A stretch of DNA of 64,000 bases from Gemmatimonas groenlandica (GTDB taxonomy: Bacteria > Gemmatimonadota > Gemmatimonadetes > Gemmatimonadales > Gemmatimonadaceae). Positions within the stretch are counted from its first letter, which is position 1. Each line of letters opens with the position of its first letter. Shown here piece by piece: positions 1 to 64,000 of the stretch. The position numbers and the translations under genes were made by a program. The stretch spans positions 2,108,001-2,172,000 of the forward strand of contig NZ_CP053085.1 in assembly GCF_013004105.1 (NCBI RefSeq), in the 5' to 3' direction. The notes beneath the pieces are model-generated. The model was not told the origin of the DNA and did not search any database. It saw nothing but the letters and a program-made list of their open reading frames with translations.

Positions 1-94
1 TTGAGATAGTCACAATGTAGGCAAGTCAGTCGATCACGCTGAAAAAGGCGTTCCGATCGGGAATTCGTTCTTGCGCCCAGGAGACTACGCGGCA

Positions 95-1036
95 ATGTTC
101 GGCGCTTCCCTCCAGCCTGCCGCTTCCGGTCGCCCTCCGGTGATCCGCGGCCCGGGCACAAGCCACGACGTGATGGAATCGCCTACGGCCCCCCGTCGAT
201 CCGACCGCCTCGAGCGCACGATAGAGAATGAGCTGGTGCCTCGCCTGTTGGCTAGCCACCGGGCTGGGCCTGTGTCACCGGCCCTCTCTATGGCCATCGC
301 CCGGGAGCTCTCGGAGCACGACGTGGACACGTTCGTCGCGGCGATTCGCAGCCCGGATAGCGAGCGGGCCGAACAGTTTATCCGGGCCGTGCTGGCCGAA
401 GGTGCGTCGGTCGAGGCGGTGTACCTCGATCTCTTGGCCCCGTCGGCCCGTCGACTCGGCGAGATGTGGGAGAGCGACGAGTGCGATTTCGTCGAGGTGA
501 CGGTGTCGCTGGGACGCATGCAGCGCCTGCTCCGTGACTTGTCTCAAGTGTTTTTGGCCGACGCGTCCCGCACGGAACCGGTCGGCAGTGTGGTGCTCAC
601 CTGCATTCCCGGCGAGCAGCACACCCTGGGGATCATCATGGTCGGTGAATTTCTGCTCCGTGACGGGTGGCGTGTGATGGTCGGCGCCCCGTGGTCGGAA
701 AGTGATCTGCTCACCATGGTGGGAACCGAGTGGTACGACGTCATCGGATTCTCCGTGGGGAGCGAAAGTCGCCTGCCGCTGTTGAAGCGCGATATTCGGC
801 GAATCAAGTCGGCGTCGCGGAATCCGCACGTGCAGTTCCTGGTCGGTGGCCAGGTGTTCAGTGATGATCCGAGCCTCGCCGACGAAATTGGCGCGAACGC
901 GATTGCCGGAGACGCCCGTGAGGCGGCGCCGATCGCGCGTCGACTGCTCGAGGCCTCAAGACGCGCTGCGTTCGATGCGCCTCGGGAGGCGATAGGCGAT
1001 CATGGCAAGTTCAGTGACGCCCTTGAGCGCGACTGA
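95..1036 (+). CDS. aerR: B12-binding photosynthesis regulator, AerR/PpaA type
   Basis: Predicted cobalamin-binding antirepressor that acts with the neighbouring PpsR on photosynthesis genes. The 313-residue product has a helical N-terminal half (about 35-165) and a B12-binding Rossmann-like half (about 165-295). It carries GEQHTLG with His176, the counterpart of the axial-ligand region (canonical DxHxxG). Later glycine-rich strands are GFSVGSES and LVGGQVF. ATG at 95 is preferred over an in-frame TTG at 71 because AGGAG lies 12 nt upstream. The reading frame overlaps the ATG of ppsR by 35 nt, so the two are co-transcribed. aerR/ppaA next to ppsR is the arrangement seen in purple bacterial photosynthesis clusters (established knowledge). 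The family call is fairly sure; light-dependent B12 binding is inference. Confidence 0.85.
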   Translation: MFGASLQPAASGRPPVIRGPGTSHDVMESPTAPRRSDRLERTIENELVPRLLASHRAGPVSPALSMAIARELSEHDVDTFVAAIRSPDSERAEQFIRAVLAEGASVEAVYLDLLAPSARRLGEMWESDECDFVEVTVSLGRMQRLLRDLSQVFLADASRTEPVGSVVLTCIPGEQHTLGIIMVGEFLLRDGWRVMVGAPWSESDLLTMVGTEWYDVIGFSVGSESRLPLLKRDIRRIKSASRNPHVQFLVGGQVFSDDPSLADEIGANAIAGDAREAAPIARRLLEASRRAAFDAPREAIGDHGKFSDALERD

Positions 1037-2441
1037 CGCCGGGTTTGGCGACCTCGACGCCAAGACCGCGGCTTCGCTGCTCGCCGTAGCGGGGGATATT
1101 GCCCTCGTCATGGATAGCGCGGGCGTCATTCGTGACGTCGCGCTGTCCGGCGCGGAGTCCCAGTTCGACGGCGCGACGCAGTGGATCGGTCGCCCGTGGA
1201 TCGAGACGGTCACGCCTGACAGCCGAGCCAAGATCGATACGCTCCTGAAAGAGGCGCTCTCCTCCGGCGTGTCGAAACGCCGTCAGGTGAACAATCTCCT
1301 CATCGACGGCATCGATGTCCCGATGTCGTACACCGCACTGCGGATGGGGCGCGACGGTGGACTCATCGCGGTCGGCCGCGATATGCGCCACGTCTCCGCC
1401 CTTCAGCAGCGCCTGGTCGAGGCGCAGCAGGCCATGGAGCGGGATTATTGGCGCCTGCGACACGTCGAGACGCGGTATCGGCTGCTCTTCCAAATTGCCA
1501 GCGATGCGATTCTCGTCATCGACGCCACGACGCTCAAAGTGCTCGACGCCAACTCGGCTGCGGGTCAGGTGTGGGGGGATACGCCGGATCGCCTGATCGG
1601 GCGCACCTTCCCGTTTGGCGCGGATGCGGCCGGCACGCACCTGCTCGAGGAACTCACCGCCACGGCGCGCAGCGCGGGCCGAGCCGGCGACGTGTTGGTC
1701 ACGATCGCGCCCGGGGGACGATCGTATCACGCCTCGGCGTCGTGCTTCCGTCAGGAATCCGCGACCCTGTTGCTGGTGCGCCTCGCGGCGGCGGACGTGG
1801 GGCCCTCGGTGAGCGCGGCCGCCGATTCCCCGCTCCGCGTGATCGATTTGATCGAACGCTCGCCCGACGGGTTTGTCGTGACCGATCTCGAGGGCCGCGT
1901 GTTGACCGCGAATCGCGCGTTTCTCGATATCACGGAACTCGCCAGCGAAGAGCAGCTCCGCGGCACGCTGTTTTCGACTTACATCGGTCGACCGGGCGCT
2001 GACTTCCCGGTCTTCACGACCATGCTGAAGAAGAACGGCGCGGTCCGACTGATGGCCACGTCGGCGCGAGGCAGTCACGGCCACCAGAGCGAGGTGGAAG
2101 TCTCCGCCGTGTGGGCGCCCGAGAGCGAGGAACCCTGCATCGGCTTTACCGTTCGCGATATCGGTCGGCGCCTGGCGGCAACGCCGCAGGGGGCGCGAGA
2201 CCTGACGCGCGCGGTCGAGGAGCTGACGACATTGGTGGGGCGCGTCTCGCTGCGCGACCTGGTTCGGGATACCGTCGATCTGGTCGAGCGGCACTTTATC
2301 GAAGCGGCCCTCGAACTCACCAACGACAACCGGACGTCGGCCGCCGAGGTGCTGGGCGTGAGCCGCCAGAGCCTCTATGTGAAGCTCCGACGACATCGTC
2401 TCGTGGCACCCGGGAGCGGAGAAGAGCCCCCGGTGAGCTGA
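1002..2441 (+). CDS. ppsR: Photosynthesis gene repressor PpsR/CrtJ
   Basis: DNA-binding regulator of bacteriochlorophyll and carotenoid genes. The 479-residue protein has an N-terminal PAS-like region (about 25-130), a coiled-coil-like linker rich in Gln/Glu/Arg (about 130-155), PAS domains near 155-260 and 280-395, and a Fis-type helix-turn-helix at the C terminus (about 438-466, with AAEVLGVSRQSLYVKLRRH). ATG at 1002 follows GGGAGG. Cysteines seen are Cys248, close in position to the linker cysteine of purple bacterial CrtJ/PpsR (Cys249/Cys251), and Cys379. The recognition helix has no cysteine, unlike the Rhodobacter proteins, so classical disulfide redox control cannot work identically. 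It lies directly upstream of bchG and is followed by a hairpin terminator. Confidence 0.9.
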   Translation: MASSVTPLSATDAGFGDLDAKTAASLLAVAGDIALVMDSAGVIRDVALSGAESQFDGATQWIGRPWIETVTPDSRAKIDTLLKEALSSGVSKRRQVNNLLIDGIDVPMSYTALRMGRDGGLIAVGRDMRHVSALQQRLVEAQQAMERDYWRLRHVETRYRLLFQIASDAILVIDATTLKVLDANSAAGQVWGDTPDRLIGRTFPFGADAAGTHLLEELTATARSAGRAGDVLVTIAPGGRSYHASASCFRQESATLLLVRLAAADVGPSVSAAADSPLRVIDLIERSPDGFVVTDLEGRVLTANRAFLDITELASEEQLRGTLFSTYIGRPGADFPVFTTMLKKNGAVRLMATSARGSHGHQSEVEVSAVWAPESEEPCIGFTVRDIGRRLAATPQGARDLTRAVEELTTLVGRVSLRDLVRDTVDLVERHFIEAALELTNDNRTSAAEVLGVSRQSLYVKLRRHRLVAPGSGEEPPVS

Positions 2442-2450
2442 AAAGCGGGT

Positions 2451-2481
2451 GACAACGGCCGGTTTACACCGGCCGTTTGTC
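2451..2481 (+). terminator. Hairpin terminator after ppsR
   Basis: Ten nt after the ppsR stop begins an inverted repeat, AACGGCCGGT / ACCGGCCGTT, with a TTAC loop. Three more pairs form beyond a bulged T (GAC with GTC). The T tract is only TTT within GTTTGTC, so termination efficiency is uncertain. It separates aerR-ppsR from bchG. Confidence 0.7.
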
Positions 2482-2533
2482 ATTCCCAGGGTTCGGACTC
2501 GAGAGTCTTCGACTTCCGAACAACTTTACTCTG

Positions 2534-2565
2534 TTGCAAATGCAGACTGTCAACTAAACTAGACG
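2534..2565 (+). promoter_or_regulatory. bchG promoter with a PpsR-like palindrome
   Basis: A possible -35 TTGCAA (2534-2539) precedes TAAACT (2555-2560) by 15 nt. The TAAACT box ends 8 nt before the bchG ATG and no Shine-Dalgarno is visible, so the mRNA may start at or very near the start codon. The box lies inside TGT-N12-ACG (2548-2565), which is one base from the TGT-N12-ACA operator consensus known for PpsR/CrtJ. Repressor binding there would cover the -10 region. Operator function is inference. Confidence 0.5.
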
Positions 2566-2568
2566 CCT

Positions 2569-3495
2569 ATGAGCGTCAGCTTTTCCGTACAGTCTGCGCC
2601 GGCGCGCCCGGATCCTAAAGCGATCCTGACGCTGCTCAAGCCAGTGACGTGGTTCCCTCCGATGTGGGCGTTCACCTGCGGGGCGATTTCCGCCGGTGTG
2701 CCTCTCGCCGAGCGTATCCCCCTCCTCGCGCTCGGTATCGCGATCACGGGGCCGCTCGTGTGCGCGTCGAGTCAGGCCGTGAATGACTGGTTCGATCGAC
2801 ACGTCGATGCGATCAACGAACCCAATCGCCCGATTCCGTCGGGGCGTATCCCCGGTCAGTGGGGACTCGCGATCGCCATCTTCTGGACGGCGTTGTGCCT
2901 GTTGGCCGCGCTCCCGCTCGGCGTGTTCGGTGTGTCCGCCGTCGGGATCGCCCTGCTCTTCTCGTGGGGCTACAGTGCCCCCCCGTTCCGTTTCAAGCGG
3001 AACGGCTGGATCGGCAACACCGCCGTGGGCTTCACCTACGAGGGACTCGCCTGGGTCACCGGTGCCGGCATCATGCTTGGCAATCAGGTGCCACCCATGC
3101 CATTGCTGCTGCTCGCCACGCTGTACAGCATCGGCGCGCATGGCATCATGACGCTGAACGACTTCAAGGCCATGGAAGGTGATCAGCGTATGGGCGTGAA
3201 TTCGCTGCCCGTGCTGCTCGGCGCCGACGGTGCTGCCCGTGTGGCCTCGCTGATCATGCTGCTGGCGCAGGCCGCCGTGATCGCGTTGCTGGTGTCGTGG
3301 AACCGGCCGTGGCACGCGTTCGCGATCGGCGTGCTCTCGCTGGTGCAGGCGATCATGATGTGGCGCTTTGTGCAGTCGCCGCGTGAGCGCGCACTCTGGC
3401 TCAGCGCCCTCGGTGTCCCCTTCTATGTAAGCGGCATGATGATCGCCGCCTTCGCCGTGCGGACCCTGCCGATCATCGCCGAGGCCAGCAAGTGA
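2569..3495 (+). CDS. bchG: Bacteriochlorophyll a synthase (geranylgeranyl transferase)
   Basis: UbiA-family membrane prenyltransferase that esterifies bacteriochlorophyllide a with geranylgeranyl diphosphate, the penultimate pigment step. The 308-residue product shows the Asp-rich signature NDWFDRHVDAINEPNRP (about 72-88) and the second conserved stretch MTLNDFKAMEGDQRMG, with about eight to nine hydrophobic helices between and after. Length matches the family. Start at ATG 2569, with no Shine-Dalgarno and a TAAACT box 8 nt upstream. The stop overlaps the next gene by 4 nt (GTGA), showing translational coupling to the BCD-family transporter. The bchG-pucC-like-bchP order is the one found in purple bacterial clusters. 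Confidence 0.95.
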   Translation: MSVSFSVQSAPARPDPKAILTLLKPVTWFPPMWAFTCGAISAGVPLAERIPLLALGIAITGPLVCASSQAVNDWFDRHVDAINEPNRPIPSGRIPGQWGLAIAIFWTALCLLAALPLGVFGVSAVGIALLFSWGYSAPPFRFKRNGWIGNTAVGFTYEGLAWVTGAGIMLGNQVPPMPLLLLATLYSIGAHGIMTLNDFKAMEGDQRMGVNSLPVLLGADGAARVASLIMLLAQAAVIALLVSWNRPWHAFAIGVLSLVQAIMMWRFVQSPRERALWLSALGVPFYVSGMMIAAFAVRTLPIIAEASK

Positions 3496-4808
3496 GCTGG
3501 TGGCAGCTCTCGCGACTCGGTCTGGTCCAGGCCGCGATCGGGGCCGTCGTGGTGCTGTTGACCACGACGATCAATCGCGTGATCGTGGTTGAGTTGTCGC
3601 TGCCGGCGACCGTGCCGGGGCTGCTGGTGGCGCTGCATTTTGGTGTACAGCTCATTCTGCGTCCGCGGCTCGGCCATGATAGCGACCGGAGTGGTCGCCG
3701 TACGCCGTGGATTCTCGGTGGATTGGCCGTGTGCGCGCTGGGTGGCGTTGGCGTCGCGGCAAGCATTCCGGTTATGGCGACCAACGTGGCGCTCGGAATC
3801 GCACTCGCGTCGATCGCCAGCGTGATACTGGGCGCGGGCGTGAGCGCGGCCGGCACGCCGCTCCTCGCGCTCATGAGTGAGCGGGCGCACCCGACGCAAC
3901 GCGCCGGCGCGGCCGCCATCACGTGGATCCTGATGATCGTGGGGATCATCATCACGGCCGCGATCTCCGGCGCCCTGCTCGACCCGTTCTCGTACACACG
4001 TTTGATCGCGATTGCCGGCGGCATCGGCGGTGTGGGCTTTCTCGTGGCCGCGATCGCCACGTACGGTGTGGAGCGTGGGCCGCGTACCGCGCCAACGATC
4101 CCGGCGCCTCGCGATGCGTCGAGTGGGTCATTCGGTGCAGGATTGCGCACTGTGTGGGACGAGCCTGCGGCACGACTGTTCGCCAGCTTCGTGTTCGTCG
4201 CGATGTTCGCCTACAGCGCGCAGGATCTCATTCTCGAGCCATTCGCTGGAATCGCCTTCGGCATGACGCCGGGAGAGAGCACGAAGCTCTCCGGCCTGCA
4301 TCACGGTGGCGTCCTGATCGGCATGATCGCGACGGCCATACTCGCGACGCGCCGGGGGCAACTGCGGCAGTGGGCAGCGGCTGGCTGCCTGGCCTCGGCG
4401 ATTACGTATGTTGGGCTCGCGGCGTCTCCGGCCCTCGGCGATGTGCGCCTGTTCACGGCGATCGTCATGATGCTCGGCTTGGCGAATGGTGTCTTTGCGA
4501 TCGGCGCGATCGGTTCGATGATGGCGCTGACCGGCGACAAGACCGATGGCCGCGCGGGTCTGCGCCTCGGCGTGTTCGGCGCCGCGCAGGCGCTCGCCTA
4601 CGCGACCGGAACGATGTCGGGCGCGATTGGTGTGGACACCGCGAAAGCGGTGCTCGAGTCGCCGCTACGCGGCTATCTCGCCGTGTTCAGTGTCGAAGCC
4701 GTGCTCTTTGCCGCGTCGGCGTTCCTGGCGCTACGCAGCGCGTCGAGCGAACGCGCGAACGATGTGTTCCGCGAGCGCGCCGAGATGTTGCCGGCCGTGC
4801 TGCAATGA
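3492..4808 (+). CDS. BCD-family MFS transporter (Bch2/PucC/LhaA-like)
   Basis: Twelve-helix major facilitator protein of the bacteriochlorophyll delivery family (438 residues). This family includes PucC, LhaA and Bch2, which handle bacteriochlorophyll for light-harvesting assembly. Visible marks are the cytoplasmic loop GRRTPWI (about 75-81), SAQDLILEPFAG (about 242-253), and hydrophobic segments along the whole length. GTG start at 3492 overlaps bchG by 4 nt. The position between bchG and bchP suggests pigment transfer during synthesis. Which subgroup it belongs to cannot be decided without a tree, so no symbol is given. Confidence 0.85.
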   Translation: MSWWQLSRLGLVQAAIGAVVVLLTTTINRVIVVELSLPATVPGLLVALHFGVQLILRPRLGHDSDRSGRRTPWILGGLAVCALGGVGVAASIPVMATNVALGIALASIASVILGAGVSAAGTPLLALMSERAHPTQRAGAAAITWILMIVGIIITAAISGALLDPFSYTRLIAIAGGIGGVGFLVAAIATYGVERGPRTAPTIPAPRDASSGSFGAGLRTVWDEPAARLFASFVFVAMFAYSAQDLILEPFAGIAFGMTPGESTKLSGLHHGGVLIGMIATAILATRRGQLRQWAAAGCLASAITYVGLAASPALGDVRLFTAIVMMLGLANGVFAIGAIGSMMALTGDKTDGRAGLRLGVFGAAQALAYATGTMSGAIGVDTAKAVLESPLRGYLAVFSVEAVLFAASAFLALRSASSERANDVFRERAEMLPAVLQ

Positions 4809-4866
4809 ATCGTGTTATCCCTGCGCAGGTGCGCACCGAGTCCAAGCTCGCTCTGGAGGAAGTCGC

Positions 4867-6075
4867 ATGAACGAAGTGCCAAAGCTCGATCTGTATGACG
4901 TCTTGGTTGTCGGCGGCGGTCCCGCTGGCGCAACGGCAGCGCACGAGCTCGCCAAAGCGGGTCGTTCCGTGATGCTGTTGGATCGCGCCGGACGCACGAA
5001 GCCCTGTGGCGGCGCGGTGCCGCCGCAGCTGCTGCGTGACTTCGACGTTCCCGATTCGCTCATGGTCGCGCAGATCGACACGGCTCGGATCATTTCCCCG
5101 ACCTGGCGCACGGTAGACATCCCCGTGGGGAACGGATACGTCGGCATGGTCGATCGTGACGTGTTCGATGAATGGCTCCGTACGCGCGCCGCACAGGCGG
5201 GCGCCGAGCGACATGTCGGTACGTTCACGAACTTCGCACGTGGTGCCGACGGCATCCCGGTCATCAGCTACACGGACGGCAAGTCACGTGCTGGCGAGGT
5301 GCGTCAGGTACGCGCGCGGATGGTCATTGGGGCGGACGGCGCGCTCTCACCCGTGGCGCGTCAGTGCATCCCCAATTCGCACAAAGCCAAGCACGTGTTC
5401 GCCTATCACGAAGTCGTGAAGTCGCCGGTGGCTGGCGACGAGGCGAATTTCGGAGCGGCCCGATGCGACGTGTACTACCAGGCCCCGCTGTCCCCTGACT
5501 TCTACGCCTGGGTCTTCCCCCATGGCGCGACGACCAGCATCGGCACCGGCACGCTGCAGAAGGGCTTCGGCCTGAAGGATGCGGTCGCGAAGCTGCGTCA
5601 GGAGACGGGCTTGGATCAGGTGGAGACGATCCGCAAGGAAGGCGCGCCGATCCCGATCAAGCCTCTTCCGCAGTGGGACAACGGCCGCGACGTGGTCTTG
5701 GCGGGCGATGCCGCCGGCGTGGTAGCGCCAGCCAGTGGCGAAGGGATATTCTATGCAATGACCGGCGGACGCTTTGCGGCAGAGGCCGTCTTGGCCGCCT
5801 TGGTCACCGGCAATGCCAAGGCGCTGCGCCATGCGCGTCGTCGCTTCATGCGCATGCATGGACCGGTGTTCGCCGTGCTCGACATCATGCAGACGTTTTG
5901 GTACCGTAACGACAACCGCCGTGAACGCTTTGTCGCGATCTGTCGCGATCGGGATGTGCAGCAGCTCACCTTCGACGGTTACATGAACAAGCAACTGGTG
6001 AAGGCCAAGCCACTCGCCCACGTGAGAATCTTCTTCAAGAATCTCGCGCATCTAACCGGTCTCGCGACCGCGTGA
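4867..6075 (+). CDS. bchP: Geranylgeranyl reductase, bacteriochlorophyll side
   Basis: FAD-dependent reductase that reduces the geranylgeranyl tail of bacteriochlorophyll to phytyl. The 402-residue protein begins with the dinucleotide-binding GGGPAGATAA (residues 16-25), then a short LDRAG element. A second FAD motif GADGALSPVAR lies near 155 and the AGDAAGVVAPASGEGI flavin signature near 278-293. KPCGGAVP is typical of the geranylgeranyl reductase family. ATG at 4867 follows a strong GGAGGAAG. It sits 58 nt after the BCD transporter and 25 nt before hemA, so it is probably the last pigment-specific gene of the block. Confidence 0.93.
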   Translation: MNEVPKLDLYDVLVVGGGPAGATAAHELAKAGRSVMLLDRAGRTKPCGGAVPPQLLRDFDVPDSLMVAQIDTARIISPTWRTVDIPVGNGYVGMVDRDVFDEWLRTRAAQAGAERHVGTFTNFARGADGIPVISYTDGKSRAGEVRQVRARMVIGADGALSPVARQCIPNSHKAKHVFAYHEVVKSPVAGDEANFGAARCDVYYQAPLSPDFYAWVFPHGATTSIGTGTLQKGFGLKDAVAKLRQETGLDQVETIRKEGAPIPIKPLPQWDNGRDVVLAGDAAGVVAPASGEGIFYAMTGGRFAAEAVLAALVTGNAKALRHARRRFMRMHGPVFAVLDIMQTFWYRNDNRRERFVAICRDRDVQQLTFDGYMNKQLVKAKPLAHVRIFFKNLAHLTGLATA

Positions 6076-6100
6076 GCACCAGCCCCGAGTCCGCACTCCG

Positions 6101-7498
6101 ATGCTGATATCGATCGCGATCGATTTCCGTCAGGCCGACGTTGCCACTCGTGAGCTCTTCCATTTGTCGGAGGAGCGTCTCACGCAGTTGTACCGCACGG
6201 CCCGCAGTGAGATCGTCACTGAAGCTGCGCTGATCTCCACGTGCAACCGTACCGAGTTGTACGCGTGGGTGGACAGCGACGATCCCAAGGTCGTGGACCG
6301 CGCGGTTCAGACGCTGGCGCGCCGCTGGATGCGCACGCGCGGCGAAGGCGACAAACTGCTGCTCACTGCCACTCGACGGATCGGTGAGGAGGCGGCGCGA
6401 CATGTCGTCCGCATCGCTGCCGGGCTCGAGTCGCAGGTGTTGGGAGACGGACAGATTCTCGGCCAGTTGAAGGCCGCCTACAAGCGCGCCTCGCGCGGGC
6501 ATTCGGCGGGACCGGTGCTCCATCGCCTGTTCGAGACGGCGTTGCGCGCCGGAAAGCGGGTACAGACCGAGACGTCGCTGACCGCAGGTCGCAATTCGGT
6601 TGGTGCCGAGGCGGCCATCACGGCGAATCAGCGTTTCGGGAATCTCGAAAACGCGCGGTGTCTGTTAGTCGGCGCTGGGAAGACGGGCGCTCGCGCGGCG
6701 AAGCAGCTACATAAGCTCGGTGCGCGAGACATCGTCATCGTGAACCGCACGTTCGAGACGGCCAAGGATCTTTCGAAGTTTGTCGGTGGACGGGCGGCAC
6801 CATTCGAAACGCGACACGTGGAAGCGGCGATGGCTGACGTCGTGATCGTGGCGACGGGCAGTGAAGTGCCGGTCATCACGGCCGGCGGGTTGAGCCAAGC
6901 GCGCGAGGCGTGTGCCGCGTCGGGTTACGCGCTGCTGCTCATGGACCTGAGCCTCCCACGGAACATCGATCCACGCGTGACCGAGCAGGCCGGCATCACG
7001 CTGGTGGATCTCGACACTCTGCACCAGCCGATTCTGACCGCTGAGACCATGCGTCGCGACGCAGTGCCCGTGGCGAATGGCATCTGCGAGGACGAGATCG
7101 GTTCGTTCATGCAATGGGTCGCGAATATGCCGGCCCGCGACGCCATCAAGCCGCTGCGTGAAGCGCTTGAAGATGTAGCGCGCCGCGAAGTCGCATTTGC
7201 ATCGAAGGACGCCGGTGTTGCCGAGCGTACCGCGTCCCGTATCGTCGCGAAACTGCTGGCCGGCCCGATGGCGGCGCTGCGTCGTGCGGTGCAGCGCGGT
7301 GAACCGCTCGATGCGCAAGCGATGATGTTGCTCGAAATGTTCTCGCCGAACAGCGCCCCTGAGCCGCGCGCGATTCGGGCGCCTCGCGCCGCCGCCCCTA
7401 AGCCCGTCGTGGAGCAGACCGCGGCGCAGCTTTTGCCGCAGGTCGCGCCGCGCGAGCGTCGTCCTTCGATGGTTCTTTCACCGGAGCAGTTCACGTGA
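6101..7498 (+). CDS. hemA: Glutamyl-tRNA reductase
   Basis: First committed step of C5-pathway tetrapyrrole synthesis: Glu-tRNA(Glu) plus NADPH gives glutamate-1-semialdehyde. Of 465 residues, the catalytic domain contains Cys48 in STCNRTELY, followed by GLESQVLGDGQILGQ (about 108-122). An NADPH domain carries LLVGAGKTGARAAKQL (about 188-203), and a C-terminal dimerisation helix follows. The last 50 residues are a Pro/Ala-rich extension of no known function. Its place right behind bchP ties ALA supply to bacteriochlorophyll demand. The stop overlaps hemE by 4 nt (GTGA). It rules out reliance on ALA synthase alone, although another route elsewhere in the genome cannot be excluded. Confidence 0.95.
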   Translation: MLISIAIDFRQADVATRELFHLSEERLTQLYRTARSEIVTEAALISTCNRTELYAWVDSDDPKVVDRAVQTLARRWMRTRGEGDKLLLTATRRIGEEAARHVVRIAAGLESQVLGDGQILGQLKAAYKRASRGHSAGPVLHRLFETALRAGKRVQTETSLTAGRNSVGAEAAITANQRFGNLENARCLLVGAGKTGARAAKQLHKLGARDIVIVNRTFETAKDLSKFVGGRAAPFETRHVEAAMADVVIVATGSEVPVITAGGLSQAREACAASGYALLLMDLSLPRNIDPRVTEQAGITLVDLDTLHQPILTAETMRRDAVPVANGICEDEIGSFMQWVANMPARDAIKPLREALEDVARREVAFASKDAGVAERTASRIVAKLLAGPMAALRRAVQRGEPLDAQAMMLLEMFSPNSAPEPRAIRAPRAAAPKPVVEQTAAQLLPQVAPRERRPSMVLSPEQFT

Positions 7499-8622
7499 GT
7501 TCTACGCCCGCCCCGTCCTCGCCCGCGAATGATCTGCTCCTGCGCGCGCTCCGGCGTGAGGCCGTCGAGCGCCCGCCGGTGTGGATGATGCGTCAGGCCG
7601 GACGGTATTTGCCGCAGTATCGCGCCGTTCGCGCGAAGTCGGATTTCCTCACGATGTGCCGGACGCCGGAGCTGGCGGTCGAAGTGACGCTGCAGCCGCT
7701 CGATCTGGTCGGCGTGGATGCCGCGATCATTTTCAGCGACATCCTGGTGATTCCGGAAGCGATGGGGATGCACCTCACGCTCGACGAGGGCATCGGGCCG
7801 CAGTTCCCCTCCCCACTGCGCTCGCTCAAGGATCTGGACCAGCTGCACGCGGTCGATCCGCAGGAGCATCTCAAGTACGTGCTCGACGCGCTCAAGCTGG
7901 CCCGACGCGAAATCGACGGCAAAGTGCCGCTCATCGGATTCGCCGGCTCGCCGTGGACGCTCGCCGCCTACATGGTCGAAGGCAAAGGCACGAAGCAGTT
8001 CGCGGTCGCCAAGCGTATGCTGTACGAAAACCCCGAGATGGCGCACGCGCTGCTCGGCAAAATTGCCGACGCGGTCGGTGAGTACCTCGTGGCGCAGGTT
8101 GGCGCCGGCGCGCAGGTGGTGCAGCTGTTCGAATCATGGGCCGGCGCGCTTGGCCCCGAAGAGTTCCGCACGTTTGCGCTGCCCTATCTCGCCCGCTGCG
8201 CGCAGAAAGCCCGCGAGGCCGGTGTGCCGGTGATCGTGTTCGCGCCGGGCGCCGGATGGGCACTGGCAGAGATCGCCGCCGCCACAAACGCCGACGCGAT
8301 CGGTGTGGACTGGCACACGTCGCCGATGGATGCGCGTCGTCAGCTGGATCCGTTTCGCGTGGCGATGCAGGGCAACCTCGATCCGTGCGCGCTGTATGGC
8401 CCGCCGGCCGAGATCCGCCGTCGCACGCATGCGATGATCCGGGCCTTCGGTCCGATCGGACACATCGCCAATCTCGGGCATGGCATTCTGCCGGATGTGT
8501 CCCCCGACCACGCACGCGCCTTCATCGATGCCGTGAAGGAGTGGAAATGGACCGAGGAGGAGATCGCCGCGGCGCAGCGTCAGACGGCAGCGTGGACGAA
8601 CGAGCTGGCGGGAGCGCGATGA
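7495..8622 (+). CDS. hemE: Uroporphyrinogen decarboxylase
   Basis: Cytosolic enzyme that converts uroporphyrinogen III to coproporphyrinogen III. The 375-residue protein has the N-terminal substrate-binding RQAGRYLPQYR (about 33-43), Asp82 in IFSDILVIPEAMG (the pyrrole-coordinating aspartate in the family), GFAGSPWTLAAYMVEG and the C-terminal NLGHGILPDVSPDH. The GTG start overlaps hemA, and the stop overlaps the hemF ATG by 4 nt. It is full length with all signature motifs. Confidence 0.96.
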   Translation: MSSTPAPSSPANDLLLRALRREAVERPPVWMMRQAGRYLPQYRAVRAKSDFLTMCRTPELAVEVTLQPLDLVGVDAAIIFSDILVIPEAMGMHLTLDEGIGPQFPSPLRSLKDLDQLHAVDPQEHLKYVLDALKLARREIDGKVPLIGFAGSPWTLAAYMVEGKGTKQFAVAKRMLYENPEMAHALLGKIADAVGEYLVAQVGAGAQVVQLFESWAGALGPEEFRTFALPYLARCAQKAREAGVPVIVFAPGAGWALAEIAAATNADAIGVDWHTSPMDARRQLDPFRVAMQGNLDPCALYGPPAEIRRRTHAMIRAFGPIGHIANLGHGILPDVSPDHARAFIDAVKEWKWTEEEIAAAQRQTAAWTNELAGAR

Positions 8623-9620
8623 GCGCCGCGGTGTTTCCGACGGAAGTGCTGAGCCCGGCGCCGTCGGTGGCGACGCGTCGTGCCGAAGCCACCCGCTGGA
8701 TCGCCGGCCTGCATGATGAACTGACGTCGTTCTTCGGCCGTCTCGACGGCGGTGGCACCTTCACCGAAGATCGGTGGGAGCGCCCCGGCGGCGGTGGTGG
8801 TGTGGCGCGTGTGATGACCGATGGCGTGACCTTCGAGAAGGCCGGGATCAATCGCTCAGCGGTGATGGGCGAGTTGCCGGAGCTTGCGGCGCGACGCCTG
8901 GGCGGCCGTGGTGCCGCCGCCGGTGCCACGCACTTCTTCGCGACCGGGGTGAGTCTGGTGGTGCACCCGCGCAGTCCGAAGGTGCCTACGGTGCATCTCA
9001 ATGTGCGCTATTTCGAGCTCACCGACGAGCACGGCAATCTCACGGACAGCTGGTTCGGCGGCGGCACGGATCTCACGCCGTTCTACCCGCATGTCGCAGA
9101 CGGCGTGACGTTCCATCGCGCCCTGCGCGACATGGCCGACAAGCATCACGCACGGTTCTATCCGGACTTCAAGCAGTGGTGCGACGAGTACTTCGTGAAC
9201 GTCCATCGCGACAACGAAGCGCGCGGCATCGGCGGCATCTTCTTTGATCACCTGCGTCCCGACGAGGCCTCCCACGACCTCGATCACGCGGGTGTGCAGG
9301 CGTTCGTGAGCGACGTGGCCCGGGTGTTGCGACATGCGTATGAGCCGATCGTCGAACGTCGTCGACACGAAGCGTTCAACGAGGCCGAGCGAGAGTTCCA
9401 GCTCGTGCGGCGCGGGCGGTACGTTGAGTTCAACCTCGTGCATGACCGTGGGACGATCTTCGGCCTGCAGACCAATGCGCGGGTGGAAAGCGTGCTCATG
9501 AGCTTGCCGCCGCTGGCGATGTGGCAGTACTCCCCGCGTTACGCCCCCGATTCCTTCGAGGCTCGACTGGTGCGTATGCTCGAGCCCCGCGACTGGATTA
9601 CGGACGCGACAGGAGAATGA
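8619..9620 (+). CDS. hemF: Oxygen-dependent coproporphyrinogen III oxidase
   Basis: Cofactor-free oxidase that uses O2 to decarboxylate coproporphyrinogen III to protoporphyrinogen IX. The 333-residue protein contains the family hallmarks RVMTDGVTFEKAGIN, PTVHLNVRYFE, SWFGGGTDLTPFYP, GGIFFDHL and GRYVEFNLVHDRGT. The start is ATG 8619, overlapping hemE by 4 nt. The aerobic enzyme type, rather than radical-SAM HemN, indicates that this operon is meant to run with oxygen present. Confidence 0.96.
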   Translation: MSAAVFPTEVLSPAPSVATRRAEATRWIAGLHDELTSFFGRLDGGGTFTEDRWERPGGGGGVARVMTDGVTFEKAGINRSAVMGELPELAARRLGGRGAAAGATHFFATGVSLVVHPRSPKVPTVHLNVRYFELTDEHGNLTDSWFGGGTDLTPFYPHVADGVTFHRALRDMADKHHARFYPDFKQWCDEYFVNVHRDNEARGIGGIFFDHLRPDEASHDLDHAGVQAFVSDVARVLRHAYEPIVERRRHEAFNEAEREFQLVRRGRYVEFNLVHDRGTIFGLQTNARVESVLMSLPPLAMWQYSPRYAPDSFEARLVRMLEPRDWITDATGE

Positions 9621-9623
9621 CAG

Positions 9624-11108
9624 ATGCGTGCCCTCGCTGACTATCGCGACACCGTGCCACCTTCCGAACAGGACGCTGGCGACCAACGTTCGGTCGCGGT
9701 CGTCGGCGCCGGCATCACCGGACTCGTCGCCGCGTATGAACTACGTCGGCGCGGGGTAAACGTCACGTTGTATGAAGCGAGCGGTCAGGCCGGCGGCGCG
9801 ATTCGTACGTCGCACACCGATGGCTTTCTCGCCGAGCACGGCCCCAATTCGTTCGTCACGTCGGCAGCGGTCGACGCGCTGATCGCACAGCTGGATCTGC
9901 AGGACGACGTGGTGGAGGCGAACCCGAAGGCGAACCGTCGCTACATCGTGCGCAACGGGACGCTCCAGTCGTTTCCGATGACGCCGCCGGCGATGCTCGC
10001 CACGCGACTGTTTTCGCTCAAGGCCAAGTTGCGCGTGTTGTTGGAGCCGTTGGTGCGCACCCGCGCCACCGACGCCGACGAATCCGTGGCGTCGTTCGTG
10101 CGCCGTCGGATGGGGCACGAAGTACTGGACTATGCGGTGGATCCGTTCATCTCCGGTATTTTCGCGGGCGATACTGAAACGCTGAGCATGATGCACGCCT
10201 TCCCGCGTGTCTTCGATCTCGAGCGACGGTATGGATCGCTGTCGGCCGGTCTCATGGCTACTCGCGGGAAAATGCCGCCGGCGCCGGGCGAGGCCTCGGA
10301 CGCCGACCTTGCCGACCTGGAGCGCGCCCCCGCTGGACCGCCGACGCGCGCCAGACTGATTTCGTTCGTTGACGGGATGCAGACCCTCACCGACGCGCTG
10401 GCCGCGTCGCTGGTGGGCACGATGCGCCTGGACTGCCCCGTGCGCCTGCTTCATCGGAACGAAGGTCGCTGGGTCGTCGAAGCTGGTCAGGATGGCGCCT
10501 CGCGCGCCCGCACCGTCGACGCGGTGGTCATGGCGACCCCAGCGCACGTGCTGGCCGCAATGGAGTTGCCGGCGGCGCTTCGTAAGAATGCGGCGTTGGT
10601 GGAGCGCGTGGAGTATCCGCCGGTCAGCACGCTCACGCTGGGCTTCGAGCGAGCCGATGTCGCGCATGCGCTCGATGGCTTCGGCATGCTGATCCCGTCG
10701 AAGGAAAAGCGCAGCATGCTCGGCGCGCAGTTCAGCTCGTCGCTGTTCCCCGATCGCGCGCCGGATGGTCACGTCGCCATCACCTGCTTCGTCGGTGGCG
10801 CTCGTATGCCGGAGCGCGCGCGCGAAGACACTGACTTGTTGGTGGAGCGCGTGCTGATCGACCTGCGTCAGCTATTGGGTGTACGCGGCGAACCAATCTT
10901 CGCCAAGCACGTTTACTGGTCGCGGGGCATTCCGCAGTACACGGTCGGCTATCAGGCGGTGAAGGACGCCGCGGACGAAACCGAGTTGTCCAACCCGGGA
11001 CTCTATCTCGCTGGCAACTACCGCAACGGTGTTTCAGTGGGAGACTGCGTGGCCAGCGGACACCAGATCGCCCACCGGGTCGCGAACTACCTCGCCCGAG
11101 CAGGCTGA
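9624..11108 (+). CDS. hemG: Protoporphyrinogen oxidase, FAD type (HemY-like)
   Basis: Oxidises protoporphyrinogen IX to protoporphyrin IX (in some phyla the same family acts on coproporphyrinogen). The 494-residue flavoprotein has the FAD motif VVGAGITGLVAAYEL (GAGITGL at 28-34), GGAIRTSHTDGFLAEHGPNS, a substrate domain, and the C-terminal FAD signature NYRNGVSVGDCVASG. ATG at 9624 lies 3 nt after the hemF stop, with AGGAG just upstream. About 22 residues precede the FAD domain, slightly longer than usual. Together with hemA-hemE-hemF it completes a transcription unit of O2-using heme genes; hemB, C, D and H are not in the window. Confidence 0.93.
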   Translation: MRALADYRDTVPPSEQDAGDQRSVAVVGAGITGLVAAYELRRRGVNVTLYEASGQAGGAIRTSHTDGFLAEHGPNSFVTSAAVDALIAQLDLQDDVVEANPKANRRYIVRNGTLQSFPMTPPAMLATRLFSLKAKLRVLLEPLVRTRATDADESVASFVRRRMGHEVLDYAVDPFISGIFAGDTETLSMMHAFPRVFDLERRYGSLSAGLMATRGKMPPAPGEASDADLADLERAPAGPPTRARLISFVDGMQTLTDALAASLVGTMRLDCPVRLLHRNEGRWVVEAGQDGASRARTVDAVVMATPAHVLAAMELPAALRKNAALVERVEYPPVSTLTLGFERADVAHALDGFGMLIPSKEKRSMLGAQFSSSLFPDRAPDGHVAITCFVGGARMPERAREDTDLLVERVLIDLRQLLGVRGEPIFAKHVYWSRGIPQYTVGYQAVKDAADETELSNPGLYLAGNYRNGVSVGDCVASGHQIAHRVANYLARAG

Positions 11109-11129
11109 TCGGGCGGCGGGTCGGCATCA

Positions 11130-11144
11130 CCGCACTGAGTGCGG
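11130..11144 (+). terminator. Short perfect hairpin after hemG
   Basis: CCGCACT-G-AGTGCGG is a perfect 7-bp palindrome 21 nt after the hemG stop and directly abutting the -35 of the bshB1 promoter. There is no T tract, so it could be a weak terminator or an operator. Confidence 0.4.
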
Positions 11145-11173
11145 TTGCCGACCGACGGGCGAGCGCATAGCGT
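11145..11173 (+). promoter_or_regulatory. Promoter of bshB1-kynA-kynB, probably leaderless
   Basis: TTGCCG (11145-11150), a 17-nt spacer and TAGCGT (11168-11173) end 6 nt before the bshB1 ATG. At normal spacing the transcript would start on the A of the start codon. There is no Shine-Dalgarno. Confidence 0.6.
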
Positions 11174-11179
11174 CCGTGC

Positions 11180-11902
11180 ATGACCGCACTCGATCTCCTC
11201 TGTATTGCGCCACACCGCGACGACGCCGAACTCACCTGTGGCGGGACGCTCATCAAAGCGGTCGACGCCGGCCATCGCGTTGGTGTACTCGACCTGACGC
11301 AGGGCGAGATGGGCACCAAGGGCTCGGCTGAGCTGCGAGCGGCCGAGGCCGCGCACGGGGCCCGCGTGATGGGGGTGCACGTACGTGAGAACCTCGGACT
11401 CCCTGACGCCGGAATCAGCAATACCGACGACACGCGCGGCCGCCTGGTGCAGGTACTGCGCCGACTGCGTCCCCGCGTCGTGATCATTCCGGCACCGCGT
11501 GGCCGTCATCCCGATCATCGCCGCACCACCGAGCTGGCGCGCGACGCGTGCTTCCTGAGCGGACTCGCGAAGTATCAGCCGGGTGATCACCCGGCCTTTC
11601 GTCCATTCAAGCTGTTGCACGTCGTCACCTACCGTGAAGACGCGGTGAAGCCATCGTTCGTCGTCGACATCAGCGCGCAGTTCGCACGCAAGCTCGAGGC
11701 GATCAAGTGCTACGGGTCGCAATTCGACGGGACGACGCAGGCGGGGGAAGTGTATCCGAATGGTGAGCCGCTGTATGACATTGTCACGCATCATGCGGCA
11801 CATTACGGCTCGCTCATTCGCGTGCAATACGGCGAACCCTTCTACACCGACGAAACCCTGCAGATCGACGACGTCACCACCCTGGGCGTCTCCACGTTCT
11901 GA
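11180..11902 (+). CDS. bshB1: N-acetylglucosaminyl-malate deacetylase, bacillithiol pathway
   Basis: LmbE/PIG-L zinc deacetylase that would remove the acetyl group from GlcNAc-malate in bacillithiol synthesis. The 240-residue product shows the metal site APHRDDAEL (His12, Asp14/15), LTQGEMGTKGS (typical of BshB1 rather than of MshB), EAAHGARVMGV and the second metal motif RGRHPDHRRT. The start is ATG 11180. It is followed after 31 nt by kynA. bshA and bshC are not in the window, so an actual bacillithiol pathway is inferred; a different GlcNAc-conjugate substrate is possible. Confidence 0.85.
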   Translation: MTALDLLCIAPHRDDAELTCGGTLIKAVDAGHRVGVLDLTQGEMGTKGSAELRAAEAAHGARVMGVHVRENLGLPDAGISNTDDTRGRLVQVLRRLRPRVVIIPAPRGRHPDHRRTTELARDACFLSGLAKYQPGDHPAFRPFKLLHVVTYREDAVKPSFVVDISAQFARKLEAIKCYGSQFDGTTQAGEVYPNGEPLYDIVTHHAAHYGSLIRVQYGEPFYTDETLQIDDVTTLGVSTF

Positions 11903-11933
11903 GTGCACTCTCCTTTTCCGCCGATCATTTCGC

Positions 11934-12698
11934 ATGAGTGAAGCCGCGCACGCACACACGTCGAGCATCGACTACGGCAGCTATTTACGGCTGCCGGAGC
12001 TTCTGGAGCTCCAGACACTGCAGTCGTCGCCGGAGCATCCCGACGAACTGCTGTTCATCGTGGTGCATCAGGCCAGCGAGCTGTGGTTCAAGGTATTGCG
12101 CCACGAAATGGACACGATGATCACGGCGCTCGAAGGGTTCGACACGATGCGGGCGTTGCTCGCCGTTCAGCGTGTGAACGTGCTCACCGAGATCGTCGCC
12201 CAGCAGCTCACGGCGCTCGACACGCTGCCTCCGCAGCGCTTCGCGCAGTTTCGCGGCTATCTCGGATCGAGCAGCGGTTCACAGAGCGCGCAGTTCCGTG
12301 CGATCGAAGCGACCGCCGGTTTGCGCGACCCGCACTTCTTGGCGGCCATCACCGAGCACGGCGAGCCACCCGCCGTGGTGAAGGAAGCCTTGGCCCGTCC
12401 GGTGCTGCAGTCGCTGGTGTTGGGGCTGATCGAACACGAGAAGATGGAGCTGGCCGAGCTGTACATGGGCCCCGGTCCAACGCCGATGTTCCTGTTGGTC
12501 GAGGGGCTGCTGGAGTTCGAGCAGCGGTTCGCGCGCTGGCGCTTCCTGCATGTGCAGTTGGTAGAGCGCATCATCGGCCCGGGGACGTTTGGAACCGGCG
12601 GTACGCTCGGGGCGAAGTATCTCTCGCGCACGGTGAGCCACCGGTTCTTCCCGGAGCTGTGGGCGGTGCGGTCGAAGTTCTATGGAACTGCGAAGTAA
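11934..12698 (+). CDS. kynA: Tryptophan 2,3-dioxygenase
   Basis: Heme enzyme opening the indole ring of L-tryptophan to N-formylkynurenine. The 254-residue protein has SIDYGSYLRLPELLELQ, the heme/substrate region FIVVHQASELWFKVLRHE, FRGYLGSSSGSQSAQFR and the C-terminal GTGGTLGAKYL. Length is close to that of other bacterial TDOs. ATG at 11934 has no clear Shine-Dalgarno. It pairs with kynB downstream (30-nt gap); kynureninase is not in the window, so the end product here is kynurenine. The heme requirement may explain the location next to the hem genes, but that is speculation. Confidence 0.94.
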   Translation: MSEAAHAHTSSIDYGSYLRLPELLELQTLQSSPEHPDELLFIVVHQASELWFKVLRHEMDTMITALEGFDTMRALLAVQRVNVLTEIVAQQLTALDTLPPQRFAQFRGYLGSSSGSQSAQFRAIEATAGLRDPHFLAAITEHGEPPAVVKEALARPVLQSLVLGLIEHEKMELAELYMGPGPTPMFLLVEGLLEFEQRFARWRFLHVQLVERIIGPGTFGTGGTLGAKYLSRTVSHRFFPELWAVRSKFYGTAK

Positions 12699-12724
12699 GG
12701 GGTAGGGAGTTCGGGGTAAGGAGT
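12699..12724 (+). repeat. Direct repeat GGGGTAGGGAGT / GGGGTAAGGAGT
   Basis: Two 12-nt units separated by TC fill the kynA-kynB gap. The second unit supplies the AAGGAG ribosome site 5 nt before the kynB GTG. The same GTAGGGA theme forms a tandem heptamer array at 40410-40451. Confidence 0.7.
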
Positions 12725-12728
12725 CATC

Positions 12729-13370
12729 GTGTTCTTTGATATCAGTGTACCGTTCGCCGCTGCTACGCCGCCTTGGCCGGACGACGTCGGCTTTTCGTGC
12801 GGGTGGACGTGTCGGCGCGAAGAAGGCAGCAGCGTGAATTTGGGTGTGTTGCATTCGAGTGCGCATGTGGGCACGCACGCGGATGCGCCGTTGCATGTGC
12901 ACTCGTCGTGGCCGGCGTCGGAGTCATTGCCGGCGTCGGTGTTCGTGGGCGAGGTGCAGCTCATCGCGCTGCCGGCCGACCACGATGCGGCGAGCGACAT
13001 CACGGTTGAGGTGCTGCAGCGGCTGTTGGGCGCGCATGTGCCCACGCGGGTGATCGTGCGCACGGGGTGCTCGGTGGCGTCGGGGACCTTTCCCGCGAAC
13101 TGGCCGGCGCTGACTGCCGACGCGGCGACGTGGCTGGTGCAGCACGGGCTCACGTTGTGGGGTGTGGATGCCCCCAGTGTGGACCGACGTACGAGCACGG
13201 CATTGCCGGTGCACAACGCGATTTTCGGCGGCGGGGCGTTCGTGCTGGAGAATCTCGCACTCGAAGTCGTTCCGATTGGACGCTACGAGCTGCTGGCGCA
13301 ACCGCTGGCGGTGCACGGCGCGGACGCGGCGCCGGTACGAGCGCTGTTGCGCGCGATACGCGAGAAGTAG
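12729..13370 (+). CDS. kynB: Arylformamidase (kynurenine formamidase)
   Basis: Metal-dependent hydrolase of the cyclase family that converts N-formylkynurenine to kynurenine and formate. The 213-residue protein has the metal-binding signature SSAHVGTHADAPLHV (about 43-57) and starts with the typical DISVPF segment. GTG at 12729 follows AAGGAG at 5-nt spacing. It directly follows kynA, which makes its substrate. It converges on the zinc-ribbon gene, with only 10 nt between stop codons. Confidence 0.9.
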   Translation: MFFDISVPFAAATPPWPDDVGFSCGWTCRREEGSSVNLGVLHSSAHVGTHADAPLHVHSSWPASESLPASVFVGEVQLIALPADHDAASDITVEVLQRLLGAHVPTRVIVRTGCSVASGTFPANWPALTADAATWLVQHGLTLWGVDAPSVDRRTSTALPVHNAIFGGGAFVLENLALEVVPIGRYELLAQPLAVHGADAAPVRALLRAIREK

Positions 13371-13380
13371 CGCGCGCGGC

Positions 13381-14463
13381 CTACGGCTCTTTGAGACGTC
13401 CGATCTGCGTGGTGATGGCGTCGGGTACCAACAGCGAGTCGGCGATGACCGCGATGCCCTCGGCTTCGGCCCACGCGCGTTCCAGCTGCGCCAGCTCACC
13501 TTCGAGCGCCTGACGTTCGGCGTCTTCGTTGATGGCCATTTCAAAGGCGAGTCGCGCGGCAGCCGGAATGGCCGAGAGATCACCGGTATCGCCGAAGGTG
13601 CTCTTGGCGGCCCACTCGCGGCGCATACCGGCGGCCCATTTGCCGTACCGCTCCGGGCCACCGGCTTGTTCGATGAGCTTGACGCCGTCGCCGATCACGT
13701 TGCGGCGCGCGCCGCCGCGATTGATGAGCGGCATGAGACGACGCAACAACGGCACGGCGTCGGCGCCATGCAATTGCACGCGTCCCAGTTCGTTCTTGCC
13801 TTCTTGCTTACGCGCCATCGACCAGTAGCCACCATTGCGCACGGTGGGATCCGGGCTGTGATAGTGCGCGGCATAGCCGATATCGATGGCCCATCCGGCG
13901 GCACGGTCGCTGGCGATGATGCGCGGGTTGCCGATCGGCATGAAGCGACCACCGTCTGGATGATCGAGCGGCTTCTGTGCCATCAGGTTCGAGGACAGAA
14001 GCGTGTACATATTGAGCGCGTGTACGGCTGGCATCAGTGCCGCGATTCCAACGCCGGTGGCGACGGCGCCACTGATCAGGAGCCCCGCCGCCGCGGTGAC
14101 GCCAACGCCCGTGGCAATGGCCTTCACACGGCGGCGTCCGAACTGATCGCCGTAGCGCCACGCCGCGAACTCGGGACGCTGGGGCGCGCCGATGCGGACA
14201 AGCTCTGTGCCATCAGCGAGCCGGGCGAGTCCGATGTTATCAGTGCTGACGCGCACGCGCGTGTCGCGAAAGGCTCGCTCACTCTGTTCGATCGCTTCCC
14301 AGCGCTCGTCGAACGGCGTGAGGTTCCACCGCTCGCAACCGCGGCACACTACCCAGAGCCGACCTTGGCGCGCGTCGAACGCAATGCGCCGGCCGATAGG
14401 CAGTGCTTCGATGGCCTCATTGGCACCGAGCGATTTCCGGCAATGCATGCAGGTGGAGTACAT
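13381..14463 (-). CDS. Unknown zinc-ribbon membrane protein, paralog 2
   Basis: Not recognised as a named family. The 360-residue product starts with a zinc-ribbon layout (Cys5, Cys8, Cys40, Cys43) in a domain with FDARQGRLWVVCRGCERWNL. A strongly conserved STDNIGLARLADGTELVRIG segment follows, then basic RRR and a hydrophobic stretch (about 120-150), a divergent middle, and an acidic helical tail rich in Glu/Ala (AELERAWAEAE-like). It is about as long as, and alignable with, the gene just upstream (14463-15533), sharing the Cys positions exactly. ATG 14463 overlaps that gene's stop by 1 nt (TGATG), so they are co-translated. The function is unknown: metal sensing or membrane-associated protein handling would fit, with no proof. 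Confidence 0.75.
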   Translation of the reverse strand: MYSTCMHCRKSLGANEAIEALPIGRRIAFDARQGRLWVVCRGCERWNLTPFDERWEAIEQSERAFRDTRVRVSTDNIGLARLADGTELVRIGAPQRPEFAAWRYGDQFGRRRVKAIATGVGVTAAAGLLISGAVATGVGIAALMPAVHALNMYTLLSSNLMAQKPLDHPDGGRFMPIGNPRIIASDRAAGWAIDIGYAAHYHSPDPTVRNGGYWSMARKQEGKNELGRVQLHGADAVPLLRRLMPLINRGGARRNVIGDGVKLIEQAGGPERYGKWAAGMRREWAAKSTFGDTGDLSAIPAAARLAFEMAINEDAERQALEGELAQLERAWAEAEGIAVIADSLLVPDAITTQIGRLKEP

Positions 14464-15533
14464 CAGCGATCACGCAGGTTGTCGAGCTGTTCGTCCATCG
14501 ACGGCGGCAGGAACATGTCATCGGCGATCTTGGCGATCTGCTCGGCCTCGGCCCACGCGAGTTCGAGCGCGGCGAGTTCGCCGTCCATCGCGCGACGTTC
14601 GCTTTCCTCGTGCAACGCCATCTCGAGCGCGAGGCGATCGCGCGGGGTGAGTGTGTGCAGCGTGCCGGGGAGCTTCTTCACCACGTTGCGCTTGTGGCTG
14701 CCGAACCAATCGCTCTTGCCGACGCCCCAACGTGCGTCACCCGTTGTCGCCCCCACACGCTGCTGCACGGACGTGAGTACGCGCAACGGATCACCGATCT
14801 CTTCCAGCAGGGAGACGGCGTCCTGCACCTGCACGAGCGAGCCGCCGAAGCGATTCACGGTAGGCAGCAGTCGCGCTGCGGCTTTCATGGCGTGATCGCC
14901 GAGCAGCAGGTGCGTACCCGAGACAGACTCCAACCGGAGCTGCAGTGGTCCCCCGTCCACGCCGCGCTCGAGGGCGCTCATGCGTGCGTGTTTCCGCTGC
15001 ACGTCGACCAGCTCGCCATCGGGAAGGGCGATCTTGCCGATGGACACGCTCTGCCGCCCATTGATCAAGGCGTCCCAGATCCCGCCGTTCGCGTAGACGC
15101 CGGTTAAGCTGCCCACGCTGGCACCGACCGCGATCATGCCGCCCACCACGGCCACGGCGCTGCCCACGATCGTGCCGGTGATCAGCATCTGCCGCTTACG
15201 GCGCCGTCCGAACTGGTCGCCGTAGCGCCACGCCGCCATTTCCGGGCGCTGCGGCTCGCCAATGCGAATCAGGTCGACCCCTTCCTTGAGGCGGGCCAAA
15301 CCCACGTTGTCGGTACTCACGCGCAAGCGGCTCTCGCGAAAACGCCGCTCCATGGCCTCGATGGCCTCCCAGCGCTCTTCGAGGGGGGAGAGGTTCCAAC
15401 GGTCGCAGGCGCGGCACACCACCCACAGGCGCCCCTTGGCGGCGTCGAAGGCCAGCCGGGAGCCCACGGGAAAGGTCTCAAAGGCCTCGTTCCGGCCCAA
15501 ATCGGCCGTGCAGTGGATACAGGTGGCGAACAT
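14463..15533 (-). CDS. Unknown zinc-ribbon membrane protein, paralog 1
   Basis: First gene of a two-gene operon with its paralog at 13381-14463. The 356-residue product has Cys5, Cys8, Cys40 and Cys43, the zinc-ribbon spacing, and FDAAKGRLWVVCRACDRWNL. A basic RRRKRQ and a hydrophobic span (about 116-145, VVGGMIAVGASVG) probably anchor it. The middle shares a LxGxxAxxxxxRLxPxxNRxG pattern with its partner. The C terminus is a Glu/Ala-rich helix. The identical N-terminal architecture and diverged middle point to an old duplication followed by specialisation. Start ATG 15533 is 19 nt from the divergent cysteine desulfurase start, and the shared gap holds a palindromic promoter. Confidence 0.75.
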   Translation of the reverse strand: MFATCIHCTADLGRNEAFETFPVGSRLAFDAAKGRLWVVCRACDRWNLSPLEERWEAIEAMERRFRESRLRVSTDNVGLARLKEGVDLIRIGEPQRPEMAAWRYGDQFGRRRKRQMLITGTIVGSAVAVVGGMIAVGASVGSLTGVYANGGIWDALINGRQSVSIGKIALPDGELVDVQRKHARMSALERGVDGGPLQLRLESVSGTHLLLGDHAMKAAARLLPTVNRFGGSLVQVQDAVSLLEEIGDPLRVLTSVQQRVGATTGDARWGVGKSDWFGSHKRNVVKKLPGTLHTLTPRDRLALEMALHEESERRAMDGELAALELAWAEAEQIAKIADDMFLPPSMDEQLDNLRDR

Positions 15534-15552
15534 TTTCTCTTAATTTAAGAGG
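15534..15552. promoter_or_regulatory. 19-bp divergent, palindromic AT-rich promoter
   Basis: The whole gap between two divergent ATGs contains CTCTTAA-T-TTAAGAG (15537-15551), a perfect palindrome with one central base. It provides TAATTT 6 nt before the + strand ATG and TAAATT 8 nt before the - strand ATG. Both transcripts would then be leaderless and the two genes would compete for, or share, one site. A regulator dimer could bind the same palindrome. No good -35 is visible on either side. Confidence 0.55.
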
Positions 15553-16743
15553 ATGACTCAGCCCGTGTACCTGGATCACGCCGCCACCACCCCGGTGCGC
15601 GACGAGGTCATGGCCGCCATGGCGCCCTACTTCGGCCCGCGCTTCGGAAACCCGTCCAGTGTCCACCGCTGGGGTCGGGAGGCGCGCGTCGCGCTCGATG
15701 AGGCCCGGGAGCGCTTGGCCGCCTGTCTTGGCGCGCATGCCGACGAAGTGTGCTTCACGTCGGGCGGCACGGAGGGCGACAACTTCGCCATCCTCGGTGT
15801 GTTCAGGACGCTCCGGGCGCAGGGCCGCAATGCGGCGATTACGACGCCCATCGAACACAAGGCCGTGCTCGCCGCGGTGCATCAGATCGTGCACGAAGGT
15901 GGCGAAGAGCGCATCGTGCGCGTCACGCCTGACGGGCTCGTGGACATGACGCACTTCGCCGAGCGGCTCGACGAGCGAGTGGCTGTGGCGAGTGTCATGT
16001 GGGTCAACAACGAAGTCGGCGTCATTCAGGATGTGCCCGCATTGGCGGCGAAAGCGAAGGCGGCCGGCGCGGTGTTTCACACCGATGCAGTGCAAGCATT
16101 CGGGAAGGTGTCGATCAACGCGAACTCCACGCCGTTCGATCTGCTCACGATCTCGGGCCACAAGATCGGCGCGCCGAAGGGCATCGGCGCCCTGTTCATT
16201 CGCCGCGACACGCCGCTCGAGCCGATGTTTCATGGCGGCTCTCAGGACCGAGGCCGGCGCCCCGGCACGGAGAATGTCGCCTTCGCGGTCGGACTCGCCA
16301 CGGCAGCGGAGTTGCTGATTGCCGAGCACGAGGCCGAGCACGCCCGTATGCAGATGCTGCAGGCGATGTTCGAGCGCGGACTGCACGAGCGCATTCCCGA
16401 CGTGATCATTCACGCGGCGAACGCACCGCGTGCGCCACACATCACCAACATGTCGATCCCCGGCACGAGCAGCGAGTCGATGCTGATGGCGCTCGACCTG
16501 CGTGGTATCGCCTGCAGCGCGGGCTCGGCGTGTCAGAGCGGCAGCGTCTCGGCGTCGCACGTGTTGAGCGCGATGGGCGTGGCGCCCGACGTGGCGAACG
16601 CCGCGTTGCGGCTCTCGTTCGGCTGCCTGAGTACCGAGGCGTGCGTGCAGCGCACGCTCGACGTGTTGGCCACGCTCGCCGAGAAGTCGCGCGTCGGCAA
16701 GGCCGCCAGCGCGGCGTGCGCGTTCACGCCCGTCGAATTCTAG
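15553..16743 (+). CDS. iscS: Cysteine desulfurase (IscS/NifS family)
   Basis: PLP enzyme that removes sulfur from cysteine and hands it on as persulfide. The 396-residue protein begins YLDHAATTPVRDEV, binds PLP through Lys204 in ISGHKIGAPKGIGALF, and carries the persulfide Cys327 in CSAGSACQSGS. FTSGGTEGDN is the phosphate-binding loop. ATG 15553 has TAATTT 6 nt upstream. It is followed 8 nt later by mnmA, so the likely sulfur acceptor is the tRNA thiolation route, although iron-sulfur assembly is equally possible in a genome with one desulfurase. The symbol denotes the family, not a proven iscS ortholog. Confidence 0.9.
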   Translation: MTQPVYLDHAATTPVRDEVMAAMAPYFGPRFGNPSSVHRWGREARVALDEARERLAACLGAHADEVCFTSGGTEGDNFAILGVFRTLRAQGRNAAITTPIEHKAVLAAVHQIVHEGGEERIVRVTPDGLVDMTHFAERLDERVAVASVMWVNNEVGVIQDVPALAAKAKAAGAVFHTDAVQAFGKVSINANSTPFDLLTISGHKIGAPKGIGALFIRRDTPLEPMFHGGSQDRGRRPGTENVAFAVGLATAAELLIAEHEAEHARMQMLQAMFERGLHERIPDVIIHAANAPRAPHITNMSIPGTSSESMLMALDLRGIACSAGSACQSGSVSASHVLSAMGVAPDVANAALRLSFGCLSTEACVQRTLDVLATLAEKSRVGKAASAACAFTPVEF

Positions 16744-16751
16744 GCCCGATC

Positions 16752-17912
16752 ATGTCGAGCGCATCGGTGCACGGCGTATTGCCGCAGAAGGGTGAGCGCG
16801 TCCTCGTCGCGATGAGTGGCGGCGTGGATTCGTCGGTGGCGGCGGCCGTACTCGTGGAAGCGGGATGCGACGTGGTCGGCGTGACGATGAAGCTGCACGA
16901 GGACGGCAAGGATATTCCCGACCGTCCCTGCTGCTCACTGGACAGCACCAGCGATGCGCGACGCGTGTGCGAGAAGCTCGGCATCCCGCACTACGTGACC
17001 AACCTGGTGGATCGCTTCGGACACGATGTCCTCGATGACTTCGTGCAGGAGTATGCACGGGGCCGTACGCCGATCCCCTGCGTGCGCTGCAACACGTTCA
17101 CGAAGTTTCGCGACCTGCTGCACAAGGCCGACGACATCGACGCCCCGTGGCTCGCGACCGGTCACTACGCGCGCATGGGCTCACGTGCGCATGGCGCCGA
17201 TGCGCGCGTGATGTTGCGAGGGCTCGATCCGGCCAAGGATCAGAGCTACTTCTTGTGGGGCATCGAGCGCGCGGTGCTGTCGCGCCTCGTGTTGCCGGTG
17301 GGCAATCAAACCAAGGCGGAAACGCGCGAGATCGCGCGACGCTTCGGATTGCGCACGGCCGAGAAGCCGGAGAGTCAGGATATCTGCTTCGTGCCTGACG
17401 GCAATCATGTGCGCGTGCTCGAGGAACAGCTTGGCGCCGACGCCCCTGCCCTCTCGGCTGGCCCGTTGCGTTTGGTGAGCGGCGAAGTGATCGGCGAGCA
17501 CCAGGGGTTTGCGCGCTACACGATCGGCCAGCGAAAGGGGCTGCCGGGTGGATTCGCGGAACCGATGTTCGTAGTGGAGATCGTACCCGGTGAACGCGCG
17601 GTGGTGATCGGTCCACGCGAGGCATTGCTTGGCCGCGGACTCGAGGCGCGTGAGCTCAACTGGTTGGTCGAGCCGCCGGTGGTCGGTGGGCAGGTCCAGG
17701 TGCAAGTGCGTAACCGCGCGGCCGCCGCGCCGGCTACGATCGTGCGATTGTCGGGCGACGCCATTGAACTCGCGCTCGACGAACCGGTGCACGCGATCTC
17801 GCCGGGCCAGTCACTGGTGATTTACGACGGCGACATCGTAGTCGGCGGCGGCGTGATTGAACGCGGAATGCGTACGGCGCCGAGTCGACGACTGCCGATT
17901 CTGGCGGCGTAG
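16752..17912 (+). CDS. mnmA: tRNA-specific 2-thiouridylase
   Basis: Makes 2-thiouridine at wobble position 34 of Lys, Glu and Gln tRNAs, using ATP and sulfur from the desulfurase upstream. The 386-residue product has the P-loop MSGGVDSSVAA, the family stretch CCSLDSTSDARRV, catalytic Cys in TPIPCVRCN, the second Cys in SQDICFVPDGNH, and GFARYTIGQRKGLPGG. The usual TPNPC is here TPIPC. ATG 16752 lies 8 nt after the desulfurase stop. The gene ends in front of a large inverted repeat shared with the convergent symporter gene. Confidence 0.95.
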   Translation: MSSASVHGVLPQKGERVLVAMSGGVDSSVAAAVLVEAGCDVVGVTMKLHEDGKDIPDRPCCSLDSTSDARRVCEKLGIPHYVTNLVDRFGHDVLDDFVQEYARGRTPIPCVRCNTFTKFRDLLHKADDIDAPWLATGHYARMGSRAHGADARVMLRGLDPAKDQSYFLWGIERAVLSRLVLPVGNQTKAETREIARRFGLRTAEKPESQDICFVPDGNHVRVLEEQLGADAPALSAGPLRLVSGEVIGEHQGFARYTIGQRKGLPGGFAEPMFVVEIVPGERAVVIGPREALLGRGLEARELNWLVEPPVVGGQVQVQVRNRAAAAPATIVRLSGDAIELALDEPVHAISPGQSLVIYDGDIVVGGGVIERGMRTAPSRRLPILAA

Positions 17913-17941
17913 TGGTTCAGCTCTACGGTTGCTGAACTGAT

Positions 17942-18026
17942 CACGCAGAGATGCAGAGTGCGCAGAGGTCGCAGAGCAATGCAATTTTGTTCTCTGCGAC
18001 CTCTGCGCACTCTGCATCTCTGCGTG
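17942..18026. repeat. Perfect 35-bp inverted repeat with 15-nt loop
   Basis: Arms at 17942-17976 and 17992-18026 are exact reverse complements, and the loop 17977-17991 is AT-rich. Each arm itself contains four GCAGAG (or CTCTGC) units spaced 8-9 nt. The element sits between the convergent stops of mnmA and the symporter, so it can act as a bidirectional terminator. Its perfection and internal repetition suggest a mobile or recombining intergenic repeat family. Confidence 0.9.
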
Positions 18027-18049
18027 AACTTTTCAACAGGCTAACAGGC

Positions 18050-19342
18050 TCACTCCGCCCTCGCCGTAAGCTCGCCCGCCGGCACCGTCATCACGGCGAC
18101 CAGCATGTCGGCGGTGACGTTCAGCAGCGTCTTGAACATGTCGGGCAGCGTGTCGAGCGCGATCATGATGCCAATGCCTTCCACCGGTAGGCCGATGCTG
18201 GTGTAGAGCGGCACCTGCAGCAGCATGCCCCCGCTCGGGATGCCGGGCGTACTGAAGTTGAGCACCACGCTACTGGCGGCTACCAGCGCGATGCTCGACA
18301 CGGGCAGATCGACGCCGTACAGCTTGGCCACGAAGAGCGCGCCGACGACCCAGTAGATCGCACTCGTGAGTTTGAACACCGAGGCACACAACGGCAGTAC
18401 GAAGCCGGTGGCGGTAGCCGGTAAGTGCAGCACATCGGTCGCGCCTTTCACCATTGCCGGCAAGGACGCGAGTGAACTGCGCGTACCCATGCCGACCACC
18501 TGCGACGGGATCAGCGCGCGGGCAAAATCGCGCAGTGGCACGCGTCGCGTAACGCCCATGACGCCATAGAGCGCCGCCGTGGCGATCAGATGCAGCACGA
18601 TCACCACCATGAAGTAGAAGCCGATAGCACCGAGCACCGACGTGCCGAGCTTCTGTCCGAGGACGGTGGCCAAGGCAAGAATGCCGATCGGCGCGATGGC
18701 CAGCATCCATCGCACGACGACCAGCATGGTGTCGGCCATACCGCGAAAGAACGCCAGCTGGGCCGCGCGTGGTCCGTCGCTCACTTTGCCCAGCGCGAAC
18801 GCGTAGAGCAGCGTGAACAACACGACAGGGAGCAACGTGCCGTCGGCGGCGGCCTTGATGGGATTGAGCGGAATCAATCCAAGAATCCACGTGCGCAGCG
18901 ACAGTGCGTCGGCGGGCGGAATGTCGATCGTCGCCGTCGCGCGCAGTCGCGCGGTGGCCTCGGGATCGAGTACCAGCGTACCGAACCAGGGCGGTGCAAC
19001 CAGCGCGGAGAAAATCGCGCACGCGATCGCGAGTCCAAGCATCCAGCCGAAGGCTTTGGCGCCCACGCGGCCCGTCATGCTGGTATCGCCGCCACCCGCG
19101 ACGCCCACGATCAGGAGCGGCACCACCAGCGGAATCACCGTCATGCGCACCGCGTTGATCCACGCGGTGCCGACGACGTCCAGTACGGCGATCAGTCCGC
19201 GCGTGAAGGCGGACGGCGACGCTTCGTGCGAGAGCCACATGCCGAGCGCGAGGCCCACCAACAGGCCAAGCGTGACCTGAACGGCCTGCGATCTCAGCGG
19301 ATTGCGGCGGGGAGTGTCGGAAGAACCGTGAGCAGCGGACAT
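18050..19342 (-). CDS. Dicarboxylate/amino acid:cation symporter (DAACS)
   Basis: Secondary transporter of the GltP/DctA/SdcS family, taking up C4-dicarboxylates or acidic amino acids with H+ or Na+. The 430-residue membrane protein has eight-helix style hydrophobicity, AWINAVRMTVIPLVVPLL, a serine-rich loop TRSSLASLPAMV, and the C-terminal TPGIPSGGMLL / GIMIALDTLPDMFKTLLNV signature. ATG 19342 is preceded by TAGGTT with a 7-nt gap and no Shine-Dalgarno. Substrate cannot be fixed from sequence. It is the only gene between the inverted repeat and the dnaJ operon. Confidence 0.88.
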   Translation of the reverse strand: MSAAHGSSDTPRRNPLRSQAVQVTLGLLVGLALGMWLSHEASPSAFTRGLIAVLDVVGTAWINAVRMTVIPLVVPLLIVGVAGGGDTSMTGRVGAKAFGWMLGLAIACAIFSALVAPPWFGTLVLDPEATARLRATATIDIPPADALSLRTWILGLIPLNPIKAAADGTLLPVVLFTLLYAFALGKVSDGPRAAQLAFFRGMADTMLVVVRWMLAIAPIGILALATVLGQKLGTSVLGAIGFYFMVVIVLHLIATAALYGVMGVTRRVPLRDFARALIPSQVVGMGTRSSLASLPAMVKGATDVLHLPATATGFVLPLCASVFKLTSAIYWVVGALFVAKLYGVDLPVSSIALVAASSVVLNFSTPGIPSGGMLLQVPLYTSIGLPVEGIGIMIALDTLPDMFKTLLNVTADMLVAVMTVPAGELTARAE

Positions 19343-19389
19343 GCGCGCGAACCTACTTCGACGCGCACGACTGCGCGAGCAGCACGGGG

Positions 19390-19932
19390 CTAGAAGCCGA
19401 AGCCTGCCGACCAGGTGATCACTTTCTTGCCGTGCGAAGACGCACCGGCCTCGTCACCGAGACGCACGTAGTAGCCGATTTCGCCTCCAAGAGCGAGCAG
19501 CGGCCAGAAATGGACGGCCCCTCCCACATAAGTCCGACGCGCCGTCGCATTGAGCGGATCGCCGAACGTGCGGATGATGCCGCCGGTGATGGCGCTGCCG
19601 GTGCCCATCGATCCATACGACTTCGCCAGTCCGATCGAGGCGCCTGCTCCGCCGAGTCCAACCTTCGCCACGGCGAGCGCGCACAAATCAATGCGATCCC
19701 CTTCGTACACCATGCCGCCGCCGTACGAAAGCGCCCACTTGAACGGGGCCCCGTACGTCACACCACCCATGCACTGATCGAAGCGCCAGCGCATTTCCGG
19801 TGTGCTCGGCGTTGCCGGTGCCGTCGCGCCGGCCGCAGTAGGCGTGACCTGCGCCTGAGCCAGCGACGCAATCGCACTCGTGCATGCACACGTGAACGCC
19901 ATTGCCGTGGCGACCCGACGCGACGTGCGCAT
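19390..19932 (-). CDS. Exported hypothetical protein in the dnaJ operon
   Basis: Unrecognised 180-residue protein with a signal peptide (about 1-27, ending AQA), a Thr/Pro/Ala linker and a Gly-rich C-terminal region (ALSYGGGMVYEGD, IGLAKSYGSMG, VITWSAGFGF) that looks like beta strands ending in an aromatic residue, as in small outer-membrane barrels. ATG 19932 overlaps the dnaJ stop by 1 nt (TGATG), so expression depends on grpE-dnaJ. Why an envelope protein is coupled to a cytosolic chaperone is not known. Confidence 0.7.
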   Translation of the reverse strand: MRTSRRVATAMAFTCACTSAIASLAQAQVTPTAAGATAPATPSTPEMRWRFDQCMGGVTYGAPFKWALSYGGGMVYEGDRIDLCALAVAKVGLGGAGASIGLAKSYGSMGTGSAITGGIIRTFGDPLNATARRTYVGGAVHFWPLLALGGEIGYYVRLGDEAGASSHGKKVITWSAGFGF

Positions 19933-21074
19933 CAGAACTTCATCCCACCAGCTTCCGCGAACTCGCGCATCGCCTTCTCCTGTGCTTCGGTCAAGGACTC
20001 TGGAACGGTGATGGTGACTTCGACCAGCAGGTCACCCTTCTTGCCGTCCTTCTCGATGCCTTGTCCGGTGATCTTGAAGCGCTTGCCTGCCGAGGTGCCG
20101 GCCGGAATGCGAATGGCGACCTTCTTGTCGTCGAGCGTCTTCACGCTGATGCGCGAGCCGAGCGTGGCCTGCGCGATGTTGATCGGCACGGTCGCGATCA
20201 GATCGAGTCCATCGCGCTTGTAGAAGCGATCGGGTGTCACCGTGAAGGTGATCACGAGATCGCCCGCCTGACCGCCAGCGGCGCCTTTGCCACCCTGCCC
20301 GCGCAGGCGGACCTTGGCGCCCGTTTCCGCACCAGACGGCACGGAGATGAGCACTTTGCGCGAGACGCGCGTGTCTCCGGTACCACGACAGGTCGGACAA
20401 CGTTCCGTCGGCACACTGCCACGACCCGAGCACACCGGACACGGACGATTCACCGCAAAGCTGCCCTGTCCGAAAGAGATCACGCCGCGGCCGCTGCATT
20501 CGCCGCACGGACGCAGCTGTGCGCCCGGCGCTGCGCCGTTGCCATGGCAGGTGGCGCACTCCTCGTTGACTTCGATGTCGACGGGCACTTTGCCGCCGAC
20601 GGCGGCCACGCGGAACGGCACTTCGACCGTCTGCTCGACCGACTGACCGCGTTCGGGACCGCGCGCGCGCTGACGCCCTGCACCGGCCGCACCGCCGAAC
20701 ATCGACGAGAACAGATCGCCGAGTCCGCCGATGCCACCGACATCGAAGTCATTGAAGGTGCCCGCGCCGGGTTGCCCGGGACGCGCGGTGCCCGACGCGC
20801 CGGGACGCGACGACGAACGCGCGCCACCGAAGCCGCTCATCCCGCCGAAGGCTCCGAGGCGCCGCATGTCGTCGTATTCCTTCCGCTTGTCCGCATCACC
20901 GAGCACGTTGTGCGCCTCGGAGATTTCCTTGAAGCGTTCAGCCGCCTTGGGATCGTTCTGATTGGCGTCGGGATGATGCTGCTTCGCCAGTCGCCGGTAC
21001 TGCTTTTTGATCTCGTCGGCGGTTGCCGTCGACGAGACCCCGAGTACTTGGTAGAAGTCCTTCGCGTTGGCCAT
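19932..21074 (-). CDS. dnaJ: Chaperone DnaJ
   Basis: Hsp40 co-chaperone that stimulates DnaK ATPase and delivers substrates. The 380-residue protein has a J domain with HPD (QHHPDANQNDP), a Gly/Phe-rich region, four CxxCxGxG zinc repeats (CATCHGNG, CGECSGRG, CPVCSGRG, CPTCRGTG) and the C-terminal substrate domain. ATG 21074 (MANAKDFYQVLG) is chosen. A GTG 6 nt further upstream is closer to GAGGG and could be the true start, adding MS. It follows grpE by 13 nt (7 if the GTG is used). Confidence 0.95.
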   Translation of the reverse strand: MANAKDFYQVLGVSSTATADEIKKQYRRLAKQHHPDANQNDPKAAERFKEISEAHNVLGDADKRKEYDDMRRLGAFGGMSGFGGARSSSRPGASGTARPGQPGAGTFNDFDVGGIGGLGDLFSSMFGGAAGAGRQRARGPERGQSVEQTVEVPFRVAAVGGKVPVDIEVNEECATCHGNGAAPGAQLRPCGECSGRGVISFGQGSFAVNRPCPVCSGRGSVPTERCPTCRGTGDTRVSRKVLISVPSGAETGAKVRLRGQGGKGAAGGQAGDLVITFTVTPDRFYKRDGLDLIATVPINIAQATLGSRISVKTLDDKKVAIRIPAGTSAGKRFKITGQGIEKDGKKGDLLVEVTITVPESLTEAQEKAMREFAEAGGMKF

Positions 21075-21087
21075 GCTCACTGCGCCC

Positions 21088-21642
21088 TCAGGCGCCGGTC
21101 CACTGCTTCACCACCACGCGCGCCGGACGGAGCACGTGGCCATTGATGACGTAGCCGACCTGAAAGCAGACGGCGACGATGCCGTCTTCCTCGGGCTGCG
21201 ACGCGGGGGCGGTACTGACCGCTTCATGCATCGCCGGATCGAAGGGATGGCCGGTCGGGTTGATGACCTCGAAGCCGTGTCCGGAGAGCGACTTGAAGAG
21301 TTTTTTCTCGACCAGCTGCATGCCGTCAATCACCGACTTCGCGTCGACCGTGGCGGGATCGACGGCGGCGAAGCGGGTGATGTCGTCGAGGCCATCGAGC
21401 AGGCCGCGCACGAGTTCTCCCTGGGCGCGCCAGCCCGCTTCCTGCCGTTCCTTCACGGCACGACGGCGGAAATTGTCGTACTCGGCGGCGAGTCGCAGAT
21501 ACTTGTCCTTCTGCGATTCGAGTTCGCGCTGCGCCTGCTGCAGGTCGTCACCGTCTTCGAGCGGTGGCTGCACGGTAGCGGTTTCCCGCGTTTCCATCGG
21601 ATCCATGTTGTCCACCGGAGCGTCAGACATCGGGTCGGTCAT
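21088..21642 (-). CDS. grpE: Nucleotide exchange factor GrpE
   Basis: Releases ADP from DnaK. The 184-residue product has an acidic N terminus, a long coiled-coil helix (QQAQRELESQKDKYLRLAAEYDNFRRR) cut here as QKDKYLRLAAEYDNFRRR, and the family beta-domain motif PTGHPFDPAMHEAV with GYVINGHVLRPARVVV. ATG 21642 is taken; MSDAP four codons later is an alternative. No CIRCE element is visible upstream, and dnaK and hrcA are not in the window. It is first in a grpE-dnaJ-hypothetical operon. Confidence 0.93.
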   Translation of the reverse strand: MTDPMSDAPVDNMDPMETRETATVQPPLEDGDDLQQAQRELESQKDKYLRLAAEYDNFRRRAVKERQEAGWRAQGELVRGLLDGLDDITRFAAVDPATVDAKSVIDGMQLVEKKLFKSLSGHGFEVINPTGHPFDPAMHEAVSTAPASQPEEDGIVAVCFQVGYVINGHVLRPARVVVKQWTGA

Positions 21643-21739
21643 GATGTGCGTACGAGAGTCGTCAACGTAAAGTTTGCGTGGCGTGGCGTGGCGCCTAGCC
21701 GAAAGAAAAGGACTGCGGGGCGCGGGCGTCAGTCCCGCC

Positions 21740-23020
21740 TCAGCCCCGGGCCGTCCATCCCACGGGATCCTGGTCGCGTTCGAACGCGCGACGCAGACGA
21801 TCGAGCGCTAATTGCGCTGCCCGATACCGGATTTCCGAGCGGTCGCCCGGCAGGATGGCACGTACTGCACGGACCTCGCCATCGAGGTCGATCGCCACCC
21901 AAACGGTACCCACGGGCTTCTCCGGAGTGCCGCCGTCGGGGCCGGCGATTCCGGTGATGCCGATCCCGATATTCGTGCCGAAGCGCAGGCGGGCCCCCGT
22001 GGCCATGGCGCGCGCGACTGGCTCGCTGACGGCGCCGTGCTCGTCCAGATCGCCCTGTGCGACCCCGAGCTCACGGACCTTGACCGCATTCGCATACGCG
22101 ATCGTTCCGCCCTGCACGACCCGGCTGGAGCCCGGCACGGCGGTCAGGCGCATGCCCAGCATACCGCCGGTGCAGCTTTCGGCCACGGCGAGCGTGAGGC
22201 CGCGTGTCGCGCATTCAGTGAGCATGAGCGCGGCCAGATCATCGTCGCCTTCGCCGTAGATGAAGCGGCCGACTTTCTCGCGCACGAGCTGCGCGGCCCC
22301 GGTGAGCGTCGCCTCGGTTTCACGGGCCGGCTGCGTGTACGACGTGAGTCGCAGATCGACCCCGTCGTTGCCGGGGAGGTAGGCCAAGGAGAGTCCGTTC
22401 ACCCCGCGGGCCAGCTTACCGAGCTTATCGGCGAGCGCCGACTCGGCGATGTTCGCGGTGCGCAGCGTGCGCGCGCGAATCACCGGGCCACCGGCGGGCA
22501 GCCGGTCGCGCAGATGCGGAATCACCGTATCGGCCAACATCCCGCGCATTTCGCGAGGCACGCCCGGGAGCATGGCGACCCAGCGCTGCTGCGCGTCCTC
22601 CAGCCAGATGCCGGGGGCGGAGCCATGGCGATTGGGCAAAATCGTGCAGGCCTCCGGCACCATGGCCTGTTGGCGGTTGCTGGCCGGGAGTTCATGGCCG
22701 AAGCGCTTGAGCCACCGCTCTTCGAGGCTTTGGAGAATCGCGGCGTCCAGGACCATGCCGCGCCCGAAGATCGAGGCGATGGCCGGTTTGGTCATATCGT
22801 CGGCGGTGGGGCCGAGGCCGCCAGTGGTGATGACCGCGCCGGTGCGCTCGAGGGCCTCCCGCACGGCGGTGGCGATGGAATCGGCATCATCGCCGCAGGT
22901 GGCGCGGCGTACGATGCGCACGCCGAGGGCCGCCAATTCGCGCGCGAGATGCGCGGCGTTCGTGTCGATCGTGAAGCCGAGCAGGAGCTCGTCGCCGATC
23001 GTGACGATTTCGATGTTCAT
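21740..23020 (-). CDS. cinA: CinA-like protein (NMN amidohydrolase family)
   Basis: Two-domain protein: an N-terminal MoaB/MogA-like domain (about 1-170, IVTIGDELLLGFTIDTNAAHLAREL, here seen from ITTGGLGPTADDMTKPA) and a C-terminal CinA domain (about 265-420) with VAESCTGGMLGMRLTAVPGSS and GITGIAGPDGGTPEKPVGT. Family members hydrolyse ADP-ribose and deamidate NMN to recycle pyridine nucleotides. The 426 residues match the full-length form. ATG 23020 is preceded by TATTTT with a 6-nt gap, so leaderless initiation is likely. A GC-rich palindrome lies just upstream. Confidence 0.93.
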   Translation of the reverse strand: MNIEIVTIGDELLLGFTIDTNAAHLARELAALGVRIVRRATCGDDADSIATAVREALERTGAVITTGGLGPTADDMTKPAIASIFGRGMVLDAAILQSLEERWLKRFGHELPASNRQQAMVPEACTILPNRHGSAPGIWLEDAQQRWVAMLPGVPREMRGMLADTVIPHLRDRLPAGGPVIRARTLRTANIAESALADKLGKLARGVNGLSLAYLPGNDGVDLRLTSYTQPARETEATLTGAAQLVREKVGRFIYGEGDDDLAALMLTECATRGLTLAVAESCTGGMLGMRLTAVPGSSRVVQGGTIAYANAVKVRELGVAQGDLDEHGAVSEPVARAMATGARLRFGTNIGIGITGIAGPDGGTPEKPVGTVWVAIDLDGEVRAVRAILPGDRSEIRYRAAQLALDRLRRAFERDQDPVGWTARG

Positions 23021-23026
23021 GGAGGA

Positions 23027-23032
23027 AAAATA
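23027..23032 (-). promoter_or_regulatory. Extended-spacing -10 box TATTTT of cinA
   Basis: Read on the - strand, TATTTT is followed by TCCTCC and the cinA ATG. The 6-nt gap places transcription start at the start codon. No matching -35 was found. Confidence 0.5.
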
Positions 23033-23044
23033 CCACCAAGGACA

Positions 23045-23078
23045 ACGGCGCCGGCGAGCTGAGCTCGACCGGCGCCGT
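23045..23078 (-). terminator. GC-rich hairpin after the PEP-CTERM gene
   Basis: ACGGCGCCGG and CCGGCGCCGT flank an inner CGAGCT-G-AGCTCG, giving a near-perfect 34-nt palindrome between the PEP-CTERM stop and cinA. It has no T tract directly behind it. Confidence 0.6.
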
Positions 23079-23107
23079 AGGACTGCTCTACTACCGCGTG
23101 GTGCGGG

Positions 23108-23938
23108 TCAGACCGAGCGGCGGCGACGACGCTGCACGGCGAAGAGACCGGCAAGGCCGGCGGCCATGAGCGCGTAGGTGGACGGCTCGGGGACGACCGT
23201 GGATTCGAAATTGATCGTGTTCGACGTCCGTCCATAGCCGACGGTGACGTTGTCCACGTAGTTCACGTTAGTTCCGGTAAAGTCGGGCCAGCGACCCTGG
23301 TCGACCTGGACGGCCTTGACTGTGGCCTGCGAGAAGTTGAGAGCACCGCCTGCACCGTTGCAGGCGCCCAACCAATCAGCCAGCGACTGCCGACGATCGT
23401 CAAAGCCGGCGCTAAGGCCAGAGGTGCTGCAGTCGCGGAGCAGCTGACCGCCGCCGGAACCGGTCAGACGGAGAAAGAAGCCGGTGTTACCGGCCGGCGA
23501 CGAACCGACCGCCGTCAGATCTCCGCTGTTGGTCCAGTTAGGTGCGCCGCTGTTGGCATACCAGCCGAGATTGAAGGTCCGCGTCAGACCAAGATACTGC
23601 GCGTCAAAAATCAACCGGATCGTCGGGCTGGTGTTGACCGGATTGGTGCCAAGGTAATCGAAGCTCAGCGAGGATAACTGCGCCAGGGTTCCCGTGACCG
23701 TCGAGCCGCACATATACACCGCCGGCTGCGCGAAATTGGTCATTTGTAGTTCGAGGGACCCATTGCCACTGCGAGGCTGTGCCCCGGTGATCGCAATGTT
23801 GGCGCTATTGCCCGCGCCACTTGCGAACGACGCGTTGTACACGCAGTTCGACACGTCATTGATCGACGTGATCGTCTGGGCATTCGCCACGCTCGACAAC
23901 GTGAGTGCGAGAGCGGAAACGGCGAGAAAACTCTTCAT
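23108..23938 (-). CDS. PEP-CTERM sorted exported protein
   Basis: Exported 276-residue protein with signal peptide (MKSFLAVSALALTLSSVANAQ, residues 1-21) and a C-terminal PEP-CTERM sorting tail: VVPEPSTYALMAAGLAGL followed by VQRRRRRSV. Such tails are recognised by an exosortase (EpsH/XrtA family), which is not encoded here. The body is Ser/Thr/Gly/Asn-rich and beta-like with paired cysteines, as in surface or biofilm proteins. ATG 23938 has AGGA 6-7 nt upstream. No known catalytic domain is seen. Confidence 0.8.
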   Translation of the reverse strand: MKSFLAVSALALTLSSVANAQTITSINDVSNCVYNASFASGAGNSANIAITGAQPRSGNGSLELQMTNFAQPAVYMCGSTVTGTLAQLSSLSFDYLGTNPVNTSPTIRLIFDAQYLGLTRTFNLGWYANSGAPNWTNSGDLTAVGSSPAGNTGFFLRLTGSGGGQLLRDCSTSGLSAGFDDRRQSLADWLGACNGAGGALNFSQATVKAVQVDQGRWPDFTGTNVNYVDNVTVGYGRTSNTINFESTVVPEPSTYALMAAGLAGLFAVQRRRRRSV

Positions 23939-24219
23939 GCAATGTCCTGTGGAGGGGGGGCAGGACCAGGCCGTGCGCGCGATGGACAATGCACGCAAAG
24001 GTCAAGGTGAAGAAAAGTTAAGCAATTAAAATACCATATCTGTGATGGAATACGCCCTGTCCCTCGTCCTCCTACGACGAACGATGGAAACTTTGCGAGA
24101 GCACATTTGTGTTGTTCACGACCGACACTTTGTGTGGCGCTATCACCTCAGACGTACGGTTCCGGTCGCTACCGATCTATGCGCTGACATGCATCCGGCA
24201 CAGACGAGCTCGGCGGCGC
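23939..24219. other. 281-nt upstream region of the PEP-CTERM gene
   Basis: Non-coding stretch between the PEP-CTERM start and the pgsA stop, both on the - strand. Positions about 24010-24050 are clearly AT-rich against the GC-rich background and probably hold the PEP-CTERM promoter. No consensus pair, RNA gene or credible ORF was found; the + strand ORF here is antisense to pgsA in its second half. Confidence 0.5.
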
Positions 24220-24894
24220 TCAGGCCAGCCGCGCGACCTGCTTCCCGTAGCGGCGCAGATACAGCCACAGACTCCACACCGTGAGCACCAGCGCGCCGAT
24301 CATGCTGGTGACGCCCACAAAGCCGTTGAAGTAGGCGAACGCCTTCCAGGCGCTGTCCCCTTCCCACCCCTCGCGGGCGGCCAGCGTGGCGGCGAAGAAC
24401 CAGAAATAAGCGGCGCCGAGCCACAGGCTCTGGAAGGTCGTCTTCCACTTGGCGGGGCCGATCGCCGAGATCACCAGGCCACGACGCGCGGCGACTTGCC
24501 GGAACACGGTCATGAAGGCTTCGCGGCCAAGTACCACCAGCACGATCCAGAGCGGCAGGGACACGGCGCCGAACGGCGTCTGGAACAGCAGTGGCGTGGG
24601 CTGCGGCATCGTGCCGTCAGGCACCAGCAGCGTGTAGTGCCTCTGCAGCCAGTACATCGGGATCAGCGTGGCCACGAGCAGCAGCTTGTCGGCGAGCGGA
24701 TCGAGGAGGCGCCCGAGGTCGGTCACGAGATTGCGCGACCGGGCGAGATGGCCGTCCCAGTAGTCGGTGACGGCGGCGATCGTGAACAGCAGAAACGCGA
24801 TCAGACGCGCGGTCCACGACGTGGTGAACGGCAACCACGCAATCAGCGGCGTCAGGGCGATGCGGCCCAGCGTGATTGCGTTCGGAAGGTTCAC
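24220..24894 (-). CDS. pgsA: CDP-alcohol phosphatidyltransferase (PgsA-like)
   Basis: Membrane enzyme transferring a phosphatidyl group from CDP-diacylglycerol, most likely to glycerol-3-phosphate (phosphatidylglycerol-phosphate synthase). The 224-residue protein opens with NLPNAITLGRI, and carries the signature D-G-x2-A-R-x8-G-x3-D-x3-D as DGHLARSRNLVTDLGRLLDPLADK, seen here in parts DGHLARS and LGRLLDPLADK. Several hydrophobic helices follow. The GTG start at 24894 gives the family N terminus. An internal insertion (about 85-125) with YTLLVPDGTMPQPTP is longer than usual. It is last in the dnaX-recR-mglA series. Confidence 0.85.
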   Translation of the reverse strand: MNLPNAITLGRIALTPLIAWLPFTTSWTARLIAFLLFTIAAVTDYWDGHLARSRNLVTDLGRLLDPLADKLLLVATLIPMYWLQRHYTLLVPDGTMPQPTPLLFQTPFGAVSLPLWIVLVVLGREAFMTVFRQVAARRGLVISAIGPAKWKTTFQSLWLGAAYFWFFAATLAAREGWEGDSAWKAFAYFNGFVGVTSMIGALVLTVWSLWLYLRRYGKQVARLA

Positions 24895-24939
24895 AGGAGT
24901 ATCGAGAGGCGGGAGGACCGGTGCCCGCCACGCCCGCGG

Positions 24940-25617
24940 CTATGCGAGCGTTTTGAGCACCAGCTTGGAAACGGCTTTCAGGGTGTCGAACACGCCGTCG
25001 CCCGTCACGGCTACGGCTTCGAACGTCGGGACGCGCTCCACCCATTCCCCGGTCGGCAACTGACTGACCAGAAGCTCGCCCGGCTTGAAGGGATCCGCTA
25101 CCGCCCGCATGCGAGTCGGGTCGGTCACTTCCCAGCCGGGATTGAGCATGGACTGCAGCTCCGCGAGCGGGGCCGCATTGGGCAGATCACGCTTGTTGTA
25201 CTGAATGACAAACGGCATACGCGTGAGGTCGTAGCCATACGCCGCCATGTTGTCATACAGGTTCTGCATGGACTCGAGGTTGGCCTCGGCGCGCTCCACC
25301 TGTGAGTCGGCCACGAACACCACACCATCGACGCCCTTCAAGATGAGCTTGCGACTGGCATTGTAGTAGACCTGACCGGGCACGGTGTACAAATGGAATC
25401 GCGTCCGGAAGCCGCGGATCGTGCCCAGATCGACCGGCAGGAAATCGAAAAACAGGGTGCGTTCTGTTTCCGTGGCCAGCGAGATCAGTTTTCCGCGGGT
25501 GTTGGGTGACACCTTGCCGTACACGTACTCGAGATTGGTCGTCTTGCCACCGAGCCCCGGACCGTAGAACACGATCTTGCAGTTGATCTCTCGGGACGCA
25601 TAGTTGATCATCGACAT
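24940..25617 (-). CDS. MglA-type small Ras-like GTPase
   Basis: Cytosolic Ras-superfamily GTPase of the bacterial MglA group, used in cell polarity and motility in myxobacteria. The 225-residue product has the P-loop GPGLGGKT (residues 19-26), switch regions with [13 protein letters not shown], and the base-recognition motif QYNKRDLP. It keeps Thr26 but has an extra C-terminal tail of about 30 residues relative to the roughly 195-residue Myxococcus protein. ATG 25617 lies 13 nt after the roadblock gene, its likely GAP partner (MglB role). Motility function is inferred from the family only. Confidence 0.88.
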
Positions 25618-25630
25618 CGATTACGGCCCC

Positions 25631-26119
25631 TTACTGAAAAAGCCGATCGATCTCATCCTCGGCGCCGGCCAGGAATCCCGGCGGCGGCGTGGATGCGGAC
25701 CCGCCGCGGGAGAAGACGCCTTCAAATGTCTTCGTGAGCTCGTCGACGGCCGACTTCATACGCAATCGGACGAGACCGAGCGTAGTGCGGTTGTCGAAGA
25801 GCACGACGAGGATGACGCGTCGGGCGATATCGGCGAGATACATCGACTCCTTCTCGCCCTGATGGAACAGGACGTTGAAGTCGCTTTCGCCGATGAGCCG
25901 AGCCAGCTGATCGTTGGCACTGAAATCCGCTGCCGTGAGCGTGGCGAAGGCGGTCGCGTCGAAGTTGGGTGGCTCGCCGACCGTGGCGACCAGCTGTCCA
26001 CTCCGGTCCACGAGCAGGGCGCAACGCGCCTTGGCGTCGTAGAGGAAACGCTGGAGCGTAATGGTGATGGCCCCGAAGTCGTCCTCGGTGAACGACCAGG
26101 TGGCGGCGCCGACAGACAT
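25631..26119 (-). CDS. Roadblock/LC7-domain protein, MglB-like
   Basis: Small regulatory protein of the roadblock/longin type (162 residues). The core about 15-130 has ARCALLVDRSGQLVATVG, a longer loop, and ILVVLFDNRTTLGLVRLRM, the usual strand-helix-strand pattern. A disordered Ser/Pro tail and a short amphipathic end (AEDEIDRLF) follow. Partners of this fold act as GAP or scaffold for MglA-type GTPases, and the GTPase gene is 13 nt downstream. The start is ATG 26119. Confidence 0.8.
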   Translation of the reverse strand: MSVGAATWSFTEDDFGAITITLQRFLYDAKARCALLVDRSGQLVATVGEPPNFDATAFATLTAADFSANDQLARLIGESDFNVLFHQGEKESMYLADIARRVILVVLFDNRTTLGLVRLRMKSAVDELTKTFEGVFSRGGSASTPPPGFLAGAEDEIDRLFQ

Positions 26120-26182
26120 GAACGGTGGGTCGAAGGGATCAGGTTCCGCAGGCCAGCGTCACATGGCCGGCATGCGGGTCCG

Positions 26183-26473
26183 TTAGGAACGTAACAGCCG
26201 TTCTGTCCGGCGCAGAACCCCTCGGGCCTTGCGACGCAGCAACGGATGCGGTTCCCACTGGAGATAGTCACGAAGGAGCCGCGCACTATCAACGCTTGGA
26301 TGCGCCCGAAGGTAACCGAGCGCCGCAAGCCGGCTCGTCGCGTCTGGATGAAAGAGGGACCGACGATGCCGGTGCTGGTGCGCGCTCCAACCCATCAGGC
26401 CGACGGCGACGCCGGCCACGAGCCCGGTGGCGAGCATACCGACCAGGCTCCACCTGGCATCCTGACGCCGCAT
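26183..26473 (-). CDS. Small membrane-anchored hypothetical protein
   Basis: Unrecognised 96-residue protein. One transmembrane helix (about 8-29, LVGMLATGLVAGVAVGLMGW) is followed by His/Arg residues and a short alpha-helical part (RLAALGYLRAHPSVDSARLL, DYLQWEPHPLLRRKARGVL) that resembles one or two HEAT-like helices. ATG 26473 overlaps the recR stop by 1 nt (TGATG), so it is coupled to recR. It stands between recR and the MglB-like gene. Function unknown. Confidence 0.65.
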   Translation of the reverse strand: MRRQDARWSLVGMLATGLVAGVAVGLMGWSAHQHRHRRSLFHPDATSRLAALGYLRAHPSVDSARLLRDYLQWEPHPLLRRKARGVLRRTERLLRS

Positions 26474-27063
26474 CAGAGCATCTCCCGACGGGCGGACAAC
26501 GCTTGGGCGATCGTCACGCCATCGGCATATTCGAGATCGCCGCCGACGGGCAGGCCGCGGGCGATGCGGGTAATCCGTACGCCGCGCGCCAGCAGCTGCC
26601 GTTGGACGTACAACGCGGTCGCTTCGCCTTCGAGCGATGGATTCGTAGCCAGAATGACCTCCTTGACCCCTTCGGGTTCGATCCGGGCGAGGAGGTCGCC
26701 GATGGCCAGATCGTCAGGCCCGACGCCATCCAGGGGCGACAGGCGCCCACCCAGCACGTGGTAGAGTCCGCGAAATTCGCCCGCCCGCTCGATCGAGGCG
26801 ATGTCGGACGCTTCCTCGACCACGCACACGATGGCGGGGTCGCGCCGCGGATCGGCACAGAGCGCGCACAGCGGCGACTCGGTGAGGTTGTGGCACCGGT
26901 CGCAGGCGCGCACACGCTCGGTGAGCAGCACGAGCGCTTCGGCCAGCCGACGACTCTGCGAGTGTGGCTGCCGCAGCAAGTGATAGGTGAGTCGGAGCGC
27001 GGTCTTGCGGCCGATGCCGGGGAGCCGCGCCAGCTCACTCGTGAGATCGTCGATGACGCTCAA
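26473..27063 (-). CDS. recR: Recombination protein RecR
   Basis: DNA-clamp protein of the RecFOR repair pathway. The 196-residue product has the helix-hairpin-helix LARLPGIGRKTALRL (about 11-25), a C4 zinc finger (Cys at CDRCHNLTESPLCALC), and a Toprim domain with VVEEASDIASIE and LATNPSLEGEATALYV. The usual length is about 200. The TTG start at 27063 gives the family N terminus; no good Shine-Dalgarno is present. It lies 10 nt after ybaB, the conserved ybaB-recR pair. Confidence 0.95.
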   Translation of the reverse strand: MSVIDDLTSELARLPGIGRKTALRLTYHLLRQPHSQSRRLAEALVLLTERVRACDRCHNLTESPLCALCADPRRDPAIVCVVEEASDIASIERAGEFRGLYHVLGGRLSPLDGVGPDDLAIGDLLARIEPEGVKEVILATNPSLEGEATALYVQRQLLARGVRITRIARGLPVGGDLEYADGVTIAQALSARREML

Positions 27064-27073
27064 CGGGGGGCGA

Positions 27074-27388
27074 TCAAAACGGAAGCTTGAACGGCAGATC
27101 GATGCCGCCAGTGACTTTGCTGAGCTCCATCTGCATGGCTTCGGCCGCCTTCTTCTGCGCTTCGGCGACTGCGACGACGATGAGATCTTCGAGCATCTCG
27201 ATGTCGTTGGCGTTCACGACCGTCGGGTCGAGTTTGATGCGTTTGAGCTGCATCTTGCCGTCGACGTCGGCCGCCACCATGCCACCGCCAGCGAGTGCCG
27301 AGAACGTGCGCTGCGACATCTCGTCCTGCATGGTCTGCATGCGCGACTGCATGTCCTTGAACTGACCCATCATCTTGAACAAATCCAT
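27074..27388 (-). CDS. YbaB/EbfC nucleoid-associated protein
   Basis: Small dimeric DNA-binding protein (104 residues) of the YbaB/EbfC family, found with dnaX and recR in most bacteria. It starts MDLFKMMGQFKDMQSRMQTM, has the central AGGGMVAADVDGKMQLKRIKLDP strand region (here AGGGMVAADVDGKMQ and LKRIKLDP), and the C-terminal helix VAVAEAQKKAAEAM. ATG 27388 lies 33 nt after dnaX. Likely role: nucleoid structure or transcription influence. Confidence 0.92.
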   Translation of the reverse strand: MDLFKMMGQFKDMQSRMQTMQDEMSQRTFSALAGGGMVAADVDGKMQLKRIKLDPTVVNANDIEMLEDLIVVAVAEAQKKAAEAMQMELSKVTGGIDLPFKLPF

Positions 27389-27421
27389 GACTGTTCCTTG
27401 GAATCGGTAGTCGAGTAATCG

Positions 27422-29290
27422 TTAGTCGAGCAATTCGAGGTCGAGCGCTCGCACGGCGGCTTCGAGCAACGGGTCTTTCGACGAGAGTTGCTCGGTGCGT
27501 TGCTGCTGCACGTCGTGGGCGGTGAGGCGTTTCGTGGTATCGCGCGGCGCGCGGGACTGCGCCTGCGCGCTGGCATTCACGGACGACACCACTGTTACCC
27601 CAGTGACGCCGTCAAAGCACGCCTGCAGCGCAGCCAGAATATCCGGGCGCGCGCCATCGGCGGCACGGGCGAAGGTGTCGTCGGCAGGATCATAGGTGAG
27701 GGCGACGCTGCCGTGCGCCGAAACGGATGCCGGGACCAACCGCGCCACGGCTTGTGCCAGCATGCCACGTCCGGCGGTTTTGATGGCGTCACTCACACGT
27801 TCCCAGCGCGCCTTCAGCTGCTCGACCGTGGGCGGCGGTCCCACCCGTGGCGCGGCGGCAGCGGCCCGCGGCGTGGGGCGCTGCTCGGCCCGCTGTGGGG
27901 CGGCGGCCGCTTCCGCGACCTGCTGCGTCGCCGACCGCGGCGGTGCCACGAGCGGCGCGGCGACGAGCGGTGATGCGACCATCGCTGGCGCGGTCTGGGC
28001 GAGAGCGGGGGCGACCGCCGGCGGCGGGGAGGGTGGGATCGCATGCGCCGATGCGACGCGCGCCTCGTGCGCGACGCGACGCGGCGGCGGATCGTCGTGA
28101 CCACCGGTGCCGAAGCCCTTGATGACCTCTTCGAGTTCCACCGTACGATCGAGCAGGGCGAAGCGCACGAGCAACGTTTCCAGCAAGAGCTGCGGCTGGC
28201 CGCTGCGACGATACATCGGCTCGATCTCGAGCAGCGCGTGCAGCATGCGCAGCAAGTCGCCGGCGGAGACTTGTCCCTTTCGCTCAGTGAGCGCACTGCG
28301 CATGCGCTCCGAGAGCTCGGGTGGTACGCCACCGAGGGCGATCGTGAGCTGCGCTCGCAACATGCGGCCGATGCCGGCCAGCAACAGCATGAGATCAACC
28401 CCGCCGTCAGCCTGACGCTGCACGGCGCCGAACACGTCGACGGCGCGACGCTGGGCGATGATATCGAGCAGCAGCAGATACTCTTCTTCGGGGACGAGCC
28501 CCAACGCGGTGCGCACGCGCTCCGCCGTGACCTCGGCCGTCTCGCCGAGCGACAACACCTGATCGGTAAGCGACAACGCGTCACGCAGCCCACCGTCGGC
28601 CGCGCCGGCGATCATGCCCAACGCATCGGGCTCGAAGCGCACGCCCTCTTCGGTGAGCACCGCCGCCAGCCGTTCACGGATCTCCGCGGGGCCGATGCGC
28701 TTCAAATCGAATCGCTGCAGTCGCGAAATCACCGTCGGGAGCACCTTCTGCGCCTCGGTCGTGGCGAAGACAAACACCACGCGTGGGGGCGGTTCCTCGA
28801 GCACCTTGAGCAGCGCGTTCCATGCATCGCGCGACAGCATATGCGCTTCGTCGATGATGTAGACCTTGTAGCGGTCATCACCGGACGGCGCATACATGGC
28901 GCGCTCGCGCAGCTCGCGGGCATCGGCCACGCCACCATTCGACGCGGCGTCAATCTCGACGACGTCGAGCGACGCACTTCCACTCCAGATGCGCTGACAG
29001 CTGGTGCATCGGCCGCACGGTTCACCGGCGGCGGCCATCGCCTCGCTGAACTCGGTGGCGGCAGCCGTCCCGCTCATCCGTCGGGCGTCGGCGAGCTCCT
29101 CACAGTTGAGCGCCATCGCCAGCACACGGGCCAGCGTGGTCTTGCCGGTCCCCCGTGGACCGCAGAGCAGATACCCGTGCGCGACACGCCCACTGGCGAT
29201 CGCGCCCTTCAGGGTATTGGCGACATGTGACTGCACCGCCACGGTAGCGAAGTTCCGTGGGCGGTATTTGCGGGCGAGAGCGAGCGACAT
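27422..29290 (-). CDS. dnaX: DNA polymerase III subunit gamma/tau
   Basis: Clamp-loader ATPase. The 622-residue protein has the P-loop GPRGTGKTTLARVLA (about 45-59), a four-Cys zinc site around CGRCTSC, the Walker B DEAH-like VYIIDEAHMLSRDAWNALLK, and an Arg finger region with VISRLQRFDLKRI. The AAA+ core and collar (to about 370) are followed by a long Pro/Ala/Val linker and a tau-like C-terminal domain (about 480-600). No slippery sequence for a short gamma form was recognised. ATG 29290 is preceded by GGAGGC and TAGATT. It heads the dnaX-ybaB-recR operon, opposite the SRP RNA. Confidence 0.95.
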   Translation of the reverse strand: MSLALARKYRPRNFATVAVQSHVANTLKGAIASGRVAHGYLLCGPRGTGKTTLARVLAMALNCEELADARRMSGTAAATEFSEAMAAAGEPCGRCTSCQRIWSGSASLDVVEIDAASNGGVADARELRERAMYAPSGDDRYKVYIIDEAHMLSRDAWNALLKVLEEPPPRVVFVFATTEAQKVLPTVISRLQRFDLKRIGPAEIRERLAAVLTEEGVRFEPDALGMIAGAADGGLRDALSLTDQVLSLGETAEVTAERVRTALGLVPEEEYLLLLDIIAQRRAVDVFGAVQRQADGGVDLMLLLAGIGRMLRAQLTIALGGVPPELSERMRSALTERKGQVSAGDLLRMLHALLEIEPMYRRSGQPQLLLETLLVRFALLDRTVELEEVIKGFGTGGHDDPPPRRVAHEARVASAHAIPPSPPPAVAPALAQTAPAMVASPLVAAPLVAPPRSATQQVAEAAAAPQRAEQRPTPRAAAAAPRVGPPPTVEQLKARWERVSDAIKTAGRGMLAQAVARLVPASVSAHGSVALTYDPADDTFARAADGARPDILAALQACFDGVTGVTVVSSVNASAQAQSRAPRDTTKRLTAHDVQQQRTEQLSSKDPLLEAAVRALDLELLD

Positions 29291-29296
29291 GCCTCC

Positions 29297-29302
29297 AATC
29301 TA
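29297..29302 (-). promoter_or_regulatory. -10 box TAGATT of dnaX
   Basis: On the - strand TAGATT, then GGAGGC, then ATG. The gap of 6 nt would make the mRNA start at the ATG, yet the gap also reads as a Shine-Dalgarno, so both modes are possible. Confidence 0.45.
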
Positions 29303-29376
29303 CACAGCCGACTCGAGGGCGGAGGACGGGATCTCCTACCGGTACCACTTCGCGCGGCGGGTGGTTACCTTTTTCT

Positions 29377-29476
29377 TGCTCCGGGTCCCGGAGGGCGACA
29401 GCCCGCCAAATCCGTCAGGACCCCGAAGGTAGCAGCGGCACGTGGAGTCTGGCGTCGCTTCGTCAGGCCCGGAGCA
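29377..29476 (+). ncRNA. ffs: Signal recognition particle RNA, small bacterial type
   Basis: RNA scaffold of the Ffh particle. The diagnostic apical loop is on the + strand: GTCAGGACC..GAAGGTAGCAGC (about 29412-29434), matching the GGTCAGGNCCGGAAGGNAGCAGC pattern. The ends close as GCTCCGGG (29378-29385) with CCCGGAGC (29468-29475), giving an RNA of about 100 nt, the 4.5S size without Alu domain. TACCTT at 29366-29371 could be its -10, and a strong terminator follows at once. Location beside dnaX is common in bacteria. Ends are good to a few nt. Confidence 0.93.
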
Positions 29477-29478
29477 CT

Positions 29479-29528
29479 GCGCACGGGAGGATTCGCTCGA
29501 AAGAGCGGACCTCCCGTGCGCTTTTTTT
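29479..29528 (+). terminator. Intrinsic terminator of SRP RNA
   Basis: GCGCACGGGAGG pairs with CCTCCCGTGCGC around an inner CGCTC-GAAA-GAGCG stem-loop with a GNRA tetraloop, followed by TTTTTTT. This is the clearest intrinsic terminator in the window. Confidence 0.95.
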
Positions 29529-29545
29529 GTGCCCATGCCGTGCGG

Positions 29546-30592
29546 CTAGGCCAACACCTCGGACAGCGCCTGCGCGATTTTCGGCCCGTGCTCGGCGATG
29601 AGCCCGATCGGTGCATCGAGGTGGGTCACCGCGCGCACCCGGCGGTCGTGCCATTTGTAAATCCGCACGCCGAGCGCGGCCGCCCGCGCGATGACGTCGT
29701 CGGCGCGCGGACTGGGCAAGTCGATCATGACAATGTTGGTGTCGGGCATGATGACTTTGGCCCCGCCGACTCCATCGACGAGATGCGCGAGATACTTCGC
29801 GGCTTCATGGTCTTCGGCCAGCCGATCGAGATGATGTTCGAGGCCGTACAGCGCGCCGGCCGCGAGGATACCGCTTTGCCGCATGCCGCCACCAAAGCGT
29901 TTCCGGGCGCGATGCGCACGCGTGATGACGTCAGCGGGACCGGCGAGGCACGCGCCGACCGGGGCGCCCAGTCCTTTGGAGAAGGACACCATGACGGTGT
30001 CGGCGCAGGCGGCGAAGGCGGCGAGTGAAGTCCCCGTGGCGGCGGCGGCGTTCCACAGGCGTGCGCCGTCGAGGTGCACCGCGAGGTTGAACCGACGCGC
30101 GACCGTGGTGAGGGCGTGCAAGTCGTCGCGCGTTGTCACGACGCCACCAGCTCCGTTGTGCGTGTTCTCGAGACACACCATCGAGGGCTCGATGCCATCA
30201 CTGGACGGTGCCCGCATTCCTGCCATCAGGTCGGCGGCCCGAAAGACCAGCGCGGCGCCGCGCAACGGACGCACCTGCACGCCGCACAGCGCGGAGGTGG
30301 CGGCGACTTCCGAATGGATGATGTGCGCCTCAGCGTCGAGGAGAATCTCGGTGCCCGGCGTGCTCTGCACCCAGATGGCCGCCTGATTGGCCATGGTGCC
30401 ACTTGGGAAGAACAGCGCGCGCTCTTTGCCGAGTCGTTCGGCCACCGCGGCTTCAAGCCGGCGCGTGGTCGGATCACCGTCGAGGACATCGTCACCGACT
30501 TCTGCGTCGGCCATCGCGCGACGCATCGCGGCAGAAGGCCGGGTCACGGTATCACTGCGCACATCGAGCAACGGAGCGGCGAACTGGGTCAC
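29546..30592 (-). CDS. ltaE: Low-specificity L-threonine aldolase
   Basis: PLP enzyme splitting L-threonine and L-allo-threonine to glycine and acetaldehyde. The 348-residue product has DVRSDTVTRPSAAMRRAM at its start, VGDDVLDGDPTTRRLE, FFPSGTMANQAAI, the HLDGARLWNA aspartate segment and the PLP lysine in SFSKGLGAPVGACLAG. The GTG start at 30592 overlaps the stop of the YihY gene by 4 nt. The role could be glycine supply or threonine catabolism. Confidence 0.92.
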   Translation of the reverse strand: MTQFAAPLLDVRSDTVTRPSAAMRRAMADAEVGDDVLDGDPTTRRLEAAVAERLGKERALFFPSGTMANQAAIWVQSTPGTEILLDAEAHIIHSEVAATSALCGVQVRPLRGAALVFRAADLMAGMRAPSSDGIEPSMVCLENTHNGAGGVVTTRDDLHALTTVARRFNLAVHLDGARLWNAAAATGTSLAAFAACADTVMVSFSKGLGAPVGACLAGPADVITRAHRARKRFGGGMRQSGILAAGALYGLEHHLDRLAEDHEAAKYLAHLVDGVGGAKVIMPDTNIVMIDLPSPRADDVIARAAALGVRIYKWHDRRVRAVTHLDAPIGLIAEHGPKIAQALSEVLA

Positions 30593-31605
30593 GGACGTTT
30601 GGTGGGTGGGCGTTTATTCGGCTTGACGCGCGCGGGCGTGGTCGAGGCGGCGGCACGAGCCGCAGCCTCTGCCTGTTGCAGGGCCGCCAGCTCATTCCGC
30701 CGCAGATCGAACGCCTGCGCGACCTCGCCGCCGATCAGGAAGAGCAGCGAACCGTAATATGTCCAGAAAACGATCGCGACGATGGCGGCAATCGTGCCCG
30801 TGTAGAGCGAACTCGGATCGAATCGGGCCACGAACAGCACGAACAGGTGTCGGGCGATTTCGAAAAGTACCGATGCGGTGACTGCGCCGACGGCCGCCGT
30901 ACGTATGCTGGGGCGACGGCGCGGAAGACCCCGATACATGGCATAGAAGAGCACGAATACGACTGAGAGTGCGGCCAGTCGTCCGAGGAGGTAGCCGACG
31001 AATCCCATCGCTTCGGTGCGCAGTCCCGTTTCTTGCAGCAAGGCCAGCCCGCGCGTGGTGGCGAGATCGACGTACGTCGAAATCACGACGTAGACGACGA
31101 TAGCTACCGTCGCGATGATGGTGGCGAGAAAATCGAAGACCTTGCCGGCAACGATGCCGCGATCGGTGCCGTCGAAAATCAGCGCCAGCACACTTCGTAG
31201 TGATCCGAAGAGACGCGTAGAGAACCAGGCGAAGCCGATCGCCGAATACGCCGTGACGGCGCCTCGCGTCTCGAGCACCTCGGCCACCACGCCGCGCAGT
31301 AGCTCACCCGCTGAGTTGGCGCCGCTCGGAAGCAAACGATCCACAAGAGCGGTCACCGTATTGGCGGCGGCCGTGGTCTCGCTGCCAAGCAGCAGCGACA
31401 AGCCGGAGATCAGCAGTAGCACGAACGGCAGAAGGGCGAGCAGGACATTGAATGCCAGCCCGCCCGCCAGAAACAGCACATTGTCCTCAGCGCCTTGATT
31501 CCAGACGCGTCGGACAATGTCCCACCAGCTTTCAGCCTTCGCCCGGAGCGCCAGCGGATTCCTCCCCGGAGCTCGAGACCATATCGTCGGGCGCGGCGGT
31601 GTCAT
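30589..31605 (-). CDS. YihY/UPF0761-family inner membrane protein
   Basis: Polytopic membrane protein of the YihY (formerly ribonuclease BN) family, 338 residues from ATG 31605. Six hydrophobic segments are visible, including AFNVLLALLPFVLLLISGLSLL (seen as LLALLPFVLLLISGL) and AAIVAIVFWTYYGSLLFLIGGEVAQAF near the C terminus (FWTYYGSLLFLIGGE is the family mark). The basic C-terminal tail has KPNKRPPTKRP. The start lies within the ytxH-like gene (74-nt overlap, other frame), with AGGGG a few nt upstream. Further in-frame upstream starts exist but give no family-like residues. Function: envelope, substrate unknown; RNase activity has been discounted for the family. Confidence 0.8.
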   Translation of the reverse strand: MTPPRPTIWSRAPGRNPLALRAKAESWWDIVRRVWNQGAEDNVLFLAGGLAFNVLLALLPFVLLLISGLSLLLGSETTAAANTVTALVDRLLPSGANSAGELLRGVVAEVLETRGAVTAYSAIGFAWFSTRLFGSLRSVLALIFDGTDRGIVAGKVFDFLATIIATVAIVVYVVISTYVDLATTRGLALLQETGLRTEAMGFVGYLLGRLAALSVVFVLFYAMYRGLPRRRPSIRTAAVGAVTASVLFEIARHLFVLFVARFDPSSLYTGTIAAIVAIVFWTYYGSLLFLIGGEVAQAFDLRRNELAALQQAEAAARAAASTTPARVKPNKRPPTKRP

Positions 31606-32053
31606 CCGGCCCCTGGCGGCGACCATGATCGCGGTACGCCCGGCGGCTGTCCGCATAGGCGCGCTTGCTGTCGGCCACGGCACGTTCGAGTTCAGATCGC
31701 GCCTGCGCTGCCGCATCGCGTCCGGCCGACACGGCGTCGCCAACCGCCTGCACACGTGAATTCACCGCATCGCGCGCACGGCCAACCTGCTCGTCGAACT
31801 GGAAGCGGCTCTTCTCGACGGTATCGGCCACCTTCTCGCCGAACTCATCGGTCATGTCCTTCACCTTGCGTCCGGCGCGTCGCGCTTCGTCCTGCAGGCG
31901 CTGCCGGGTTTCGGCACCACTGGCCGGCGCAAACAGCAGCGCGGCCCCTGCCCCGATCGCGAGACCAAGCAGAAAGGTGCCAATGCCGTTCGCGCCATTC
32001 TCACGTTCGATCACGACCACGCGATCATCGTCGTACTCGTCGTACCGGGCCAT
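31532..32053 (-). CDS. YtxH-domain protein
   Basis: 173-residue protein. After a charged N terminus comes one membrane helix with the YtxH signature GIGTFLLGLAIGAGAALLFAPASG, of which FLLGLAIGAGAALLFAP is at about 27-43, then TRQRLQDEA. A long amphipathic, apolipoprotein-like helix follows (about 55-140, Ala/Arg/Asp rich) and a disordered acidic end. YtxH-type proteins are linked to general stress. ATG 32053 has GAGGTG 6 nt upstream. Its 3' end overlaps the start of the yihY-like gene. Confidence 0.75.
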   Translation of the reverse strand: MARYDEYDDDRVVVIERENGANGIGTFLLGLAIGAGAALLFAPASGAETRQRLQDEARRAGRKVKDMTDEFGEKVADTVEKSRFQFDEQVGRARDAVNSRVQAVGDAVSAGRDAAAQARSELERAVADSKRAYADSRRAYRDHGRRQGPDDTAAPDDMVSSSGEESAGAPGEG

Positions 32054-32143
32054 ATCACACCTCGCAAGCAGTGATGAGTTGCGTATCGGGAGCGGGGATC
32101 ACGCCGTTCCGGCGCGATCCACTCCCGACACCATACTGACAAC

Positions 32144-33562
32144 TCAGTCCGAAAGATCCGCGTCGTCCGGGGCGGCCACGATGGTGCTGGCTCCCGTCGG
32201 AAACGGGCGATGCTGCTCAGGTATCGTGACGAACTGCTCGACAATCGCGCGGGTTCCGGCGATGCCCAGCTGTTCGAACAGGAATGTGAACTTCTTGTCG
32301 TACGCCGCGCCGAGCGCGCCCCGCACGTCAGCGGGTAACGCCCACAACTGCTTCTTGAACGGTCCGATCGATTTCTTACGCGCCTTGTAGTAGAACTGTT
32401 CGTCGGTATCCGTCGCCTTGCGTTCGTCCTTGGCGTTGGTATCCAGCCATGCATACATGTCGGCCCGCAGCGCGGCCGGGATGTGATCGAACATCATGGT
32501 CTGGAAATTCGTCGCGAGATGGATTTCCGCCGTCTCGAGCCGTGGGAAGTTGCTGAACGCGGCGTCGGGCAGCGTCGACGCGCCGTGCTGTACTGCACCG
32601 GCCATGCCATAACGATCACGACCGATCTTCGAGAGCTTCTCGAGGGTGTCGAAATCGAGGGCGACCTCGGCAATGGACCCATCGGCGAGCACGATACCGC
32701 CGTGCGACGTACCCGACTGTACCGAGATCTTGGAGAGCCCAGCCGTACCCGGCGCCTGCGTCTCGAGCGTGGCCTTGAAGCCGTCCATGAACGCTTCGAG
32801 CTCTTCCGGCGTGCTGTTCTCAGTCCCGACTTCCCCGATCTCGCCGCCGATGGAGATCGTCACGCCGGCTGGCTCAGCCGCACGCACGAAGCGGGTGATG
32901 TCCACGCACACGTCGTAGTTGAGACGCTGTTGTTCGGCGAGCGTCTCCTTGGAGAGATCGACCAGCGTCGATGTGTCGACATCGATGTTGTAGAAGCCAG
33001 CAGCGACGGCCTCGGTGACGAGTGCCTTGACCGCGTTCACTTCGGTGATGGGATCGACCGCGAACTTCTTGTGGTTGACCTGGAAGTGGTCGCCCTGAAT
33101 GAACACCGGTCCGCGATAGCCTTCGCGCAGCGCGGCGGCGAGAATCACCGACACATACTCGTCGGGGCGCTGTTCGGTGTAGGCGATTTCGGAGCGGGCA
33201 ATTTCGAGAATGAACGCGCCGGCCTGCAGCGTGTTGGCCGTGCGGAAGATCGCGCGCGTCGTGTCGTAGGTGAGCGCGCGGATGTTCATCGCGGGTACAG
33301 TGAAACCGCTGCACTTGCCTGCTCCACGTGCGACGTACAGCTCATGGATCGACGCGGCACGAACACCGACGGTCTGACCCAGCTCCCACACGAGCCAGCG
33401 GGCGAAGGTACGCTCGCCTTCGTTCCCGAAGACAGCCTGATGAACCAGCGCGTCCATGTGCGCGGAGGTCAGGACGGCGGCGTCATGCAGCTGGACGCGC
33501 CCACCTTCCACCGTAACGGCACCGCCAAACAAGGACGTCGTGGGTTTCGTGGTATCGGACAT
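32144..33562 (-). CDS. Class II fructose-bisphosphate aldolase
   Basis: Zn-dependent aldolase of glycolysis/gluconeogenesis by family. The 472-residue product has FTVPAMNIRALTYDT, EIARSEIAYTEQRPDE, the metal-ligand region FIQGDHFQVNHKK, and TISIGGEIGEVGTENSTPEE, with SGTSHGGIV (the second metal/phosphate loop) further on. It is longer than the typical 340-360 residue class II enzyme, with an extended C-terminal domain (about 330-472). The ATG at 33562 is chosen; longer reading frames upstream are unsupported. The neighbours pgi, pyk and tal support a sugar phosphate role. A tagatose or other ketose bisphosphate substrate is possible. Confidence 0.82.
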   Translation of the reverse strand: MSDTTKPTTSLFGGAVTVEGGRVQLHDAAVLTSAHMDALVHQAVFGNEGERTFARWLVWELGQTVGVRAASIHELYVARGAGKCSGFTVPAMNIRALTYDTTRAIFRTANTLQAGAFILEIARSEIAYTEQRPDEYVSVILAAALREGYRGPVFIQGDHFQVNHKKFAVDPITEVNAVKALVTEAVAAGFYNIDVDTSTLVDLSKETLAEQQRLNYDVCVDITRFVRAAEPAGVTISIGGEIGEVGTENSTPEELEAFMDGFKATLETQAPGTAGLSKISVQSGTSHGGIVLADGSIAEVALDFDTLEKLSKIGRDRYGMAGAVQHGASTLPDAAFSNFPRLETAEIHLATNFQTMMFDHIPAALRADMYAWLDTNAKDERKATDTDEQFYYKARKKSIGPFKKQLWALPADVRGALGAAYDKKFTFLFEQLGIAGTRAIVEQFVTIPEQHRPFPTGASTIVAAPDDADLSD

Positions 33563-33614
33563 TCGTGTCGTGGATCCTGCCCAGCGCGAGCCGGAGCGGG
33601 TCAGGGTGAATGAG

Positions 33615-33643
33615 CGACGACTCCGGCCTACCGGAGCCCGTCG
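33615..33643 (-). terminator. Hairpin in the pgi-fba gap
   Basis: CTCCGG-CCTA-CCGGAG inside outer CGACG/CGTCG, within the 184-nt gap between pgi and the aldolase. No T tract follows on the - strand, so it may be a weak terminator, an RNA processing site or a leader structure. Confidence 0.4.
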
Positions 33644-33746
33644 CGTCTGCCAGGGAAAGTTCCCACTACAGGGATGGGTGCGGCAAGTCCGGGATTCCCC
33701 TTCAGGCCGGTTGGCGTTGCACGTCGCCGCGTGGTGGGACGATCGA

Positions 33747-35135
33747 TCACACGCGGTAGCGCGGGTCCGGCTTGGGGAGTGCATCCCATTCGGCGCGCGC
33801 CTGCTCACTCCCAGCTCGGCCGAGCATGGCATAGGCGAAGTTCTTACCCAACTCCACACCCGGCTGATTGAAGGCGTTCACCTCGTACAGCACACCGGCG
33901 TAGGCGGTGGCCAGCGCGAAGGTCTGCATGAGCGCGCCCAGGTGAAACGCGTCGACCGTGTCGATGGCGAGCGTGGCGTTGAATCGTCCGCGGGCCGCCA
34001 GCGCCCCAGCCGTGGCGCGCTGCTCGATGTCGATGAGTTCACCGAGGGTGTGTCCAGCGAGATAGCTCAACTCGGGAATGTCGGCGTGACGTGTGGGAAT
34101 CATGCCGTCGCGCTCGCGCCCCTTCACCGTGATGAAGGTGACGGTCTTGTCGAGAGGGCCCTCCATGAACAGCTGCACTTGCGAATGCTGATCGGTGGCG
34201 CCGACGGCCGGCAGCGGCGTCGGCCCCACGGGTGTGCCGTCGCTGCGCAGCTTGCCCAGTGACTCGGCCCACAACTGCACGAACCAGAGCGCGAGGTCGC
34301 GCAGCGGATCGGCGTAGGGCATCAGCACCTGCACCGATCGTCCGTGGGCCGTGTCCGCGATGTGCTGCAGCACCGCGAAGGTGCCGGGTAAGTTCGTGGC
34401 AAGATCAGCGCTCGCGGCCCTCGTCATGACGTCGGCCGCACCAGCGAGGAGCGCCTTGACATCGATGCCTATCAGAGCCGCCGGGAGCATACCGACGGGC
34501 GACAGCACCGAGAATCGGCCACCCACATTCGGCGGCACCTCGAGCGTCGTGATGCCCTCGGCGCGAGCGATCTTGCGGAGCGCGCCAACCTCGGGATCGG
34601 TGATGAAGACGAGATGCTGACGTGCCGCGTCTTCTCCCACCGCGCGCGCCAGTGCCTCTCGCACGATGAGATACTGCGCCATCGTTTCCACCGTGCCGCC
34701 GGACTTCGAAATCACCAGCACGAGCGTGCGGGACAGATCGAGCCGGGCGAGCGTGGCGGCGATGGTGGCCGGGTCGACGTTGTCGAGCACGTGCAGGCGA
34801 GGGTGGCCGCCGCGGGCGTCCGCGCTGAGGGTATTCCACGCCGGCGGCCGAAGCGCGGTACGCAGCGCGATGGGGCCGAGCGCCGAACCGCCGATGCCCA
34901 GCAGCAACACGTCATCGAACCGGCCCCGCGTCTGCTCGGCAACGGCCAGCGTGGCGTCGCGCAACGCCTCGTTCACCGGGAGGGTGAGGAAGCCGAGTTC
35001 GGCCTGCATGGCGTGCACGTGCGCGTGCGCTTTGGCGAAAGCGTCGGACGCATCGGTGAGCTGCGCGGCCGTGATACCTGCGCCATGCGGCAGCGCCGCA
35101 CCCATCATGTTCGTGAAATCAAGCGACAACGACAT
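33747..35135 (-). CDS. pgi: Glucose-6-phosphate isomerase
   Basis: Interconverts glucose 6-phosphate and fructose 6-phosphate. The 462-residue protein has LLGIGGSALGPIALR, LVISKSGGTVETMAQYL (sugar-phosphate SIS motif), GGRFSVLSPVGMLPAAL and the C-terminal GVLYEVNAFNQPGVELGK. ATG 35135 (MSLSLDF) is preferred over a start 18 nt upstream. Length matches the short bacterial PGI form. It lies in the tal-pyk-MBL-pgi-fba series. The Lys near the end of the family active site is within PGVELGK. Confidence 0.93.
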   Translation of the reverse strand: MSLSLDFTNMMGAALPHGAGITAAQLTDASDAFAKAHAHVHAMQAELGFLTLPVNEALRDATLAVAEQTRGRFDDVLLLGIGGSALGPIALRTALRPPAWNTLSADARGGHPRLHVLDNVDPATIAATLARLDLSRTLVLVISKSGGTVETMAQYLIVREALARAVGEDAARQHLVFITDPEVGALRKIARAEGITTLEVPPNVGGRFSVLSPVGMLPAALIGIDVKALLAGAADVMTRAASADLATNLPGTFAVLQHIADTAHGRSVQVLMPYADPLRDLALWFVQLWAESLGKLRSDGTPVGPTPLPAVGATDQHSQVQLFMEGPLDKTVTFITVKGRERDGMIPTRHADIPELSYLAGHTLGELIDIEQRATAGALAARGRFNATLAIDTVDAFHLGALMQTFALATAYAGVLYEVNAFNQPGVELGKNFAYAMLGRAGSEQARAEWDALPKPDPRYRV

Positions 35136-35195
35136 GGCAAGACACTCCGACAACGCGTGAGAGCTATGACGAAACGAACGAAGCGTGTGACTGGC

Positions 35196-35987
35196 TTACG
35201 AACAGGTCACGACCAGACCGTCGTACGCGGGCTCGACACCGGCGGGCAACTCGGCGGCAAGCGCGGCGTGCGCGTTGTCGTGCGTGAGGTGCGTGAGCAG
35301 GGTGCGCTCCGCGCCGATCTCCTGCGCCACCGCCACGGCCTCGGCGATCGAGAGATGCGTGGGATGCGGATGGCGCAACAGGGCATTCAGCACCAGCACG
35401 CGTACGCCCGCGAGCGCGGTGCGCGCCGTGTCGGGCAACAGCTTGGCGTCGGTGATGTAGGCGATGTCGCCGACGCGGTACCCGACCACCGACGCGCGAC
35501 CGTGGGGCACCGCGATCGGCAGGACTTCGGTGTCCTTCACCGTGAACGGCACGCCAGCCTCAATCGGCATGAGCGTACCTTCCGGGCGTGTCGTGCCGGG
35601 TAACGGACGAAACTGCTCGTCCATGATATAGGGAAAGCGAGCGCGCAACGTGTGCAGCGTGGCCGCTTCCCCATACAGCGGCAGCGAGGTGGCGCGGCGG
35701 ATCGTGAACGCGCGCAGATCGTCGATCCCGTGAATGTGGTCGGCATGCTCGTGCGTGTACAACACGGCATCGATGTCGTCGATATCGGCCGCCACGAGCT
35801 GCAGGCGCAGTTCAGGCGGGGTATCGATGAGCAGTCGAGTGCCACTCGCGGTCTCGATCACGGCACCGCAGCGTGTGCGCTTGTCGCGCGGATCGGTGGA
35901 GCGGCAGACGACACAGCCGCAACCGATCTGCGGCACCCCGAAGCTGGTGCCGGTTCCCAGAAAGGTGAGGCGCGCGGATGCGGTCAC
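35196..35987 (-). CDS. MBL-fold metallo-hydrolase, PhnP-like
   Basis: Metallo-beta-lactamase fold hydrolase (263 residues). It begins LTFLGTGTSFGVPQIGCGC with CxCxxC (CGCVVC), a structural zinc site as in PhnP, then the active-site YTHEHADHIHGIDDLR, AVPHGRASVVGYRV, and a late metal His in LLTHLTHDN. PhnP-type enzymes cleave cyclic phosphate diesters, and other members act on lipoate or tRNA. The GTG start at 35987 lies 46 nt after pyk. The substrate is not predictable from sequence. Confidence 0.8.
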   Translation of the reverse strand: MTASARLTFLGTGTSFGVPQIGCGCVVCRSTDPRDKRTRCGAVIETASGTRLLIDTPPELRLQLVAADIDDIDAVLYTHEHADHIHGIDDLRAFTIRRATSLPLYGEAATLHTLRARFPYIMDEQFRPLPGTTRPEGTLMPIEAGVPFTVKDTEVLPIAVPHGRASVVGYRVGDIAYITDAKLLPDTARTALAGVRVLVLNALLRHPHPTHLSIAEAVAVAQEIGAERTLLTHLTHDNAHAALAAELPAGVEPAYDGLVVTCS

Positions 35988-36033
35988 CGATGTGTTCAGC
36001 GACCGTACCCTGGCGAGACTTCGACCAGTCGCA

Positions 36034-37525
<1,492 letters not shown>

Positions 37526-37539
<14 letters not shown>

Positions 37540-38686
37540 CAGCGGGTGCTCCGGTGGAAGACGCAGTGTTCGCGAGCGCGGCGCGCTTGCGATTCAAGCC
37601 AGACAACAGCGTGACGAACGAATGCTCGAACGAGGCCAGCCCTTCGGCCAGCAGCGTGTCGGTCACCGCCTGCACCGACACGCCCTGCGACTCGAGGGCC
37701 GACAAGACACGCTCGGCGTCGGCGACGTTTTCGGCGACTGAGGCGCGCACGTCGCCGTGATCGCGGAAGGCTTCGAGCGTGGCCGGCGGGAGCGTGTTCA
37801 CGGTGTTGGTGCCGATCAACTCCTCGACGTAGATCACGTCACGGTAGGCCGGGTTCTTGGTGCTCGTGCTGGCCCACAGCGGACGCTGCACCTGCGCGCC
37901 GTGCGCGGCAAGCGCGGCCCACCGTGGGCTGGAGAAGCTGGCCGTGAACAGCCGGTAGGCGAGCTTCGCATTGGCGATGGCGGCGCGCCCCTGCAGCGCG
38001 TTGAACGTGTCGGCGGCGGCGGGATTGGCGGCCGCCATGCCGGCGAGCTGCTTGTCGATGGCGGAGTCGACGCGGCTGATGAAGAAGCTGGCGACCGACG
38101 CGATGCGCGCGACCGGCTGACCGGCGGCGGCGCGGTCTTCGAGACCAGCGATGAAGGCTTCGATGACACGGGCGTGCGCGTCGATCGAGAAGAGTAGCGT
38201 GACGTTGACGTTGATGCCGTCGGCGATGAGCTGGCGGATGGCTTCGGCGCCTTCGTGGGTGCCAGGCACCTTGATCATCAGATTGGGACGATCGACGATC
38301 TGCCAGAGGCGTCGGGCTTCGGCCACGGTGCCGTGGGTGTCGCGCGCCAGATCCGGAGAGACTTCGAGCGACACATAGCCGTCGATGGCATCGGTCTGCT
38401 CGTACACGATGCGGAAGGCGTCACAGGCATCACGCACGTCGGTCGTAGCAACCACTTCGAAGGCCTCGCGATCCGAGCGGGACCCGTCGAGCGTCGCGAG
38501 CTGCGCATCGTACGCGGCTCCCTCGGCGAGGGCCTTCTCGAAGATCGTTGGGTTCGAGGTCTGCCCGGTGAGTGCGTCCTCGCGGATTCGGCGCGACAAA
38601 TCGCCGTTCGAGAGCATGGCCCGATCGATATAGTCGAGCCAGAGCGACTGCCCGGCCGCGTGCAGAGCGTGGAGACGAGTAGACAT
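37526..38686 (-). CDS. tal: Transaldolase
   Basis: Pentose phosphate enzyme moving a three-carbon unit from sedoheptulose 7-phosphate to glyceraldehyde 3-phosphate. The 386-residue form is the longer bacterial type, with SLWLDYIDRAML, GQTSNPTIFEKA, VSLEVSPDLA, the Schiff-base Lys in NLMIKVPGTHEG, NVTLLFS and ASVASFFISRVD. ATG 38686 (MSTRLHALHAAGQ) is chosen over a start 36 nt upstream. It heads the central carbon cluster; in some phyla tal and pgi are fused, whereas here they are separate but close. Confidence 0.93.
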
Positions 38687-38889
38687 GGTATTGGATGAGG
38701 CGCGAACAAAGTGTGACCGCACAACCTTTCATGGTAATGTGCTACACCGCTCCCCGGCGAGGCCGCGCGGTGCCGGATTATGGATCGTCACGATTTCGTG
38801 TGCCTGATCGTGTGCCCGCGGTCGCATTCCCGCTTTTAGAATGCGCATTTTCATGAAACACTGCTCACCTCTGGTCGTATTCGTCCGGA

Positions 38890-40395
38890 GTGCTCGACCA
38901 CCCTCTTCCCGACACTGTGCGCTGCTTCGCCTTCCATCACCTGCTTCCGCCCCTCCGGCGCGAGGCGCCGCTATTCCTGCTGGCCGCCGCCCTGCTCGGG
39001 GCATGCCGTGGTGCGGTCGCGCCTTCTGCGCAACCTCCGGTGCCAAGTCGGTCCGTAGCGACCTCGACGACGCTCGGGGCCATGCCCGCGGCCTGTGGGC
39101 CGGTGGCGGGAGCCGTGTCCGCGTCACTGGCCTCGACTCCGGTGACCAACCCGCTCGTGACCTTCGACAGCGCCTGGAGCATTATCGGGCGCACCCATTG
39201 GGACACGACCTACAACGGGGTAAACTGGGCGGCCCTTCGGGCGGAGCTGCGACCGAAAGCGGCGGCCGCCACGACGACCGGCGAGTTGCGGGCAGTGCTT
39301 TCCGACATGGTCGCCCGCCTCAAACAGTCGCACTTTTCGATCATCCCGCGCGAGATCGCCGACGCATCTGGGAGTGGCTCAGGGAGCGGCGCGAACTCCG
39401 CTCCAGACCATAGCGGTTCCATCGGCGCCGAGGTGCGGTATCTCGACGGTACGATCGTGATTGCGCAGATCGATCGCGACGGTCCGGCGGCCCGGGCGGG
39501 CGTGCGTACTGGCTGGCGGGTGCAGTCGGTGAATGGGTGCCCGATGTCCGCGCGACTGTCCCGCATGCCGAAAGAGCCCGACGCGCGCCGTGAGGCACTC
39601 ACCGCCTACGCCATTGCCACTCAGGCTTTGGCTGGCGCCGTGGGCGACAGCGCGACGGTGGTTTTCGCCGACGAGCGCGGACGTGAGCGGACGGTCCGCG
39701 TGGCGCGCGCTCCGGAGCCTGGGGCGGTCGCGAAGTTCGGCAATCTGCCCGCCATGAACGCCCAGCTCTCGTTCGACCGGGTGACGTCGGCCGGCAAGAC
39801 CGTCGGCATCATCCGGTTCAACATCTGGATGCCGATTCTGTCGCCCCAGTTCGACGCGGCGGTCGATGCGCTGCGCGACGCCGACGCCATCGTGCTGGAC
39901 GTCCGGGGCAACTTCGGCGGTGTGGGTGGCATGTCGATGGGCATTGCCGGCCATTTCCTCGACAGCACGCGGACGATCGGCACGATGATCCAGCGGGGGG
40001 CTACGCTCAAGTTCGTGGCGAATCCGCGCCGGGTGAACACGCGTGCGCAGGGTGTGTCGCCGTACGCGGGCCCACTGGCGATCGTGGTGGACGAACTGTC
40101 CATCAGCACGACCGAGATCTTTGCCGGCGGCATGCAGGCGCTCGGCCGCGCGCAGGTGTTCGGGGTACAAACGTCGGGTCAAGCGCTGCCCTCGGTGCCC
40201 GAGCGGCTGCCGAACGGCGACATCTTGTATCACGCGATTGCCGACTTTGTAAACCCGTTCGGCAAGCCGCTGGAAGGGGCGGGCGTGACTCCCGACCGGG
40301 TGGTTCCGCTCACCCGCCAGTCGTTGCTGGCAGGGCGCGATCCGGCGCTGGATGCGGCGATCGCGTGGGCGGTTTCGCAGAAGGTGAGACAGTAA
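38890..40395 (+). CDS. S41-family peptidase-like lipoprotein
   Basis: Exported 501-residue protein with a signal ending in the lipobox LLGAC (Cys about 39). It has a tail-specific protease-like layout: an N-terminal helical part, a degenerate PDZ-like section (IVIAQIDRDGPAARAGVRTGWRVQSVNG, here GPAARAGVRTGWRVQSVNG), and the S41 core with DAIVLDVRGNFGG and the catalytic-Ser segment DELSISTTEIFAGG. The later motif where C-terminal processing proteases carry a Lys reads GVQTSGQALP instead, so activity needs another base or is lost. The start is GTG 38890. Confidence 0.8.
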   Translation: MLDHPLPDTVRCFAFHHLLPPLRREAPLFLLAAALLGACRGAVAPSAQPPVPSRSVATSTTLGAMPAACGPVAGAVSASLASTPVTNPLVTFDSAWSIIGRTHWDTTYNGVNWAALRAELRPKAAAATTTGELRAVLSDMVARLKQSHFSIIPREIADASGSGSGSGANSAPDHSGSIGAEVRYLDGTIVIAQIDRDGPAARAGVRTGWRVQSVNGCPMSARLSRMPKEPDARREALTAYAIATQALAGAVGDSATVVFADERGRERTVRVARAPEPGAVAKFGNLPAMNAQLSFDRVTSAGKTVGIIRFNIWMPILSPQFDAAVDALRDADAIVLDVRGNFGGVGGMSMGIAGHFLDSTRTIGTMIQRGATLKFVANPRRVNTRAQGVSPYAGPLAIVVDELSISTTEIFAGGMQALGRAQVFGVQTSGQALPSVPERLPNGDILYHAIADFVNPFGKPLEGAGVTPDRVVPLTRQSLLAGRDPALDAAIAWAVSQKVRQ

Positions 40396-40409
40396 CGGCG
40401 AAGTAGGCC

Positions 40410-40451
40410 GTAGGGAGTAGGGAGTAGGGAGTAGGGAGTACAGAGTACGGA
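40410..40451 (+). repeat. Tandem heptamer GTAGGGA
   Basis: Four exact GTAGGGA units (40410-40437) followed by the degenerate GTACAGA and GTACGGA, starting 15 nt after the S41 stop. The array looks like the heptanucleotide repeats known from other GC-rich or cyanobacterial genomes. A related pair occurs at 12699-12724. Confidence 0.85.
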
Positions 40452-40543
40452 GAAGGGCGTGTTAGAGTAGGGCGTGCAGCGTTGTTGCTTTTGTTGGACT
40501 CATCCAGTTCGCTTTCCACCTCCCGCGTTTGGAGATGCGTGAC

Positions 40544-41299
40544 ATGAAGACTGTACGTTCGTTTGCGGTCGCTGCGGCGGCCCTGGTGTTATCGTCAGCC
40601 TCGCTGTCGGCGCAGGCTGTGCCGTCGGCCACCGAGGTGCTCGCGAAGTACGTGGCCGCCATCGGTGGCAAGGACGCGATCATGAAGATCACGTCGCTCA
40701 AGCAGACATCGACGATGCAGGTGCCGGCGGTGGGTTTGACCGCCGAGGTCGAGGCGTATCAGGCGGCGCCGAACAAGATGGCCACGAAGAGCACGATCCC
40801 GGGCGTTGGCGAAATGCTGCAGGGCACGAATGGCGTGGTGGCTTGGGATGCGAATCCCATGCAGGGGCCGCGCTTGCTGGCGGACAAGGAACTGGCCCAG
40901 ACGCTCGAAGGCGCCGACTTCTACGGCAACATGCTGTACCCGGTGGACCGCTTCTCGAAGCTGGAGAATCTCGGCGTCGCCGACTTCAATGGCGAGAAGA
41001 GCTACAAGATCAAGCTCGTCCGCAAGGATTCGGGGCGCGAGACCACGCAGTATTTCTCGGTCGCGACGGGGCTCATCGTAGGCGCGGAAACGGTGCAGGA
41101 GTCGCAGATGGGGACGATGCAGGTATCGTCCACGCTTTCCGACTACAAGGAATTCGGCGGCGTGAAGTTCCCGACGAAGACCGAAGTGAACATGGGTGCC
41201 AACAAGTTGATCATGACGATCACCAACGTGGTGATCAACGGGGCGCCGGCGGCGGCGTTCGAGATCCCTGATGCCGTCAAGCCGTTGATCAAGAAGTGA
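40544..41299 (+). CDS. LolA-like exported protein
   Basis: Periplasmic 251-residue protein with a signal peptide (about 1-22, ending SLSAQA). The mature part is mostly beta: repeated 8-12 residue strands such as MQVPAVGLTAEVEAYQ, KSYKIKLVRKDSG and TQYFSVATGLIVGAETV, the pattern of the LolA/LppX/outer membrane lipoprotein-sorting family. AAIGGKDAIMKITSLKQTST is a common opening in that group. The ATG at 40544 (MKTVRS) is chosen because it starts the signal peptide; GGAG lies about 10 nt upstream. It may bind lipid or lipoprotein; no partner is known. It is separated from the T2SS operon by a promoter. Confidence 0.7.
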   Translation: MKTVRSFAVAAAALVLSSASLSAQAVPSATEVLAKYVAAIGGKDAIMKITSLKQTSTMQVPAVGLTAEVEAYQAAPNKMATKSTIPGVGEMLQGTNGVVAWDANPMQGPRLLADKELAQTLEGADFYGNMLYPVDRFSKLENLGVADFNGEKSYKIKLVRKDSGRETTQYFSVATGLIVGAETVQESQMGTMQVSSTLSDYKEFGGVKFPTKTEVNMGANKLIMTITNVVINGAPAAAFEIPDAVKPLIKK

Positions 41300-41328
41300 C
41301 GGTGCGCGCCCGGGGGAGGTCCTTTTTG

Positions 41329-41356
41329 TTGACTTCCCCCGATCGCCTCCGAGATT
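41329..41356 (+). promoter_or_regulatory. Promoter of the T2SS operon
   Basis: TTGACT (41329-41334), a 16-nt spacer and GAGATT (41351-41356) stand just before the GTG of the first pseudopilin gene, with 8 nt between. This is the best -35/-10 pair near the operon, and transcription would start at or within a nucleotide or two of the start codon. Confidence 0.6.
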
Positions 41357-41364
41357 GAGGCACT

Positions 41365-41796
41365 GTGTGTGCCCAGCTGCCCCATCCCCGAGCGGGACTG
41401 ACATTGCTCGAACTCTTGGTCGTGCTCGTGATTCTCGCGATCACCACGGCCATTGTGCCGTTGGCGTGGCGGTCGCCGCGCGCCACCGATGAGAGCGCGC
41501 TCGACCGGCTGACCCAGTCGGCGCGGCGTGAAGCCATCCGTCGCGGCGAAGAATTGCGTCTGCGCGTGGACCTCGATGGCGCGTGGGTACTGGCGGCACG
41601 TGAGGGCACCGACGTTCTCGAGACGGGGCGGATCGCCGCGCCCTCGGCAGCGATAGCGCTTCGGGTCGATGCTCTGGGCACCTGTCGCCCCGGTAGCGAC
41701 ATGGCCGCCATCGGCGACGCGCCATCCGGCGTATCGTTCGACATGCTCAGCTGCCGCTTCCTCCCGCTGGCCGCTTCCGCGGCATCGACGCCGTGA
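41365..41796 (+). CDS. gspH: Minor pseudopilin, GspH-like
   Basis: First gene of the T2SS operon. The 143-residue product has a prepilin leader ending in Gly before LTLLELLVVLVILAI, the helix that enters the pseudopilus, with Glu at +5. The globular part is small and has two cysteines (CRPGS, LSCRF). The GspH/FimT fold is suggested by length and position before gspI. The GTG start at 41365 has no Shine-Dalgarno. It cannot be gspG: it lacks the Asp/Gly-rich calcium loop typical of the major pseudopilin. Confidence 0.75.
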   Translation: MCAQLPHPRAGLTLLELLVVLVILAITTAIVPLAWRSPRATDESALDRLTQSARREAIRRGEELRLRVDLDGAWVLAAREGTDVLETGRIAAPSAAIALRVDALGTCRPGSDMAAIGDAPSGVSFDMLSCRFLPLAASAASTP

Positions 41797-42086
41797 CGTT
41801 GCTCGAGTCGATCATCGCCAGCCTGCTGCTCGCGGTCACCGCCGTGGTCTGTCTCGATGCGACCCGTGGTGCCGCGGCCCTGCAGCGGAAGAGCGCCGAC
41901 TGGACACAGGCGGTGGCGCGAGCGGAGGCTGAACTGGCGACGGTGAGCAGTGGCGGCCTCCCGTCCAGCACGACGCGCGTGACGCGCCGTCCATGGCGCG
42001 ATGGCCTGGAGCTGCTCGAGATCGATATGCCGATGGCGGACGGAGCGAGCTTCCGGCTCACGCGCCTTGTGGAACGCGCGCCATGA
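41793..42086 (+). CDS. gspI: Minor pseudopilin, GspI-like
   Basis: Short pseudopilin (97 residues). The N terminus VTLLESIIASLLLAVTAVV is the hydrophobic helix, with Glu5 and almost no leader. No Gly cleavage site precedes it in this frame, so the GTG start at 41793 makes a leaderless pseudopilin or the true start lies elsewhere. The C-terminal part is beta-like and short. It overlaps gspH and gspJ by 4 nt each (GTGA and ATGA). Confidence 0.7.
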   Translation: MTLLESIIASLLLAVTAVVCLDATRGAAALQRKSADWTQAVARAEAELATVSSGGLPSSTTRVTRRPWRDGLELLEIDMPMADGASFRLTRLVERAP

Positions 42087-42703
42087 TGCGCTCGCAGGTG
42101 CGCTCGCAGATGCGCTCGCGCCGCGGCTTCACGCTGCTCGAAGTGATCGTGGCAATCACGGTGACGGGCCTCTCGTTGACCACGGCCGGTATGGCGTTAT
42201 CTGCCGCCCGCAATACGGCCGCCCGTATCCAGGCGCACGAGGCGCGTACCGAAGCGGACAGTCGCGTGCGAGCCCTGCTCACCGATATGCTGCGCCACGC
42301 GCCGCTGTCCGAACAGGTCGACGACCCCTTGCTCGTGGTCGATCGCGCGAGCGGTTCGCCGGTGCTTCGCTTTCTCTCCACGGGCGTTCGTGAGCCGTAC
42401 GGCACCGGTGCCGTGTGGCAGGTCGAGGTCGCCCTGCGCGACTCGACGCTCGTGGTGCGCGCGACACCGACGGGACGTGATGTTGGCGCGTCACCGCTCG
42501 TCGCGACGCTATCGCCCGTGACGCAGTGGGATGTGCGGCTGCTCGAACATGGCACGGCGATGTCATCACCGTCGTGGCGCCCCGACTGGCCGATCGCACA
42601 GGACCGCCCCCGCGCCATCGAACTCGCGTGGAGCCGCGCGTCCGACCGTAGCGCCATGCCACTGCGCGTCGTGCTCGCTCCCTTGGATCGGCCGCGGTTA
42701 TGA
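42083..42703 (+). CDS. gspJ: Minor pseudopilin, GspJ-like
   Basis: 206-residue pseudopilin with a basic leader and the prepilin motif RRGFTLLEVIVAITV; cleavage after Gly. The N terminus is encoded by three 12-nt repeats, giving MRSQVRSQMRSR with two ATGs and a GTG in frame, so the exact start is uncertain. GspJ is the pseudopilin tip partner of GspI and GspK. It overlaps the gspI stop as ATGATG. Confidence 0.75.
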   Translation: MMRSQVRSQMRSRRGFTLLEVIVAITVTGLSLTTAGMALSAARNTAARIQAHEARTEADSRVRALLTDMLRHAPLSEQVDDPLLVVDRASGSPVLRFLSTGVREPYGTGAVWQVEVALRDSTLVVRATPTGRDVGASPLVATLSPVTQWDVRLLEHGTAMSSPSWRPDWPIAQDRPRAIELAWSRASDRSAMPLRVVLAPLDRPRL

Positions 42704-43557
42704 GCACCGCCCGGAATCATCGGGGGCGCCGCGGGGCGGCGCTGGTGGTGGCACTGGTCACGATTGCGGTGTTGGCCAGCGTTACGGCCATCGCGAGCAG
42801 CCAGGCACGGCGGGCCGCGTCGGTCGTCGACAATCGACGTTCACAGATGACGGCGCGAGCCATGGCGGAGAGCGGCGTGCTCGCCGCACGCGCGCAGATC
42901 GAAGCGAGCCTCCGTAACGCGGGCGCAGATTCGGCGCAGGTCGATCGGGTGTTCGACGCACTGACCACCGATGGCGCATCCGCGAGGCAGGACACCGTCG
43001 GCGACGGCGTGTTCGCGACGATCGTGGTCGACGTCAGTGCGCGGCTCGACGTGAACACAGCGGGCGCGGACGGTCTGCAGCAACTGTTGGCGACGGTGGC
43101 TCCACCTAGCGAGGCCCGCCGGGTGGCGGACGCCATCGAGGCGCACGTACGCGGCGATGACGTCGAGTCGACGGGCGAGAACCGGGATGCGATCCAGCAG
43201 CGCCGCCAACGTGATTCGGTGGCCGCTGTGATGCTCGGCCGAGCGCCGACGTCACGCGTCATGCAGCCGTTCACGTCGCTCGACGAACTGCTCACAGTGC
43301 CCGGTATGCAGGGCGCGTGGCTCGACGCGCTGGCCGCCGATCTCACGGTCGATGGTGACGGCCGAGTGAATCGCCGCTCCGCCTCACGCCGGGTGCTCGC
43401 GGCCGCCACCGGGACGCTGGTCGATCGGCCGTCCCGACTGTTGGTGGTCTCGCGCGGCTGGCGTCGCGATCATGTACTGACCCGCGAGATTCAGGCGGTC
43501 TTCGACGTGAGCGGCGCGGAACTCCGATTGGTGCGGTGGCGGGAGCAGGATCGATGA
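42700..43557 (+). CDS. gspK: Minor pseudopilin, GspK-like
   Basis: Large tip pseudopilin (285 residues). The N-terminal RRGAALVVALVTIAVLASV is the helix, without the Glu5 of other pseudopilins, the hallmark of GspK. The globular domain includes LDVNTAGADGLQQLL, a helix-hairpin-helix-like stretch typical of GspK, and FTSLDELLTVPGM. The start ATG 42700 overlaps gspJ by 4 nt. Confidence 0.85.
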   Translation: MSTARNHRGRRGAALVVALVTIAVLASVTAIASSQARRAASVVDNRRSQMTARAMAESGVLAARAQIEASLRNAGADSAQVDRVFDALTTDGASARQDTVGDGVFATIVVDVSARLDVNTAGADGLQQLLATVAPPSEARRVADAIEAHVRGDDVESTGENRDAIQQRRQRDSVAAVMLGRAPTSRVMQPFTSLDELLTVPGMQGAWLDALAADLTVDGDGRVNRRSASRRVLAAATGTLVDRPSRLLVVSRGWRRDHVLTREIQAVFDVSGAELRLVRWREQDR

Positions 43558-44690
43558 GCCGCCCCCTGTGCCTGCTGCTGGACGGCGAATTCGTGTCCGC
43601 GCTGCCTCGTGACGGGGCAGCCACGGCGACTCGCGTGGCGTGGCGCCCCGAGGCACCGTTGCCGATGGTCGAGTCGCTGCGTTCGGCGTTTGGCGCACCC
43701 ACGGGACTTGTCGTCATCGTCGGACTCGCATTTCTGGAGATCGCCGAACCACAGCTACCGCCGGTGCCGAACGACGCGCGCGTGCGAATGCTGCAGCGAG
43801 ACAGCGACCGCTATTTCGCACTGCGCGAGCCGGCGGCGGTGGCCACTGACGGAAGCGTCGCCTTTGCCATGTCGAGCGCGCTGCTGACCTCGTGGCTGGA
43901 CGCACTATCGGCCTGGAGCCCGGTGCGCGCGGTCGTGACGGTGGCGGCGGCCGCCGCACTTGGCGGTCATGACGGCCGATGGACGGCAGATGCGGGCGAT
44001 GGGTCGACGGGTCAGCTCACGATTCGCGAGGGGCGAGTGCAGAGCGCCCGACGCCTGCGTGGCGGTGGTGACGCGGCTGAGCGTCCACTGACGATCGCCG
44101 AGTTGACTGGGGGTGCGTGGCGGGCCGCAGCGGGGACGCTGGACCTGCAGCTGCTTGATTCGGCCATGCGCGAACGTGCGCAGCGGCAGCGCGCGCGACG
44201 TTGGTGGCAGTCAGCCGTATTTGCCGCGGCAGCGCTGGTGCTGTTGGCGTGGAGCGTCGACCGCTGGCGCGAACGGCAGCTGGTCGCGCTCCAGCAGGAG
44301 GCACAGACGCTGGAACAGTCCACGGCCGGTGCGCGGGCGGCGCAGCAGCGACTGCTGCGCGCGCAGGGTGAACAGACGGCGATTGCCGCCGCGGATCGTC
44401 GTGCCGTGCTCGCCGACGCACCACCAGCGGTGCTGGCGAGGCTGGGCGAGCTCCTCCCGCGCGATGCGTTCATCCAGCGCCTCGAGTGGAACGGCACCGA
44501 GTGGCGCATCGACGGGAGCGCGAACGACGCCGCGGCCTTGGTACCGCTGCTCGATGCCGATGCGCAGCTCGTCGGCGTACGCGCGGCTGCCCCGAGCATG
44601 CGCTTCCTCGAGAACGGCCGCTCACGCAGCTCGTTCTCGATCGTCTTCCAGACGCTCGGCGCGCCGGCCCCGACGCGAGGTGGCCAATGA
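43554..44690 (+). CDS. gspL: GspL-like inner membrane assembly protein
   Basis: 378-residue protein with a cytoplasmic actin-like N-terminal half (about 1-220), one transmembrane helix (about 222-240, VFAAAALVLLAWSV) and a periplasmic C-terminal ferredoxin-like part. Gspl links the ATPase GspE to the membrane platform. Domain identity rests on layout and operon position, since the N-terminal sequence is divergent. ATG 43554 overlaps gspK by 4 nt. Confidence 0.7.
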   Translation: MSRPLCLLLDGEFVSALPRDGAATATRVAWRPEAPLPMVESLRSAFGAPTGLVVIVGLAFLEIAEPQLPPVPNDARVRMLQRDSDRYFALREPAAVATDGSVAFAMSSALLTSWLDALSAWSPVRAVVTVAAAAALGGHDGRWTADAGDGSTGQLTIREGRVQSARRLRGGGDAAERPLTIAELTGGAWRAAAGTLDLQLLDSAMRERAQRQRARRWWQSAVFAAAALVLLAWSVDRWRERQLVALQQEAQTLEQSTAGARAAQQRLLRAQGEQTAIAAADRRAVLADAPPAVLARLGELLPRDAFIQRLEWNGTEWRIDGSANDAAALVPLLDADAQLVGVRAAAPSMRFLENGRSRSSFSIVFQTLGAPAPTRGGQ

Positions 44691-45259
44691 CGGCCGTGTC
44701 CGCAGCGCCACGGTCGCCGTCGCGCGAGCGTCGCGTCGTGATCGGCGGCATTGTCGTGCTTGCCCTGTCGCTGTTCGCGACCTACGGCGTCGTTCCGGCC
44801 GTCACGCGGTGGAGCGCGCGCGAGATGCAGCTCGATCGCGTGCGGGCGCAGGTGTCGCACCTGAAGGGCCTGCAGTTGCATGCGAGCGAGCTCGAAACGG
44901 CGGCTGCGCTCTCGGAAGGACGACTCGCCGGCGGCGTGCGGCGGGTCATTCACGCCCGGTCCAGCGCGCTGGGGGCGAGCGCGCTGCAGACGTTGCTGCA
45001 AGGCGCCGCCGATGCGAGTGGACTCGTGGTCGATCGAGTCGACGTCGGCCCCGATCTCACGAGCGAGGGCGATCTGACCGCTACGCTGTCGGCCTATGGC
45101 GACATTCACGGACTGGCCGCACTGCTGGCGCAGCTGGCCAGCGCACCGCGCGTCACCGCGGTGGAGCGGCTCACCGTGCAGATCAATCCGGCGCTGCGCG
45201 GCGCACCCGATGTGCTACGCGTGACGCTTGGCGTGCGCGCGCCGATGGTGATGGAATGA
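44687..45259 (+). CDS. gspM: GspM-like assembly protein
   Basis: 190-residue bitopic protein. A single transmembrane helix (about 20-40, VVIGGIVVLALSLFATYGVV) follows a short basic cytoplasmic part, then a coiled-coil (about 45-80) and a ferredoxin-like beta-alpha domain. This is the GspM/PilO layout and the partner of the gspL product just upstream. ATG 44687 overlaps gspL by 4 nt. Confidence 0.65.
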   Translation: MTAVSAAPRSPSRERRVVIGGIVVLALSLFATYGVVPAVTRWSAREMQLDRVRAQVSHLKGLQLHASELETAAALSEGRLAGGVRRVIHARSSALGASALQTLLQGAADASGLVVDRVDVGPDLTSEGDLTATLSAYGDIHGLAALLAQLASAPRVTAVERLTVQINPALRGAPDVLRVTLGVRAPMVME

Positions 45260-45831
45260 GCGCGACGAACAGATGGCGTGGGTATCAGGCGCTGGATGTG
45301 CTCTCCGCCGTGTGCGGTGTGATCGCGCTGGTCATGCTGCTACTGCCGGCATCGACGACCGTGGCACCCGACAGCCTGCGGGTCGCCACGGCCAGCAGCG
45401 CGTCAGTTGGCCCCACGATGGACGCGGCGCCCTCTACGGGAACCGTGGTCGATTCACTCGCACACGCCATCGTGCGCACCAACGCGTTCAGTGCCAGTCG
45501 TCAGGAACCCCGGGCGCGCTTTGTGGCGCCTGGGTCTGAACCTGCACCGGCGGCGCCGATATACGAGCCGGCAGGCAACGCATTCGCCGTATCGGACATC
45601 GATGCCGGGCCGAAGTTGTTCGGCATCGTGTCAGTCGGTGGGACCCCGCGCGCGTTGCTGCAGCTGCGGACCTCGGCCGAGCCGCCACGTCTGCTCGGTG
45701 TGGGAGAATCGTTCGGCGGTGTGCGCGTCGTGCGTATTGCCGGTGATCGCGTCGTGATTTCAAGCTCCAGCGGGACGCGCACTCTGCGTCTATCCCGCGT
45801 CGTGTCGGATTCCAGCGAGAACGTGCCGTGA
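45256..45831 (+). CDS. GspC/PilP-like periplasmic linker
   Basis: 191-residue protein with one membrane helix (about 14-31, VLSAVCGVIALVMLLLPA), a disordered stretch and a small beta domain (about 105-180, LFGIVSVGGTPRALLQL; LGVGESFGGVRVVRIAGDRV), the HR domain of GspC and PilP that contacts the secretin N0 domain. No PDZ domain follows, so it is a short GspC. Position just before gspD supports this. ATG 45256. Confidence 0.65.
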   Translation: MSATNRWRGYQALDVLSAVCGVIALVMLLLPASTTVAPDSLRVATASSASVGPTMDAAPSTGTVVDSLAHAIVRTNAFSASRQEPRARFVAPGSEPAPAAPIYEPAGNAFAVSDIDAGPKLFGIVSVGGTPRALLQLRTSAEPPRLLGVGESFGGVRVVRIAGDRVVISSSSGTRTLRLSRVVSDSSENVP

Positions 45832-47633
45832 TCGTCCTACCGCTTCCACGACGTTGGCGCTTCGCCGCGCTTGGCGTATTGCTTGGTCCCGTGACGCTTT
45901 CGCTCGGCGGCGAAGCGCTGCAGGCGCAGGCGCCAGTGACCGCGTCGCGCACCAACACGCTCGATTTCGCCAACGCGAAACTCGCCGACGTGATCCGCAC
46001 CCTGGCCACCATGCTGGGGCGCACCGTGTTGATGAGCGACATTCCCGATGTGCGCGTCACGTTCGCAACGCCGGCGCCGCTGAATACGGCGGAGCTCGAG
46101 CGCATTCTCGAATCGCTACTGGAATCGCATGAACTGATGCTGGTGCCAAGTGGTACGGTGGCCCAAGTGCTACCTACCGCCAAGGCGCCGGCCACCGGAT
46201 CGCTACGCACCGGCTTCGCGTTTCCCGATCCGCCGCCGCTCGGCCTGGTGACGCAGCTCGTACCGCTGCAATCGATCCGGGCCGATGAGGGAGCGGATGC
46301 GCTGCGGGCGCTGATGGGCAAGGGGGCGCGCATCGAGACGGTCACGCGATCGAACGCCCTGCTGATCACCGATCGCGGCGCCAACGTGGCCCGCTATCTC
46401 GAGCTGCTCCGCACGCTCGACGCCGCACCGGCAGGAGAGTCAGGGCTGCGCACCTATGTGGTGAATCTCAAGTATGCGGCGGCCGACAATCTGGCCGGTG
46501 CCTTGGGGCAGTTGTACGGCGCGCAGGTGGCGAACACCGGCGGTGGCTCGCTGGCCGATCGGTCGCTGTCGCGGGCGCTCGACTCGTTTCGCGCCCGCGA
46601 GGCGGAGACGTTCCGGTCACGCAACTCGGGCGGCATGAGTGGCGCGAATGCGATGACGCAGCAGAACAACGCCGCCTCTGCGGGCACGCCGCGCGACTCG
46701 GCCTCGGGACTGCTGGTGGGGCGTACCACCATCGTGGCCAACGCACCCACGAACGCGCTGGTGATCCGTACCGCACCGCCGAACTATCCGTTGCTGCGCG
46801 AAACGATCGACGCGCTCGATACGCGTCCGTCGCAGGTGCTGTTCGAAGTTACGGTGGCCGAGATCGCGCTGGGCCGCGGATCGGAGTTCGGCGTGGACTG
46901 GTCGGCGGTGAACCGGGGCGGCGATGTACAGGCGCAGTTCGGTAACCCGGAGATCCCCGACACCGGATCCACGTCGGCGCTGCTGCGATTGGTGCGCCTC
47001 GATGGCACGGGTGTGCGCGCGCTACTGCGGACGATCGCGTCCACCAGTGATGTGCGCGTGCTGTCCACGCCGGAGATCATCGCCGCCAACAACCGCGAGG
47101 CCTCGATCCTGGTGGGCAGCAAGGTGCCGTTCGTGGCATCGACGCGACTCGGCAATGACGTCTCGATCGATCGCGCGATTCAATATCAAGACGTGGGCAC
47201 GAAGCTGTCGATCATTCCGACGATCAACGACGACGGCTACATCTCGGTGCAGCTGCTGCAAGAGGTCAGTTCGCTCACGTCGCAGACCGTGGCCGCGGCG
47301 CAGAGTGCGCCGGTGATCTCCACGCGTGAGGCCTCAACGCGGGCGATTCTTCGTGACGGCCAGACGGTCGTGATCGCGGGGTTGATCGGCGAGACGCGGC
47401 AGACGCTCGAGCAAGGCATCCCGCTGCTCAAGGACATCCCGTTTTTCGGCGCGCTGTTCAAGCGGCAGTCCACCACGCGGCAGCGCACCGAGCTCGCGAT
47501 CTTCGTGACGCCGTATCTCGTGCGCTCCGACGCCGATGCCGATGCGATCCGTGAGCGCGTGAAGAAGCGCTTGGAAGACCGCTCACCGGGCGCACTCGAT
47601 GGCACGCCGCTCACCCGGAAGCCGCCCGCATGA
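45828..47633 (+). CDS. gspD: Type II secretion secretin GspD
   Basis: Outer-membrane secretin (601 residues). Signal peptide (about 1-36), N0 (FANAKLADVIRTLATMLGRTVL, about 46-67 in part LADVIRTLATMLGR), N1/N2-type repeats with VTRSNALLITDRG and AAADNLAGALGQLYGA, and a C-terminal secretin domain with VLSTPEIIAANNREASILVG and GQTVVIAGLIGET then LAIFVTPYLV. An Asn/Arg/Ala-rich insertion (about 240-300) lies inside an N domain. It is shorter than classical GspD (about 650), lacking one N repeat. The GTG start overlaps gspC-like by 4 nt. Confidence 0.92.
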   Translation: MIVLPLPRRWRFAALGVLLGPVTLSLGGEALQAQAPVTASRTNTLDFANAKLADVIRTLATMLGRTVLMSDIPDVRVTFATPAPLNTAELERILESLLESHELMLVPSGTVAQVLPTAKAPATGSLRTGFAFPDPPPLGLVTQLVPLQSIRADEGADALRALMGKGARIETVTRSNALLITDRGANVARYLELLRTLDAAPAGESGLRTYVVNLKYAAADNLAGALGQLYGAQVANTGGGSLADRSLSRALDSFRAREAETFRSRNSGGMSGANAMTQQNNAASAGTPRDSASGLLVGRTTIVANAPTNALVIRTAPPNYPLLRETIDALDTRPSQVLFEVTVAEIALGRGSEFGVDWSAVNRGGDVQAQFGNPEIPDTGSTSALLRLVRLDGTGVRALLRTIASTSDVRVLSTPEIIAANNREASILVGSKVPFVASTRLGNDVSIDRAIQYQDVGTKLSIIPTINDDGYISVQLLQEVSSLTSQTVAAAQSAPVISTREASTRAILRDGQTVVIAGLIGETRQTLEQGIPLLKDIPFFGALFKRQSTTRQRTELAIFVTPYLVRSDADADAIRERVKKRLEDRSPGALDGTPLTRKPPA

Positions 47634-49177
47634 GCGGGGATGCCCGCAAGAGCGGGGATGCCCGTGACCTGCGGGCGGCGGCGGCCGGTGACCTGGCCGC
47701 GCGCGTGCCGGCGCGGTGGCTGGAGGAGCATGCGGTGTTGCCGCTCGAGCTCGACAGCGGCACGCTCCTAGTCGCGGCCGACGGCGTGATCGCCCCGATC
47801 GTGCAAGACGCGCTGGAGCGCGCCTTCAGCGCCGAGGTGCGCGTCGTGCTGCACGGCGCCGGCGACATTCGGGCCGCGATCCTGTCGGCACCGCGCGAGT
47901 CCGTGCGCTCAACGGGCTCCGACACCAACTCCCCGCCGAGCGGCGGCGATCTGCTGCGCGGTGAACTCACGGAATCGCTGGACGATCTGCGCGCGCTCGC
48001 CTCGCGCGAGCCGGTAATTCAGGTGGTGAACGCGATGCTCGCCGAGGCGTCGCGTGCGGGGGCCAGCGACGTCCACGTGGAGTCGCGCCCCGACGGCTTG
48101 CGCGTGCGCATGCGACTCGACGGCGTGTTGCGTGACGCGCAACTGTTGGGCACCGAGTTCCGCTCGGCGGTCATCTCGCGGCTCAAGGTGCTCGCCGGTT
48201 TGGATATCGCCGAACGCCGTCTGCCGCAGGATGGTCGCGCGCGCGTCCGGGTGGGCGACCGTGAACTCGACGTCCGCGTCTCCACGCTGCCCGCGCTGCA
48301 TGGTGAGAGTGTCGTGCTGCGGTTGCTGGATGGCGGTCAGGCCGAGCAGCCCTCGTCGCTCGAGTCGCTCGGCCTCAGCACCGACGTGCTGACACGGTGG
48401 CGTGCCCTGTTGCAGCGGGCGTCGGGACTGCTGCTCGTGAGCGGTCCGACGGGCTCGGGCAAGACCACGACGCTGTACGCCGCGCTCCGTGAGCGCAGCA
48501 CACCCGGCGTAAAGGTGGTCACGGTGGAAGACCCGGTCGAGTACCGACTCGACGGCATCGTGCAGCTGCCCGTGAACGCGCGCGCCGGTTTCGGGTTTCC
48601 CAACGCGTTGCGGGCGATTCTCCGGCACGATCCTGACGTGATTCTGGTCGGAGAAATGCGCGACGCCGAAACGGCCGACATCGCCGTGCAGGCTGCGCTC
48701 ACGGGCCATTTGGTCTTGAGCACCGTGCACACGACCGATGCCACCGCCGCGTTGGCGCGATTGCAGGAGATGGGTGTGCCGCCCTACTTGCTGAGCGCCA
48801 CACTGCAGGGCGTGCTGGCGCAGCGGTTGGTCCGTCGGGTGTGTACGCAGTGCGGGGTATGGCGCGCGCTGACGGCGCCGGAAGAGGTTCGCGTCGCCGA
48901 GGCGCGCGTGCCGATCACGGAGCTTCGCGCCGGCGCGGGGTGCGCGCAGTGCGCGGGCACCGGCTATCGCGGTCGCGTGGCGATCGCCGAGTTGCTCGTG
49001 CTCGACGATGCGCTGCGCAGCGCGTTCACGCAGGGCGCATCGTTGGTGGAGTTGCGGGCGATGGTCCGTGCGCGTGGTGTGCGTTCGTTGCGCGAGGATG
49101 GCTGGCGTTGCGTCGCCGCCGGCGAGACGACGATCGACGAAGTCGTGCGCATGGTGAGCGAGGACGACGACGCGTGA
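47630..49177 (+). CDS. gspE: T2SS assembly ATPase GspE
   Basis: Cytoplasmic hexameric ATPase (515 residues) that powers pseudopilus growth. It has Walker A GPTGSGKTTTLYAAL (about 272-286), the Asp box, Walker B-like HDPDVILVGEMRDAETADIAV, HLVLSTVHTTDA, and the C4 zinc motif CTQCG...CAQCAGTGYRGR. The N terminus carries a duplicated SGDAR (18-nt repeat at about 47634-47666). ATG 47630 overlaps gspD by 4 nt. Confidence 0.95.
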   Translation: MSGDARKSGDARDLRAAAAGDLAARVPARWLEEHAVLPLELDSGTLLVAADGVIAPIVQDALERAFSAEVRVVLHGAGDIRAAILSAPRESVRSTGSDTNSPPSGGDLLRGELTESLDDLRALASREPVIQVVNAMLAEASRAGASDVHVESRPDGLRVRMRLDGVLRDAQLLGTEFRSAVISRLKVLAGLDIAERRLPQDGRARVRVGDRELDVRVSTLPALHGESVVLRLLDGGQAEQPSSLESLGLSTDVLTRWRALLQRASGLLLVSGPTGSGKTTTLYAALRERSTPGVKVVTVEDPVEYRLDGIVQLPVNARAGFGFPNALRAILRHDPDVILVGEMRDAETADIAVQAALTGHLVLSTVHTTDATAALARLQEMGVPPYLLSATLQGVLAQRLVRRVCTQCGVWRALTAPEEVRVAEARVPITELRAGAGCAQCAGTGYRGRVAIAELLVLDDALRSAFTQGASLVELRAMVRARGVRSLREDGWRCVAAGETTIDEVVRMVSEDDDA

Positions 49178-50451
49178 GTGAGCGCCCGGCATCATCGGCG
49201 GGAACGACACGGTGGCGCTATCAGGCGGCCGATGCGCAGGGCGCGATGTCGCGCGGTGAGCTCGAGGCGGTCTCGGCGGAGGCGGCCGTGGACCAACTGC
49301 GCCGTCGCGCGTTGTGGGTGATCGATCTCGAGCCGACGTCGGAGGCGGCGGCCGCTGCGGCAACTGTAGCGAGCGGGGCCGGCACGTCGACAGCCGGATT
49401 CCTGGATCGGCTGTCACGCCGGACCAGCGACCGCGAGGAAGCGCTGGCGATCCTGACGCGGTCGGTCGCGACGTTGCTGGAATCGGGCGTGCCGCTGGAG
49501 CGTGCCCTCGCGTTCGCGGCGAGCGGCGAGACGGACGTACGATGGCAACAGATCTTTGCCGGGCTCCAAGCGGCCGTCACACGCGGCGAATCGCTTTCCG
49601 AGGCGGCGGCCCGCGTTGACGCGCTTCCGCGCGCCTACGCCCCTCTGCTGGCCGCGGCCGAGGCATCGGGCAGCTTGGCCGCCACGTTCGCTCGGCTGGC
49701 GGATGATCTCGAGGCGCGGAGTCAGCTGCGCGCCCGCGTGCGTGCCGCCCTGGTGTATCCCGCGCTCTTGGCGTTGGCGTCGACGGTGGGCACCGTCGTT
49801 ATTCTGGTGGTCGTGGTGCCCCGCTTCGCCGATCTGATCGCCGGCGCCGGCGGCACGGTACCGGCCAGTACCAGACTGCTGATCGGGCTGAGTGCCCTGC
49901 TCTCGCGCTTCGGCTGGCTGCTGGCGGTGGCCCTGGTGCTGGCAGGCACCGCTGTGCGCCAGTCGCTTCAGGATGTCTCGCGGCGGAGAGCCTGGCATGC
50001 CGCCCGTTTGCGGTGGCCGCTGGTCGGCCGATTCGAACGTGAGCAGGCCGCGGCCGGCTACCTCAGTACGCTGGCAGTGGCGCTCGAATCCGGGGTGCCT
50101 CTCCTGCGCGCGATGGCGCTGGCCCGTGGCACCGTGGGCAACGACGCCCTCGCGGAACGGTTGGCCATCGCGGAATCCGCCGTGAGAGACGGAGGCTCGG
50201 TCTCCCAGGCGCTGGCCGGCTCGCTCACGTCGCTCGCGACGCGGCTTCTCGAAGCCGGCGAGCAGGGCGGCGCGCTGGCCCCATTGGCCCGCCGAGCCGC
50301 GACGGCCGCCGGCGAGCAGGTCCAGCGGGTAATCACCAGTGCCGTGGCGTTGATCGAGCCGGTGATGATCCTCGGCTTTGGCGGCATCGTAGGCTTCGTC
50401 GCGCTGGCGCTGCTCCAAGCGATCTACGGGATTAACGCCAGCAGCTTCTGA
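49174..50451 (+). CDS. gspF: T2SS inner membrane platform protein GspF
   Basis: 425-residue polytopic protein, two T2SSF domains. N-terminal cytoplasmic helical domain with LLESGVPLERALAFAA, then three membrane helices (about 190-215, 240-265 and at the C terminus, with VALIEPVMILGFGGIVGFVALALLQAIYG seen as MILGFGGIVGFVALALL). The second repeat has TLAVALESGVPLLRAM. GTG start overlaps gspE by 4 nt. It is the last gene of the operon. Confidence 0.92.
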   Translation: MSERPASSAGTTRWRYQAADAQGAMSRGELEAVSAEAAVDQLRRRALWVIDLEPTSEAAAAAATVASGAGTSTAGFLDRLSRRTSDREEALAILTRSVATLLESGVPLERALAFAASGETDVRWQQIFAGLQAAVTRGESLSEAAARVDALPRAYAPLLAAAEASGSLAATFARLADDLEARSQLRARVRAALVYPALLALASTVGTVVILVVVVPRFADLIAGAGGTVPASTRLLIGLSALLSRFGWLLAVALVLAGTAVRQSLQDVSRRRAWHAARLRWPLVGRFEREQAAAGYLSTLAVALESGVPLLRAMALARGTVGNDALAERLAIAESAVRDGGSVSQALAGSLTSLATRLLEAGEQGGALAPLARRAATAAGEQVQRVITSAVALIEPVMILGFGGIVGFVALALLQAIYGINASSF

Positions 50452-50528
50452 TCGTCACAGTCTTGGTCGGAAGTCACACACCGTTCGCATTCGGTACCGA
50501 CTGGATGCAGACTTAACGGGATTCTCGG

Positions 50529-50557
50529 TTGACAGCTCTGCCGTCGAGCCCGAGCAT
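50529..50557 (+). promoter_or_regulatory. Promoter upstream of the DUF1800 gene
   Basis: TTGACA (50529-50534), a 17-nt spacer and GAGCAT (50552-50557). A leader of about 60 nt to the ATG at 50623 would follow. It separates the DUF1800/DUF1501 pair from the T2SS operon. Confidence 0.5.
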
Positions 50558-50622
50558 TGAATCACGTTCATGTTCGCGGCTCCTCAGCACTTTCCTCCCA
50601 GTCGCCCCCCACGCAGACCGAC

Positions 50623-52179
50623 ATGTCGACGAACGCTGATCTACCGGAAGCAGTGACCGAGGCCGCGCTCGCCGACGACAGCCGGCCGAGTCGTCGTCGC
50701 TTCTTTACGCTCGGCGCCTCGGCGGCGGTCGGACTGGCTGCCGCACAGACGCTCGAAGCGCAGCGCCCGAAGAGCCGCGGCAGCAGTCCGTTTCCCAACG
50801 GACAGACGTCGAACGCCGCCGCGGATGCATCGGCGGCGTGGGGCGACCCGGTTCTTCGTCTCGTGCGGCGCATCACGATGGGGATGAATCCGGAGGAAGT
50901 CGCGCTCGCCCGTCGGTTGGGATACGCCGGCTATCTCGACTATCAGCTCCGTGCGGCCGCCATCGACGACAGCGCGATCGAGACGATCATCGCGTCGCGC
51001 CTGCCCATGACACAGATGGCGGCGGCGACACTGGCCACGCAGGACGGCAACGAAGTCGCGAACCAGCTCGCCGACGCCACATGGTACCGTGCCGCGTTTT
51101 CGAAGGCACAACTACGCGAGCGGATGGTGGAGTTCTGGACCGATCACTTCACGATCAGTCTGAACAAGGTCGGCTATCTCAAGCTGGTCGATGACCGCGA
51201 CGTGATCCGTCCGTTCGCCATGCGGACGTTTCCCGAGCTGTTGCGCGCGACGTCGGAGAGCGGCGCGATGCTGGTGTATCTCGACCAGAATCGTAGTCGC
51301 ACGCCCACGCCGAACCAGAATTACGCGCGCGAGATCATGGAGCTCCACACGCTGGGCGTGGACGGCGGCTATTCGCAGACCGATGTCGCGGAACTCTCGC
51401 GCATTCTTACGGGGTGGACGACCACGGGTCCGGGCATGTTCGCGTTCAACCGCAACTTCCACGACCGCAACGCTAAGACCTTTCTGGGGCGCTCGTTCCC
51501 GGCGATGCTGGCGACGGCGACGGACGTGCAGCTGAAAAGCGAAGGCGATGCGGCGATTCAGATGCTCGTCGCGCATCCGAGCACGGCCGCGTACATCTCG
51601 CTGAAGATGGCGCGCTGGCTGCTGGCGTACGAGCCTCCGCAGGCGGTGGTCGACGCAATGGCCGCGACCTATCTCGCGACGGGCGGCGATATCACGGCCA
51701 TGATCCGTACGATCTTGTCGGGCAAGAACCTGCTGGCGGCGCCGGCCAAGTACAAGCGCCCGTTCCACCTCGCGATCTCCGCGATGCGCGGCATGAGCGC
51801 GTCGGTCGTCAACATCCGCGCGGCCCGTCAGCGCGCCGACCAAATGGGCATGCCCGTCTTCATGTGGGAGCAGCCCAATGGCTATCCCGACCGGGTGGAC
51901 TGGTGGAGCGGCCTCGTGATGTCGCGGTGGTCGTACATGCAGTATCTGTCGACGCAGACGAGCGCGACCACCACCCGCGTGGATTCGGCACCGTTCCGGG
52001 TACCTGACACGGCCGACGGCGTCGTCGCGCAGATTGCGGCACGGATGTACGGCGGCGAGCTCCCACCGGCGCTACGCACGCAGCTGCTCACGTACCTGCG
52101 TGGCGGTACCTACAGTGACGCGCGCGTGCGCGAAACCATCGCGCTCGCGAGCAGCGCGCAGGAGTACCAGTGGTTCTGA
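50623..52179 (+). CDS. DUF1800 family exported protein
   Basis: 518-residue protein of the DUF1800 family, of unknown biochemistry, typically encoded before DUF1501. It has a Tat-type leader (SRRRFFTLGASAAVGL at about 24-39), LVRRITMGMNPEEV, and the family core FWTDHFTISLNK, NQNYAREIMELHTLGVDGGYSQTD, with FHDRNAKTFLGRSF. ATG 50623 is chosen; TTG 50557 lies 66 nt upstream in frame. The DUF1501 gene follows after 31 nt. Export via Tat is inferred from the twin-Arg motif. Confidence 0.85.
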   Translation: MSTNADLPEAVTEAALADDSRPSRRRFFTLGASAAVGLAAAQTLEAQRPKSRGSSPFPNGQTSNAAADASAAWGDPVLRLVRRITMGMNPEEVALARRLGYAGYLDYQLRAAAIDDSAIETIIASRLPMTQMAAATLATQDGNEVANQLADATWYRAAFSKAQLRERMVEFWTDHFTISLNKVGYLKLVDDRDVIRPFAMRTFPELLRATSESGAMLVYLDQNRSRTPTPNQNYAREIMELHTLGVDGGYSQTDVAELSRILTGWTTTGPGMFAFNRNFHDRNAKTFLGRSFPAMLATATDVQLKSEGDAAIQMLVAHPSTAAYISLKMARWLLAYEPPQAVVDAMAATYLATGGDITAMIRTILSGKNLLAAPAKYKRPFHLAISAMRGMSASVVNIRAARQRADQMGMPVFMWEQPNGYPDRVDWWSGLVMSRWSYMQYLSTQTSATTTRVDSAPFRVPDTADGVVAQIAARMYGGELPPALRTQLLTYLRGGTYSDARVRETIALASSAQEYQWF

Positions 52180-52210
52180 TGCCCTCTTTCCACGTGAGCC
52201 GAGTCGCCAC

Positions 52211-53521
52211 ATGAGTGATGAATCGACAGAAGACGGGTGCCAGGAATACCAGCAGCTGGCGCGACGCGATTTCCTGACGTTGGCCGGCGGCGTGGGGGTC
52301 AGTGCCTTGCTGCCCACCTGGATTCCCAAGGTCGTGCTGGCGCAGACGTCGAACGGCAGCCGCGACATCATCGTCTCGGTCTTCCTGAGCGGCGGCACCG
52401 ACGGACTCTCGCTGGTGGTGCCGTTCGGCGACCCTGACTACTACACGGGGCGTCCGAACATCGCGGTTCCCCGTCCCGATGCCGCCGGCGCGGGTCCGAA
52501 GGCCGTGGCACTCGACAACTTTTTTGGCTTCTCGCCAGGCATGGCGCCGCTGATGCCGGCGTACACGAATGGCGATTTGCTGGTCGCGCATGCCACCGGC
52601 TCGATCAACAATTCGCGTTCGCACTTCGATGCGCAGCGCTATCTGGAAGTCGGCAAGCCGGCGGACCCGCGCATCAGTGGTGGCTGGCTCGGCCGACATC
52701 TGGCCACCAGCACCCCGATGCGTGCGGATGCGCCGCTGCGCGGGCTCGGGTTCACGTCGGGCTTGCCGCTCACGCTTTCCGGCGGACCGAAGACCCTGCC
52801 GATTCCGAATCCGGCGAACTTCACGATCGGTGGAAGCGGGACGACCGCGACGGCCCGCGCTGATTGGCTGGCCGCCAATCACGCGAGCGCGGTGAATCCC
52901 GTATCGGCGAATGCGCTTGATGCCACGAACACCATCGCGTTGCTGCAGCGCATCAACTTCACCGGATACGCCGCGGCAAATGGCGCGGTCTATCCGACCA
53001 GCGGATTCGGTCAGGCGCTGCGTTCCACCGCGGCGCTGATCAAGGCCGATGTTGGCGTAGAGGCGGTACACGCCTTCAACGGCGGCTGGGATACCCATGC
53101 CACGCAGGGACCGATCGCCACGCTGGACGGTGGCTTCATGCACGGCAAGATGCTCGATCTCGCCAACTCGCTCGCCGCCTTCCACGCAGACCTGATTCAG
53201 GGAACGACCTCGTACGGTGTGACCGTGGTCGTGATCTCCGAATTTGGCCGCAATGCGCGTGAGAACGGCAATCGCGGCACTGACCATGGTCGCGGAAACG
53301 TGGCCTTTGCGATGGGCAAGAAGATCAACGGTGGGCGTGTCCTCACGAACGGCTGGCCCGGATTGGCGCGCGAGAATCTCGAGAACGGGCAGGACCTTCG
53401 CGTTACCCTCGACCATCGCGACATCTTCGCCGAGATCGTCCAGAACCGACTGGGCAACAGCAACCTGTCGGTCGTGTTTCCGGACTATACGCCGCGTTTC
53501 CGCAACGTGACCAAGGCGTAG
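52211..53521 (+). CDS. DUF1501 family exported protein
   Basis: 436-residue protein of the DUF1501 (sulfatase-like fold) family. The Tat leader is ARRDFLTLAGGVGVSALLP (about 17-35). Family marks: VFLSGGTDGLSLVVPFGDPDYY, SHFDAQRYLEVG, GGWDTHATQG and VISEFGRNARENGNRGTDHGRG (here ISEFGRNARENGNRGTDHG), the last two carrying the His/Asp pairs expected of an alkaline-phosphatase-like metal site. ATG 52211 is used. It ends before a strong bidirectional hairpin. Function unknown; exported, perhaps surface-bound hydrolase. Confidence 0.85.
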   Translation: MSDESTEDGCQEYQQLARRDFLTLAGGVGVSALLPTWIPKVVLAQTSNGSRDIIVSVFLSGGTDGLSLVVPFGDPDYYTGRPNIAVPRPDAAGAGPKAVALDNFFGFSPGMAPLMPAYTNGDLLVAHATGSINNSRSHFDAQRYLEVGKPADPRISGGWLGRHLATSTPMRADAPLRGLGFTSGLPLTLSGGPKTLPIPNPANFTIGGSGTTATARADWLAANHASAVNPVSANALDATNTIALLQRINFTGYAAANGAVYPTSGFGQALRSTAALIKADVGVEAVHAFNGGWDTHATQGPIATLDGGFMHGKMLDLANSLAAFHADLIQGTTSYGVTVVVISEFGRNARENGNRGTDHGRGNVAFAMGKKINGGRVLTNGWPGLARENLENGQDLRVTLDHRDIFAEIVQNRLGNSNLSVVFPDYTPRFRNVTKA

Positions 53522-53542
53522 CGGGCGACACTGGAGCAGAAA

Positions 53543-53581
53543 CACGAAGGGCGCGCCGGCAAGACCGGCGCGCCCTTCGTG
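53543..53581. terminator. Bidirectional hairpin between convergent genes
   Basis: A perfect 17-bp stem (arms 53543-53559 and 53565-53581) with a 5-nt loop, GC-rich, sits 22 nt after the DUF1501 stop and 21 nt from the stop of the minus-strand lipoprotein gene. It can serve both. Confidence 0.85.
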
Positions 53582-53602
53582 CATCAGCAACGACACGCTC
53601 CG

Positions 53603-54499
53603 TTACGGACTCACGATCACGGTGCCATCCATGCCCGGGTGCAGCGTGCACTTGAACTGAAACACACCGACCGACGGAAACGTGCGCGATACGGTGACGT
53701 TGCTCGTGGTGTTGATATCGGTCGGCGAGCCGGCAAGCCGCGGATCCCAGATCACGTTGTGCGCCAATGCGGGGAAGACAAAGCGTACGGTGCCGCCCTG
53801 CTTCACGATCGTTTCAGCGGGGCTGAACGTCAGTCCCGGCATAACGACATCGGCCGAGGTGGGTGCATTGGGAATGCTCGTGACGATCAACTGCACGGTA
53901 CCGGTTTTCGGTGTGGCGCCGTCGGCCACCGACACCTGCAGGTTCACAGTACCCACTCCCACACCGGTCACCACACCGGCTGACGTAATCGTGGCGATCG
54001 ACGCGTTGCTCGTGCTCCAGGTGACCGCGCGTGTACCAAGGGCCGCCGTCCCGCCAAGCGCGTCCCGTCCACTCACCGTGGCTTGCGTGAGCTGCCCCAG
54101 CGGAATCGTGCGGTCCTGCGCGTCGACCACGATCGTGGCCAGCACACCGGCGCCCGAGGTGACCGTGACATCGAGCGTACCACTCACGGAGCCCACCGTC
54201 GCGCGGATCGTCGCGGAGCCAGCCGCGACGCCCGTCACGATGCCCGACGCGCTGACCGACGCGATCGCTGGCGCGGTGGACGTCCATACCGGCGCGCTGC
54301 TGACGATCGTGCCGCTCGACGTCCGCGCCACGGCGGAGAACTGCACCGTTTGCGACGGCGTAAGCGCCGTCGTGGCGGCCGACACCTCGACGCGCGACAC
54401 GACCGGCGCCGGCGGCGTCGTCACGCCCGACGACCCGTCGCCGCACGCGGCCAACAGCACGACGCCCATGACCGCGGCGAAACGCATGAGGGTCTTCAT
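53603..54499 (-). CDS. Lipoprotein with Ig-like repeats and a cupredoxin domain
   Basis: 298-residue lipoprotein. The signal ends in LLAACGDG, with Cys about 19 as the lipid attachment. Two bacterial Ig-like (Big_2) domains (about 35-115 and 117-205) each read WTSTAPAIASVSASGIVTGVAAG or WSTSNASIATITSAGVVTGVGVG. The C-terminal 90 residues are plastocyanin-like with all four type-1 copper ligands visible: His in ALAHNVIW, Cys, His and Met in FKCTLHPGMDG. It could transfer electrons or store copper at the cell surface. ATG 54499 overlaps the M28 stop by 4 nt. Confidence 0.85.
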   Translation of the reverse strand: MKTLMRFAAVMGVVLLAACGDGSSGVTTPPAPVVSRVEVSAATTALTPSQTVQFSAVARTSSGTIVSSAPVWTSTAPAIASVSASGIVTGVAAGSATIRATVGSVSGTLDVTVTSGAGVLATIVVDAQDRTIPLGQLTQATVSGRDALGGTAALGTRAVTWSTSNASIATITSAGVVTGVGVGTVNLQVSVADGATPKTGTVQLIVTSIPNAPTSADVVMPGLTFSPAETIVKQGGTVRFVFPALAHNVIWDPRLAGSPTDINTTSNVTVSRTFPSVGVFQFKCTLHPGMDGTVIVSP

Positions 54500-56475
54500 C
54501 GCGGAGGCCGCGGTGCGGGTGCATCGGGGCGACCGCCCGGATGCCAGGTGGGCTTGGGACCATCCGACAAGAGTCGCACGGCCTTCGTGGTGGCGGAAAT
54601 CACCTGCGCCATGTGTTCGACATTCACGATCGACGCCTCGTCCTTCGGGGAATGGTATGGCGTTACGAGATTGTACGATGACAGCGAGTGCGCGGGGATA
54701 CCGATGCGCGCGAACGCCACATTGTCACTGCGTGAGAAGAAGTTCTGCCCCGGCCGCGGGTCGGGGACGAGCGGAATACCATTGTCCGCCAGCAAGTCGC
54801 CCAACGTGGAGCGTTCGTAGCCGGTCAGCCACGCTTTGCCGAAACCGCCGGCGAGCGAATCGGCGTGCGCGATCATCTCCACGTTGAGATCGACTACCGT
54901 CTGCTCGAGTGGCAACAACGGATGACGGATGTACCAACTGGTGCCGAAGCCACCCACTTCTTCACCCGTGATCGACATGAACAGAATGGTGCGCTTGGGG
55001 CGCGGTCCCTTCATGAGCGCCTTCGCCATCTCGACCAGCGCCACATTCCCCGAGGCGTCATCGTCGGCGCCATTGTTGATGGAGTCTCCATCAACAGGCT
55101 CCCGAATACCGATGTGATCGTAGTGCGCCGTGACTAACACCACTTCATCGCGCAGTACGGGATCGCTGCCGCGGATCATCGCCGCCACGTTCGAGGTGCG
55201 CAGCCGCTGCTCGGCCGGGAGCGAGTCCCACGCCGCCCACGACGCCACGGGTGCCGGACGCGTGCGGCCGGGGGCATTGGCCGGCCCCTGCGCGATGCGT
55301 AGCGGGATATGCTGCCGGAACGTGCCGGAGTCGCCCGCCGGTGTGAGACCCGCCGCGCGATACTGCTTCTCGAGCCAGATCGCGGCGCGCTCCTGTCCGC
55401 GCGATCCGGTCATGCGCCCTTCCATCGAATCGGCGGCGAGTATCCCGATGTTGCGCTTCACCGACGCCGCGTCGATCCGGTCGACCGGCATCTTTGTCGC
55501 CAACGGCGACGGTGCGGCGGCGCGCGACTGTGGCTCAGCGACAAGCGCCAGCCACTGTCCGTTCGGACTCACGGCGAGTCGCGTGATGTTCGCCAGATGC
55601 GCGAAGGCGAGATCGCCGAGGGACTTCCACTCGGTGGTACCGCGACGCCACTGCATGAGCTGGGCGCCGCTCCCTACCACCAGCGTGGTGCTGTCGACCC
55701 ACGCCACATCTTCGCTGCCTTTCGGCAACGCGATAAGCGTATCGAGCCGACGCGAGACCGGATCGAGTCGCATCACGTACCACGTGGCACCACCCTTCTG
55801 CACGTAACTCACGTGTGCGGTGCCGGGAATGCGATGCAATGAACGCCCGACATTGCTGGCGATCACCTCACCCGTGGTCTGCTCACGGCCGGCACCGGTG
55901 CGCGCGAGTTGCAGCGTCGCAGGCGAGCCGAGCACGAACATCGCCCATGTACTGTCGTCGGCTTGCGCGAAATACCCCACCGGCTTGATGGCGGGAAAAA
56001 GCACGGTTGGTGCCGCGCCATCATTGGGAAACTGCGCGAGGCGTTGCGTGGAGTCGGCCTCGACGCGAATCACGGTGATCGACTTGCCGTCGAGCGTCGG
56101 CATGGCCGAGTACTCGCTTTCCGGCTTCGTGGCACGCAGCGGGGCGGTGAGTCCGGTGCTGAAGTCGTTGCGGTAGATGTCGCTCTGTCCGTCGCCACGG
56201 TTCGACGTGAAGTACAGCGCGCGTGAGTCCCGCTGGAACGACGGCTGATTGTCGTATCCGGCGCGGCGCGACACGTTGGCGGGAACGCCGATCTTGAGCG
56301 CATCACCCCGGCCCACGAGTGGCAGCAGAAATACATCGGGATCGGCCGGCGCCGATCGTGCGGCCGAACGCGACGGCGTGCTCTGCGCATGCGGCGCGAA
56401 CGGCGCGACCAGACCGAGCCCGAGCAGCAGCGTCGGCAGAAGGGACGAGCGACGAAACGAAGAGACAGAACGCAT
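54496..56475 (-). CDS. M28-family zinc aminopeptidase with N-terminal propeller-like region
   Basis: Exported 659-residue peptidase. Signal peptide about 1-31. Residues about 50-340 look like TolB/PD40 strands (PSFQRDSRALYFTSNRGDGQSDIY). The M28 domain carries the two-zinc ligands: His in VLVTAHYDHIG, Asp in NNGADDDASGN, catalytic Glu in ITGEEVGGFG, Asp/Glu in DLNVEMIAH and a last His in TPYHSPKDE. It is translationally coupled to the Ig/cupredoxin gene downstream. ATG 56475 is used. Likely removes N-terminal residues from peptides outside the cytoplasm. Confidence 0.87.
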   Translation of the reverse strand: MRSVSSFRRSSLLPTLLLGLGLVAPFAPHAQSTPSRSAARSAPADPDVFLLPLVGRGDALKIGVPANVSRRAGYDNQPSFQRDSRALYFTSNRGDGQSDIYRNDFSTGLTAPLRATKPESEYSAMPTLDGKSITVIRVEADSTQRLAQFPNDGAAPTVLFPAIKPVGYFAQADDSTWAMFVLGSPATLQLARTGAGREQTTGEVIASNVGRSLHRIPGTAHVSYVQKGGATWYVMRLDPVSRRLDTLIALPKGSEDVAWVDSTTLVVGSGAQLMQWRRGTTEWKSLGDLAFAHLANITRLAVSPNGQWLALVAEPQSRAAAPSPLATKMPVDRIDAASVKRNIGILAADSMEGRMTGSRGQERAAIWLEKQYRAAGLTPAGDSGTFRQHIPLRIAQGPANAPGRTRPAPVASWAAWDSLPAEQRLRTSNVAAMIRGSDPVLRDEVVLVTAHYDHIGIREPVDGDSINNGADDDASGNVALVEMAKALMKGPRPKRTILFMSITGEEVGGFGTSWYIRHPLLPLEQTVVDLNVEMIAHADSLAGGFGKAWLTGYERSTLGDLLADNGIPLVPDPRPGQNFFSRSDNVAFARIGIPAHSLSSYNLVTPYHSPKDEASIVNVEHMAQVISATTKAVRLLSDGPKPTWHPGGRPDAPAPRPPR

Positions 56476-56545
56476 ACGAGGCCACGGGAAAGGAGTGCGC
56501 GCAGCGCGGACAGCAGAGTGGTGTACGAAAGCTATGGACTGGCCG

Positions 56546-56575
56546 TTGCGTCCGCAGGGCGCGAGCGGCTAGCGT
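56546..56575 (+). promoter_or_regulatory. Promoter of the repeat lipoprotein gene
   Basis: TTGCGT (56546-56551), an 18-nt spacer and TAGCGT (56570-56575), ending 10 nt before the ATG at 56586. It lies in the 110-nt gap between the divergent M28 and repeat lipoprotein genes. Confidence 0.45.
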
Positions 56576-56585
56576 CCACTACATC

Positions 56586-58676
56586 ATGGGGTCTTATCCG
56601 CATAGGTCCGTTCTCTTTCGTTCGCTGGTTCGCCGGGCGCAGTGCCGCGTGCTGATGAGCCGCGTGCTGCTGGCCGCGCTCGGCGCTTCACTGCCGATCC
56701 TGAACGCCTGCCGCGACAGCGGTCCGACGGCCGTGCCGCCACCGGGGGGTGGACCACGGATCAGCAGCCTGATCGCCTCACCGGCCTCACTGAATCTGCA
56801 GGCGGGTCAGCAGCGCAGTATCGAGCTCATCGCGCGTGATAGCACGGGGCAGCTCGTGGTCAATCCGCAGATCACCTGGCGGAGCGATGCGCCCGCCACC
56901 GCCACGGTGGACGCGTCCGGTGCGATCCGCGCGATTTCGCCCGGCACGGCACGGATTACCGCCTCATCGGGCTCGCTCAGCGCACTGGTGCAGGTTGGCG
57001 TGAGTGGGTCGGCACCCGGTATCGCGCAGTGGCGCATCGCGCGCCCGGGATTCTCCGACGTCACCATCCTCGGCCTCTGGGACGACGGTGCCGGGAGCAG
57101 CTATGCCGTCGGTCAGGGTGGCGTCATGCTGCGGTCGCGCGCGAACGGTCCGTGGGTAGCGATCTCGCTGAACACGACCGAGACGCTGACCGGCGTGTGG
57201 GGCTCGTCGCCCACCGATATCTGGATTGTGGGTGCCGGCGGTGTCCTGTTCCACGGTGACGGCGTGAGCTTTGCTCCGGTGTCGAGCGGCACGACGACCA
57301 CCCTGCTCGAAGTGTGGGGGCTCGCCGTCAACGACGTGTACATCGCCGGTGATCGCGGGGTCATTCTGCACTACGATGGCACGACATGGACGCAGCAGGC
57401 CACGCCGGTGACCGAGGACCTCTGGGGAATCTGGGGGGCGAACAGCACCAACGTGTTCGTGGTCGGCAACAACGGCGTGATCCTGCGCTCCAACGGCACG
57501 ACGTGGCAACGCATGACGACACCGAGTGGGAACCCGTTGTTCGACGTGTGGGGCACGAGCGTGGGCAACGTGTTTGCCGTGGGGATCTTCGGCACGATTC
57601 TTCGCTTCGACGGCGTGCAGTGGAGCACGATGACGGCACCGGGGCGCGCGAATCTCTTTGCGATGCGCGGTCGTGCGTTCAACGACGTCTACGCCGTCGG
57701 CAATGGTGGGGCGACCTATCACTTCGACGGCACCACCTGGCGTGGGCTGTCGATCGGCTCGGGACAGAATCTGCGGGCGATTGCCCCGCGCGGTGACGGC
57801 ACGTTGCGAGTCGCGGGCTGGTGGGGAACGGTGATCACCCTGCGCGGAACGGGCGTCGCGGCAACGGCCACGACCGAACTGTCCGACCCTGCCCTGCTCT
57901 CAGTCTATGGCGCGAGCAGCGGCGACATGTTCGCCGTAGGCCTCGGCGGCGCCGTGTATCGCCGAGCCGGAACGTCCTGGCTGCAGGAGCCGGTCCCGTC
58001 GGTGAACGACCTATACGGCATCAGCGGTAACGGACCAACGGACATCGTGGCCGTGGGCGACACCGGTTCGGTGCTGCGTTACAATGGCAGCGCGTGGACG
58101 CGCGAGAGCGCGCCGACCACGGGACTCTTGCGTGCGGTGTGGAGTGGCGGCGGGCAGCACGTGATCGTGGGCGAGCGCGGAACGATTCTGCGCTCGAACG
58201 GCACAGGCTGGTCACCGCAACAGAGCGGAACGCAGCAGTTCCTGCGTGGCGTCTGGGGCACCGATCCAGCCAATGTGTACGCCGTCGGCGATGCCGGCAC
58301 CGTGCTCCGCTTCGACGGAGGTCGATGGCAGTCGTTGATCGTGCCGTCCACGAGTCGCCTGCGTGCCGTGTGGGGCAGCAGCGCGAACGACATCTTCGTG
58401 GTCGGCGATTCCGGCACGGCACTGCGCTACGATGGCGTGGCCTGGGAGCGATTCACGCCGCCGACCACGCGCGACTTGCGCACGCTGTGGGGTCGCGGCC
58501 CAACGGAAGTGTACGCAGCGGGCGACAGCGGCACGGTATTGCGTTTCACCGGCGCGGGGTGGCAAACACTGACCACCCCGGCGCGCGGATTCATCTACGC
58601 GATGTTCGGCGTTCCCAACACGCCCGGGCTCGCGCTCGTGGGTGAAGGGGCCCGCATCGTGGAAGGCCAGCCGTAG
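56586..58676 (+). CDS. Lipoprotein with Ig-like domain and 14 propeller-type repeats
   Basis: 696-residue exported protein; alternative ATG at 56655 gives a cleaner lipoprotein signal (MSRVLLAALGASLPILNAC). The promoter distance favours 56586. After a Pro/Gly linker comes one Big_2-type domain (about 60-140), then about 14 tandem repeats of about 40 residues with core xVWGxxxxDVYAVGDxGTVLRYDGxxW, for example GVWGTDPANVYAVGDAGTVL. This is the pattern of beta-propeller blades, so one or two seven-bladed propellers are likely. Function unknown: adhesion or substrate binding is plausible. No enzyme motif was found. Confidence 0.8.
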   Translation: MGSYPHRSVLFRSLVRRAQCRVLMSRVLLAALGASLPILNACRDSGPTAVPPPGGGPRISSLIASPASLNLQAGQQRSIELIARDSTGQLVVNPQITWRSDAPATATVDASGAIRAISPGTARITASSGSLSALVQVGVSGSAPGIAQWRIARPGFSDVTILGLWDDGAGSSYAVGQGGVMLRSRANGPWVAISLNTTETLTGVWGSSPTDIWIVGAGGVLFHGDGVSFAPVSSGTTTTLLEVWGLAVNDVYIAGDRGVILHYDGTTWTQQATPVTEDLWGIWGANSTNVFVVGNNGVILRSNGTTWQRMTTPSGNPLFDVWGTSVGNVFAVGIFGTILRFDGVQWSTMTAPGRANLFAMRGRAFNDVYAVGNGGATYHFDGTTWRGLSIGSGQNLRAIAPRGDGTLRVAGWWGTVITLRGTGVAATATTELSDPALLSVYGASSGDMFAVGLGGAVYRRAGTSWLQEPVPSVNDLYGISGNGPTDIVAVGDTGSVLRYNGSAWTRESAPTTGLLRAVWSGGGQHVIVGERGTILRSNGTGWSPQQSGTQQFLRGVWGTDPANVYAVGDAGTVLRFDGGRWQSLIVPSTSRLRAVWGSSANDIFVVGDSGTALRYDGVAWERFTPPTTRDLRTLWGRGPTEVYAAGDSGTVLRFTGAGWQTLTTPARGFIYAMFGVPNTPGLALVGEGARIVEGQP

Positions 58677-58692
58677 GGCGCGCCTAGCGCGC

Positions 58693-59235
58693 TTATCGCG
58701 ATTCGCGGAACAGCTGAATGTGCCGCACGTGGTGATCGCCGTGCCACGCGTACAGCGCGACCACTTGGTCGATCGTCATGGGGCCGTTTTCCGGATGCAC
58801 CAGCTTGCGCGCGAACGGTGCAGGTTCGAGCGAGTGGAGCACCGCGACGAGCCGTTCATGAATCGCGGTGAACATCGTGAGCGAGACGAGCGGCGACACC
58901 AGCTCGCTGTCGGCGAGGGCGACCCAGGCATCCTGATCGTAGGGCTTGATGGTCGGCTCGTGCTCGGTCAGCGCCAGCTTCACGCGGATGTACGCGTTGG
59001 CATGACTGTCTGCCATATGGTGCACGAGCTGTCTCACGCTCCAACCACCCGGCCGATACGGCGCCGCGAAGTCGGACGCGGACAAGCCACTGATGGCCGC
59101 CGCGAGATTGGCGGGCTGCGCGGCGATCCGTGCGATGTGCTCAGCGCGCTGTTCAGTGGAGATTTCAGCCTGTCGCTGGAAACGACCGATGGGGTAGCGT
59201 TGCGCGTCGGTAGCGACGTCAGGCGTGCCGGACAT
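58693..59235 (-). CDS. DinB/YfiT-family putative metal-dependent transferase
   Basis: 180-residue four-helix DinB-superfamily protein of the YfiT subgroup. Three metal-binding His are in RQLVHHMADSHANAY, and YAWHGDHHVRHI, with PYRPGGWSVRQLVHHM being typical. Bacillus YfiT (BstA) is a bacillithiol S-transferase, and this genome has bshB1, so that role is a reasonable guess. The gene starts at ATG 59235 and stops 16 nt after the convergent lipoprotein gene, next to a small GCGCGC-CTA-GCGCGC hairpin. Confidence 0.8.
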   Translation of the reverse strand: MSGTPDVATDAQRYPIGRFQRQAEISTEQRAEHIARIAAQPANLAAAISGLSASDFAAPYRPGGWSVRQLVHHMADSHANAYIRVKLALTEHEPTIKPYDQDAWVALADSELVSPLVSLTMFTAIHERLVAVLHSLEPAPFARKLVHPENGPMTIDQVVALYAWHGDHHVRHIQLFRESR

Positions 59236-59362
59236 AATCGAACTCCGATGGATGGCGAAAACGGACACATCGCGTCCACACCGTGGACCACATGAAAGCT
59301 ATCCGCGGTGCTTCGTCGATGCGCCCGTTCCCCACGCCTACCTTGCCGACAACGCCTGCTCC

Positions 59363-59620
59363 TTAGTTCGCGGAACGACGCCCTGCGATGCTGCGATAGA
59401 CCAACAGCAGCACGACGGCGCCCACAACGGCCGCGATCAGACCAGCCGCTTCGCCAGGCTGATACCAGCCCACGGTGCGACCGAGAAACGTGCCGAGCAA
59501 GGCACCAGCGACGCCGAGCAGCATCGTAATGATGAGGCCGCCGGGATCACGGCCGGGCATGATCGCTTTGGCGAGTGCGCCCGCAATAAGGCCGATGATA
59601 GCAGTCCATAAAAGTGACAT
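59363..59620 (-). CDS. GlsB/YeaQ/YmgE-family small membrane protein
   Basis: 85-residue, three-helix membrane protein of the transglycosylase-associated GlsB/YeaQ/YmgE group linked to general stress. Glycine-zipper segments are visible: WTAIIGLIAGALAKAIMPG, LIITMLLGVAGALLGTFLG and LIAAVVGAVVLLLVYR. ATG 59620 has GGAG 8-10 nt upstream and a TATCCT box further up. Function in envelope stress is inferred. Confidence 0.85.
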   Translation of the reverse strand: MSLLWTAIIGLIAGALAKAIMPGRDPGGLIITMLLGVAGALLGTFLGRTVGWYQPGEAAGLIAAVVGAVVLLLVYRSIAGRRSAN

Positions 59621-59768
59621 CGAGATGGCTCCGAAACAGGATATGTTGTGCATCGCGCGACCACGCGTCGCCGACTCCGTACCTTTGCACGTCCGGTGCC
59701 ACCGGCTCCGATCGGCAACGGACGCTCGGAGCGCTCCGACGGTGTCGCGCCGCGATCGGGGAGACGTT

Positions 59769-60155
59769 CTACGGTGTGTCGGAGCCTGGCATGGTCACCG
59801 GGGCGCCCTGCTCTTGCCATCCTCGCCAGCCGCCAATCACCGAGTGCACGTTCGTGTAGCCCATCTGCTGCAGCGAGTCGGACGACAGGATGGAGCGAAA
59901 GCCACCACCGCAGTATAGGTACAGCGGCGTGGCCGGGTCAGGCACGAGCTTCTCGATGTCGCGCTCGATCACGCCTCGCGCTACGTGAATCGCCTGCGCA
60001 GCGTGACCGGCATTCCATTCGCGGTCTTCGCGCACGTCGATCAGCACGGCCGCGGCGTCGGCCGCCAGCGTGGCCAGTGTGTCGGCTATCGTCACTTCAT
60101 GCACGTTCGGGCGACGGCCCTCGACGTGGGCGAGAAATCCTGGGTAGTGATCCAT
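59769..60155 (-). CDS. Rhodanese-domain protein
   Basis: Single-domain rhodanese (128 residues). It has VLIDVREDREWNAGHAAQAI, the active-site Cys in YLYCGGGFRSIL and the end motif SVIGGWRGWQEQG. The typical CRxGxR loop is here CGGGFRS, so it can carry a persulfide. ATG 60155 with GGA upstream is selected. It may act in sulfur transfer; genomic neighbours give no hint. Confidence 0.85.
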   Translation of the reverse strand: MDHYPGFLAHVEGRRPNVHEVTIADTLATLAADAAAVLIDVREDREWNAGHAAQAIHVARGVIERDIEKLVPDPATPLYLYCGGGFRSILSSDSLQQMGYTNVHSVIGGWRGWQEQGAPVTMPGSDTP

Positions 60156-60293
60156 GCCTGAAGCTGTCCTCCAACCTTCCGCATATCCAGCATCAGACCT
60201 ACAATTTGGTCGCGCCAGGCGGGACATTAGCGCCGGGCAGGATCGCGGCGTCCGCGGCGAATTCCGAAACACCCGCCTCAGGGAGCTGCCGTA

Positions 60294-61517
60294 ATGGGAA
60301 CGAAGGGACGCCTGTCGATCATGATGTTCCTCCAGTACTTCGTCTGGGGCGCCTGGTTCGTGACCATGGGCACGTATCTCGGCCAGGCGCTGCACTTCAC
60401 CGACACCCAGATCGGCGCGGCCTACGGTGCGACAGCGATCGCCGCCATCGTGTCGCCGTTCTTCATGGGCATCGTGGCCGACCGTTTCTTCGCGAGCGAG
60501 AAGTTGCTGGCGGTGCTGCATCTCGTCGGCGCCGTCCTGATGTACCTCATGTCGCAGCAGACCGATTGGGACAGCTTCTACCCGCTGCTGCTGGCGTATG
60601 CGTTCTGCTACATGCCCACGTTGTCGCTCACCAACTCGATCTCGCTGCACAATGTGAAGGATTCCACGCGCGACTTTCCGATTATCCGGGTGTTCGGCAC
60701 CGTGGGCTGGATCGTCGCCTCGGGCATTCTCGTGGGTTTCGTCTTGCACGCCGACAAACTCGCTGTCCCGATGCAGATCTCGGCCGCGGGTTCGATTGCG
60801 CTCGGGCTCTTCGCCTTTATGCTGCCGCACACACCGCCCCGCGCCGCCGGCGCGCCATTCAGCATGCGCGATGCGATCGGCCTCGACGCACTGCAGCTGC
60901 TGAAGCGTCCCGACTTCGTGATCTTCGTGCTGGGCTCCTTCCTCCTGTGCATCCCGTTGCAGTTCTACTACGCCTTCGCCAACCCGTTCATGAACGAGAT
61001 TGGTGTGCCGAACGCGGCCGGCATCATGTCCTTCGGTCAGGCATCGGAAGTCGGCTTCATGCTGCTGCTGCCCTTCGCGCTGCGGAAGCTCGGCATCAAG
61101 TGGATCATGCTGGTCGGCATGCTGGCATGGGGACTGCGCTATTTCGCCTTCAGCCGCGGCGACGCCGGCGCCGGCATGTGGCTCATCTACGCCGGCATCC
61201 TGCTGCACGGCGTCTGCTACGACTTCTTCTTCGTGGCCGGACAGATCTACACCGACGAAGTGGCCGGCCCCAAAGTGCGCGCCGCCGCGCAGGGCTTCCT
61301 GAATCTCGTCACCAACGGCGTGGGCTACTTCGTTGGCGCGTCGGTCTCGGGCAGCGTCGTGAACCGCTACGCCAACGGCACCGCCGGGGTCGCGTCGCAC
61401 GACTGGCTGCAGGTGTGGCAGGTAGCCGCCATTGGCGCAGTTGCCGTGTTCGTCGTGTTTCTGTTCCTCTTCCGTCCGTCCCCGAGCGTCGATCGCGCGC
61501 CGGCGGCCGCTCACTGA
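60294..61517 (+). CDS. MFS transporter, nucleoside:H+ symporter-like
   Basis: 407-residue, 12-helix transporter of the major facilitator class resembling the NupG/XapB nucleoside symporters. It starts [20 protein letters not shown], has [15 protein letters not shown] and [14 protein letters not shown] (family marks). AGGGAG lies 8 nt upstream of ATG 60294. It is followed by cutC after 9 nt and the GH20 gene. The cargo could be a nucleoside or a sugar released by the hexosaminidase. Confidence 0.82.
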
Positions 61518-61526
61518 GTTCAGCGT

Positions 61527-62186
61527 ATGACTCCGCCAACCTTGGTGGAAGCCTGTTGTGATTCCGTGCAGACGGCGCGTGCGGCGCAGCAGTTCGGAGC
61601 CGGTCGCGTGGAACTGTGCGGCCCGGGCGATGGCGGTACGACGCCGTCGCTCGGACTGATCGCGCGCTGCCGGGATGAACTTACGATCCCGCTGCACGTG
61701 ATGATCCGGCCACACACGAACAGCTTCGTGTATGACGACGACGACGTGGCGGTCATGCGTCATGACATCGTGGCCGCGAAGACGCTCGGCGTGAACGGCA
61801 TCGTGCTCGGGCCGCTACGCGGCGACCAGACAGTCGATGAGAGCCAGCTCGCTGAACTCGTCATACTGGCCCGCCCGATGAAAGTCACGTTTCATCGGGC
61901 CTTCGATCGCACCCCCGACGCGCTCGAGGCGTTGGAACAGATGCTCATGCTCGACGTGGACTATATCCTGACGTCGGGGCATGGCCGCACCGCCCTCGAG
62001 GGCGCCGCAACACTGCAGGCACTTCAGGCACGAGCGGGTGATCAGCTGATCGTGCTGGCGGGCGGCCACGTGCGCGCCGAGAACGTGCATCGCATTCTTG
62101 AACTGAGCCACGTGCGTGAGGTTCACGCCCGCGCCACCGACCCCACCATTGTCCGTGACGTCGTGCGCGCACTGGCCACCCGTTAA
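61527..62186 (+). CDS. cutC: CutC family protein
   Basis: 219-residue TIM-barrel-type protein of the CutC family, historically linked to copper homeostasis, though the copper role is disputed. Marks: VEACCDSVQTARAAQQFGAGRVELCG, of which GAGRVELCGPGDGGTTPS is diagnostic, VMIRPHTNSFVY, GVNGIVLGPLRGD, VTFHRAFDRTPD and LTSGHGRTALEG. ATG 61527 lies 9 nt after the MFS stop. It has the full family length. Confidence 0.92.
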   Translation: MTPPTLVEACCDSVQTARAAQQFGAGRVELCGPGDGGTTPSLGLIARCRDELTIPLHVMIRPHTNSFVYDDDDVAVMRHDIVAAKTLGVNGIVLGPLRGDQTVDESQLAELVILARPMKVTFHRAFDRTPDALEALEQMLMLDVDYILTSGHGRTALEGAATLQALQARAGDQLIVLAGGHVRAENVHRILELSHVREVHARATDPTIVRDVVRALATR

Positions 62187-62200
62187 GCCGAAGGAACAAC

Positions 62201-63835
62201 ATGCATCATCTGATCCTGGCCGCGCTGCTCGCGCTTCCCACCGCAGAAGCGGCCACCACCCGCGCGCTGCCGGCCGACAGCAGTACGTACGCCATTATTC
62301 CGCGACCGGTCGTACTGACACCGAAGTCGGGCGCGTTCACGCTCACGGCGCGGACGGTGGTGCATGCCGACCCCGCGTTCACCGGCGTCGCGCGCCGCTT
62401 TGCGCGGGACGTCGCCAACCCCACGGGCTTTGATCTCACCGTCGTCCGTCGCGCCACGGCAGGCAGCGCTGCGGCCGGTGGCATTGCGCTGATCCGCACA
62501 CCGGCGCTCGGCCCCGAAGCCTACACGCTCGATGTGACGCCCACGGGTGTCGTGATCAAAGCCAGCGCACCGGCTGGCGCGTTCTACGGTCTCGAAACGC
62601 TCAAGCAGCTGCTGCCCGTCGCGATCTACCGGGAGGCACCGCTCGGCAACACGGTGTGGCGCGCCGCGGCCGTGCACGTGGAAGACGCTCCGCGTTTCAC
62701 GTGGCGCGGGTCGCACCTCGATGTCGCGCGGCATTTCGAGTCGAAGGAGTTCGTCAAGAAGTACATCGACCTGCTGGCGCGTCACAAGATGAACCGCTTC
62801 CACTGGCATCTCACGGAAGATCAGGGCTGGCGCATCGAGATCAAGAAGTATCCGCTGCTCACCGAGCTCGGATCCTGCCGCGAGCAAACGCTCGTCGGCC
62901 CGTACATCACGAATCCCAAGCCAAGCAACTTCGACGGCAAGCGACACTGCGGCTTCTACACGCAGGACGACATACGCGAAGTCGTGGCCTACGCCGCCGA
63001 GCGCATGATCACGGTGGTGCCGGAAATCGAAATGCCCGGGCACTCGCAGGCAGCGATCCATGCGTACCCGCGACTCTCGAGCCGGCCCGACTCGAGCCCC
63101 GGCGTGCTGCAGGTGTGGGGCGTGAGCGATTTCATCCTCAATCCCACCGACAGCACGGTGGCCTTCATGCAGGATGTGCTCACCGAAGTGCTGGCGCTGT
63201 TTCCGGGTCCGTTCATCCACATCGGCGGCGACGAAGCGGGCAAGGCGCAGTGGAAGGCGAATCCCGAAATTCAGGCCCGCATCAAGGCACTCGGGCTCAA
63301 AGACGAGCACGAGATGCAGAGCTGGTTCATCCGGCAGATGGACACGTTCCTCACCGCGCGCGGCCGACGCATGATTGGCTGGGATGAGATTCTCGAGGGC
63401 GGCCTGGCCGAGAACGCGACGGTGATGTCATGGCGCGGCATGGCCGGCGGTATCGCGGCCGCCAAGGCGAACCATGATGTCGTGATGGCGCCGGGCAGTC
63501 ATACGTACTTCGATCACTATCAGTCGCGCGATAAAACCAAGGAGCCGCTGGCGATCGGCGGCTTCACACCGATCGACAGCGTGTACGCTTTCGAACCCGT
63601 GCCGCCGCAACTCACGGCCGACGAGGCGAAGCACATTCTGGGTGCGCAGGCACAGCTCTGGGCGGAGTACATGCCCAACGCCAAGCACGTGGAGTACATG
63701 GCCTACCCGCGCATGGTGGCGCTGTCCGAAGTGCTCTGGAGCGCGAAGGGCCGTCGTGATTTCACAGACTTCAAAGGGCGCCTGCCCACGCACCTCGCGC
63801 GGCTGGACGCCCTTGATGTGAACTACCGAAAGTAG
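62201..63835 (+). CDS. Beta-N-acetylhexosaminidase, GH20
   Basis: Exported 544-residue glycoside hydrolase that removes terminal N-acetylglucosamine. Signal peptide about 1-18. An N-terminal GH20b-like domain (to about 155) is followed by the catalytic barrel: WRGSHLDVARHF, LTEDQGWRIEIKKYP, EIEMPGHSQA and the Asp344-Glu345 catalytic pair in FIHIGGDEAGK. ATG 62201 follows AAGGA. Likely substrates are chitobiose or peptidoglycan fragments; the transporter and cutC upstream are probably co-transcribed. It ends 1 nt from the stop of the convergent oxidoreductase. Confidence 0.93.
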   Translation: MHHLILAALLALPTAEAATTRALPADSSTYAIIPRPVVLTPKSGAFTLTARTVVHADPAFTGVARRFARDVANPTGFDLTVVRRATAGSAAAGGIALIRTPALGPEAYTLDVTPTGVVIKASAPAGAFYGLETLKQLLPVAIYREAPLGNTVWRAAAVHVEDAPRFTWRGSHLDVARHFESKEFVKKYIDLLARHKMNRFHWHLTEDQGWRIEIKKYPLLTELGSCREQTLVGPYITNPKPSNFDGKRHCGFYTQDDIREVVAYAAERMITVVPEIEMPGHSQAAIHAYPRLSSRPDSSPGVLQVWGVSDFILNPTDSTVAFMQDVLTEVLALFPGPFIHIGGDEAGKAQWKANPEIQARIKALGLKDEHEMQSWFIRQMDTFLTARGRRMIGWDEILEGGLAENATVMSWRGMAGGIAAAKANHDVVMAPGSHTYFDHYQSRDKTKEPLAIGGFTPIDSVYAFEPVPPQLTADEAKHILGAQAQLWAEYMPNAKHVEYMAYPRMVALSEVLWSAKGRRDFTDFKGRLPTHLARLDALDVNYRK

Positions 63836-63836
63836 A

Positions 63837-64000
63837 CTACCGCGGCTTCCACGTCCCCTGCGCCACCTGCGGCACGAACTTGTCGATGTTGCGGGGCGGG
63901 AACTCGATGGTCTTGCCCTGCTCCGCACTCATGTACGCGGTCATGAGCAGCTTCACGACATCGAGCCCGTCGTGCCACGTGAGCGCCGGCTTCTCCTTGC
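63837..64000 (-). CDS. Gfo/Idh/MocA oxidoreductase, 3' end only
   Basis: Partial gene running off the right edge. The last 53 or so residues include WHDGLDVVKLLMTAYMSAEQG and end FVPQVAQGTWKPR. SLxVVxxxxAAYxSAxxG is the standard C terminus of Gfo/Idh/MocA sugar dehydrogenases. The stop is TAG at 63837-63839. Dehydrogenase activity on a sugar or inositol is inferred from this tail only. Confidence 0.65.
   Translation of the reverse strand, partial: KEKPALTWHDGLDVVKLLMTAYMSAEQGKTIEFPPRNIDKFVPQVAQGTWKPR

Follow-up and report, generated by a model that had tools for sequence, protein, structure and literature searches.

A circularly permuted type II secretion operon in Gemmatimonas groenlandica with a predicted leaderless GspI and a probably replaced major pseudopilin

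Gemmatimonas groenlandica is a bacterium of soil and water. We analyzed a stretch of 64,000 nucleotides of its genome (the window), which begins at position 2,108,001 of a single closed contig of 5,179,092 bases and carries ten consecutive genes of a type II secretion system (T2SS) in the order gspH-I-J-K-L-M-C-D-E-F (Table 1). A previous sequence-only reading of this DNA had placed the operon, in this order, at positions 41365-50451, and both the order and the coordinates proved exact; the nine 4-nt overlaps that it had described as ATGA or GTGA, one at each junction, were likewise all recovered from the coordinates. Overlaps of this kind are possible at 134 of the 184 operon junctions in relatives and are the rule in these operons, so that nine out of nine would arise by chance with a probability of ~0.06 and are typical of the system. 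Upstream of the operon (positions 38890-41299), putative S41-type peptidase-like and outer-membrane-lipoprotein-like genes are found, which are syntenic in the genus.

Table 1. Features of the secretion locus and of the associated loci (plain coordinates are positions in the window; those with an L prefix refer to separately extracted loci).
Feature	Position	Strand	Remarks
gspH, minor pseudopilin	41365..41796	+	leader PRAG|LTLLELL; N_methyl and GspH family matches
GTGA overlap gspH/gspI	41793..41796	+	fixes the start of the leaderless GspI
gspI, minor pseudopilin	41793..42086	+	GTG start is mature +1 (V/M-TLLES); predicted to lack a leader peptide
gspJ, minor pseudopilin	42083..42703	+	leader SRRG|FTLLEV; N_methyl and GspJ matches (weak)
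gspK, minor pseudopilin	42700..43557	+	NF037980, 1.9e-15
gspL	43554..44690	+	C-terminal part PilN-like (family search)
gspM, XpsM/PilO-like	44687..45259	+	T2SSM/XpsM matches
gspC, TM helix and HR domain, without PDZ	45256..45831	+	GspC_delta match; HR fold from fused homologue
gspD, secretin	45828..47633	+	N0, N1, one more N domain, secretin (N0 + 2 Secretin_N + secretin)
gspE, ATPase	47630..49177	+	best NCBIfam model GspE, 2e-155, under equivalog cut-off
gspF, platform protein	49174..50451	+	final operon gene; best NCBIfam model GspF, 5e-87, under equivalog cut-off
DUF1800 protein, twin-arginine motif	50623..52179	+	conserved beside operon; candidate cargo
DUF1501 protein, Tat signal	52211..53521	+	paired with DUF1800; candidate cargo
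Zinc-ribbon/TM/SH3 gene	L002:8866-9564		adjoins orphan gspG in the majority of genus genomes that carry it
Orphan gspG	L002:9561-9989		leader residue -1 is Ala, not Gly (RRA|FTLIEV)
Fused gspM-gspC	L116:8871-9857
Fused gspM-gspC	L115:94-1077
Fused gspM-gspC	L118:8835-9824
Fused gspM-gspC	L122:1111-2100
Fused gspM-gspC	L075:9339-10481

The encoded parts are those of a T2SS: a GspD with an N0 domain is present (PF00263, 1.2e-46; N0, 4.2e-7; PDB GspD, 1.5e-68), together with GspE, GspF, GspL, GspM and the minor pseudopilins H to K. GspI, which is short and divergent, gave no family match by itself and is alignable across relatives. The system thus resembles the classical T2SS (Gsp/Pul/Out/Eps) in its core parts C-M, with GspG and GspO encoded elsewhere, in the N0 domain of GspD and in the HR domain of GspC, and departs from it in the rotated gene order, the unlinked gspG, a GspC without PDZ domain, a GspD one N domain short and a GspI that appears leaderless.

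The window operon does not follow the classical single-operon order C-D-E-F-G-H-I-J-K-L-M. Relatives, which were found by name, belong to the Gemmatimonadota and are in many cases labelled Gemmatimonas or Gemmatimonadaceae; named loci duplicating whole-genome loci were counted once, and the genome counts given below are not independent events. Within the genus the operon reads H-I-J-K-L-M-C-D-E-F, and in sister genera H-I-J-K-L-M-C-D-E-F-G (G089, G155, G029, G158, G126 and L123, L125, L128), which is a circular permutation of the classical order, so that the earlier description of a rotated block was literally right. Since the sister genera share the rotated order ending in gspG, this ending is taken as ancestral, and the genus of the window has lost just the final gene. 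Gemmatimonadales further removed have L-M-C-D-E-F, K-I-J, G and H as blocks that stand apart or run convergently. That the absence of gspG is an artefact of assembly or deletion has a negligible probability, because the genome is a single closed contig and the same gap, with a DUF1800 gene after gspF, is shared by other genomes of the genus, including two further single-contig ones. On comparison of these genomes, the rotated order is a stable lineage trait conserved in the family and not a local oddity. We refer below to the window-type system as T2SS-1 and to a second, distinct T2SS of the Gemmatimonadota as T2SS-2. Two genus members (G055 and G078, loci L098 and L099) have no window-type operon and carry T2SS-2 instead; a replacement of T2SS-1 in place by T2SS-2 in these two was considered and dropped, as only the DUF1800 and DUF1501 genes are shared outside the machine genes.

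The defining feature of prepilins is a leader cleaved off by a dedicated peptidase. Class III leaders were found on GspG, GspH, GspJ and GspK, leaving GspI as the one pseudopilin without a leader, a departure that we judged to be a lineage trait and no bar to T2SS membership. Translated from the start within the GTGA overlap, GspI reads V(M)TLLESII, which is the mature sequence itself. An ATG or GTG occupies mature residue +1 in all 24 distinct loci in which gspI follows gspH (HI-linked loci), and the start lies within the 4-nt gspH/gspI overlap in 20 of these 24. GspIs from the LMCDEF outgroup, from T2SS-2 and from gammaproteobacteria have Gly at position -1, and the leaderless and leader-bearing states separate cleanly on the GspD tree. 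An upstream start codon was found in 16/16 gammaproteobacterial GspIs scored, half of the control loci having been set aside because of a strand error. A leader could nevertheless arise through a non-standard start codon located 5' of +1 or through a frameshift out of gspH, as might be expected from the description of prepilin leaders as always having Gly or Ala as their last residue (review, PMC10191384) and from the frame in the window, which is open for 32 codons upstream, the stop being 33 codons away and close stops occurring in relatives only. Such a leader is very unlikely, given that in eight loci the frame is closed by a stop 3-6 codons before +1 with no ATG, GTG or TTG in between, and that the upstream residues are unrelated even between close relatives while the start codon at +1 is always kept. 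The invariant start at +1 and the close upstream stops together argue that GspI is leaderless in HI-linked loci. Neither a leaderless pseudopilin nor a T2SS study of Gemmatimonas was found in the literature searched.

Neither gspG nor gspO was detected within the 64-kb window, as the sequence-only reading had noted for the operon, and a genome-wide hunt of the kind it had proposed recovered both functions elsewhere. The genome has a single PF08334 match (1e-38), an orphan gspG with a full GspG domain at C1:975657, which bears out the first of the two alternatives then offered (gspG elsewhere) and leaves no need for the second, a minor pseudopilin in its place; GspH as major pseudopilin was rejected on the same ground. 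A small zinc-ribbon/TM/SH3 gene ends in a 4-nt overlap with the orphan; it was rejected as a general T2SS part, being absent beside operonic gspG. Separation of gspO from the T2SS operon is common, and here the gene at 637 kb encodes a bifunctional prepilin peptidase with A24_N methylase and A24 peptidase domains. A further A24 peptidase is encoded at 4.80 Mb, where another ATPase gene of the T2SSE family, ~5 kb away, presumably belongs to a Tad locus.

Of the 25 genus genomes that have a window-type GspD, 22 carry the orphan gspG (its neighbourhood being covered within 1.5 kb for two of the 22: G365, low-completeness drafts in general), and neither of the two near-complete genomes that have T2SS-2 only does so (G055, G078), their sole gspG sitting in the T2SS-2 operon; this co-occurrence has a Fisher p of 0.03, ignoring the relatedness of the genomes. 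From it we infer that the window operon uses the orphan GspG. The system might conversely have lost its major pseudopilin and rely on GspH, or be decaying, with the orphan serving a type IV pilus or another machine, and in keeping with this gspG lies outside the operon, three draft genomes of the genus with the operon gave no gspG match (G111, G370, G371) and the genome encodes additional pilus-type ATPases of the T2SSE family. This scenario is distinctly unlikely in view of the joint presence of operon and orphan, of the complete PF08334 domain and of the ten operon genes, all of which are open in those sampled genus members whose contigs reach far enough. In one further genome, G079, the operon lies on C2 without gspG, and a T2SS-2-like gspG on a separate 1.04-Mb contig (C4, L097), perhaps a second replicon.

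How the orphan relates to the gspG of the sister genera was addressed by phylogeny and profile comparison. T2SS-2 has the closest kin of the orphan as its GspG and is sometimes found beside the same DUF1800-DUF1501 pair, but differs from the window system in its order G-F-H-I-J-K-L-M-D-E (L098/L099), in a GspD that is ~34% identical and in a GspI with a normal leader. In a GspG tree with a gammaproteobacterial root, the T2SS-1 GspGs encoded within operons cluster in a single clade that contains no orphan (100/99), and the six genus orphans group together (100/99) among the T2SS-2 GspGs (96/88). When T2SS-1 and T2SS-2 profiles are compared, orphan GspGs score 29-43 bits better with the T2SS-2 HMM, leave-one-out controls ranging from -44 to -21 for T2SS-1 and from +12 to +52 for T2SS-2, so that every orphan groups with T2SS-2, outside the range of the T2SS-1 controls. 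These signatures suggest that the pseudopilin was probably replaced by a T2SS-2-type protein and not relocated from the operon. Were the orphan the system's own gspG, moved to a new site, its likeness to T2SS-2 would be convergence or a tree artefact; the protein is short and offers few columns, and AU tests do not reject this reading (p 0.145-0.218), the two-tree test of orphan and T2SS-1 GspG as one clade yielding p 0.145 with 135 columns and an lnL difference of 25, which makes replacement likely, not proven. A move of this kind is nonetheless unlikely, since the best tree and the HMM signature put all orphans with T2SS-2, and G361 combines the operon and an orphan-type gspG with a T2SS-2 that has its own gspG. 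The idea that the orphan is what remains of a T2SS-2 operon at its old site was rejected, as it has no flanks in common with T2SS-2 loci.

The short GspC without PDZ and the GspD lacking one N repeat, both remarked on earlier, were also upheld. Family searches gave no match for a PDZ domain in the window GspC, its HR domain has only a weak sequence match and its GspC family matches are weak as well; compared with solved GspD structures, the window GspD is short of one N domain, its structure model being of low confidence (mean pLDDT 65). The GspDs of L090:9404-10960 and L091:6009-7550 (~515 aa) have lost yet another N domain. In L115, L116 (= L074), L118, L122 and L075, gspM continues into the HR domain of gspC, which has lost the sequence for the GspC membrane helix. 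An AlphaFold2 model of the L116 fusion has a long N-terminal helix and a PilO-like domain, followed by a disordered linker and then a beta-domain, and its halves match solved PilO and ETEC GspC (HR half, TM 0.82). The fused loci lie in three places on the GspD tree (quick support only), and gspM and gspC have thus apparently been fused about three separate times.

Xps/Xcp clusters have a gene order other than that of the window operon. The window GspM matches the XpsM model, which brings the system close to Xps/Xcp-type T2SSs, whereas the leaderless GspI and, in some species, the gspM-gspC fusions set it apart. XpsC and XcpP are GspCs without PDZ domain, as is the window GspC, and XpsC, L and M are reported to form one complex (PMC11981180).

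Downstream of gspF, or of gspG where it is present, a DUF1800-DUF1501 pair follows in 13/13 sampled HI-type genomes (the 13th, G093, placed by contig coordinates) and in many named loci. DUF1800 is absent from all LMCDEF-type loci with enough contig, and the pair also adjoins the T2SS-2 gspG in G055, G078, G184 and G144. A Tat motif is found in DUF1501 in all examples read but one, and in DUF1800 often, being incomplete in some relatives. Earlier work had described the two genes as forming an operon whose DUF1501 product has a Tat motif and for which no function was known (PMC5122149); a link of DUF1800 to T2SS was not encountered in the literature searched. As Tat-exported proteins whose genes accompany two different T2SSs, the two are best read as T2SS cargo, a role that their neighbourhood makes likely.

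Overall, we consider it probable that the circularly permuted operon encodes a complete Gemmatimonadota T2SS with a leaderless GspI, an orphan GspG of T2SS-2 type, a short GspC and GspD, and a cargo pair, suggesting a model in which ribosomes that finish gspH would reinitiate in the GTGA/ATGA overlap and yield GspI in its mature form. Its hydrophobic N-terminal helix would place GspI in the inner membrane without cleavage by the prepilin peptidase, while H, J, K and G would undergo normal cleavage. GspI belongs to the I-J-K tip complex that initiates assembly (review, PMC7248040), and would here join this tip to start the pseudopilus, the orphan GspG polymerising below it, driven by GspE, GspF, GspL and GspM. 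The short GspC, with its HR domain only, would connect GspL and GspM to N0 of the shortened GspD, and Tat would export the DUF1800-DUF1501 pair to the periplasm as the likely cargo. The leader-coding sequence may have been lost as gspI took its position after gspH, or as the overlap between the two genes arose.

In the mitochondrial T2SS, the usual prepilin processing is also in question, no GspO having been found (PMC8134430). That system is eukaryotic and keeps processing-site features in GspG, whereas GspO is present here and GspI alone would skip processing. The chances appear evenly balanced that the whole amounts to a lineage-wide hybrid T2SS, in which a GspI born mature, without leader, cleavage or N-methylation by GspO, works with a major subunit from a different T2SS and a dedicated Tat-exported cargo pair.

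The conserved leaderless GspI suggests that not every subunit may need cleavage in order to enter the membrane and serve in the pseudopilus, and it offers a natural system for asking what cleavage and N-methylation are for. The recurrent fusion of gspM to gspC, in which the GspC membrane helix is lost, bears on the stoichiometry of C and M, and the apparent replacement of GspG bears on the interchangeability of pseudopilins. The conserved DUF1800-DUF1501 neighbour, in turn, gives two families of unknown function a testable role.
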